The position numbers and the translations under genes are program-made. 41,723 bases of DNA, from positions 1-41,723 of the forward strand of contig JAJVII010000007.1 in the NCBI GenBank assembly GCA_022072085.1, given 5' to 3'. The stretch is from Phycisphaerae bacterium (GTDB lineage: Bacteria; Planctomycetota; Phycisphaerae; JAJVII01). The notes beneath the pieces are model-generated. The model searched no databases. It had not been told where the DNA came from and saw only the letters and a list, made by a program, of their open reading frames with translations. Shown here in pieces: positions 1 to 41,723 of this stretch (positions are counted from its first letter, which is position 1; each line of letters begins with the position of its first letter).

Positions 1-6
1 CAAGCG

Positions 7-3000
7 ATGAAGACGCCCTCTATGCCCGCGGCCTTGTTCCTGTCGATCTGCGTGGCAGCGACGGCCTGCGCACAGAACGCCTCCAACCTGCCCGGCGCCG
101 ACTTCGCGCCCGGCAAGCTCAAGTTGCCGCTGACGGTGCATGAGCGCAGCGGCGTGGCCCGCACGGGGGCGGCGGTCACTTCCGGCGTACCCTTCCCCAT
201 CGGTTTTCTGAGCGACGTCGGGAAACTCGCAGTGGTCGACTCCGAGGGCAAGCCGGTGCCGTCCCAGGCATCTGCAATGGTCCGGTGGCACAAGCCCGCC
301 TACGACGATTCGGTGCAGTGGGCGCTGGTGAGCTTCCTGTGCGACGTGGCGGCCAACGGGACCGCAACATATTACCTGGTCGACTCGGGCGGCCAGCCGA
401 CCGCGACACCGCTGAAAACCGTGAAGACCGACAAGGAGATTCGAGTCGACACCGGCCCCGCGTCGTTCGTCATCCCGCTGGCCGGCGACGCCCTGATCGC
501 CCGGGCCACGGTCGGCGGCAGAGAGGTCATCGGCGGCGCGGGCCTGCGCGGGACGATCGCCTCGGGCGACTGGCCGGACCGCGGGCTCAAGGTCGGCGAC
601 GTGGAGCTGTCGCGGCACGACACGGCCGAGGTCGAGGAGGCCGGCCCGGTGCGGACAGTGGTGGCGATCAAGGGACAGTATGCCCCGGGGGACCGGGAGA
701 AGCGGGGCTACGGGTTCACGGCGCGGTTGTATTTCGCAGCTGGCAGCGCGGCTGTGCGGGTTGTCTACACGATCAACAACAGCTATGTGGACCCGAAGAT
801 CCAGGCGGACGGCTGGCGTCACGTGTTCAGTTGGCCGATTGAGGACGCATCGCTGGTGGCCGACCTGGTCCCCGGCGACTTCCGCGCGACCACGCTGGCC
901 GAGGGTAAGCCGGTCTCCAGCGACAAGGGCCTGCGGGTCTACCAGGACTCGTCCGGCGGGGACAAGTGGCAGAACCTGGGCGGCGGCAACTACGCGGGCT
1001 GGATCAGCGGCTACACCGGCGGCAAGACCGTGCGCGGCGTGACATTCCGCGGGTACAAGGTGACAGAGGGAGGCCGTGAGCTGGCATCCGGCAACGCCAG
1101 TCCGGGCGTCATCGACGCGTCGTCCGGCGGCGCGGGCGTGACGGCGGCGTTGCGCAACTTCCGCGTGGAGCATCCCAGCGCCCTGGAGGCGTCGCTCGGC
1201 AGGTTCCGGGTCGGCCTGTTCCCCGGCGAATTCAGTGAGCCGTTCTGCCTCAAGCCCGGGCAGCGGAAGACATGGGACGTGTTGCTGACGCTGCACGCGG
1301 CCGACTCGCCGGACATGCAGGCTTGCTGCGACGTCGAGGACACGCTGCTGCTGTTCCGGGCCGAGCCGGCGTGGGTGGTGCGGGCAGCGATTGATGGGGC
1401 GTGGCCATACGGGCTGGCGCTGGCCGGGGAACCCAAGCAGGCGTCGCCTCAACGGATGGACAAGAGCAAGCTGGACGGCATCCAGACCGGCTGGGACTGG
1501 TACGGCTGGATTTCCGGCTACAACTCCGGCGGCGGGCACTGGAACGAGGAGACGGTGCTGGCGCCGTGGGTGCTCTGGGGAGACGGGGCGAACCTCGACT
1601 ACGCCGAGAGCCGCGGCCAGTGGGCCGACCTGACGAGCATCCACTTCGACAACCCGGACTTCGCGGCGCTGTGGCTGTGGCTGATGGACTGGAACGACCA
1701 CGAGCCGCGGATCAAGCGCGAGACGTATCCCGGTTGGTACAACCGCGACACGTGGGGCCACCCTGACAGCGGGCACATGGGCATGCTGATGTGGCCGGAA
1801 CTGTATTTCGTCACCGGCGACACGCGCTATCGCGAGGACATCGAGCACCTGGGCAACCGTGCCCGGGCCATGCTGTGGCAACACAACCACGACGACCGCG
1901 CCGACGGAACCGGCCCGATGAAGGGCGCCGTCAACTGGTGCCGGAAACGCGACCCCGACAAGGAGCCCGACTTCCGGCTGGCGACGCGCTACGTCGGCTG
2001 GCCGCTGTTCGACCTGGCCAACTGGTATCGCATCTGCGGCGATCCGCAGATCCTCGCTGAGTGCCAGACGGTGGCGAGGGCGTTCCGCAACACGGCCCGC
2101 TTTTCGCCGATCGGCTTCATGGTGCTCCAGGTCAACAGTGCCGGCGACCGGGCGGTCTACGGAGGCCAGGGACCGTTCGAGCGGTATCGCGACCAGTCCG
2201 CCAGCCAGTGCTACGCGCACTTCCAGGAAGGTCTGATGTGCACAGGCCTGATTGAGTATTACTTGATGAGCCGCGACCGGGAAGCCCTGGACGCGATGAT
2301 CGGCTTCGCCGATCTGATGGTTCACCACTGCCTTCTGAAGGACCCGCAGGGCGTGCCGCGCGGCTGGACCTACGCCTTCGGCGACTACTGGGGCCCCTAC
2401 ACATGGGATGACACCGGCGGCGGCCAGGGGGTCACTTTCATGGTCAGCAACTACACCGTCACCGAGGCCCTGGGCTGGATCTATCGCTTCACCGGGCGGG
2501 CGGACTACCTCGCCATCGACAAGCTTGCGGTCGCCCAGGCCGGACCGACCAGCTTCAACGTCGCTGCCGCGTTAGCGGCAGTCGCCCACCCCAAGACCGA
2601 TCCATCGCCCCCGGCCGCGATTAAGGATCTTCACGCCGAGGTTCTCGGCAACGGCAAGGTGAAGCTGACCTGGACGGCGCCTGGCGGCGACGGCGACAAG
2701 GGCGCCGCCGCCGGCTACCAGGCCAAATGTCATACCGGCAAACTCGTCGAGTTGACCGCCGGCTGGCCGAACCGCACGCCGCCGCAGCCCAGGGACGCCA
2801 AGCAGTGGGCCGACCGGGCCGACGCTTTCAACGCCGCCCAGCGTGCCTTCTGGTCGGCGACAACGATCCCCGGGGCCCCTGTCCCCGCTGCCGCCGGCTC
2901 GCCCCAGGAGATGGTCATCACCGACCTGACGGCCGGGAAGTTGAGCATTGCCATCAAGAGTTGGGATGCTGCGGGGAACCTGAGCCCGCTGTCCAATGTG

Positions 3001-3021
3001 GTAGAGGTCGACGTGAAATAG
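7..3021 (+). CDS. Secreted exo-rhamnogalacturonan-lyase-like protein (PcRGLX/YetA-like) with C-terminal Fn3-like domain
   Basis: A 1004-residue secreted protein. Residues 1-23 form a signal peptide with a likely cleavage after ACA (SPI type; the lipobox is poor). Residues about 30-130 resemble the N-terminal RIFT-barrel domain of the PcRGLX/YetA family, with the typical VPFPIGFL and DDSVQWALVSF stretches. A beta-rich middle region and a Trp/His-rich alpha-helical region (about 480-860) follow, in the order expected for exo-rhamnogalacturonan lyases, which remove disaccharides from pectin rhamnogalacturonan I. Residues about 865-1004 look like a fibronectin type III fold (KVKLTWTAPGGDGD, near-C-terminal IAIKSWDAAGNLS) with an internal insertion of about 55 residues. 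The ATG at 7 is the only start visible because the upstream region is cut by the window edge. Family assignment is from pattern memory. I cannot name the catalytic residues, so the substrate is inferred and another polysaccharide is possible. Confidence 0.6.
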   Translation: MKTPSMPAALFLSICVAATACAQNASNLPGADFAPGKLKLPLTVHERSGVARTGAAVTSGVPFPIGFLSDVGKLAVVDSEGKPVPSQASAMVRWHKPAYDDSVQWALVSFLCDVAANGTATYYLVDSGGQPTATPLKTVKTDKEIRVDTGPASFVIPLAGDALIARATVGGREVIGGAGLRGTIASGDWPDRGLKVGDVELSRHDTAEVEEAGPVRTVVAIKGQYAPGDREKRGYGFTARLYFAAGSAAVRVVYTINNSYVDPKIQADGWRHVFSWPIEDASLVADLVPGDFRATTLAEGKPVSSDKGLRVYQDSSGGDKWQNLGGGNYAGWISGYTGGKTVRGVTFRGYKVTEGGRELASGNASPGVIDASSGGAGVTAALRNFRVEHPSALEASLGRFRVGLFPGEFSEPFCLKPGQRKTWDVLLTLHAADSPDMQACCDVEDTLLLFRAEPAWVVRAAIDGAWPYGLALAGEPKQASPQRMDKSKLDGIQTGWDWYGWISGYNSGGGHWNEETVLAPWVLWGDGANLDYAESRGQWADLTSIHFDNPDFAALWLWLMDWNDHEPRIKRETYPGWYNRDTWGHPDSGHMGMLMWPELYFVTGDTRYREDIEHLGNRARAMLWQHNHDDRADGTGPMKGAVNWCRKRDPDKEPDFRLATRYVGWPLFDLANWYRICGDPQILAECQTVARAFRNTARFSPIGFMVLQVNSAGDRAVYGGQGPFERYRDQSASQCYAHFQEGLMCTGLIEYYLMSRDREALDAMIGFADLMVHHCLLKDPQGVPRGWTYAFGDYWGPYTWDDTGGGQGVTFMVSNYTVTEALGWIYRFTGRADYLAIDKLAVAQAGPTSFNVAAALAAVAHPKTDPSPPAAIKDLHAEVLGNGKVKLTWTAPGGDGDKGAAAGYQAKCHTGKLVELTAGWPNRTPPQPRDAKQWADRADAFNAAQRAFWSATTIPGAPVPAAAGSPQEMVITDLTAGKLSIAIKSWDAAGNLSPLSNVVEVDVK

Positions 3022-3039
3022 CGGGATATGCCGGATGAA

Positions 3040-3068
3040 CCGCCGGCTGGCGGAAGCGTATTTCGCTT
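3040..3068 (+). other. Two adjacent small stem-loops in the gap between the lyase-like gene and the TPR lipoprotein gene
   Basis: The first hairpin is CCGCC/GGCGG with a 4-nt loop (3040-3053). The second is AAGCG/CGCTT with the loop TATTT (3054-3068). They abut each other 19 bases after the stop codon at 3021. There is no following T-run, so a classical intrinsic terminator is not shown. They could be a weak terminator or simple mRNA structure. The rest of the 120-base gap shows nothing convincing apart from a weak -10-like TAGAAT near 3094. Confidence 0.3.
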
Positions 3069-3141
3069 GGCCGGGGGCCTCGGCGTGCCGATAGAATACC
3101 CGTGCATCAGGGCCAACCCATACACTCCCGGGGACACGCGA

Positions 3142-5874
3142 ATGAGACAGACTCTGGTTGCTCTGGCTGCGGCCGTGCTGATCGGGCTTGCGCTGCCGGG
3201 CTGCGACGGAAAGAAAGGCGGATCGTCGTCGGGCGGCGGCTCCTCGTCGCAGGCCGCGGCTGGGCCCAACGTGCTGCTGGTTACGGTGGACAGCCTTCGC
3301 CCGGACCGTTTGGGCAGCTACGGCTATGACAAGGCCATCACGCCGGCGATGGACGACCTGGCCAGGCGCGGCACGCGCTACACCAACGCGTTCACGCCGT
3401 CGCCGCTGACACTGCCGGCGTGCGCCAGCATTCTCACCGGCCTGCTGCCGCCCGAGCACGCGATACGCGACAACGCCGAATCGAGACTGGCCAACTCCAT
3501 CGAGACGCTGGGCGAACTGTTCAAGGAGAAGGGATACCGGACCGGGGCATTCGTATCGACGTTCCTGATCGAAAAGCGGTTCGGCCTGGACCAGGGCTTC
3601 GACCGCTATGACGACAACATGGCCCTGCCGTCGGGCATGGGCGTCGCCGACGTCTTTTCGCTCCGGGCGTCGGCCAAAGAAGTCGCGGACAGGACGATCG
3701 ACTGGCTGAAGGAGAACGGCGGTGCGGGCTTCTTCTGCTGGGTGCAGTTCCATGACACGACCCTGCCCTACATGCCGCCCGAGCCGTTCAATCGCAAGCT
3801 GGACGATCCGTATGACGGCGAGGTGGCCGGCGTCGACGCACAACTGGCGCGGATCGTTGCCGAACTGGACGGATTGAAGCTGCGCGACAAGACACTGATC
3901 GTAGTCTGCGGCGCCTACGGCGAATCGCTGGGCGAGCACGGCGAGAACGGCCACGGCTATCTGCTCTATGACCCGACGGTGCGCGTGCCGCTGATCCTCT
4001 GCTGGCCGGGCAAGGTTCCCGCCGGCCAGACCGACGCCCGACCCACTAGCTTGGTAGACGTCGCCCCGACTGTGCTGTCGCTGGTGTCGATCAAGAAGGC
4101 CGAAGCCATGCACGGCGAAAACCTGCTGGGCAAGGCCGACCCCGACCGCGTGCTCTACGCCGAGACCGATCAGCCTTACGACCGCTTCGCGGCCGCCCCC
4201 CAGCGCCTTCTGATCGCCGGGGCGCTGCGATACGTCCACAGCCCCCAGCCGGAACTGTACGACGTTTCGGCGGACCCGAAGGAGTCCCGGAACGTGGCCG
4301 GCGATCGCCCTGGACCGCTGGCCCAGTTGAAGGGTCGGCTGGACCGGATCATCAAGGACATGGCGGCCGGCCCGGTCGTCCCGCTGGGCCCGCTGGGCGT
4401 CAACATGGCCCAACTCCGTGCGGCGAACTACCCCCTGGTGCTGGCTGACCCGGCGACCGCGACACAGCCTGACGCGCCGACGGCCTGCCCGGATGTGAAG
4501 GAATTGGATGAGGTGTACGCCGCCGCCGCCAAGGTCGACACGCTCTGGCAGGCTCGGCGGGTCCGCGACGCAGTGGACTTGCTGACACCTCTGGCCGCGA
4601 AGTTCCCCAACTGCCCGGAACTGCGACAGCGGCTGGGCGCGATCTACATGGCCGTCGGCGCGTTCAACGACGCGGCGCCACATATCCAGGCGGTGCTGCG
4701 GCTGCGCGGCGAGTCGCGATCGGCCGTCGGCAACATGGCCATGATCCTGCGCGACCAGCGGAAGTTCGAGGACGCTATCGTCTTCCTTCGCCGGGCGATG
4801 GCCATGGCGCCGGATCCAGGCGAGCCCGTCGGCCCGGACGGCAAGAGCCGCGTGGACATCTTCCTGAAGATGAACCTCGGACTGACCTACATGGCGACCA
4901 ACGAACTGGACAAGGCCGCCGACCAGTTCAACGAAGTGCTCAAGAGCGACCCGGCCAACCTCCAGGCGATGTACCAACTGGCCAACATCCTGACAGCAGC
5001 CGGCCGTGGCGAAGATGCGATCAAGATGTATAGAGAGATCGCCAACAAGGCCCCGGAGGATCCCGGCGTCAAGGCCAACTACGCACGGGCCCTGGTCCAG
5101 ACGGGACACGTCGCCGAAGGCATCGAGCAGTACCGCGACGCGCTGGCCTTGGCGCCCAACTCCGTGGAACTGCGACTGGACCTCGCCCAGGCCCAGTTGG
5201 CCTACGGAATGGCCGAGTCGGCCGTCTACAACTTCCAGCGGACGACGGTCATGGCGCCTGATTCGCCGCAGACCTGGCTGCAGTACGGCCGGGCGCTGAG
5301 CCAGGTGGGCCAGCCGAAGGCGGCCATGGAGGCCCTTCGCAAGTCGCTGTCCATCCAGGCGATGCCCGAGACGTGGTTCAGCATCGCCCTGGTCCAGACC
5401 CAGACCAACGATCTGGACCCGGCCGCCACGAGCTACCGCGAGGCCCTCAAGCTTCGGCCGGGCTATCGGGACGCGATGAACAACCTGGGCGACCTGCTCC
5501 GCCGACAGAAACGGTATTCCGAGGCGGTGGACGTCTGGCGGCAGGGACTGGCGGCCAACCCGAACGACGTCGTCCTCACCTACAACCTGGCCTGGACGCT
5601 GGCAACCTGCCCCGACGCCCGCTATCGCAACGGCGCCCAGGCGGTCCAGACGGTTGAGGGCCTGCCCGACAAGCTCAAGGAGGGCAACGCCCAGGTGCTG
5701 GACGCCCGGGCCGCAGCCTACGCGGAGAATGGGCAATTCCCGCAGGCCCTCGAGTTTGCGAAGAAGGCCCGCGACATCGCCCGCGACGGCAAGGCCGAGG
5801 CGATGGCCCAGGACATAGAGAAGCGCATCGCCCTCTACTCCAACAATCAGCCCTATCACGAAACCGCTCCCTGA
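3142..5874 (+). CDS. Lipoprotein with degenerate sulfatase/alkaline-phosphatase-superfamily domain fused to TPR repeats
   Basis: The ATG at 3142 gives a 910-residue protein with a lipoprotein signal (lipobox ALPGC, Cys21) and a low-complexity Gly/Ser linker. An in-frame ATG at 3028 would bury the signal, so it is rejected. Residues about 42-400 form a sulfatase-type alkaline phosphatase superfamily domain: NVLLVTVDSLRPDRLGSYGY at 43-62, LGEHGENGHG near 263-272. The catalytic positions look eroded. The Cys/Ser-x-Pro-x-Arg motif reads T90-L-P-A-C94, the usual DPHxPY is DTTLPY (near 205-210), and the metal-binding SDHG is GAYG (near 257-260). Residues about 440-910 are tandem TPRs with the usual A/Y/P spacing (e.g. 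ALALAPNSVELRLDLAQAQL), expected to be periplasmic. Homologues of this TPR-sulfatase architecture normally keep the His and Asp ligands. I infer a scaffold or binding protein rather than an active hydrolase. Confidence 0.8.
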   Translation: MRQTLVALAAAVLIGLALPGCDGKKGGSSSGGGSSSQAAAGPNVLLVTVDSLRPDRLGSYGYDKAITPAMDDLARRGTRYTNAFTPSPLTLPACASILTGLLPPEHAIRDNAESRLANSIETLGELFKEKGYRTGAFVSTFLIEKRFGLDQGFDRYDDNMALPSGMGVADVFSLRASAKEVADRTIDWLKENGGAGFFCWVQFHDTTLPYMPPEPFNRKLDDPYDGEVAGVDAQLARIVAELDGLKLRDKTLIVVCGAYGESLGEHGENGHGYLLYDPTVRVPLILCWPGKVPAGQTDARPTSLVDVAPTVLSLVSIKKAEAMHGENLLGKADPDRVLYAETDQPYDRFAAAPQRLLIAGALRYVHSPQPELYDVSADPKESRNVAGDRPGPLAQLKGRLDRIIKDMAAGPVVPLGPLGVNMAQLRAANYPLVLADPATATQPDAPTACPDVKELDEVYAAAAKVDTLWQARRVRDAVDLLTPLAAKFPNCPELRQRLGAIYMAVGAFNDAAPHIQAVLRLRGESRSAVGNMAMILRDQRKFEDAIVFLRRAMAMAPDPGEPVGPDGKSRVDIFLKMNLGLTYMATNELDKAADQFNEVLKSDPANLQAMYQLANILTAAGRGEDAIKMYREIANKAPEDPGVKANYARALVQTGHVAEGIEQYRDALALAPNSVELRLDLAQAQLAYGMAESAVYNFQRTTVMAPDSPQTWLQYGRALSQVGQPKAAMEALRKSLSIQAMPETWFSIALVQTQTNDLDPAATSYREALKLRPGYRDAMNNLGDLLRRQKRYSEAVDVWRQGLAANPNDVVLTYNLAWTLATCPDARYRNGAQAVQTVEGLPDKLKEGNAQVLDARAAAYAENGQFPQALEFAKKARDIARDGKAEAMAQDIEKRIALYSNNQPYHETAP

Positions 5875-6026
5875 ACCGGCCGGAACCTGTGGGCCGATCG
5901 ACAGGGCAAAGGCCGACATGCCGCCGGCGGGAGCAGGCGACTCGGACGACGTACAGGGTCTGGCGTCAAGGCGGGGGTTTGTTAGGATAGCGCAGGAGCG
6001 CGTCCGATGTCTCATATTATCCAGAA

Positions 6027-6069
6027 CTTGCGCCATGTTAACGCCTCACTAACACGGCTTGTGGAGAAT
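6027..6069 (+). promoter_or_regulatory. Putative Pho box and -10 element upstream of phoB
   Basis: Direct repeats TTAACGC (6038) and CTAACAC (6049) start exactly 11 bases apart. A degenerate third unit, CTTGCGC, sits one period upstream (6027). An 11-bp period of 7-bp units is the layout of PhoB/PhoP binding sites. Eight bases after the last unit is GAGAAT (6064-6069), a 4/6 match to a sigma70 -10. The promoter before the porin has the same heptamer and the same 8-base spacing. This suggests autoregulation of phoBR under phosphate limitation. The rest of the 236-base gap (5875-6026) shows no supported feature. Confidence 0.55.
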
Positions 6070-6110
6070 TGGACAACGGTCCGCCCCTTGCTCCATTGAG
6101 GCAAGACGAC

Positions 6111-6800
6111 ATGGCACGCGAAAAGATTCTGGTTGTGGACGATGAGGAAGACATTCTCGAACTGGTGCGCTACAACCTGGCCAAGGATGGCTACCTCGTC
6201 GAGCTGGTCCAGACCGGCGAGAAGGCCCTGGAATCGGTGCGCGAGGAGTTGCCCAACCTCGTGCTGCTCGACCTGATGCTGCCTGGCGTGGACGGGCTGG
6301 AGGTCTGCCGCCAGATACGCGCCGACGAGCGGACGCGCAACTTGCCCATCGTGATGCTGACGGCTAAGGGAGAAGAAGCCGACGTTGTGACCGGTCTGGA
6401 ACTGGGGGCCGACGACTACATTACCAAGCCTTTTGCCCCGCGGGTGCTGCTGGCCCGCACGCGGGCGGTGCTGCGTCGGCGTTCCCGGCAGGCCGCCCCG
6501 ACCGAGGAGGCCTTCACCATCGGCGATCTGACGATCCACCCCGGGCGTCACGAGGTGCGCGTCCGCAACAAGTCGGCGGACCTGACGCACACGGAGTTCC
6601 AGATTCTCGGTCTCCTGGCCCGCAAGCCGGGCTGGGTGTTCACGCGCAACCAGATCGTCAGTTCGGCCCTGGGCGACGACGCTGTGGTCACCGACCGCGC
6701 TGTCGACGTGCACATAGTTTCGATCCGCCGCAAGCTCGGCGTCTGCGGGGACTACATCGAGACCGTCCGGGGCGTCGGCTACCGCATGAAGGACATGTAG
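6111..6800 (+). CDS. phoB: PhoB-type response regulator (OmpR family)
   Basis: A 229-residue two-component response regulator. The receiver domain (1-120) has the acidic pair Asp10/Asp11, the phosphoacceptor Asp54 in LLDLMLPG, Thr84 and Lys106 in DDYITKPF. A winged-helix DNA-binding domain (about 130-229) has the OmpR/PhoB hallmark LTHTEFQILGLLARKPGWVFTR and ends in ETVRGVGYRMKD. The ATG at 6111, preceded by GAGG, fits the family N-terminus. An in-frame ATG at 6069 would add 14 unrelated residues. phoR begins 2 bases after the stop, so the pair is co-transcribed. The Pho-type repeats upstream, the porin and phoU downstream support a phosphate-starvation role over other OmpR-family functions. 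Expected action: when phosphorylated by PhoR, it binds Pho boxes and activates transcription. Confidence 0.9.
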   Translation: MAREKILVVDDEEDILELVRYNLAKDGYLVELVQTGEKALESVREELPNLVLLDLMLPGVDGLEVCRQIRADERTRNLPIVMLTAKGEEADVVTGLELGADDYITKPFAPRVLLARTRAVLRRRSRQAAPTEEAFTIGDLTIHPGRHEVRVRNKSADLTHTEFQILGLLARKPGWVFTRNQIVSSALGDDAVVTDRAVDVHIVSIRRKLGVCGDYIETVRGVGYRMKDM

Positions 6801-6802
6801 CG

Positions 6803-8581
6803 ATGGCCAAGAGGCGCCTGCTCAAGCGCATCTACCTGACCCACCTTCTCGTAATCCTGCTTTGCACGTTGGCGATGGGAGGCTATGCGCTCTACGAACT
6901 GCGGGCGTCCTACATGGAGCAGACTTCCCGCGACCTGGAGGCCCGGGCTCGGCTGGTGCTCGTTCAGGTTGCCGGCCGACTCGACCGGATGGACGAGGCC
7001 CAGCTCACCGCGTTGTGTCACGAGCTGGACAACTCCGCTGACACGCGCATCACCATCATCGACGAGAAAGGCAAGGTGCTTGGCGAGTCCCGCAAGGACC
7101 CCGAGACGATGGACTCGCACTACAATCGCAAGGAAGTCGTCGAGGCCCGGGAGAACGGCCGCGGCCAGTCCGTGCGGCACAGCGACACGCTGGACCGCTG
7201 GCTGATGTACGTCGCCATCCGCCACGACGAGAATGGGCACACATGGTTCATCCGCACCGCCCTGCCCCTGTCGGGCATCTACCACACGATCTGGGGCCTC
7301 TATCTCCGCGTCGCGATCATCGGACTGATCATCTCCCTGCTAGCCGCCGGGCTGGCCCTGATGGTCGCCCGCAAGCTCGGCCGACCGCTGGAGGCCGTCC
7401 GCGACGGCGCTGTGCGGTTCGCCCAGGGGCACTTCATGCCCCACATCCGCGTCCCCGGCCAGGACGAGGTCGGCGAAGTGGCCGAGGCCATGAACCAGAT
7501 GGCCGCCCAGTTGGACGAGAAGATCCGCTCCCTGGCCCGGCAGCGTAACGAGCAGCAGGCGGTGCTGGCCAGCATGGTCGAGGGCGTGGTCGCTGTCGAT
7601 CAGGACGCGCGGGTCATCAGTGTCAACGACGCGGCCGCGGCGCTGATGAACGTCTCCGTGCCGGAGTTGACCGGCCGACCGATCGGCGAGGCCATCCGCA
7701 ACGTCGAGCTGGAGCGGCTGCTGCGGCAGGTGCTCAGCAGCGGCCAGCCGGCCGAGGCGGAAATCGTGATCCACGAAGAAGCGGACCGCATCATGCTGGC
7801 CCACGGCACAGTCCTGGGCGAGGCGGAGGGGGCCGGTCCGCGATTCGGGGCCGTAGCGGTGCTTCACGACGTGACGCAACTGCGGCGGCTGGAGAACATC
7901 CGCCGGGACTTCGTCGCCAACGTCTCACACGAACTCAAGACGCCTGTGACGTCGATCAAGGGCTTCGTCGAGACGCTGCGCGACGGGGCCATCCGCGACC
8001 CCGAGAAGGCCCAGGAATTTCTCTCGATCATGAATCGCCAGGCCGACCGGCTGAACGCGATCATCGAGGACCTGCTCAGCCTGTCCCGCATCGAGCAGGA
8101 GGCCGAGAAGCACGAGATCGAGCTGAAGCCCGGGCAGATTGCGCCGGTCCTTGCCTCTGCCGCCCTGGCCTGCCAGAGCAAGGCCGACGCGAAGTCCATC
8201 CGCATCGCCATCGATGCCGGCCCGGAACCCGAGGCGGCCATCAACCCCCGCCTGCTAGAACAAGCCGTCGTCAATCTGATCGACAACGCCATCAAGTACA
8301 GCAACGCAGGCGGGGCGATTACCGTTGCTGCCCGTTCCGCCAACCGGGACGTCCTGATCGAGGTGGCCGATCAGGGGTGCGGCATCGACGCCGAACATCT
8401 TCCCAGGCTGTTCGAGCGGTTCTACCGCGTCGACAAGGCCCGCAGCCGTAAACTGGGGGGGACCGGCCTGGGACTGGCGATCGTCAAGCACATCGTGCAG
8501 GCCCATCACGGATGGGTAGCGGTGCAGAGCACGCCAGGCCGGGGGAGCACCTTCACCATCCACCTGCCTGCCGGCGAATGA
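6803..8581 (+). CDS. phoR: PhoR-type membrane sensor histidine kinase
   Basis: A 592-residue sensor kinase. TM1 is at about 12-34 and TM2 at about 166-188, enclosing an extracytoplasmic sensor region of about 130 residues. A HAMP domain follows (about 190-243), then a PAS domain (about 250-360, VVAVDQDARVISVNDAAAAL). HisKA carries the phosphorylatable His376 in FVANVSHELKTPVTS. HATPase_c (about 470-590) has the N box (VVNLIDNAIKYS), the G1 box (DQGCGID) and the G2 box (GGTGLGLAIV). The order TM-sensor-TM-HAMP-PAS-HisKA-HATPase is that of long PhoR proteins. Two bases separate it from phoB. Activity would depend on phosphate supply, usually through PhoU and a Pst transporter. PhoU is encoded nearby, but no Pst genes lie in the window. 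Confidence 0.88.
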   Translation: MAKRRLLKRIYLTHLLVILLCTLAMGGYALYELRASYMEQTSRDLEARARLVLVQVAGRLDRMDEAQLTALCHELDNSADTRITIIDEKGKVLGESRKDPETMDSHYNRKEVVEARENGRGQSVRHSDTLDRWLMYVAIRHDENGHTWFIRTALPLSGIYHTIWGLYLRVAIIGLIISLLAAGLALMVARKLGRPLEAVRDGAVRFAQGHFMPHIRVPGQDEVGEVAEAMNQMAAQLDEKIRSLARQRNEQQAVLASMVEGVVAVDQDARVISVNDAAAALMNVSVPELTGRPIGEAIRNVELERLLRQVLSSGQPAEAEIVIHEEADRIMLAHGTVLGEAEGAGPRFGAVAVLHDVTQLRRLENIRRDFVANVSHELKTPVTSIKGFVETLRDGAIRDPEKAQEFLSIMNRQADRLNAIIEDLLSLSRIEQEAEKHEIELKPGQIAPVLASAALACQSKADAKSIRIAIDAGPEPEAAINPRLLEQAVVNLIDNAIKYSNAGGAITVAARSANRDVLIEVADQGCGIDAEHLPRLFERFYRVDKARSRKLGGTGLGLAIVKHIVQAHHGWVAVQSTPGRGSTFTIHLPAGE

Positions 8582-8602
8582 ATGTTCGACGGTGGCGATT
8601 TT

Positions 8603-8645
8603 CTAATCCATCGCTAATCTATTCCTAACACTGACGCCCTATATT
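8603..8645 (+). promoter_or_regulatory. Putative Pho box (three 11-bp-spaced repeats) and -10 upstream of the porin
   Basis: Three units, CTAATCC (8603), CTAATCT (8614) and CTAACAC (8625), lie in perfect 11-bp register. Eight bases after the third is TATATT (8640-8645), a strong sigma70 -10. No good -35 is present at the normal distance, as expected for a PhoB-activated promoter in which the activator replaces the -35. The last heptamer and the 8-base spacing are the same as upstream of phoB. The transcript would start near 8652 and have a leader of about 130 bases. Confidence 0.65.
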
Positions 8646-8781
8646 CCCACACGCGCGGCAACAAGAGTTCTCATGGACGAGGACCGATGCACACGCAATG
8701 CAATACTCCGTCGCCGGAAACGCCAACCCGCATGGGTCGGCGCATGGGCGATCCATTCACCCCCCAGTTTCAGGAGGCAAC

Positions 8782-10191
8782 ATGGAAACGCAGCGATTTC
8801 TTCGTCTTGTTACATTTCTGCTGGCGGGCACAGCCGCCCTTTCGCCGCTGCGAGCCGCCCCGGAAACGGCCGAGGAGAAGATGGCCCGGCTGGAGAAGCT
8901 GGTCCAGGATCAGCAGCAGCAGATCAACGCGCTGATCCAGCAACAGGCCGTCCGCCGCGACAGTTCGGGGGGGGACTTCAACCAGACGCAACGCGAGTAT
9001 CTCGCTAAGCTCGTCCGTGAAGAACTGGCAAAGAACAAGGAGCTCGTCAGCACGCTGCCCGGCTGGCTTTCGGGCCTCGAGTTCTTCGGCGACCTGCGTG
9101 TTCGCTACGAAGGCATCCTTTACGAGAGCAAGCCCAACTCGACCACCGATCAGGGTCGCAGCCGCGGCCGCTTCCGCCTGCGGTTCGGGTTCAAGAAGGT
9201 GATCAACGACGAGTTCACCGCCGTCTTCCGCTTGGCCAGCGGCGAAGGCCAAAAGAACGAGAAGGGCTACGGCGACGTCGGCACGAGCAACGGCATCTCG
9301 ACGAACCAGACTTTCACCGGGGACTTTACCGAAAAGGGAATCTACATCGACCAAGCCTACATCGAGTATACGCCCCGCTGCCTCCAGAGCTCCGACGGAA
9401 CCGCCAAGTTTGTGGCCGGCAAGCAGCCCAATCCATTCGTCGGCTCTCCGACAGGTCTTATCTGGGACAGCGACCTCAACCCCGAGGGGCTGGCCCAGTT
9501 GTTTACCCGCAATGCCGACGGGCTGGAGTTGTTCGCCGCCCTGGGCGAATTCTTCCTGGAAGAAACCAACAAGACGACGGCCAACGACGTCACGCTGCTG
9601 GCGGCCCAGTTGGGGTTCAAGTATAAGCTGACCCCCAAGGTCGCCTGGCGGATGGCCCTGGCCTACTACTACTTCTGCAACGCCGGCAGCAGCACGGCGC
9701 TGGCCGAGGCCTTCAACAACGGCAACCCGGCTTCGGGGGCGTCGGGCAGCAAGTCGCTTAACGCCCGCCAATTCCACATCGTGGACCTCTACACCGACCT
9801 GACTTTCGCCGATGTGGACGTGTTCAGCCGCAAGATGCCGGTGACCGTCTTCGGCGAGGTTGTCTGGAACAGCGGCGACCACGACGCGGGGGGCAAGGAC
9901 GGCGACAACCTGGCCTTCGAGATCGGCGGCAAGCTGGGCGCCGCCAAGAAGAAGGGCGACTGGGAAGTCCTCTACTCGTTCAAGTACGTCCAGGCAAACG
10001 CCGTCCTCAGCGCCCTGACCGATGGCGACTTCGGCGGGTCCAACCAGTTCGGCCACACGGTCGGGTTCAAGTATGCACTGGCCGATAACGTCTTCCTGGG
10101 CCTGACCGGCATCTTCACCCAGTCGCTGGGGGCGAGGACCGACCCGCACCGTCAGTTGCTCCAGGCCGACCTGGAAGTGAAGTTTAAGTAG
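8782..10191 (+). CDS. Outer-membrane porin with N-terminal coiled coil, probable Pho-regulon member
   Basis: A 469-residue protein with a signal peptide (1-25, cleavage near LRA/APE). A short periplasmic coiled coil follows (about 30-58, Gln/Glu/Lys-rich). The rest is a beta-barrel-like region of alternating strands from FFGDLRVRYEG near residue 100 to the C-terminal LLQADLEVKFK, which ends in an aromatic residue as outer-membrane barrels do. It resembles the putative porin (Porin_5-like) group common in Planctomycetota and Verrucomicrobia. The ATG at 8782 is chosen because AGGAGG (8772-8777) precedes it and the signal peptide begins there. An ATG at 8698 is in frame but lacks both. The Pho-type promoter and the position between phoR and phoU suggest induction under phosphate limitation and uptake of phosphate or other anions. 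OprP-like specificity cannot be shown from sequence. Confidence 0.75.
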   Translation: METQRFLRLVTFLLAGTAALSPLRAAPETAEEKMARLEKLVQDQQQQINALIQQQAVRRDSSGGDFNQTQREYLAKLVREELAKNKELVSTLPGWLSGLEFFGDLRVRYEGILYESKPNSTTDQGRSRGRFRLRFGFKKVINDEFTAVFRLASGEGQKNEKGYGDVGTSNGISTNQTFTGDFTEKGIYIDQAYIEYTPRCLQSSDGTAKFVAGKQPNPFVGSPTGLIWDSDLNPEGLAQLFTRNADGLELFAALGEFFLEETNKTTANDVTLLAAQLGFKYKLTPKVAWRMALAYYYFCNAGSSTALAEAFNNGNPASGASGSKSLNARQFHIVDLYTDLTFADVDVFSRKMPVTVFGEVVWNSGDHDAGGKDGDNLAFEIGGKLGAAKKKGDWEVLYSFKYVQANAVLSALTDGDFGGSNQFGHTVGFKYALADNVFLGLTGIFTQSLGARTDPHRQLLQADLEVKFK

Positions 10192-10193
10192 AC

Positions 10194-10216
10194 GCCCGCG
10201 AGGGGGCTCGCAGGGC
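10194..10216 (+). terminator. Stem-loop just after the porin stop codon
   Basis: A nine-pair stem (GCCCGCGAG with CTCGC and GGGC, one bulged A at 10212) encloses a GGGG loop and begins two bases after the porin stop codon. No T-run follows, so it may act as a weak or factor-dependent terminator, or as a 3-prime stabiliser of the porin mRNA. Confidence 0.4.
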
Positions 10217-10241
10217 CGGCATTCTGCGTCGCTCGAGGCGC

Positions 10242-10280
10242 GGCGAACACCGGCTACAATACGGGTAGCCAGTGTTCGCC
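10242..10280 (+). repeat. Long inverted repeat between porin and phoU
   Basis: The arms GGCGAACAC-C-GGCTAC (10242-10257) and GTAGCC-A-GTGTTCGCC (10265-10280) pair over 15 bp with a single C/A mismatch and a 7-base loop. This is the strongest hairpin seen in the window. It ends 34 bases before the phoU start and has no T-tail. Possible roles are attenuation of porin read-through into phoU, mRNA processing, or a palindromic protein-binding site. Confidence 0.6.
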
Positions 10281-10314
10281 GTTGCCGGACGGATTTCCCC
10301 ACGAGGAGCGGCTG

Positions 10315-10998
10315 ATGTCCAGTGCACACATGCATCGCGAGATCGAGGGCCTCAAACGCCGAATCCTCACCGTGGGGGCCATGGTCGAACAGGCCATCGC
10401 CCAGGCCATCTCCGCGCTGGCCCGCAACGACGCGGCGCTCTCCCGCAGCGTCATCGAGCACGACAGTGAAGTCGACCGCATGGAGATCGAAGTCGAAGAG
10501 GAGTGCCTCAAGATCCTCGCGCTCTACCAGCCGGTTGCCGGCGACCTGCGATTTGTCATCGCCGTGCTCAAGATGAACAACGACCTGGAGCGTATGGCCG
10601 ACCTGGCGGTCAACATCGCCACGCGAGCCCTGCGGCTGGGCAAGCTCGGCGAAATCCGCCCGCCGGGCGACCTGCCCGAGATGGCCCAGAAGGCCAAGGG
10701 AATGGTCAAGAAGAGCCTGGACGCCCTCGTCCAGTCGGACACGACGCTGGCCCGCGAGGTCTGCGACGCCGACGACATCCTGGACGCCATGCGAAGCGAT
10801 TTCCACACGCGCATCATGGAGCAGATCCGCGAGCATCCCGAACAGGTCGAATCGCTGCTCAACCTGCACGCCGTCACACGCCACCTCGAACGGCTTGGCG
10901 ACATGGCCACGAACGTCGCCGAGGACGTCATCTACATGGTCGACGGCGACATCGTCCGCCACCCTGCCCTGCGCGAGCCGACGAATACGCCGAAATAG
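10315..10998 (+). CDS. phoU: Phosphate signalling regulator PhoU
   Basis: A 227-residue all-helical PhoU protein with the two-fold PhoU repeat. Each half carries the metal-binding E-x3-D-x3-N signature: E92/D96/N100 in LERMADLAVN and E192/D196/N200 in LERLGDMATN. The ATG at 10315 has GAGGAG six bases upstream; an in-frame ATG at 10282 adds an unlikely tail. PhoU normally links the Pst phosphate transporter to PhoR and keeps the kinase silent when phosphate is plentiful. Here it follows the porin rather than pstB, and no pst genes are visible. It may be transcribed from the Pho promoter of the porin, reduced by the two intervening stem-loops. Confidence 0.9.
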   Translation: MSSAHMHREIEGLKRRILTVGAMVEQAIAQAISALARNDAALSRSVIEHDSEVDRMEIEVEEECLKILALYQPVAGDLRFVIAVLKMNNDLERMADLAVNIATRALRLGKLGEIRPPGDLPEMAQKAKGMVKKSLDALVQSDTTLAREVCDADDILDAMRSDFHTRIMEQIREHPEQVESLLNLHAVTRHLERLGDMATNVAEDVIYMVDGDIVRHPALREPTNTPK

Positions 10999-11079
10999 GC
11001 TCTCTCGTCCGGCCTTCGCTCCCGCGTCGCAGGCAGCTATCCCGCCATCTTCGCAAACGGAAACGGCGTATTTCTCCCC

Positions 11080-11108
11080 TTGATATGGGATAACAACAGT
11101 CCTATATT
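11080..11108 (+). promoter_or_regulatory. Strong sigma70-type promoter of the suf operon overlapped by an IscR type 1-like operator
   Basis: The -35 TTGATA (11080-11085) and the -10 TATATT (11103-11108) are separated by exactly 17 bases. Across them lies a 25-bp imperfect palindrome (11083-11107). It starts ATA and ends TAT, has GA at internal positions 7-8 and CAGTC at 15-19, and its outer 8-bp arms match at 7 of 8 positions. Length and end positions agree with the Escherichia coli IscR type 1 consensus, though the middle matches only in part. The position would allow the Rrf2 protein encoded next to repress its own promoter. The preceding stretch 10999-11079 shows nothing notable. Confidence 0.6.
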
Positions 11109-11141
11109 ACTTCAGACACTGAATGACAAAGGCAGGCAAAC

Positions 11142-11642
11142 TTGTTCACGCTGACGCGGAAAACCGATTATGCTCTGGTCGCGCTGGCTGGGCTGGCTGA
11201 GAGCGGCGCCCGCAATCCCGACCCGATCAGCGCCCGGGAACTGTCGCAGCGGTATCACCTGCCCTTGCCGATCCTGATGAAGGTGCTCAAGGAACTGCAC
11301 CGGGCCGGGATCATCCGGTCACAGCGAGGCGTCAACGGCGGCTACGCGCTGGCCGACTCGCCAGCCGACATTACGCTGGGTGACGTGCTTGCGGCGATCG
11401 AGGGGCCCGTGCGGCTGACTGCCTGCTGCGAAGAGGAAGACGCCCACGCCCAGGCCGGCTGCGACCTGGAGGCCCGCTGCCCGATCACGCGCTCGGTGCA
11501 GCGGTTCAACGGGCGGATCAACGGGATCATCGCCCGCGTGACGCTGGCTGATTTGCTCGGCAGCGAAGTGGATGTGCCGCTGCACGCGATTGGCCTGCCG
11601 CCTCGCCGCCGCAGCCGAGCGGCGTTGAATGCCCGGGCGTGA
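11142..11642 (+). CDS. Rrf2-family iron-sulfur regulator of the SUF operon
   Basis: A 166-residue Rrf2/IscR-type transcription factor. The N-terminal winged helix (about 1-75) reads [16 protein letters not shown], then [21 protein letters not shown] and [14 protein letters not shown] Cys-bearing loop follows with Cys95, Cys96, Cys107 and Cys113, likely [2Fe-2S] ligands. It starts with TTG: the family N-terminus begins there, AGG lies 5 bases upstream, and no in-frame ATG exists. sufB begins 37 bases after its stop, as in SUF clusters led by the SufR-type Rrf2 regulators of proteobacteria. Expected action: senses cluster sufficiency and represses the operon when its cluster is bound. The Cys spacing (x10, x5) differs from IscR (x5, x5). 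The C-terminus has a basic RRRSR tail. Confidence 0.85.
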
Positions 11643-11679
11643 CGCCAGGCTGATACGTACGGGAAGGACTGGACAGACG

Positions 11680-13143
<1,464 letters not shown>

Positions 13144-13197
13144 GTTCGACGTTCGAAGTCGGAAAGTTCTGACTCCTGATTCCTGAGGATGAACCGA

Positions 13198-13971
13198 ATG
13201 TCACTGATCGAAATCAAGAACCTGCACGTGAACATCGAGGGCAAGCAGATCCTCAAGGGGCTGAACCTCGCCATCAACCCCGGCGAGGTCCACTCGATCA
13301 TGGGGCCCAACGGCTCGGGCAAGAGCACGCTGGCCCAGGTCATTGCCGGCAACACGGCCTTCGAGGTCACCGAGGGCGACGTCCTGCTGGAGGGCGAAAG
13401 CCTGCTGGGCCTCTCGGCCGACGAGCGGGCCGTCAAGGGCGTCTTCATGGCCTTCCAGTACCCCGTCGAGATTCCTGGCGTCAGCAACATGATCTTTCTC
13501 AAGGCCGCCGTGAACGCCGTCCGCGCCGCCCGCGGGCTGGAAGAGCTTGACGCGATGGATTTCCTGGCGCTGGTCAAGCAGAAGATCACACTCGTGGAGA
13601 TGGACGAGGGACTGCTCAAGCGATCTGTGAACGAGGGATTCTCAGGCGGCGAGAAGAAACGGAACGAGGTCTTCCAACTGGCCCTGCTCGAACCGCGCTT
13701 CGCCGTGCTGGACGAGACCGACAGTGGCCTGGACATCGACGCCCTGCGGATCGTCGCCGCCGGCGTCAACGCGATGCGTGCGAAGGACCGCGGCTTCCTG
13801 GTGATCACGCACTACCAGCGGCTGCTCAACTACATCGTGCCCGACTTCGTCCATGTGCTGGTCGACGGGCGGATCGTCGAGAGCGGCGACAAGTCACTGG
13901 CCTTACACCTTGAGGACAAGGGCTACGCCGACTGGCTTCAGACCGAGCCGCAGCCCGCCTCCGCCCGGTGA
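13198..13971 (+). CDS. sufC: SufC, ABC-type ATPase of the SUF complex
   Basis: A 257-residue SufC. Walker A is GPNGSGKST (36-44), the Q-loop Gln lies near 87 (AFQYPVEIPG), the signature is SGGE (149-152) in the SufC-specific context FSGGEKKRNEVFQ, Walker B is FAVLDE (168-173) followed by TDSGLDIDAL, and the switch His is near 205. It powers conformational changes in SufBC2D. The ATG at 13198 is preferred because GAGG lies 9 bases upstream; the in-frame ATG at 13189 overlaps that site. The 54-base gap after sufB contains a small heptameric repeat. Family length and motifs are intact. Confidence 0.95.
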   Translation: MSLIEIKNLHVNIEGKQILKGLNLAINPGEVHSIMGPNGSGKSTLAQVIAGNTAFEVTEGDVLLEGESLLGLSADERAVKGVFMAFQYPVEIPGVSNMIFLKAAVNAVRAARGLEELDAMDFLALVKQKITLVEMDEGLLKRSVNEGFSGGEKKRNEVFQLALLEPRFAVLDETDSGLDIDALRIVAAGVNAMRAKDRGFLVITHYQRLLNYIVPDFVHVLVDGRIVESGDKSLALHLEDKGYADWLQTEPQPASAR

Positions 13972-14016
13972 GCGGCGCCGGCGGGATTCACACCACAAGC
14001 AGAGGCTGATTCGCAC

Positions 14017-15372
14017 ATGACCGACGTCATTGACATTCAGGACACCTACGCCGAGAGCTTCGCCCGCCTGTCGGCCCGTCGTGGACGGAGCGGCCCGGCC
14101 TGGGTGCAGGCCCTTCGCGAGGCCGGACTGGAGCACTTCCGCCGCGTCGGTTTCCCGACCCTTCGCGACGAGGACTGGCGGTTCACCAACGTCAAGCCGA
14201 TCGCCCAGACGCCCTTCGTTCTGCCTGAGCCGCCGGCTGGGAAGCTGGGAGCCGACGCGCTTCAGCCGCTGCTGATCGCCGGCCTTCAACCCGCGGCCCG
14301 GCTGGTCTTCGTGGACGGGTGCTATTCGACGGAGCTTTCGGATACTTCCGCCCTGCCCGTTGGCGTAAGCGTGCAGTCGGTGGCCCAGGCCTTGGACGCG
14401 GACCCGGCGACGATTCAGTCACACATGGGCCTGGCAGCTGAAGCCGAGAGCGACCCCTTCATCGCCCTCAACGCCGCCTTCCTGGAAGACGGCGCGTTCG
14501 TCCGCTTTGCCGACAACACGACCCTGAAACGCCCGATCGTGCTGCTGTCGGTGGCGACGCGGCGGGCCCAGGCGGCCATGACCCACCCTCGCAACCTGAT
14601 CGTAGTGGGTCGAAGCTGCGAGGCGACGGTGATCGAGCATTACGCGTCAGCCGGCGGCGAGGTCTACCTGACCAACGCCGTCACCGAACTGGTTGTCGGC
14701 GACAACTCCACCGTCCACCACTACGTCCTGGAATTGGAGAGCGAGCAGGCGTTCAACCTTCAGACGCTCAAGATCCGCCAGGGCCGCGACACGACGGTGA
14801 ACTCCCATACGGCCCTGCTGGGCGGGGCGATCGTTCGCAACAACGTCCATCCGATCATGGACGGCGAGAACGGTCACTGCTTGCTGAACGGCCTCTACGT
14901 GCCGCGGGGCCGGCAGCACATGGACAGCTTCATGTTCGTCGAGCACGCCCGGCCGCACTGCGACAGCCGCCAGTTCTACAAGGGCATCCTGGCCGACCGG
15001 GCCGGCGCCGTCTTCAGCGGCCGCATCAAGGTCCACCCCGGCGCCCAGAAGACGGACGCCAAGCAGACCAACCAGAACCTGCTGCTCTCGGGCGAGGCGA
15101 CGGTCGATACCAAGCCGCAGCTAGAAATCTACGCCGACGACGTCAAGTGCACCCACGGCGCCACCGTCGGCGAACTGGACGAGCAGGCGATGTATTACCT
15201 CCAGGCCCGCGGCATCTCCGCCGACGCCGCCCGGGCGATGCTGACCTACGCCTTCGCCGCCGAGAGCCTGGAGCGAATGAACGTGCCGGCCATCGGCGAG
15301 TTGGTCGGCCGGGAGTTGCTCTCCCGACTGCCGCGTGGCCGCCTTCTGGCACACCTGCTGGAAAGCGTGTGA
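14017..15372 (+). CDS. sufD: SufD, Fe-S cluster assembly subunit
   Basis: A 451-residue SufD, the SufB paralogue that pairs with SufB and SufC in the scaffold complex. Typical segments are FPTLRDEDWRFTNVKPI at the N-terminus, HPGAQKTDAKQTNQNLLLS, and KPQLEIYADDVKCTHGATVG followed by YYLQARGI. The conserved His of the CTHGATVG motif is present. It is shorter than SufB, as usual, and its N-terminal helical region is divergent. It starts 45 bases after sufC and is followed by a 95-base gap with a stem-loop before sufS. Confidence 0.95.
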   Translation: MTDVIDIQDTYAESFARLSARRGRSGPAWVQALREAGLEHFRRVGFPTLRDEDWRFTNVKPIAQTPFVLPEPPAGKLGADALQPLLIAGLQPAARLVFVDGCYSTELSDTSALPVGVSVQSVAQALDADPATIQSHMGLAAEAESDPFIALNAAFLEDGAFVRFADNTTLKRPIVLLSVATRRAQAAMTHPRNLIVVGRSCEATVIEHYASAGGEVYLTNAVTELVVGDNSTVHHYVLELESEQAFNLQTLKIRQGRDTTVNSHTALLGGAIVRNNVHPIMDGENGHCLLNGLYVPRGRQHMDSFMFVEHARPHCDSRQFYKGILADRAGAVFSGRIKVHPGAQKTDAKQTNQNLLLSGEATVDTKPQLEIYADDVKCTHGATVGELDEQAMYYLQARGISADAARAMLTYAFAAESLERMNVPAIGELVGRELLSRLPRGRLLAHLLESV

Positions 15373-15387
15373 CGCTCGACCGGCGGC

Positions 15388-15449
15388 TTGAAGCGCGACG
15401 CCGGTTCGCATACTCTTGAAGGATTGCACCGCGGGCGGGCGGCCCGCCC
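15388..15449 (+). promoter_or_regulatory. Possible internal promoter and GC-rich stem-loop before sufS
   Basis: TTGAAG (15388-15393) and TACTCT (15411-15416) are 17 bases apart; each matches its sigma70 hexamer at 4 of 6 positions. Just downstream, at 15433-15449, GGGCGGG pairs with CCCGCCC (7 bp, 3-base CGG loop). The stem-loop would lie near the 5-prime end of such a transcript and just before the sufS ribosome-binding site. No T-run follows it. The stem-loop is clear; the promoter is weak. Confidence 0.35.
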
Positions 15450-15467
15450 TGGCTGACAGGACCGAGA

Positions 15468-16736
15468 ATGAGCCGAACTGGCAGCACAATACGAACCGCG
15501 ACCCCGGCTGCGGCTGCGCCGCTGGATGTCCAGCGGGTCCGCCGCGACTTCCCCATCCTCGCCCAGTCCGTCCACGGCAAGCCGCTGGTCTACCTCGACA
15601 GCGCCGCCACCAGCCACAAGCCGCAGTGCGTCATCGACGCGGTTTCCCGCGTCTACTCCGAGTTCAACAGCAACGTGCACCGCGGCGTTCACGCTCTCAG
15701 CCAGCGGGCGACCGACGCCTACGAGGCGGCCCGCGGCAAGGTACGCGACTTCATCAACGCCGCCGACTCGGCCGAGGTGATCTTCGTCCGCGGCACGACC
15801 GAGGCCATCAACCTGGCGGCTTCCTCCTTTGCCCGCCCGCGGGTGAAGGCCGGCGACGAAATCCTCATCACGCACATGGAGCACCACTCGAACATCGTCC
15901 CCTGGCAGCTCCTGTGCGAGCAGACCGGGGCCGCGCTTCGCGTGGCGCCGATCGACGACCGTGGACAACTGATCCTGGAGGAATGGGAGCGGCTGCTGAG
16001 CGACCGCACGAAGCTGGTCGGCGTAACCTACGTTTCCAACGCCCTGGGCACGGTCAACCCGGTCGCCCGGATGATCCGCCTCGCCCACGAGCGCGGCGTG
16101 CCCGTGCTGATCGACGGCGCCCAGGCGACGCCGCATATTCCGATCGACGTGCAGGCCCTCGGCTGCGACTTCTTCGCTTTCAGCGGCCACAAGACCTACG
16201 GGCCGACGGGCATCGGCGTGCTCTACGGCCGTCGCGAACACCTGGAGGCGATGCCGCCTTACCAGGGCGGCGGCGATATGATCAGTTCGGTCACTTTCGC
16301 CCGCACGACCTACAACGACCTGCCCTACAAGTTTGAAGCCGGCACGCCCAATATCGCCGATGCCATCGGCCTGGGGGCGGCCATCGACTACCTGCGCGGC
16401 CTGGGCATGGACCGCGTCGCGGCCCACGAGGCCGACGTGCTGGCTTACGGCCAGGCCCGCCTGGCCGAGACGCCCGGCATTCGCCCCGTTGGCACGGCCG
16501 ACCACAAGGCCGGCGTCCTCAGCTTTGCAATGGAGGGCATTCACGCCCACGACGTGGGGACGATCCTCGACCTGGAGGGCATCGCCATCCGCACGGGCCA
16601 TCACTGCGCCCAGCCGGTCATGGAGCGTTTCGGAGTGCCGGCGACGGCGCGGGCCTCGCTGGGCGTCTATAATTCCCGCGAGGACATCGACGCCCTCATC
16701 GCCGCGCTGGGACGCGTGGCCGAGGTGTTCAAGTGA
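15468..16736 (+). CDS. sufS: SufS, PLP-dependent cysteine desulfurase
   Basis: A 422-residue group II cysteine desulfurase, which releases sulfur from L-cysteine as an enzyme-bound persulfide. The PLP-binding lysine is Lys242 in SGHKTYGPTG. The aromatic-ring-stacking His is in the HMEHHSN segment (136-142). The catalytic Cys380 lies in RTGHHCAQPVM, with the short loop of the SufS/group II type. The N-terminus has FPILAQSVHGKPLVYLDSAA, as expected. The first 20 residues are Ala/Thr-rich and probably disordered. The ATG at 15468 has AGGA upstream. sufU overlaps the stop codon by four bases (GTGA), pointing to translational coupling between desulfurase and sulfur acceptor. Confidence 0.95.
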   Translation: MSRTGSTIRTATPAAAAPLDVQRVRRDFPILAQSVHGKPLVYLDSAATSHKPQCVIDAVSRVYSEFNSNVHRGVHALSQRATDAYEAARGKVRDFINAADSAEVIFVRGTTEAINLAASSFARPRVKAGDEILITHMEHHSNIVPWQLLCEQTGAALRVAPIDDRGQLILEEWERLLSDRTKLVGVTYVSNALGTVNPVARMIRLAHERGVPVLIDGAQATPHIPIDVQALGCDFFAFSGHKTYGPTGIGVLYGRREHLEAMPPYQGGGDMISSVTFARTTYNDLPYKFEAGTPNIADAIGLGAAIDYLRGLGMDRVAAHEADVLAYGQARLAETPGIRPVGTADHKAGVLSFAMEGIHAHDVGTILDLEGIAIRTGHHCAQPVMERFGVPATARASLGVYNSREDIDALIAALGRVAEVFK

Positions 16737-17203
16737 GCGGTGAACTGGACCTGGACGAACTCTATCAGCAGGTGATCCTCGATCACAGCCGCAAGCCGCG
16801 GAACTTCCGCGAGTTGGCCTGCGCCAACTGCCGCTGCGCCGAGGGGCACAACCCCCTCTGCGGCGACCGCGTCACCATCTACATCGAGATCGAGCAGGGC
16901 CGCGTTCAGGACGTCAGCTTCTCCGGCAGCGGCTGCGCCATCTGCACCGCGTCGGCCTCGATGATGACCGACGCCCTCAAGGGCAAGACCGTCGAGGAAG
17001 CCCGGCGCATGTTCACCTGGTTCCACGACATGCTCACCGGCAAGGTTCCAACCGGTCAGGTAGCCGACGGCATCGGTAAACTGGCTGCCTTCTCCGGCGT
17101 ACTGCGGTTCCCCATTCGCGTCAAGTGCGCCACCCTGCCCTGGCATACGATGGCGGCGGCGCTGGCTGAGGACAAGGCCGACGATCCCGTCAGCACCGAG
17201 TGA
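16733..17203 (+). CDS. sufU: SufU, zinc-dependent sulfur-transfer protein
   Basis: A 156-residue SufU/IscU-like protein starting with GTG inside the sufS stop codon. The conserved residues are present: Cys43 and Asp45 (NPLCGD), Cys68 (GSGCAICTASASMM) and Cys132 (VKCATLPW). These match the zinc-binding set of Gram-positive SufU, which accepts the persulfide from SufS and hands sulfur to SufB. The insertion between the active-site Cys groups that separates SufU from IscU is also present (about 80-115). Three further cysteines (30, 33, 35) sit just before the first ligand and are not part of the usual set. No sufE or sufA is seen, so SufU is the likely SufS partner. Confidence 0.92.
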   Translation: MSGELDLDELYQQVILDHSRKPRNFRELACANCRCAEGHNPLCGDRVTIYIEIEQGRVQDVSFSGSGCAICTASASMMTDALKGKTVEEARRMFTWFHDMLTGKVPTGQVADGIGKLAAFSGVLRFPIRVKCATLPWHTMAAALAEDKADDPVSTE

Positions 17204-17218
17204 CCACGAGGCGTCTGC

Positions 17219-17593
17219 ATGAGTGACCAGCCCCCCAGAAACCCCGAGCCCGGCGCCCCAGCCGACGCAGTCCCGGCCGAACTGGACACCGAGGCCCTGC
17301 GCGAGCAGATTCTCTTCGCCATTCGCGGCATCTACGACCCCGAAATTCCGGTCAACATCCACGAACTGGGCCTGATCTACCGCGTGGACGTCCACCTGGA
17401 CGGGAGCGTCGAGATCGACATGACCCTGACCGCCCCCAACTGTCCGGCGGCCCAGATCCTGCCAGGCCAGGTAAAGGAGCGGGTCTCGGTCATCCGCGGC
17501 GTGACCGGCGTGGACCTGAAGATCGTCTGGGATCCGCCCTGGGGTCCGGACCGCATGAGCGACGCCGCCAAGCTGCAACTGGGCATGCTGTGA
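17219..17593 (+). CDS. sufT: SufT-like MIP18/DUF59 family protein
   Basis: A 124-residue protein. A Pro/Ala-rich N-terminal tail (1-22) precedes a DUF59 domain (about 26-105) with the hallmark IYDPEIPVNIHELGLIY (DPE at 40-42) and the conserved Cys75 in LTAPNCPAA. It ends WDPPWGPDRMS, a usual DUF59 ending. SufT-type proteins help Fe-S protein maturation in SUF-encoding bacteria. The gene starts 15 bases after sufU and closes the operon. A short hairpin (GGCCG/CGGCC, 17600-17615) follows the stop codon by 6 bases. The remaining 167-base gap to moxR has only a lone -10-like TATAGT at 17678. Confidence 0.9.
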   Translation: MSDQPPRNPEPGAPADAVPAELDTEALREQILFAIRGIYDPEIPVNIHELGLIYRVDVHLDGSVEIDMTLTAPNCPAAQILPGQVKERVSVIRGVTGVDLKIVWDPPWGPDRMSDAAKLQLGML

Positions 17594-17760
17594 GCCGCCG
17601 GCCGGAACTTCGGCCCTTCCAATCCATGGCCCCGGCGACCGCCTTGAAGCGGCGAAACCCCCACCCTGCAAGCGAGTTATAGTTGGATACGATGGCGGCT
17701 CGCCTTGAGCCCGCTCCGACGACCCACCACCCCAAGCTGCGACTGCGCAGGGAGATAGCG

Positions 17761-18771
<1,011 letters not shown>

Positions 18772-18828
18772 CACGGACGCGCGATCGGACCGACCTACGG
18801 CCCCTGACCCCCGAACCCCGGCGGACCC

Positions 18829-19731
18829 ATGCCCCCGATCCTGAGTCGATATCTGCGACCCGAGGTCATCAGCCAGCTCGAGCGGATCGAGTTCCGCCCG
18901 CGAGGGCTGGTCGAGGGCAACCTGGCCGGCGGGCACAAGTCCCCGTTCCACGGCTTCGCCGTCGAGTTCGCCGGCCACCGCGGCTACGTCCCCGGCGACG
19001 ACATTCGCCACATCGATTGGAAGGTCTACTACAAGTCCGGGCGCTACGTCCTCAAGCAGTATGAGGAAGAGACCAACCTCGTTGCTCACCTGCTGCTGGA
19101 CGCCAGCGAGTCGATGGAGTACGGCTCGCGCGGGACGAGCAAACTGGAATGCGGCAAGCAACTCGCCTCGGCGCTGGCATACCTCATCCTCAACCAGCGC
19201 GACAAGGTCGGGGCCGCTATCTTCGACTCCGAACTGCGGGTCACCCTGCCGACCTCCAACAGCATCGCTCAGGTCCATCACATGATGACCGCATACGAGG
19301 GCCGCGGCCCGACGGGCGAAAGCCAGGTTGGCCGGGCCGTCTCGCAGTACGCCGCCAAGGCCGGCCGCCGCGGCATCGTCGTCGTCCTCTCCGACTTTTT
19401 CACCGACCTTGAGCGGCTGTTCGACGGCGTCCGCCGACTCAAGTTCGACAAACACGAGGTGGTTCTGCTTCAGATCGTCGACGACGACGAGCTGACCTTC
19501 CCGCTGCGCGGCATGACTCGGTTCGTCGGCCTGGAGAACCTGGGCGAGCGGATCATCGAACCCCAGCGCCTCCGCGACAGCTACCTGCGAAAGTTCAACG
19601 CCTTCCTGGACGCCCTCACTGCTGGCGCCGAGTTGTGCCGGGCCGACTATTTCCGCGTCAACACGTCGCTGAGCCTGACGGCCAACCTGGTGGGCTACCT
19701 GAACAGCCGCCCGACGGGGAGGCGAACCTGA
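18829..19731 (+). CDS. DUF58 protein with VWA-like fold
   Basis: A 300-residue DUF58 protein, the standard partner of MoxR. The family signature GHRGYVPGDDIRHIDWKVYY lies near 49-68. A VWA-like region follows with the metal-ion-dependent adhesion motif D91-A-S-E-S95 and later IVVVLSDFFTD. No transmembrane segment is evident, so it is likely cytoplasmic. It follows moxR by 57 bases and ends 2 bases before the next gene. In known MoxR/BAT-type clusters this protein is thought to bridge the ATPase and the membrane VWA proteins. That role is inferred from context. Confidence 0.9.
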   Translation: MPPILSRYLRPEVISQLERIEFRPRGLVEGNLAGGHKSPFHGFAVEFAGHRGYVPGDDIRHIDWKVYYKSGRYVLKQYEEETNLVAHLLLDASESMEYGSRGTSKLECGKQLASALAYLILNQRDKVGAAIFDSELRVTLPTSNSIAQVHHMMTAYEGRGPTGESQVGRAVSQYAAKAGRRGIVVVLSDFFTDLERLFDGVRRLKFDKHEVVLLQIVDDDELTFPLRGMTRFVGLENLGERIIEPQRLRDSYLRKFNAFLDALTAGAELCRADYFRVNTSLSLTANLVGYLNSRPTGRRT

Positions 19732-19733
19732 GC

Positions 19734-21923
19734 ATGGGCTTCCTTCACCCCATCCTGTTGGCCGGCCTGGCGTTGGGCGCTCTGCCGATCATCATCCACC
19801 TGCTGACTCGCAGGCGGCACAAGGTCGTCCGCTGGGGGGCAATGAAATACCTGCTGGAAGCGATCGAGGAGACCTCCAAGCGCGTTCAGATCGAGGACCT
19901 GATCCTGCTGGCGATGCGCGTGCTGATCATCTGCCTCCTGGCCCTGGCGGTTGCCAGGCCGAAGTTCAACCGCCAAGCCGCCGGTCCGGGCCCCAGGCTC
20001 GCGGTTCTGCTGGTTGACAACAGCCCGAGCATGCAGGCCGACCGCGGCGGCTCGACGCGCTGGGACCAGGCCCGCGCCTGGGCCCGGAGCCTGCTCAACA
20101 GCCTGCCGGCAGGCAGCCGCGTTGCTGTCCTGCCCCTGTGCAATCCCACCGACCCCGCGGCGTTGCGAGATCCGACGGCCCAGGTACTCCTGGCAGCCGA
20201 CGTGGTCGACGAACTGCCGGCTTCGGCGTTGTCGGCTGACCCCGTCTCCGCGATCAGGGCGGCCTCGGAGATCGTCGGCGGCTCGGACCTGCCTAACCGT
20301 TCGGTCTATGTCCTCAGCGACTTTCAGGCCACCGACTGGCGCGACTCGGGCAACCGCCTGGCCGACGCCGTCCGGGCCCTGCTGGCCCAGCAGAACACGA
20401 CGCTGACTGCCGTCGCCTGCGGCGAGCAGGACCGGACCCCCAGCAACGTCGCGGTGACGAGGCTGGACCGCACCTGGCGGGTCATCAAGGTCGGCCGCGA
20501 TATCCAGCTCAACGGCGAGTTGCAGCGTTTCGCCGCCGCCGACGGGGACATGGATGTGGCCACCACGATCCAGATCGACCGCCAGAAGGCCGACGCCCGC
20601 TCGGCCGGCGTGCAGGCCTCCGAGCCGCGGCGACTGGACTACTACGCCCGCTTCGACGCCCCCGGCGATCACGAGGTGACGCTCCAGTCCGCGTCGGACA
20701 TTTCGCCGGCCGACAACGTCCGCTACCTGGCCGTCGAGGCCCGCGAAGAGGTCCGCGTCCTGATCGTCGATGGCGACCGGCACCTGGACGCCCCGGTCCA
20801 GAGCGAAAGCTTTTATCTGCGCTACGCCCTGGCGTTCGGCCAGAGCGACGCCGTGCCCATCAGCGTGGACATCATCGACGGCGAGGATATCCGAAACGCC
20901 CGGCTGGATCGCTACGACGTGGTCATGCTCGCCAACGTCAGCCAGGTTCCGCCGGCCGCGGCGGGCGAGTTGGTGCAGTGGGTCCGCGCGGGCCACGCAG
21001 CCGTCATCTTCCTGGGCGATCTGGTTGACACGCAGAGCTACAACAGCGGCTTTCTGGCCGACGCCAAGGGAGGCTTCCTTCGGGCGCATCTGGGCGCTCC
21101 GATCGACGCCCCGCGCGACCGGCAGACCGGCGCCGTCGGGCTCTTCAACCTCGCCGTCGCGTCGTTCGCCGGGCCGATCATGACCTTCTTCTCCGGCGAC
21201 GACCTGGCCGACCTGGACAAGGCCGGCTTCTCCCGGGCCCTGGAGATCGACCTGGCCGGCAACACCGCAGCCGACAACGTCCGCGTCGACGCCGCCCTGT
21301 CCAACGGCGTTCCCCTGCTGGTGACCCGCGAATTGGGCGAGGGCCGCTTCGCCCTGCTCAATACGACCGCCGACGTCGCCTGGGGCAACCTGGCGATCAA
21401 CCCCGGTTTCACACCGATGATGCAGCGGCTGCTGGTCTGGCTGCTGGCGCCGACGGCGACCAGCACCAACCTGACGCCGAGCCAGACGTGGGAACTTTCG
21501 CTGCCGCTGGAGACGATGGACACGCCGGTGACGCTGAAACGCCCGGACGGCCGAACCGTCGTGCTCGAACCGGTTGTTGATGCCGCCCGCCAGCGGGCCG
21601 TCCGCACTTACTCCGATACGACACTGGCCGGCTTCTACCGCGTCACCTGGGATGTCGGCGACCAGCAGCAGAGCCGGCTCTTCTCCGTGAACGTCTCCTC
21701 AAGGGAGGGTGACCTGGCCGCCATCGACGCGGGCTATCTCCGCGAGCTGGCCGGCCCGGCGTCGCCGGACATCGTTTGGGAGACGCTCCAGACGCCGGCT
21801 GATCGCCTGGTCGGCGCCAGGGCCGGCGGACGCGAACTCTGGCTGTGGGTCCTCGGCGCGGCGCTGGGGCTGTTAGTGGCGGAGCAGTACCTCGGCCGGC
21901 GATTCAGCGGAGGGACGCGATGA
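19734..21923 (+). CDS. BatA-like membrane protein with VWA domain
   Basis: A 729-residue membrane protein. The N-terminal segment MGFLHPILLAGLALGALPII with TM1 (about 5-24) and TM2 (about 55-75) is of the BatA/aerotolerance-regulator N-terminal type. A VWA domain follows with the MIDAS motif D95-N-S-P-S99 (VLLVDNSPSMQA). A long region to about 690 includes a GATase-like segment (VVMLANVSQVPPAAAGEL) and beta-rich parts. A single TM near 701-718 precedes a basic tail. The ATG at 19734 has GGGGAGG upstream and lies 2 bases after the DUF58 stop. Its end overlaps the next start by ATGA. Likely topology: VWA and later domains lie between TM2 and the last TM, on the extracytoplasmic side. Confidence 0.82.
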   Translation: MGFLHPILLAGLALGALPIIIHLLTRRRHKVVRWGAMKYLLEAIEETSKRVQIEDLILLAMRVLIICLLALAVARPKFNRQAAGPGPRLAVLLVDNSPSMQADRGGSTRWDQARAWARSLLNSLPAGSRVAVLPLCNPTDPAALRDPTAQVLLAADVVDELPASALSADPVSAIRAASEIVGGSDLPNRSVYVLSDFQATDWRDSGNRLADAVRALLAQQNTTLTAVACGEQDRTPSNVAVTRLDRTWRVIKVGRDIQLNGELQRFAAADGDMDVATTIQIDRQKADARSAGVQASEPRRLDYYARFDAPGDHEVTLQSASDISPADNVRYLAVEAREEVRVLIVDGDRHLDAPVQSESFYLRYALAFGQSDAVPISVDIIDGEDIRNARLDRYDVVMLANVSQVPPAAAGELVQWVRAGHAAVIFLGDLVDTQSYNSGFLADAKGGFLRAHLGAPIDAPRDRQTGAVGLFNLAVASFAGPIMTFFSGDDLADLDKAGFSRALEIDLAGNTAADNVRVDAALSNGVPLLVTRELGEGRFALLNTTADVAWGNLAINPGFTPMMQRLLVWLLAPTATSTNLTPSQTWELSLPLETMDTPVTLKRPDGRTVVLEPVVDAARQRAVRTYSDTTLAGFYRVTWDVGDQQQSRLFSVNVSSREGDLAAIDAGYLRELAGPASPDIVWETLQTPADRLVGARAGGRELWLWVLGAALGLLVAEQYLGRRFSGGTR

Positions 21924-24343
21924 GCGCTCTGCTGAAGAGGATGATCGACCTCCGCGGCGCCGGCGGCGACGTGGTCGACGCCCACCTGGTCTGGGGGACG
22001 CCGTGGCCGCTGTGGGCGGTGTTGGCTGCTCTTGCGGCCATCGCCGTTTCGACATGGTGGGCCTACCGCCCCGCCATGTCGGGGGCGCTAGAGCCTCCGC
22101 GGCCAGGCGCACCGGCGGGCCGAGGCCTGCCGCGCTCGCGGCGGATCGCGATGGCCGTGCTTCGGGCATTCGCCCTGCTGATGTTGTTGGGAATTCTGCT
22201 TCAGCCGATGACTGCCTACAACCGCACGCTGGGCATCAAGCCGCGGCTGATCGTGCTGCTGGACGACAGCCAGTCGATGACGATCCGGGACCGGCGCACG
22301 ACCGAGCAGGAGATGCTCGGGGCGGCGCGGGCCCAAGGGCGGTTGAACTACGGCAGCGGCTCGACGAGCGTGAACCAGGCCGAGATCGACGAGAGCCGCG
22401 GCCGCCTGCTCGCGGGCCTGTTCGCCAACACGCAACTCAACCTGCACGGCAAACTGTCCGAGCAACTCGACGTCCGCTACTACCGCTTCAGCGACAAGGC
22501 CTCGGACCTCGGTGACGCGGACGGCGCCAAGGCCGCCGCCGGGCTGGCCTTTGACGGCGAATCGACCGACCTGGACAAGGCCGTCCGCACGGCGTTGGCC
22601 GACCTTCGCCGTCGCTCGGCTGCCGGCGTGGTCCTGTTCACCGACGGGCGCACCAACCGCCGCGGCGATCCGCTCAAGGCCGCCGCCGACGCCCGCGCCG
22701 AGGGGTTGGCCCTCTACACCGTTGGCATCGGCCTCCCGGTGGCACGCGATCTCCAGATGGTCGAGTTCCTTTCTGCCAAGGACACCGTCCGCGCCGACAA
22801 ATCCGTGCCGGTCACGGCCCGCATCCGCCAGCACGGATACGCCGGCCAATCCGTGATGGTCGAACTGACCTGCGGCGACCAGGTGCTCGATCGCAAGTCC
22901 GTCACCCTGACGGCGGCCGACGAGCAGGACGTCCAGCTCGCGTTCACGCCCAAGACGCCCGGCGAGGCTGTCTATCGGGTGTCGGTCGAGCAACGGCCGG
23001 ACGAGCTGATCCCCGGCAACAACTCCAAAGAAAAGAAGATCCGCGTCATCAAGGAGCCCGTCCGCGTGCTCATCGTCGAGCAGGCCCCGCGGTGGGATTT
23101 CCGGCTGCTCAAGGGCATTCTCCTCCGCGAACAGGGCACGGAGCTGCGATGCTACGTCCGCGAAGCCGACGGCACGCAGCTCGCCCGCGCCGGAATGGCC
23201 GAATATCTGCCGCGTTTCCCCAAGGACCGCACCGAGCTGTTCAAGTTCAACCTCATCATCCTGGGCGATGCTCCCTCGACGGCCTTCAGCAAGCAGCAGC
23301 TGGACCTGATCGAGCAGTTCGTCGCCGAGAACGGCGGGGGCCTCTGCTTCGCCGCCGGGACGCGCTACAACCCCTCGAGCTACAAGGGGACCGTGCTCGA
23401 GCCGCTGGTGCCGGTGCTGTTCGACGCCCAACCCGAGCCACAGGCGATCGCCGAGATTTTTGCGCCGCTCGTTCAGCCCTACCGCCTGGAGGTCACGACC
23501 GAGGGTCTGTCGCACGAGACCTGCCGGCTGGCCGATGACGACGCCGCCAACGCACGTATCTGGCAGCAACTCGGTAACCACTACTGGTACTTCAAGGCCA
23601 AGCAGCTTCGCCCCGGCGCCGTCGCGCTGGCTGTCCACGGCGATGCCATCGGCGGCGATCGCAGAAAGCTGCCGCTGATCGCCTGCCAGTACTACCGCCG
23701 CGGAGTCACCTTCTACGTCGGGCTGGACAGCACGTGGCGGTGGTGCGACCGTGTCGGCACACGCCACTTCGGACGGTTCTGGCTCCAGGTGATCGACTTC
23801 CTCGCGGGCGGCGGCAAGCGCGTTCAGATCGCCAGCGACCGCAAGAGCTATTCCGCCGGCCAGGATATCCACCTCTCGGCCCGCGTGTGGAACCGGCAGA
23901 ACGAGCCGATCAAGAGCGACAAGGTGACGGCCGTGCTGATCGGATCGGACGGCAGCCGCGAAGAGGTCGCTATGCCGGCCGTGCCCGACTCGCCGGGCGA
24001 GTTCGCCGCGACGCACCTGGCGTCGCACCTGGGCGAGTTCGCCGCAACGATCAAGGGCGAGGAGGAAGAAGCGAAAGCGACGTGGTCGGTCGAGGTGCCG
24101 CGGCTGGAGTTCGACAACCCGGCGATGGACGAGGAGGGGCTGCGGGCCATCGCCCAGGCGTCCGGCGGGAAGTTCTTCCGGCTGGCTGACGTGGATGGAC
24201 TGCCCGATGCGATCGCGGCCAGCCGGGCACAGCCGACCGTGCCCGGAGCCTCGCCGATCTGGGACGGCTGGACCATGCTCGTGGTCGTGGTCTTGCTCCT
24301 GGGGCTGGAATTGCTGATCCGCAAACGTTCGGACCTTGCGTGA
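21920..24343 (+). CDS. Second membrane VWA protein with GATase-like domain
   Basis: An 807-residue membrane protein translationally coupled to its upstream neighbour (ATGA). TM1 is at about 29-48 and TM2 at about 75-95. A VWA domain follows with D115-D-S-Q-S119 (LIVLLDDSQSMT) and the downstream AGVVLFTDGRTN. A central beta-rich part and a class I glutamine-amidotransferase-like region follow (FNLIILGDAPSTAFSKQQLD, then ENGGGLCFAAG), without an evident catalytic triad. A C-terminal TM (about 781-800) ends in basic residues. It repeats the overall plan of the preceding protein, and the two may pair. No enzymatic activity can be assigned. The Planctomycetota-type MoxR clusters I know usually carry two or three such proteins. 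Confidence 0.78.
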   Translation: MSALLKRMIDLRGAGGDVVDAHLVWGTPWPLWAVLAALAAIAVSTWWAYRPAMSGALEPPRPGAPAGRGLPRSRRIAMAVLRAFALLMLLGILLQPMTAYNRTLGIKPRLIVLLDDSQSMTIRDRRTTEQEMLGAARAQGRLNYGSGSTSVNQAEIDESRGRLLAGLFANTQLNLHGKLSEQLDVRYYRFSDKASDLGDADGAKAAAGLAFDGESTDLDKAVRTALADLRRRSAAGVVLFTDGRTNRRGDPLKAAADARAEGLALYTVGIGLPVARDLQMVEFLSAKDTVRADKSVPVTARIRQHGYAGQSVMVELTCGDQVLDRKSVTLTAADEQDVQLAFTPKTPGEAVYRVSVEQRPDELIPGNNSKEKKIRVIKEPVRVLIVEQAPRWDFRLLKGILLREQGTELRCYVREADGTQLARAGMAEYLPRFPKDRTELFKFNLIILGDAPSTAFSKQQLDLIEQFVAENGGGLCFAAGTRYNPSSYKGTVLEPLVPVLFDAQPEPQAIAEIFAPLVQPYRLEVTTEGLSHETCRLADDDAANARIWQQLGNHYWYFKAKQLRPGAVALAVHGDAIGGDRRKLPLIACQYYRRGVTFYVGLDSTWRWCDRVGTRHFGRFWLQVIDFLAGGGKRVQIASDRKSYSAGQDIHLSARVWNRQNEPIKSDKVTAVLIGSDGSREEVAMPAVPDSPGEFAATHLASHLGEFAATIKGEEEEAKATWSVEVPRLEFDNPAMDEEGLRAIAQASGGKFFRLADVDGLPDAIAASRAQPTVPGASPIWDGWTMLVVVVLLLGLELLIRKRSDLA

Positions 24344-24350
24344 GGCGGCG

Positions 24351-26123
24351 ATGAGCGAGCCGACTCGACAACCCGGTGCATCCGCCATCGAGCGACGCCT
24401 GCGAGCCCTGGAGCGCCGACGCCGCGCGTTGACCGTTGCTTGGGCGCTGGCCCTGTGGATCTGCATCCTCCTGCCCGTCGCCGCCGCCTACTGCCTGGTC
24501 GACTGGTATTCGCACATCCCGCTGGTCTTCCGCTGGCTCACGGTCGTCGGCCTGGTTTCGCTGGGCTGGTATGCGGCCCGCAGGTTCGTCGCTGGGGCCC
24601 TGCGGGTCCGCCGCGATGTAGACAGAACGGCACTGACCGTCGAGGGCCGTTTCCCGGTGTTGACCGACCACGTGATCTCCAGCGTGCAGCTCGACCGCCA
24701 CGGCGGAGACCCGGGCTACGGATCGGCCGAGCTTATCGCGGCCACCCAGCGGCAGGCCGATGAAATGGCCGCCCGCGTGGACTTCTCGCGGGCCGCCCCG
24801 CTCGGGCGATTCCTGCCGCTCATCGCGGCCGGGCTGCTGCTGCTGGCCGGCGCCGGCTGGGCGGCAGCGGCCTTTCCGCGGATCGTGGGCGTGTGGGCCG
24901 TGCGCTGCGTCTGGAAGGCCGACTATCCGCACAAGACCCGCATCGTCGCCTATCCCGCGGACCTGCTGGTCGCCCGTGGCGACGCCGCCGCTATCACCGT
25001 CCACGCCGCCGGGCTGCTGCCCGACTCCGGCCGCCTGCTGGTCCGTTCATCCAGTTCCGGCTGGGTTCCGCACCGCCTGTCGGCCGGGAACAGACGCGGC
25101 GAGTTCGTCGCCCGCATCGACAACGTCGTGGACAACCTCCAGTTCCAGATCGAACTGGGCGACGCACCGTCGGCGGACGGCCGAATCCGGGTCACCGATC
25201 GGCCGGCCATCGCCTCGATCGATGTTGACCTGTTCTATCCGCGATACACCGGTCGGCCGCCTGACTCCGTCCACACCGGCCACCTCCGCCAGGTCGTCGG
25301 CACGCAAGGGACGCTGACGATGACGGCCACCAAGCCGCTGACGTGGGCCCGGCTGGTCTACGCCGATGGCCGCCGGTTGCCGATGGAACCTGCCGCCGCG
25401 GGCGACGCGGCGCGGGCGCGATCCTGCCGGTTCACCATCGAGCGCACCGTCGGATACCACATCGAGATGCAGGACACCGAAGGCTTTGAGAACACTGAGC
25501 CCGTGCCCTACAAGATCACGGCCGAGCCCGACACGCTGCCGCGCATCACGCTGACGCGGCCCGGCGCCGAGGTCGAAGCCACGCCGGTCAGCGTTCTGAC
25601 GTTGCACTACCTGATTACCGACGACCAGGGGCTGCGGTCAGCCCGGTTGGCCTTTCGCCGCGCCGCCGACCGCAGCGAGTCGGCCGCGGGCTTGCCCCCG
25701 GCGTCACAGCCCGATGACGCGTGGCAGAGCTTCCCCCTGCCCCTGCCCGGCCTGACGCAAGAGCAACTGGCGACCGGGGGCGTGCTGCCGAGTCCCGGCC
25801 CGAGGCAGGTCGAGCAGACGCTCAAGTGGGACCTGACCGAGCTGGGCTTCCGCGTCGGCGACGTGATCGTCTACCGGCTGGAGGCGACCGATCATGAGCC
25901 CACCCGGCTGGCCGAGGGCGGCAAGCCAGGCCTGTCCCCCGAGTGCGAGATCCGCGTGGTCAGCGAGGAACGCATCCAGCAGAAGTTGCTGGAGCACTTG
26001 GATACGACGGCCCAGGAGATCGAGCGGCTCTACCAGTTGGAGACGCAGTCGCAGGAGAACATCCGCAGGCTTCGGGAGCAGATCAGGTCCGGCGGCGCGA
26101 CCACGCAGCCGGACCGGCCGTGA
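24351..26123 (+). CDS. Membrane protein with large extracytoplasmic region and C-terminal coiled coil (DUF4175-like)
   Basis: A 590-residue protein. TM helices lie at about 29-50, 60-77 and 154-175. A long beta-rich region follows (about 180-530), with Ig-like strands such as TRIVAYPADLLVARGDAAAITVHA and repeated YRLEATD/YHIEMQDTEG turns. The C-terminus (about 540-583) is a coiled coil. The layout resembles the N-terminal part of DUF4175-type proteins, but I do not recognise the family with certainty. The ATG at 24351 lies 7 bases after the previous stop, with GAGG overlapping that stop. Its C-terminal coiled coil may contact the coiled-coil protein encoded next. Function unknown. Confidence 0.6.
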   Translation: MSEPTRQPGASAIERRLRALERRRRALTVAWALALWICILLPVAAAYCLVDWYSHIPLVFRWLTVVGLVSLGWYAARRFVAGALRVRRDVDRTALTVEGRFPVLTDHVISSVQLDRHGGDPGYGSAELIAATQRQADEMAARVDFSRAAPLGRFLPLIAAGLLLLAGAGWAAAAFPRIVGVWAVRCVWKADYPHKTRIVAYPADLLVARGDAAAITVHAAGLLPDSGRLLVRSSSSGWVPHRLSAGNRRGEFVARIDNVVDNLQFQIELGDAPSADGRIRVTDRPAIASIDVDLFYPRYTGRPPDSVHTGHLRQVVGTQGTLTMTATKPLTWARLVYADGRRLPMEPAAAGDAARARSCRFTIERTVGYHIEMQDTEGFENTEPVPYKITAEPDTLPRITLTRPGAEVEATPVSVLTLHYLITDDQGLRSARLAFRRAADRSESAAGLPPASQPDDAWQSFPLPLPGLTQEQLATGGVLPSPGPRQVEQTLKWDLTELGFRVGDVIVYRLEATDHEPTRLAEGGKPGLSPECEIRVVSEERIQQKLLEHLDTTAQEIERLYQLETQSQENIRRLREQIRSGGATTQPDRP

Positions 26124-26203
26124 GGGCGGCTCAGCCGTTGCCCGCCGCGGGGCTTGCGCGCTGGTAAGATATGCGTGCCGTGCGACCTTGTGAGGAGGAT
26201 GCC

Positions 26204-27724
26204 ATGCGAAACGAGATCGTCGCCCTGCTGGCCGTGGCGATGCTGGCGTTGCTGCCGGTTGCTCGCGCCGACGATGACCCGCTGGATCTCGCCCGCGCCC
26301 GGCTGGCTCAGGAGGAGAGCAACCAGAAGCGGGCCCGCCAGCTCGCGGAGCGGGCGACTCGCGAGCTCGCCGCCCTGCTGGCCGAGGTGGAGGCCCATCG
26401 CATCCACGCCACGGGTCAGTTGCAGTCGGCGGCTCCGGCCCGGACTGCCCTGGTCAGCATCAGCGACGAGCAGCTTCCGCAGTTCCTCCAGGACCTCTAT
26501 CTGGCCCGGACGTCCGCAAGCACGTCGGCGGGAATGGACAAGTCCCTCAGCGTCGCTACAGATCGCCAGACCGAGCTGATCCGCCAGCTTCACCTGCTGA
26601 TGGTTCAGCTACAGAGGTCGGCGGCAACGGGCGCCAGCCTTCAGCGGGCCGAGAAGATTCTCCGCGATCAGATCGAGCTGAACGGCAAAGCCGCCGCCCT
26701 GCTCCGCGAGGGCTTCGGCAAGCAGATGGAAGACCTCGTCGAGTCCGTGCGGCACGACCTGGTGGACGCGTCGGCCAAGCAGGTCGCCATCAGCCGGGAG
26801 GTCAAGACCCTCGACGACGAGCTCGCCGTGAGCGAGACGGCCGGTCCGGAGAAGCAGCGCGGCGGCATCGCCCGGGCCCGGAAGATCATCACCGAGCGCA
26901 AGCTGGAGGCCGCTGCCCAGCAGGCGGCAGACCAGTTGGCTGAGAACAACGCCGGCGCCGCAGCCGCCGGCCAGCAGCTCGAAAGGGACTTCACCGAGCT
27001 GGTCGAGGTTCTGCGGGCCGCCACTGCGGGCGAAGAAGAGGTAGCCCCGTTCGACACATACGGCCCGACGCTGGCCGAACTGGCCGCCCGCGACAAGGAA
27101 CTCAAGGAACTGCTGGAGAAACTCAACAAGATGATCGCCGAAGCCAAGCTGCTCAAGAAGACGCCCGAGCGTGAGGAACTTCGCAACCTCCAGAACATGC
27201 AGGAAGAGTTGAACAACATGCTGGTTGAGATCAGCCGAAACATCCCCGAGACGACCGACGAGGAACTGGCTGAGAAGCTCAAGCAGATGATCCGGGACGC
27301 CCTGCTCGCGATGGCCAACGCGGGCGAGGCGATCAACGATGCTGACGCCGAGGAATTACTCGAGCAGCTCAAGGTCTCGCTAGGCAGCCTCAACCTGGCC
27401 GAGGCCGAACTAAGAGCGCTGCTCGCCAGCCTCGCAGCCCTGTCAGCCCAGCAGCAGCAGGCCAACGACCAGAGCAAGGAGACCCCGGCAGGCATCGCTC
27501 TGGGGCTGGGCATCCGGCTGGGGGGCAACCAGACCGGGGCGTCGGGGCCGGGCGCGGTGCTCAACTCGACGGTCAAGGCCCGCGACTTGACCGACCAGGA
27601 CTGGGGCCGCCTGCCGCCGGAATTGCGAGGCCAGCTCAACCAGGCCGTGCGCGGCAAGTGGCCACAGGAATACAAGGACCTGATCGAGCGCTACTACCAG
27701 AATCTCGCCAAGGGAGCGCAGTAG
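26204..27724 (+). CDS. Secreted coiled-coil protein, possible partner of the preceding membrane protein
   Basis: A 506-residue periplasmic protein with a signal peptide (1-22, cleavage after ARA). Nearly all of the rest is long alpha-helical coiled coil rich in Glu, Lys, Ala and Leu (about 25-420). A Gly-rich linker follows (GIALGLGIRLGGNQTGASG). A conserved-looking C-terminal motif (about 465-500) reads DWGRLPPELRGQLNQ and FP-like KWPQEYKDLIERYY. This ending is common in DUF4175-type and related proteins of MoxR clusters. It is preceded by AGGAGG, with the ATG at 26204; an in-frame ATG at 26171 lacks a signal peptide. Membership of a precise family is uncertain. It probably assembles with the membrane protein encoded before it. 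Confidence 0.6.
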   Translation: MRNEIVALLAVAMLALLPVARADDDPLDLARARLAQEESNQKRARQLAERATRELAALLAEVEAHRIHATGQLQSAAPARTALVSISDEQLPQFLQDLYLARTSASTSAGMDKSLSVATDRQTELIRQLHLLMVQLQRSAATGASLQRAEKILRDQIELNGKAAALLREGFGKQMEDLVESVRHDLVDASAKQVAISREVKTLDDELAVSETAGPEKQRGGIARARKIITERKLEAAAQQAADQLAENNAGAAAAGQQLERDFTELVEVLRAATAGEEEVAPFDTYGPTLAELAARDKELKELLEKLNKMIAEAKLLKKTPEREELRNLQNMQEELNNMLVEISRNIPETTDEELAEKLKQMIRDALLAMANAGEAINDADAEELLEQLKVSLGSLNLAEAELRALLASLAALSAQQQQANDQSKETPAGIALGLGIRLGGNQTGASGPGAVLNSTVKARDLTDQDWGRLPPELRGQLNQAVRGKWPQEYKDLIERYYQNLAKGAQ

Positions 27725-27729
27725 ATGCG

Positions 27730-27749
27730 CCGCAGGCATAGGCCTGCGG
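27730..27749 (+). repeat. Perfect stem-loop between coiled-coil and toroid genes
   Basis: CCGCAGGC and GCCTGCGG pair over 8 bp with the 4-base loop ATAG, starting 6 bases after the stop codon. No T-run follows. The hairpin fills most of the 46-base gap before the next gene and ends 8 bases before its ribosome-binding region (GGGAGA). It may set the ratio of upstream to downstream products. Confidence 0.5.
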
Positions 27750-27770
27750 AACGATACCGGGAGACGACCG

Positions 27771-28868
27771 ATGCGTAACAGTTCGGGAAAGCTGACGGCC
27801 ATCCTGCTGGCCGCTGCCGTGCTGGCCATGTCAGGCCTGGGCTGGCTGATGGCCCAGGAAGGCGTGGGCGGCGCCGCTGCTCCGCCGCCCGCCGCGCAGG
27901 CGCCGGCCGGGCCGGCGGCCGCGCCTGCTGAGCCCCCCACGCGCGTCGAGCCGATCCCGGACATCGCCATGGCCCCCGAGGCCCGCAAGGCCATCCAGCG
28001 CGGGCTGGCGTACCTGGCGGCCCGGCAGAATCTCGACGGCTCATGGGACACGGAGTATCGCCGCAACACGGCCGTCATGTCCGTCGCGCTGATTGCTTTC
28101 CTGGCCTCGGGCAACCCGCCCGGGCGCGGGGAATACGGCGTCGCCAGCGCCCGCGGGCTGGCTTACCTGCTCAGTTGCGCAAAGCCCAGCGGCATGATCG
28201 TCCGCGACAGCTCGCACGGCCCGATGTACGAGCACGCCCTCTCGACGCTCTATCTCGCGGAGGTGTGGGGCCAGACGCAGCAGCCGCAGATCAAGGACAA
28301 GCTGAAGCGGGCCGTCGAGGTCATCATCCAGTCGCAGAACCAGGACGGCCGATGGGGCTACCAGCCGATCCCCCATGGCGGTGACATTTCGGTGACCGTG
28401 ATGCAGCTCATGGCCATCCGGGCGGCGCACGACGCGGGCATCGAGGTCCCGGCGGCGACAATCCAGCAGGCGATCAAGTTCGTCAACAGTTGCCAGAACG
28501 CCGACGGCGGCTTTAGCTACACCGGCCCACCGGGGCCGAGCAACATGCCTCGCACAGCCGCCGGCGTCTGCTCGCTCCAGTTCGCCGGCGACTACTCGGC
28601 CGCCCAGGTCCGCAAGGGCCTGGATTACCTGCTCAACGCTCAGAAGGGCGACACGTCGCACTTCTACTACATGAGTTACTACGCCATGCACGCGTTCTAC
28701 TTCGCGGGCGGGAAATACTGGCAGCAGTGGTATCCGGTCGCCCGCGAGCAGATTCTCGCCAAGCAGAACCCGAAGAACGGCTCGTGGGGCGACCACATTC
28801 TGGACACGGGATGGGCCGTGCTCTGCCTGTCGATCCCGCACCGTTATCTCCCGATCTACCAGCGATAG
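27771..28868 (+). CDS. Secreted alpha/alpha-toroid protein with QW-type repeats (prenyltransferase/squalene cyclase-like)
   Basis: A 365-residue protein with an N-terminal signal or anchor helix (about 8-27) and a Pro/Ala-rich linker (30-60). The following (alpha/alpha) toroid is of the terpene-cyclase/prenyltransferase fold. QW-like turns are QNLDGSW (86-92), QNQDGRW (189-195), QNADGGF (242-248) and KNGSWGD (335-341). The DxDD motif of squalene-hopene cyclase and the zinc ligands of prenyltransferases are not seen, so a terpene reaction is unlikely. Extracytoplasmic toroids of this kind occur often in Planctomycetota MoxR clusters; their role is unknown and binding is a fair guess. The ATG at 27771 has GGGAGA upstream. 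Confidence 0.72.
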   Translation: MRNSSGKLTAILLAAAVLAMSGLGWLMAQEGVGGAAAPPPAAQAPAGPAAAPAEPPTRVEPIPDIAMAPEARKAIQRGLAYLAARQNLDGSWDTEYRRNTAVMSVALIAFLASGNPPGRGEYGVASARGLAYLLSCAKPSGMIVRDSSHGPMYEHALSTLYLAEVWGQTQQPQIKDKLKRAVEVIIQSQNQDGRWGYQPIPHGGDISVTVMQLMAIRAAHDAGIEVPAATIQQAIKFVNSCQNADGGFSYTGPPGPSNMPRTAAGVCSLQFAGDYSAAQVRKGLDYLLNAQKGDTSHFYYMSYYAMHAFYFAGGKYWQQWYPVAREQILAKQNPKNGSWGDHILDTGWAVLCLSIPHRYLPIYQR

Positions 28869-28879
28869 AGCCAAGTTGC

Positions 28880-30025
28880 ATGAAGACGACCGTGCCCGCC
28901 ATCACGCTGCTGCTGATCGCCGCCGCCGGGCTGCGCGCGGCTGAGCCCGCGCGGCTGGAATTGGCCGACGGACGCACGCTGACCGGCGCGACGACGGCCA
29001 TCACCGGCGGCAAGCTGACCTTCCGAACCGGGGACGGCGACGCGCAGGCGGCGCTGGGTGACCTCGCCCGGCTGACGCGGCTGCCATACGAGCCTGTCGG
29101 CCGCGAAGCGGACGGTCTGCTGCTAGCCAACGGCGACTTGCTCGAGGGCGAGGCCCGTTCCGTGCTAAAGAAGAAGCTGACGTTCGACTCGGTGCGGCTG
29201 GGCACGGTCCAAGTCGAACAGAAGGACATTCGGGCGATATTCTTCGGTGCGACGATGTCTGCGGCCCAGGCCCCGCCGGGCAAGGCGATCGACGAGGTTA
29301 TCCTGCGGACGGGCTCGCGGACGCCGGCGGAGCTGCGCTGGATGGACGGAGAGAAAGTGGGCCTCTATTCGCCTCTGGGGGCCCTGGACGTCAGCAAGGG
29401 GGACCTGGCGTGGATCCTGCTCAAAGCTGAATCGCCGACGCCCCAGCCCGGGGACCTGCGGATCGTCATGACCACGGGCGAGCGGCTGACCGGACAGATC
29501 ACGGCACTGAAGGACGGGAAGCTGGCGATCAGGTGGGCCGGCCATGACGCCGCGGTGGACTGGGATCTTGTGCGGGCTATCGAATCGCCGGGCGTGCACC
29601 TGGCATGGCTGTCGCAGCGCGCATGGACGTCAAAGGTCGAACCGGCCGTGATTGGCCCGGGCCGCGTCCCGGCCGCCGACCGCAACGCAGCCGGCGGAGC
29701 GATCTCGCTGGGCGGCGCCCGCCACGACCGCGGCATGGGGATGCGGGCGACGTCGCGGGCGACGTGGGAATTGGATGGGACATTCAAGCGTTTCCGCGCG
29801 ACGGCCGGTCTGGACGACAAGGTTGGGGCCGCCAGCCTTGGAGCGACGATGCAGGTGGTCGCCGACGGCAGGGTGATCTGGGAGCAGACCGTTCGACCGG
29901 GCGCTTCCGTGGAGGTGGACCTGGACGTTTCGGGCGTGCGGAAGCTCGAACTGGCCGTGCTGTCCGGGCCGGGGTATGAAATCGGTGACTATGGAGACTG
30001 GGCCGATGCGCGTCTGGTTCGCTAG
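28880..30025 (+). CDS. Secreted beta-repeat protein with C-terminal NPCBM domain
   Basis: A 381-residue protein with a signal peptide (1-20, cleavage near LRA/AEP). Four related beta-rich units of about 40 residues lie at about 27-68, 82-122, 141-182 and 197-236. Their shared shape is G-x-x-L-x-G (LADGRTLTGA, LANGDLLEGE, TTGERLTGQ), then K-L-x-[FI], then a hydrophobic dyad ending each unit (DLARLTRL, DIRAIFF). An NPCBM domain follows (about 270-381) with GGARHDRGMGMRATS and FRATAGLDD, a module that binds carbohydrates in glycosidases. No catalytic domain is present, so it is probably a binding protein for a cell-surface or imported glycan. It starts 11 bases after the previous stop and overlaps the next gene by 20 bases. 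Confidence 0.75.
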   Translation: MKTTVPAITLLLIAAAGLRAAEPARLELADGRTLTGATTAITGGKLTFRTGDGDAQAALGDLARLTRLPYEPVGREADGLLLANGDLLEGEARSVLKKKLTFDSVRLGTVQVEQKDIRAIFFGATMSAAQAPPGKAIDEVILRTGSRTPAELRWMDGEKVGLYSPLGALDVSKGDLAWILLKAESPTPQPGDLRIVMTTGERLTGQITALKDGKLAIRWAGHDAAVDWDLVRAIESPGVHLAWLSQRAWTSKVEPAVIGPGRVPAADRNAAGGAISLGGARHDRGMGMRATSRATWELDGTFKRFRATAGLDDKVGAASLGATMQVVADGRVIWEQTVRPGASVEVDLDVSGVRKLELAVLSGPGYEIGDYGDWADARLVR

Positions 30026-33000
30026 TGCGATCGCTGCGACGGCGCTGGCGTGGTTCGCGCCGACGGGCGCGGCGCCAGCTCGGGCGGCCGACCCCGCGCC
30101 GTCCGCGACGACTCAGCCGGCCCGCCGCCCGACCTGGGAACTGGCCCTTTCGGCCGCACCGCGCGGCTGGCAGCGCGATCCCGGGCAGATCATGCCGACG
30201 CTACGCCGCCTGCGGATGGACTTCCCCGACCGCAAGGCCGACTTGACCCGCCTGGCCCTGGGCATCGTCCGCGACCCGAACGTTCCCGACCGGCTGAGAT
30301 TCGCCGCCGCCGATCTAGGCCTACACGTCGATCCGCCGCCCGACGTCGAGCAGTCGCTGCGCATCGAATTGGCCCAGCTCCAGGCCGGCTACAACTGTCA
30401 GGCCGACGCTCTGGCAACCGTTGCCGGCATCGGGCACCCCGAGAAGATCGTCGTCATCCGTGCCAGCCGCAGCGGACCCGAGCAATCACTGGCCAACCTC
30501 ATCGACTACTGGAAGTCGCGAGCCGCCGACATCCTGGCCACCGGCCGAAGCTACGAGGCCGAGCGCCTGCTCGAAGAGTCCGACGAGCAGATCGACCGCG
30601 ATGACTACAAGAGCGCAGCCGAGCGTCTCATCAAGGTTGCCACGAGGTTCGCCACGGGCTACCTGCCCCAGGAAGACGGCTCGATCATCAGCACCGGGGC
30701 CGCCGCCCGGGCCAAGCTGCGCGCGCTGGCATCCAAAGATGGAAAGGCCGTCGCCGCGGCAGCCGAGGAGGCCAGCCCCGGGCTCCTGCGCCGCGCCGGC
30801 GAAGGGCAGCACGACGCCCTACTCCTCCTTGCGACCGTCTATCCCTTCAGCGAGGCCGGCGCGGACGCCTTGCGGCGACTGGGCGAGGAGGACCTGGACG
30901 CCGGCCGCCCGCAACTGGCAGCCCTTCGCTTCGGCCGACTGCTTGCCCAGCCCGGCGACGCATCGGCCAAGGCCGAAGCCGCCTGGCGACTGGCCCTGGC
31001 GCGCCTGCTCGCCGGGGATAGCGCCGGCGCCGAGGACGCGTTCGCTCGCCTGGCCGCCCTCAGGGATGCCCCTGTGTCGCTTGGCGGCAAGGCCATGACG
31101 GCGGTCCAGGCTGTCGCCGCGATCCGGGGGCAGTTTCCGCCGGCGGCGACCGCGCCCGACCCGGTCGCGATCCAGCCCGATGCGACCCTGCGGCCGCGTT
31201 TCGAGTTCGCGTTCCATCCCGCCGCCTTCGACATGGACAACCGCCGCCAAACCTGGCCGCGATTCTGGGACCGCCCCGAGTCGCTGGCCCGGATCGACGG
31301 CGACCGCGCCTACTTCCACGACTCACGCAGCGTCTGGGCGGTCGACTGGCGAAAGGGGTCGCTGCTCTGGCACTTCCGCCAACCCGGTTACCTCAACGAG
31401 CTTCACCACGGCGAGCGCAGCTTCAGCAACCAGATCAACGAGGCCTACCAGATCAGCCGCGGCTATCGCGTCGGCGTCTGCGGGCCCTATGTCGCGGCCA
31501 GGTTGCGACGTCCGGTGCGCAGCATCCTGTTCGACCTGTGCGGGTTCCGGGCGTCCGACGGGGCGATGCTCTGGACGTCGCAATCCAGCCCGGACTTCGA
31601 CGGCCTGAGCATCTCCGGCGATCCCGTGGGCGCCTATGACCGCTTCTACGTTCTGGCCTTCAGCCCGATCCACATTTCGACGCTCTTCGTCGTCTGCATC
31701 GAGCCGAGCGACGGCCGCGTGCTCTGGAAGGTTCCGGTCGCGTCGGGCATCGACTCGTTCAAGAGTTCCATCGGCAACTTCTTCGCCGCCCACGGAGGAA
31801 TCGCCGTCCGCGACGGCCGCGTCTTCCTGAGCACCGATCGCGGCAGTTTCGTCGCCCTGGACGCCCTGGACGGGTCGCTCCTGTGGATCGCCCCGACCGA
31901 CCGCATCTTCGAGCGAAAGTCGTACTGGGGCTTCACCGGCAACACCACCCGGGCGGACCTCGGCTCGATAATCGAGCGTGAACACACCGAGCCCGTCGTC
32001 GGGCCAGGCGGCGTCTATCTGCTCTCTCGCGACCACCCGGGCCTGTTCGCCTTCCGGCCCGACCGCGGTACGCGGCTGTTCGTCGACCTGCCGCGCGTGC
32101 CGGTCGAGATACTCGGTCTGGACGGCAACCGCCTGATCGCAGCCGGGCGAACGAGCCTCTTTGCCCTGGACGCCGCGACAGGTGAACTGCTCTGGGAGAA
32201 CCCTGTTGCGTCGCAAGAGGCCGCCTGGCACTCCCCGGCGTTGCACGACGGACGAGTCTACTTGCCCGACGGCGATGGTCTCCAGGTTCTTTCAGCCGGT
32301 GACGGCAAGCCGGTCGGCCGCATCAAGGTCGAGGGGCTGTCCGATCTCAGCAGCGTGCGGTTCCTGGCCAGCGGCGAACTGGCGGCCTTCACGTCGCAGG
32401 ACGGCATTGATCGCTTCGCGGTGCTCAGCGCGTCAAGCACCGAGACGATCCGCCTGACCGAGGAGACGGCCGGCCTCCAGACCGCCCCGGACTCGCTGGT
32501 TGAGAGCGATCCAGCCGCCATGGCTGCGCCGGTTGAATCCGTTGCCGAACGTCCGGCCCCACTGCCCCCGGTGCGTCTGCTGTGGCGGGCCCGGTTCTCT
32601 CCCGAGCAACTGTTCATGGGCCGCTACCTCACCTGTCTGGCCGACGATCCGACGCGCCTCCTGGTCGCGGCCGGGGACGAATTGCGATGCTACCGCTTCG
32701 ACTCGCAGGGTCGCCTGCTCTGGCGGGCCCGAACGCCGCCCTGTCCGCAGGCCCTCGATCTCTGGAGCGGCAGCCGCGTCTGCCTGCGATGGACGCACGG
32801 CGTCGAGATTTTCGACTTGAACACCGGGCGGCGGCTCTGGGGATGGGACAGTGCTTCGCCGCGCGGTCTGAAGCGGCGTGGCAATCGCGATCGGCTGGCC
32901 TCGGACGTTTGGGGCGTCGCCGATGACCTGGGCACGGGTCGCGGCGCCATCTGGGGCCGCGCCGTTGTGCACGGCATCAGTGTGCCTGACGGCGAGGTGC

Positions 33001-36000
33001 TGTGGACTTACCGCGTGTTCAACAACTCCAATCAGGTCGCCGGCCACCTGATTCCCGCGGGCCTGCTGATGTTCCTGCGGCAGGATCGCGACTACGGCGG
33101 CCGGGCGTGGGTACTGCTGCTCGGCCGCGACGACGGAAAGGTGATCTGGAAGACGGAACTCGCGCCCAACTCCTATGCCTGGCTGCGGGGCGGCGACGTC
33201 TGGACAGCCTCGGCCGACTTTCGCAAGCTGGCGATGTACAAGGCCGGTGAGAAGGAACTGAGCCAAGTCTGGACGCGCGACCTTGGCCAGGCCGGGGACG
33301 GATTGCAACTGGAGACCGACCGCCTGCTGGTCCCGCAGGGACGCCGGGTCGTCGTACTCGATCGGGCCACTGGCAAGGACGTGTTCAAGCCGATCGACGT
33401 AGCCGGCGGTCCGTTGATCGGTGGCCCAGCCGCCTATGCCGCCCGCACCCGGAACAACCAGTATGGCATGACAGACCTGACGGCCTGGGACCGCGCGACG
33501 GGCGGAAAGCTCTGGGCCACGGTCATGGCGTGGGGCAACCCAGCGCGGCCGCTGTTCCGGCAGGTCGCCGTGCCCATGGGTCTGGAGCGCAGCCACGGCG
33601 GCTACTGGTGGGCGCACGTCGTCCGGGCGTACCTCGGTTCGATCCTGAGCATCGACGCGACCAGCGGCCAGAAGCTCGGGCGATGGAACATCCCCGGCCA
33701 CAACCTGTGGGACGTGGACGAAGAGCGAGGCCATCAGGCGATCATCGAACGCGACAACCTGATCCTGCTCCGCAGCGAACAGGGACCGGTCGTGCTCGGC
33801 GCGGCGTCGCTGCTGACCGAGGCCGACGCAGCCAGGCGGCTGGCGGCGGTTGCCCTGCCCGTCCGCACCGAGCCCCAGCAGCGAGAACTGGAGACCTCAC
33901 GCGAGGCTGTCATGCGCTACGCCGCCCCGGTTGTCGCCTGCCCGCGCACCGACGCCGCGCCAAACCTCGACGGCGAGTTCGACGACTGGGCCGACGCCCG
34001 CTGGATCGCCCTGCGTTCGCCGGCCGACTGGACCGTCGCCGATGAAGGGCTGCCGGTGCGGCCGGCCAACCGCTGGGCGGGTCCGTCAGACTGTTCGGCT
34101 AGGTTTGCGGTTCGGCATGACGGGGAAACTCTCTACGTTGCGGTAGAGGTGGCGGACGATGACTTCAGTCCGCCGCCCCGGCTGGACCCGTTCACCGCCG
34201 GCGACAGCGTCGAGGTCGGCATCGCCCTGGGCAACATGGGCGCCGACGCCCTCCGCTCCGACAACGACCGCTGGTACCCGGACATCAAGATCATGGTGGC
34301 GCAGGTCGGTGGGCGCCCGGTCGTTCAGCCGGTCTATTTTGGCCAGGGAAGCCAGGCCGCCGTGTCCCGGCGTCCCGGCGTGGCCCGCTACGAGATTGCG
34401 ATCCCCTTCGCCAGCGGTCGATACCGCCTGGCCGACGCCGATCGCATCGGCTTTGCCCTGCGGGTAAATGACAGCGACGGCGGCCGCCCCAATGGGGCCA
34501 TACGCTGGGCGGGCGGCCTGGGCCAGATCAACGCCGAGTCGCAGTTCGGCAGCCTGGTGCTCTCGCCGCTGTCGGCGTCGGAGATTGCCGAACGCCGCCG
34601 TGTCGCAAACCTGCTACCTGCGGCCGCCCTGTCGTGGGAACTGCTCTATGACGTCCTGCGAAGCCACCTGGCCTTGGGCAACCGCGACGCAGCTAGCCGC
34701 GAACTGGAGGACTTCCTCCGCGAGCACCCAGACAGCTATCACGCCTCGCGGTGCCTGGCCTGGAGCGAACTGCTCGCGTCACTCTCGGGCAAGTCAAATG
34801 CAGCCGTTGCGACGAGCGACCTGGCTGCCCGCCTGAAAGCTCTGCCACTGGAGCAGGCCCAGGCCAAGGCCCGCGTATTCGTCCAGGTCGCCATGCCCAC
34901 GGACCGCCACCCGACGGCCCTGGGCCTCCGGTTCACGCTGAAGACCTATCAGTGGAGCGGCCGGATGGCCCGCGGCGTCTACTGGGGTCAGAACCTCGGG
35001 CCCGCCCTTCACGGGATGGTCTACGCCGGTCCACTGCCGGCTGGCGACCGCGTTGAACTGACGGCGCCGGCTGAACTGCTGGAACTCATGAATCACGAGG
35101 GTTTGGACGTGACGTTCTTCCAGCGTGACGGCCAGGCGTGGTGGGGTGACTTGGGCCTGATCGACGCAGTCGGCAAGCGGACGGTCTGGGTCCCCGCTGA
35201 CGGCAACTGCACGGCCCGCTCGGCCAACTGGCTGCGAGGCAAGGAACCACAGGGCGGGCCGGCCCACCTGCCTGACGACCTGGGCGTCGTTTGGTCGACG
35301 CATACCTGGTCGCCGCTGACGCTGGCAGGCAACCGCGACGCCGATGCGGGGATGGAAGCCGCCGGCGGTACGCTGCCGCGCGACGAGTGCCTGAAGGCAG
35401 CCTGGCTGATTCCCGACAACAAGCTTGCGCTGCAACTGATCCAGGCGGTGAACGACCCCGAGCAGGCGGCCCGGTTCGTTCGGGGATTTCCGTCCAGCCA
35501 ACAGGTTCCGGCCCTCCTGGCCTGGCTGAGCGGCACGGGCCAGGGGGCCTTGGCTGACACACTGGTTGACGAGGGCAAGATTCCGCGGGCCCTGGCCCGT
35601 GCGTTCTACGCGAAGGTCTCCGGCGGGATCGGCCCATGGCTGGCAGTCGGCCCATTCTCCAACGAAGGCGACGTTGGGCTGCGCCGCGTCTACCCGCCCG
35701 AGACCGACCCCCAGCCCGATGCGGTGTATGCCTCCGGGAGCGAAGACCTGGCGTGGAAGAAGGCGGCTGCCGGCAGCGATGGATTCCTGAACTTCGCCGG
35801 CCTATTCTCGTCAGACGATTTCCAACTTGCTTACGCGATGACCTGGATTCACGCCGACCAGCCGACCCGGGCGTGGGTCTTTGTCGAGAGCCCCAACGTG
35901 GTCAGCGTCTGGTGCGGCAAGGACCGCCTCATCGAAAACAGCGAGGCGGCCGGCGACTCGCGGTCGAGCCGCCGCAACCGCAATACCGAATCAGCCGAGC

Positions 36001-36176
36001 CCGTGCCCATCACGCTTCAGCCGGGGTGGAACCGCATCCTGCTGAAGGTGGCGGGGAGGTGGGGATACTGGGGCGTCAAGGTCCGCGTGGGAACGGCGCA
36101 GGGGCGGCCGCTGGAGGGGCTGAAGTTCAGCGCTCCACCCCCGGGCACGGGGGCAAGAGAGCCGAACCCGGAGTGA
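30006..36176 (+). CDS. Giant secreted PQQ-type beta-propeller/TPR protein with CBM9-like domain
   Basis: A 2056-residue protein with a signal peptide (1-28, AARA/ADP-type cleavage). A TPR-like helical region (about 30-390) is followed by two PQQ-type propellers, about 408-820 and 862-1265. Their blades carry repeated W-x-x-x motifs such as VWAVDWRKGSLLWHF, SLFALDAATGELLWE and VVLDRATGKDVF. A CBM9/DOMON-like sugar-binding segment follows (about 1308-1516, NLDGEFDDWADARW and TLYVAVEVADDDF). A short TPR comes next (about 1530-1590), then beta-rich parts. A C-terminal sandwich (about 1874-2045) begins GPWLAVGPFSNEGDVG. The ATG at 30006 is chosen because the signal peptide begins there; it overlaps the NPCBM gene by 20 bases. 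PQQ cofactor binding is not shown: blade repeats alone do not prove an oxidoreductase. I infer an extracytoplasmic binding scaffold. Confidence 0.78.
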   Translation: MRVWFASAIAATALAWFAPTGAAPARAADPAPSATTQPARRPTWELALSAAPRGWQRDPGQIMPTLRRLRMDFPDRKADLTRLALGIVRDPNVPDRLRFAAADLGLHVDPPPDVEQSLRIELAQLQAGYNCQADALATVAGIGHPEKIVVIRASRSGPEQSLANLIDYWKSRAADILATGRSYEAERLLEESDEQIDRDDYKSAAERLIKVATRFATGYLPQEDGSIISTGAAARAKLRALASKDGKAVAAAAEEASPGLLRRAGEGQHDALLLLATVYPFSEAGADALRRLGEEDLDAGRPQLAALRFGRLLAQPGDASAKAEAAWRLALARLLAGDSAGAEDAFARLAALRDAPVSLGGKAMTAVQAVAAIRGQFPPAATAPDPVAIQPDATLRPRFEFAFHPAAFDMDNRRQTWPRFWDRPESLARIDGDRAYFHDSRSVWAVDWRKGSLLWHFRQPGYLNELHHGERSFSNQINEAYQISRGYRVGVCGPYVAARLRRPVRSILFDLCGFRASDGAMLWTSQSSPDFDGLSISGDPVGAYDRFYVLAFSPIHISTLFVVCIEPSDGRVLWKVPVASGIDSFKSSIGNFFAAHGGIAVRDGRVFLSTDRGSFVALDALDGSLLWIAPTDRIFERKSYWGFTGNTTRADLGSIIEREHTEPVVGPGGVYLLSRDHPGLFAFRPDRGTRLFVDLPRVPVEILGLDGNRLIAAGRTSLFALDAATGELLWENPVASQEAAWHSPALHDGRVYLPDGDGLQVLSAGDGKPVGRIKVEGLSDLSSVRFLASGELAAFTSQDGIDRFAVLSASSTETIRLTEETAGLQTAPDSLVESDPAAMAAPVESVAERPAPLPPVRLLWRARFSPEQLFMGRYLTCLADDPTRLLVAAGDELRCYRFDSQGRLLWRARTPPCPQALDLWSGSRVCLRWTHGVEIFDLNTGRRLWGWDSASPRGLKRRGNRDRLASDVWGVADDLGTGRGAIWGRAVVHGISVPDGEVLWTYRVFNNSNQVAGHLIPAGLLMFLRQDRDYGGRAWVLLLGRDDGKVIWKTELAPNSYAWLRGGDVWTASADFRKLAMYKAGEKELSQVWTRDLGQAGDGLQLETDRLLVPQGRRVVVLDRATGKDVFKPIDVAGGPLIGGPAAYAARTRNNQYGMTDLTAWDRATGGKLWATVMAWGNPARPLFRQVAVPMGLERSHGGYWWAHVVRAYLGSILSIDATSGQKLGRWNIPGHNLWDVDEERGHQAIIERDNLILLRSEQGPVVLGAASLLTEADAARRLAAVALPVRTEPQQRELETSREAVMRYAAPVVACPRTDAAPNLDGEFDDWADARWIALRSPADWTVADEGLPVRPANRWAGPSDCSARFAVRHDGETLYVAVEVADDDFSPPPRLDPFTAGDSVEVGIALGNMGADALRSDNDRWYPDIKIMVAQVGGRPVVQPVYFGQGSQAAVSRRPGVARYEIAIPFASGRYRLADADRIGFALRVNDSDGGRPNGAIRWAGGLGQINAESQFGSLVLSPLSASEIAERRRVANLLPAAALSWELLYDVLRSHLALGNRDAASRELEDFLREHPDSYHASRCLAWSELLASLSGKSNAAVATSDLAARLKALPLEQAQAKARVFVQVAMPTDRHPTALGLRFTLKTYQWSGRMARGVYWGQNLGPALHGMVYAGPLPAGDRVELTAPAELLELMNHEGLDVTFFQRDGQAWWGDLGLIDAVGKRTVWVPADGNCTARSANWLRGKEPQGGPAHLPDDLGVVWSTHTWSPLTLAGNRDADAGMEAAGGTLPRDECLKAAWLIPDNKLALQLIQAVNDPEQAARFVRGFPSSQQVPALLAWLSGTGQGALADTLVDEGKIPRALARAFYAKVSGGIGPWLAVGPFSNEGDVGLRRVYPPETDPQPDAVYASGSEDLAWKKAAAGSDGFLNFAGLFSSDDFQLAYAMTWIHADQPTRAWVFVESPNVVSVWCGKDRLIENSEAAGDSRSSRRNRNTESAEPVPITLQPGWNRILLKVAGRWGYWGVKVRVGTAQGRPLEGLKFSAPPPGTGAREPNPE

Positions 36177-36254
36177 ACGCGCCGGGTTTAATGAGCCTTG
36201 GATCGTCACACCGCACAGGGCCCTGAATTGCGACTCGGCCCGGGAGAATGACGC

Positions 36255-39200
36255 GTGTCCGCACGAAGAGTGATCTGCTGGATGTTGCTGTCGGCGGGCG
36301 TCCTCTGTGCCTGGACCGGCGGCGCCCGGGCCGGGGACCCCTACAAGACCATCTACAAGGACTATCGTCCTGACTTCATGGACGGGGTCGAAGGCGATCG
36401 GGACAACCGCACCGGCTGGCATCCCGACGCCAAGACCATGGAACTCTCGACCGAGCCGAAGTTCTTCACGCTCTGCATGCTCCACGAGGATTCCCGCGCG
36501 GTGGCCCTGGTCGAAGCGGGACTCAAGAAGGAGGCCGACGGGCAGTACCAGGAGGCACTGAAGGTCTATCAGCAGGTCATCGAAAAGTATCCCAGCACGA
36601 TGTACCGCGTATCCGACTACGGCGTGTTCGTGCCGGTGGCGCAGTATTGCCAGCGACGGATACTGGGCTTCCCGGCTGCGGAGTTGAGTTACTACCGGAC
36701 GATGTATGACGCTCCTGCCAAAGAAGCCTTCGAGCAGGCCCGGCGGCAGTACTCGCTACTGGGACTCAGCGACATCGTCGACGGCATGCTGGCGACCAGC
36801 TACGGCGGAGCAGCAGTCCTGGAACTGGGCAACGCGGCGCTGGACAGCGGGCACTACCTGGCGGCGCTGGAGTATTTTACCACGGTTCGCGACTTCTTCC
36901 CCGACGCCAGGCTGCACACGAAAGAACTGGAACTCAAGATCGCCTACTGCCACAAAATGCTAGGCATGAAGGACTCGCCCGCCGCCCCCAAGGCGCCGGC
37001 GGCTGACGGCATGGACCCCGACGCTCTCAAGCAGATGCAGGCGGTGGTCAATAGGGCGGCCTTCGTGCCGCCGCCCTTCCATTCGCAGTTGGCCAGCGAG
37101 CCCGGCAACATTGCGAGCGATGACTACACGCTCCCGCCGCCGACCGGCGACGCACTGGCACTGCAGCCGCCTGTCTGGGAGTTCACGCTGCCCGGATCGC
37201 GGCGAGACTTCTACTCCTACACCCAGCCGGTGATGAGCGACACCAGCGTCGTCTATCGCCATAAGAACATCGTTTACTGTCGCTCGATTCTCAACGGTGA
37301 GCTGCGCTGGACCAACGACCTGGGCGGCCGGGCGGTGTGGCAGAACTTCCGCGAGCGGCAGTATCCCCAGGAGGACCTGATCGTTCAGGACGGCATGGTC
37401 TTTACGGTGATCAGCAAAGGCGGGCCGAGCCTGGTCGCACTGGACGAGGTGACGGGCAACCTGCGCTGGGCCTACGGGCCGATGGTCGCCAGCAACGAGG
37501 AGGAGGCCAGAATGCGGTTCGAGGCCGCACCGGCCGGCGGCCCGCGGACGATCTACGCAGGCTACGTTCTGGACAACATCGAGGGCGAAACGCACACCGA
37601 CAGCGAATACGGCGTGATCGCATTCGACAGCACGACCGGCCGCGTTCACTGGCGTGTGCCGATCTGCCGGCTGGCGCCCGGCAAGTTTTCGGGCGGTTTC
37701 GCTGAGCAGCGCCGCAACCGCATCCGGAGTTTCACCAGCCCGCCGCTGTATCACCAGGGGACGGTTTACTACTGCACCAATGCCGGGGCGATCGCTGCGC
37801 TGGACGCACTGTCCGGCCGTATCAAGTGGCTGAGCCGCTACCCGTACTACACGACGGTCCACGACGCGACGCGGCAATTCGGCAGCGGCGGCGACACGGT
37901 GCAATACACCAGCATCTACTTCACGCCGCACAACCCGATGTTCTGGTACAACCAGAGGCCGCTGCTGGTGGACGAGGATCTCTACATCCTCCCGGTCGAC
38001 AGCCCCTACATGTTCAGCATGGACCGGCGGACCGGCTGTGTCCAGTGGAGCCGATACAAGCACGTGCGAAGCATTCGGCGGGAGGACCGCTACACCGATG
38101 GCGGCCCGACCTACCTGCTGGGCCCGACGCGCAAGGACCAACTCGTCCTCGTCCACAGCGGGCCTACGGACCCGGTTCAGATTGTCAACCGCAAGACCGG
38201 GAAGACCGAGTGGATCTCCGACACGCTGGAGAAACTGGAGACCTCGCCAGTGGCGTCGCTGGACGCCCCACAGGCGGGTCTGGGACGGCCCAGTTCCGTG
38301 CAGATGAACTACCGCTGGTACTGCCGCGCCGCCCGCCCCCTGCTGACCAGCGACGACAGGCTCTACACAACCGGCTTCACTTACATCGGCTGGCCGATCT
38401 TCGGCTGGGGCGCCACCGAGGCCGAGGTTGACCTCGATGCCCGCAAGATCACCGCCAAACGGCGGTACTTTGACGGCGCCCTGCTGGGTGCGATGGCCCG
38501 GGCGATCAACAGCAACGCCCCCGAAGCCCTCCAGGCGAATGAGGAGATCCCCAACAAGGACGAACGCACCAAACAGTGGATCGAGAACATGAAGAAGATC
38601 GTCGTCGACCAGGTCCCGGTCAACGATCACGGTCCCTTCTTTCCGTTCAGCCGCCTGACGGCCAACCGCTACGGCGTGCCGATCGAACTGCGCTTCGGCG
38701 CCCGCTCCATCGCCATGGTCTACGACCGCGACGCGATCACGGCCGCCATTGCGAAACGCAACGACCCGCAGGCTGCTTTCGCCAAGGCCGAGTTGGCCGT
38801 GGCGGACAGCCGCCTCGACGAGGCCGCCGCCCTGCTCAAGCAGTGCCTGGCGACCATCAGCAGCGAAGATCTCGACTTCCGCGCCGCCATCAACCAGCAG
38901 CTCTATCGCGTCTTCCAGAGGCTGGCCCGGCGGGCGATCCGCGCCAACCGCCCCGACGACGAACTGGCCAACTGCCTGGGCATGAGCCGCACTGCCAGCA
39001 CGCTGGCCGAGGAGATCGAGACGCTGTTTGCCGTTGCTGACGCGATGGAACACCGCGGTCAGGTCGCAGCCGCCGGCAAGGTGCTCCGGACGATCATCTC
39101 CACCTACGGCACGCACGAGTACCCCATCGCCCCGATCTCATTGAGCGACCCACAGGAAGTCACCGCGGCGGCCAGCCAGATATTCACGCGGTACAGCCAG

Positions 39201-40922
39201 ACGTTGACCAATCCTCTGTTCGAGCAGGAGATTCATCGAAGCATCGCGCTGATGAACAAGAGCCTGCCGCTCTACTTCGCCACGGTCAGCCCGCTGCCCA
39301 AGACCCTTACCGTACGGGCCGGCGAGTTGGCTGCGATGCGGCTGATGCTGCTCCAGAAGCGGGACACGGAGTTCGCCGCCGCCTTCGCCGCGGCCGGGAA
39401 AGAGGAACTGCCCAAGTCGACGCCGGAGGAGCAACTGACACGGCTCTGGGAGTTCCCCGCGACGCCCGCGGCCCAGGAGACCCTGGACGCACTGTTCAAG
39501 CTGGCTGCCGATCTGAAGGGCACGGCCGGCCAACTCCAGATGTGGCAACTCGCCGACGCGTCTCGGGTGAGCGGATTGAAGGTGGACCCGGCTTACCGGG
39601 ACCGGGTGGCCGCGCCGGTTGTCGACCTGTCGCGGGAAGCGGTCGCCGACGACCAGAAGCCGCGAATCCATGAGTGGAGCGACGAGGAAGGCGCGGCCCG
39701 CCTGGCCCTGGAACGCCGCGGCGACCGCACCATCGCCCCGGAAGTGATGTTCATCGGCGCCCGCGTGCGGCGGCGGCTGGACAACAAGTTTACCGTCACG
39801 GCGATCAACCTGGCTGACGGCAGGACGCTCTGGGAAACCGACGAGATGCGGCTGAAAGGCAAGGGCGCCGAGCCGGGCTTCTTCGAGGCCTTCGTCCACA
39901 GGGATCTCGTGCTCGTACACGGCCTGTACGACGTGCTGGCCCTGGAAATGAAGTCGGGCAAGGTGCGATGGAGCTATCGCGTCCCCTTCGATTTCGAAAT
40001 CCGTCACGCCCTGCTCTCCGGCGACCTGATGATCCTCTCTGGCAAGAGCGAGACGCTGGCGCTCTACGCCGACACCGACAGCGCCGCCGGCGAGGTCGTC
40101 TGGCAGGTCGGGGAGATGGGCGACATCTACAGCAATCCGTGGATGCGCGGCGATCGGCTGATCTGCGTCCGCAAGCTGCCTTACAACGTCACCGTTCGCT
40201 ACCGCAACACCGGCCGACTGATCGGGCGGATGAACCTGCCCGACCTGAGCATGTTCACGGATCACCCGCTGCTGGAGAATGGACCGGCTGAACTGCCGAT
40301 CGCCCATCACGACCAGCTTCTGGCCGTCAGCGACGGCTGGTATTACATCATGATCGACACCGACCGCATGAAGGTTCTGTGGAAGCGTCTGATCGACAGC
40401 AATGACCTGACCCGCGAGCCCGCAATGCGATTCGCGTTGGGCGCACGCTACATGACGGTCCTGAAGGAAGACTACGACCAGAAGATGATCTACCTGCTGT
40501 CGGCCGCCACGGGCGAGGTGCTCTGGAAAACCGACCCGAAGGACTCCCGTTCGCCGCAGCCCATGTACTCGGTCATCATCGACGGGGAGAAGGTCTACGG
40601 CATCCAGCCCCACGCCGGTCAGGGTTACTATGTCGTCGGCCGAGAGGGCAAGACCGGCACGCTGCTGTTCCGCACGGAGATCACCGGATACGACGGCAAG
40701 CCCGAGGTGAACCTGATTCCGCGGGTCATCGGCGGTCACGTCGTCGCGCGAGTGGGCGACCGCCAGATGTTCGAACTGCGGGCGTTTGAACTGACCAAGG
40801 GTAAGAACGTGGTCACGGTGAAGGAGAAAGGCGTCGGCCCGTTCGATGTCCACGGGCACATTTCCGGCACCGTGCAGGCCGGCCGACTGATCCTGCTCAG
40901 CAAGGACAAGTTGAGCCTGTAG
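36255..40922 (+). CDS. Giant secreted TPR/PQQ-type beta-propeller protein
   Basis: A 1555-residue protein that starts with GTG (GGGAGA lies 8 bases upstream). The signal peptide is 1-26 (TGGARA/GDP). An in-frame ATG is absent near the signal, and an ATG at 36248 is out of frame. A TPR region (about 70-240, EGQYQEALKVYQQVIEKYP-like) is followed by propeller 1 (about 304-830: NIVYCRSILNGELRWT, GVIAFDSTTGRVHWRV, AAIDALSGRIKWLSR-type blades). A second TPR-rich helical region (about 835-1100) precedes propeller 2 (about 1135-1545, FTVTAINLADGRTLWET, VLALEMKSGKVRWSY, LLSAATGEVLWKT). Its plan resembles the neighbouring 2056-residue protein without the CBM9-like part. It ends 9 bases from the convergent pyrophosphatase gene. 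Role unknown. Confidence 0.75.
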   Translation: MSARRVICWMLLSAGVLCAWTGGARAGDPYKTIYKDYRPDFMDGVEGDRDNRTGWHPDAKTMELSTEPKFFTLCMLHEDSRAVALVEAGLKKEADGQYQEALKVYQQVIEKYPSTMYRVSDYGVFVPVAQYCQRRILGFPAAELSYYRTMYDAPAKEAFEQARRQYSLLGLSDIVDGMLATSYGGAAVLELGNAALDSGHYLAALEYFTTVRDFFPDARLHTKELELKIAYCHKMLGMKDSPAAPKAPAADGMDPDALKQMQAVVNRAAFVPPPFHSQLASEPGNIASDDYTLPPPTGDALALQPPVWEFTLPGSRRDFYSYTQPVMSDTSVVYRHKNIVYCRSILNGELRWTNDLGGRAVWQNFRERQYPQEDLIVQDGMVFTVISKGGPSLVALDEVTGNLRWAYGPMVASNEEEARMRFEAAPAGGPRTIYAGYVLDNIEGETHTDSEYGVIAFDSTTGRVHWRVPICRLAPGKFSGGFAEQRRNRIRSFTSPPLYHQGTVYYCTNAGAIAALDALSGRIKWLSRYPYYTTVHDATRQFGSGGDTVQYTSIYFTPHNPMFWYNQRPLLVDEDLYILPVDSPYMFSMDRRTGCVQWSRYKHVRSIRREDRYTDGGPTYLLGPTRKDQLVLVHSGPTDPVQIVNRKTGKTEWISDTLEKLETSPVASLDAPQAGLGRPSSVQMNYRWYCRAARPLLTSDDRLYTTGFTYIGWPIFGWGATEAEVDLDARKITAKRRYFDGALLGAMARAINSNAPEALQANEEIPNKDERTKQWIENMKKIVVDQVPVNDHGPFFPFSRLTANRYGVPIELRFGARSIAMVYDRDAITAAIAKRNDPQAAFAKAELAVADSRLDEAAALLKQCLATISSEDLDFRAAINQQLYRVFQRLARRAIRANRPDDELANCLGMSRTASTLAEEIETLFAVADAMEHRGQVAAAGKVLRTIISTYGTHEYPIAPISLSDPQEVTAAASQIFTRYSQTLTNPLFEQEIHRSIALMNKSLPLYFATVSPLPKTLTVRAGELAAMRLMLLQKRDTEFAAAFAAAGKEELPKSTPEEQLTRLWEFPATPAAQETLDALFKLAADLKGTAGQLQMWQLADASRVSGLKVDPAYRDRVAAPVVDLSREAVADDQKPRIHEWSDEEGAARLALERRGDRTIAPEVMFIGARVRRRLDNKFTVTAINLADGRTLWETDEMRLKGKGAEPGFFEAFVHRDLVLVHGLYDVLALEMKSGKVRWSYRVPFDFEIRHALLSGDLMILSGKSETLALYADTDSAAGEVVWQVGEMGDIYSNPWMRGDRLICVRKLPYNVTVRYRNTGRLIGRMNLPDLSMFTDHPLLENGPAELPIAHHDQLLAVSDGWYYIMIDTDRMKVLWKRLIDSNDLTREPAMRFALGARYMTVLKEDYDQKMIYLLSAATGEVLWKTDPKDSRSPQPMYSVIIDGEKVYGIQPHAGQGYYVVGREGKTGTLLFRTEITGYDGKPEVNLIPRVIGGHVVARVGDRQMFELRAFELTKGKNVVTVKEKGVGPFDVHGHISGTVQAGRLILLSKDKLSL

Positions 40923-40931
40923 CCTCGCCGG

Positions 40932-41483
40932 TCACAGGGCGGCGGCTGCGACCAGCCGCTCGCGGCTCATGCGATAGAGGTCCAGCGACTTGGCGATAAT
41001 CGCCAGGGACTCTTCCCGTCCGAGGAACCGCTCGACCCGGACGGTCTTGTGTTCGAGCTGCTTGTAGTTCTCGAAGAAGTTCCGGACCTCGGCCAGCCGG
41101 TGCGGCGGCAGATCCTCGATTGAGTCGTAGGTTCGATACTCAGGGTCGTTGGCGTGGACGGCGATGATCTTGTCGTCTGCTTCCCCCTGGTCCATCATCT
41201 TCATCAGCCCGATCGGTTTGGCCGTCAGGATGCACAGCGGAACCACTGCCTCCTGCCCTAGTACCAGGATGTCCAGCGGGTCGTGGTCCTCACCGTAACT
41301 TTGCGGGATGAAGCCATAGTTGGCCGGGTAGTGAACGGCACTGTGCAACACGCGGTCCACGCGGATCAGGCCGCTGGCCTTGTCCAATTCATACTTCGTC
41401 TTGGACCCCTTGGGCACCTCGATGACGGCCCGCAACAGGACCGGTGATTCGGGGCCCGGTTCGACATCGTGCCAGGGATGCAT
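40932..41483 (-). CDS. ppa: Family I inorganic pyrophosphatase
   Basis: A 183-residue soluble pyrophosphatase hydrolysing PPi to two phosphates in the cytoplasm. Motifs include [14 protein letters not shown] (Lys30 region), [14 protein letters not shown] and the metal-binding core DHDPLD (66-71), followed by Asp98 ([10 protein letters not shown]), Asp103 and Asp104. The family signature usually has D-[SGDN]-D-P; here the second residue is His. The ATG at 41483 has GGAG eight bases upstream; the alternative TTG at 41489 lies too near that site. The gene faces the propeller gene with a 9-base gap. Family length and layout are normal. Confidence 0.92.
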
Positions 41484-41501
41484 CAGCAATTCTCCAAGTC
41501 A

Positions 41502-41536
41502 AGAGCCACTGCTGGTTTCCAGGCGGCTCTATGATA
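41502..41536 (-). promoter_or_regulatory. Possible leader stem-loop and -10 of the pyrophosphatase gene
   Basis: On the minus strand a -10-like TATCAT (41536-41531) lies upstream of the gene. Between it and the start codon the sequence folds into a two-part hairpin: AGAGCC/GGCTCT outer pairing (41502-41507 with 41525-41530) and CTGG/CCAG inner pairing (41512-41515 with 41519-41522). No good -35 was found, so the promoter is weakly supported. Confidence 0.2.
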
Positions 41537-41681
41537 GGCGCCCACTTTCGGCCGGAAGGCCTCGAAGGGAGATTCTTTGTCAGCCGGCGGTTCGGCACGA
41601 GGACGCCCTGCCGATGGCGCGACGCACGCATGAGGCGCAAGCCTGGGGTGCGGGCGGCCGATCAGGCGTTACGCAGATCAT

Positions 41682-41723
41682 TGGGCCCGGCTGGATTCGA
41701 ACCAGCGACCGACGGATTATGAG
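41682..41723 (-). tRNA. tRNA-Met(CAU), elongator type, 3-prime part only (cut by window edge)
   Basis: Read on the minus strand, the sequence holds an anticodon loop CTCATAA (anticodon CAT). It is followed by a short variable region and a T arm of GCTGG-TTCGAAT-CCAGC. The 3-prime acceptor strand CGGGCCC and discriminator A end at 41682; CCA is not encoded. The pattern agrees with bacterial elongator tRNA-Met. A CAU anticodon also occurs in lysidine-modified tRNA-Ile2, and the missing 5-prime half prevents a firm choice. The D arm and 5-prime acceptor strand lie outside the window. The stretch 41537-41681 between it and the pyrophosphatase leader holds nothing I can support. Confidence 0.85.

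Follow-up and report, generated by a model that had tools for sequence, protein, structure and literature searches.

A predicted three-unit Pho box before a Porin_5-family porin gene adjoining phoB and phoR in a Phycisphaerae bacterium

In studied bacteria, phoB and the pst genes are induced by phosphate shortage, and PhoE of Escherichia coli and OprP/OprO of Pseudomonas are Pho-controlled porins. In E. coli, phoB is autoregulated and the Pho box consists of 7-bp direct repeats with 4-bp gaps (CTGTCAT AAAG TTGTCAC at phoA), which replace the −35 element and precede the −10 element, at phoA by 10 bp. The base contacts of E. coli PhoB are made by T194, V197, R201, and R219 (PMC3264566). Cyanobacterial SphR boxes contain at least three 8-bp repeats, CTTAACCT, with 3-bp linkers (PMC1906773). 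A Pho box described for Planctomycetota was not found in the literature searched, which consisted of open-licence papers. The element reported here, from a 41,723-nucleotide stretch of a Phycisphaerae genome (the window), is a predicted Pho box of the known TTAAC type in this phylum. The SphR box is the nearest described operator that we encountered: both have an 11-bp pitch, at least three units, a TTAAC core, and a position upstream of pst genes. They differ in phylum, in the core, which mixes CTAAC and TTAAC in the Phycisphaerae genome, and in the presence of a box at the regulator's own promoter, which is not general in cyanobacteria.

The porin gene (8782–10191, plus strand, as are all window features below) lies downstream of phoB and phoR and upstream of phoU. 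The earlier note on this DNA had described three heptamers in perfect 11-bp register ending eight bases before TATATT, and these were confirmed at exactly those coordinates: CTAATCC (8603–8609), CTAATCT (8614–8620), and CTAACAC (8625–8631) are direct repeats, and the eight bases TGACGCCC separate the last of them from the −10 element TATATT (8640–8645). No −35-like hexamer was present 16–18 bp before TATATT, and a consensus promoter scan returned no promoter pair here, so that the array at a fixed distance from the −10 element takes the place of a −35 element. The predicted transcription start at 8652 fits the position of TATATT. The leader showed nothing unusual in RNA folding, and a ribosome-binding site, AGGAGG, is found at 8772–8777. 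Geometry is shared with the E. coli Pho box in the 7 + 4 bp direct repeats replacing the −35 element before a −10 element, whereas the core is TAACA rather than TGTCA and the distance is 8 bp rather than the 10 bp of phoA; the window box reads CTAAYMN and does not have a CTGTCAT-type core. The phoB promoter (6027–6069), located by inspection, pattern searches, and matrix, carries CTTGCGC at 6027, TTAACGC at 6038, and CTAACAC at 6049, followed after eight bases by GAGAAT (6064–6069). The final heptamer and spacing that the earlier note considered common to the two promoters were thereby borne out, with the same pitch; the first unit and the −10 element of phoB are weak.

Genome-wide specificity was assessed by pattern searches alone, over the source genome (5.49 Mb, 72 contigs) and with reversed controls. 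Such a search, which the earlier note had suggested, singled out the porin, pst, and phoB. With up to one mismatch, YTAAY-N6-YTAAY-N6-YTAACAN matched twice in the whole genome, at the porin and pstS promoters, and never in the reversed controls. The pst match (C23:40978–41005, minus strand) stands directly before pstS-pstC-pstA-pstB and comprises TTAACCG, TTAATCG, and TTAGCAG, then eight bases and TAGGCT. An alternative three-unit pattern with other letters found pst only, since its letters excluded the porin. When the −10 element was included in the three-unit pattern, porin and pst were the only exact matches, three sites including phoB appeared at one mismatch, and 13 matches in all were obtained at two mismatches vs. 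23 in the controls; these loosest matches should not be read as targets because they were no commoner than in the controls. The two-unit pattern with −10 element, allowing up to one mismatch, returned phoB and the porin only, and nothing in the controls. The same element is therefore found before known phosphate genes of this genome, namely phoB and pstSCAB. The earlier statement that the porin, not a Pst transporter, is the adjacent Pho target holds within the window but not beyond it, as pstSCAB on another contig carries the same box. Because of this shared box, and because relatives have porin and pst together behind phoBR, the porin is a predicted additional Pho target, not a replacement for Pst. 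No box was detected at a second PstS-like gene (C22), nor near a second PhoU-domain gene (C3:139007–139582). Two one-mismatch sites, C6:40815 and C64:19822, are followed by no evident phosphate gene and were left out of the list of targets. The latter (C64:19822–19864, minus strand) combines a box with TTTGAT and lies about 60 bp upstream of a short gene for a lipoprotein-like product of unknown role; it could be a further target or a chance match.

Recurrence of the box was examined in 85 non-redundant promoter regions (of phoB, the gene after phoR, and porins) from other genomes of the class, none of them from the source genome. Pairs of [CT]T[ACG]A[CT] at lag 11 numbered 54 vs. 2.7 in shuffles, with a further 28 at lag 22 and 15 at lag 33, while nearly all other lags remained at background. 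Of 34 cases in these regions, 10 had TANNNT 8 bp past the final unit, the highest count among all distances; smaller peaks at 19 and 30 bp correspond to 8 + 11 and 8 + 22. A weight matrix built from other genomes only scored the porin site at 33.4, phoB at 26.6, and pst at 26.2, compared with 10.0 for the next site in the window and a maximum of 16.1 over 20 window shuffles; its sites were initially picked with a source-genome matrix, which makes these scores not fully independent, whereas the lag test is independent. A box-only matrix, in which the −10 element was not used, was applied to the intergenic gaps of relatives. In each of the six Phycisphaerae clusters with this arrangement (L044, L045, L046, L049, L055, and L085), it detected a significant box in the porin–pstS gap; four of these boxes are followed by TANNNT at exactly 8 bp, a feature that had no part in the matrix. 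Given this further box, a single cluster can contain one Pho promoter for the porin and another for pst. In the phoR–porin gap, the box was clear in L049 and L055 and doubtful in L044, and no clear box was detected with the same matrix in L045, L046, and L085, which belong to one related genus. Porins away from phoBR carried a box in four instances, L037 (from the family of the source genome), L038, L054, and L078; of the porins that do not belong to pho clusters, most had none (L039, L042, L043, L048, L053, and L056). An outer-membrane-protein-like gene without Pfam match, located between phoR and pst (L077:2821–4236), is also preceded by a clear three-unit box. A predicted box directly before the porin is thus frequent in the class, not universal. 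Because of its geometry, its genome-wide specificity, its presence at phoB and pst, and its recurrence in other genomes, the element behaves as a Pho box, and the same evidence supports the earlier placement of this porin in the Pho regulon. It would give Phycisphaerae a first computationally derived Pho operator and help to list phosphate-starvation genes in the largely uncultured Planctomycetota.

The porin itself matched a single family, PF16930 (Porin_5; 155.1 bits, gathering cut-off 22), which is without known role and annotated just as ‘putative porin’. Its structure model (mean pLDDT 70.9) consists of a signal helix, a coiled coil at residues 30–91, and 16 predicted strands. It resembles PhoE and OprP/OprO as a 16-strand outer-membrane porin tied to phosphate genes, and differs from OprP/OprO in that it belongs to PF16930 and gave no match to their phosphate-selective family, PF07396. 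Relatives were gathered by PhoR search, as the porin alignment was nowhere sufficiently conserved for a scan; a contig search with the porin alone returned no relatives. The order phoB-phoR-porin-pstS-pstC-pstA-pstB was found in the six Phycisphaerae clusters above, followed by phoU where the sequence extends far enough. The same order, or phoBR followed by a Porin_5-type porin, occurs in Kiritimatiellaceae (L148), Verrucomicrobia (L167), Lentisphaerae (L116 and L142), Elusimicrobia (L176), Omnitrophota (L135), and an unclassified genome (L128). The Pho box before the porin suggests a role of this porin family in phosphate uptake. It is a serious possibility, however, that the porin is Pho-controlled but general, not a phosphate channel: among solved structures, the attachment porin OmpM1 of Veillonella gave the best fold match and general porins, OprP, and PhoE ranked lower, and the missing PF07396 match points the same way. 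Against this reading stands the position between phoR and pstS, which is conserved across several phyla. Also speaking for a phosphate channel are a Porin_O_P protein of OprP/OprO type (L073:3369–4706, E 2.3e-51), which occupies the phoR–pstS slot held by Porin_5 in relatives, and a weak match to OprO by a profile of seven porin relatives (E 0.0025 over 72 positions); the same profile matched a 50 kDa outer-membrane protein at E 1.8e-6. We tentatively propose, at somewhat less than even confidence, that this Porin_5 branch might serve as a dedicated outer-membrane phosphate channel together with Pst in Planctomycetota, Lentisphaerae, Verrucomicrobia, Kiritimatiellaceae, and a few other phyla, and that in Phycisphaerae it might stand under a distinct Pho operator (TAAC core, 8 bp to the −10 element) read by a PhoB without the Arg201 contact of E. 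coli.

The regulator presumed to read the array is encoded at 6111–6800. It is an OmpR-type response regulator whose best NCBIfam model was PhoB (TIGR02154/PRK10161), at 245.5 bits against a cut-off of 296.2; the name PhoB consequently rests on context. The adjacent kinase gene (6803–8581) exceeded the cut-off of the PnpS/PhoR model NF046044 (405.6 vs. 400 bits). At the DNA-contact positions, V197 and R219 are retained in the window PhoB, which differs from E. coli PhoB in carrying A and S at the positions of T194 and R201. These changes would fit the shift of the core from TGTCA to TAACA, and the pairing of an altered recognition helix with an altered operator core is testable. The score below the NCBIfam cut-off would also be compatible with the array being read by another OmpR-family regulator, many of which bind 7-bp repeats with 4-bp gaps (e.g., M. 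tuberculosis PhoP; PMC4832192). This we consider improbable, given that this array also stands before the gene of the regulator itself and before pst, likewise in many relatives, and that the genome holds a single regulator gene at E ≤ 1e-60.

The region 8603–8645 is, in our assessment, very probably a PhoB-activated promoter that drives the porin at phosphate shortage. Low phosphate would lead the PhoR-type kinase to phosphorylate PhoB, which would bind head to tail along the three 7-bp units, spaced 4 bp apart, that substitute for a −35 element, and would bring RNA polymerase to TATATT eight bases downstream, with a start near 8652. The product would be the outer-membrane porin, probably along with PhoU encoded behind it; the porin may admit phosphate, or solutes that carry it, to the periplasm, from where periplasmic PstS, expressed from the boxed pstSCAB operon on another contig, would take phosphate up. 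The sign of regulation is not given by sequence alone, and the box might instead repress the porin at low phosphate. Such repression is very unlikely, as the array occupies the −35 position where no −35-like hexamer is present, and phoB and pst, known in studied bacteria to be induced by phosphate shortage, have promoters of the same layout. That AT-rich repeats in a GC-rich genome fell on an 11-bp pitch by chance is hardly credible, as the earlier note had argued, for although two-mismatch versions of the pattern were no commoner than in reversed controls, the full pattern matched once in the window and in none of 100 dinucleotide shuffles, its only exact genome-wide matches precede the porin and pst, and the array recurs in other genomes.

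Downstream of the porin, phoU (10315–10998; TIGR02135, 208 bits) has no Pho box of its own upstream and is probably read from the porin promoter by co-transcription. A strong hairpin lies between the two genes (10237–10286, with the inverted repeat core at 10243–10279; −38.3 kcal/mol, z −5.25). It is present as a single copy in the genome and is without a T run, and strong hairpins after the porin were also found in some relatives. Possibly, it lowers phoU relative to the porin or shields the porin mRNA. Further downstream, at 11080–11108, a sigma-70-like pair, TTGATA-17-TATATT, precedes the gene for the Rrf2 regulator, the first in a block of SUF iron-sulfur cluster genes.
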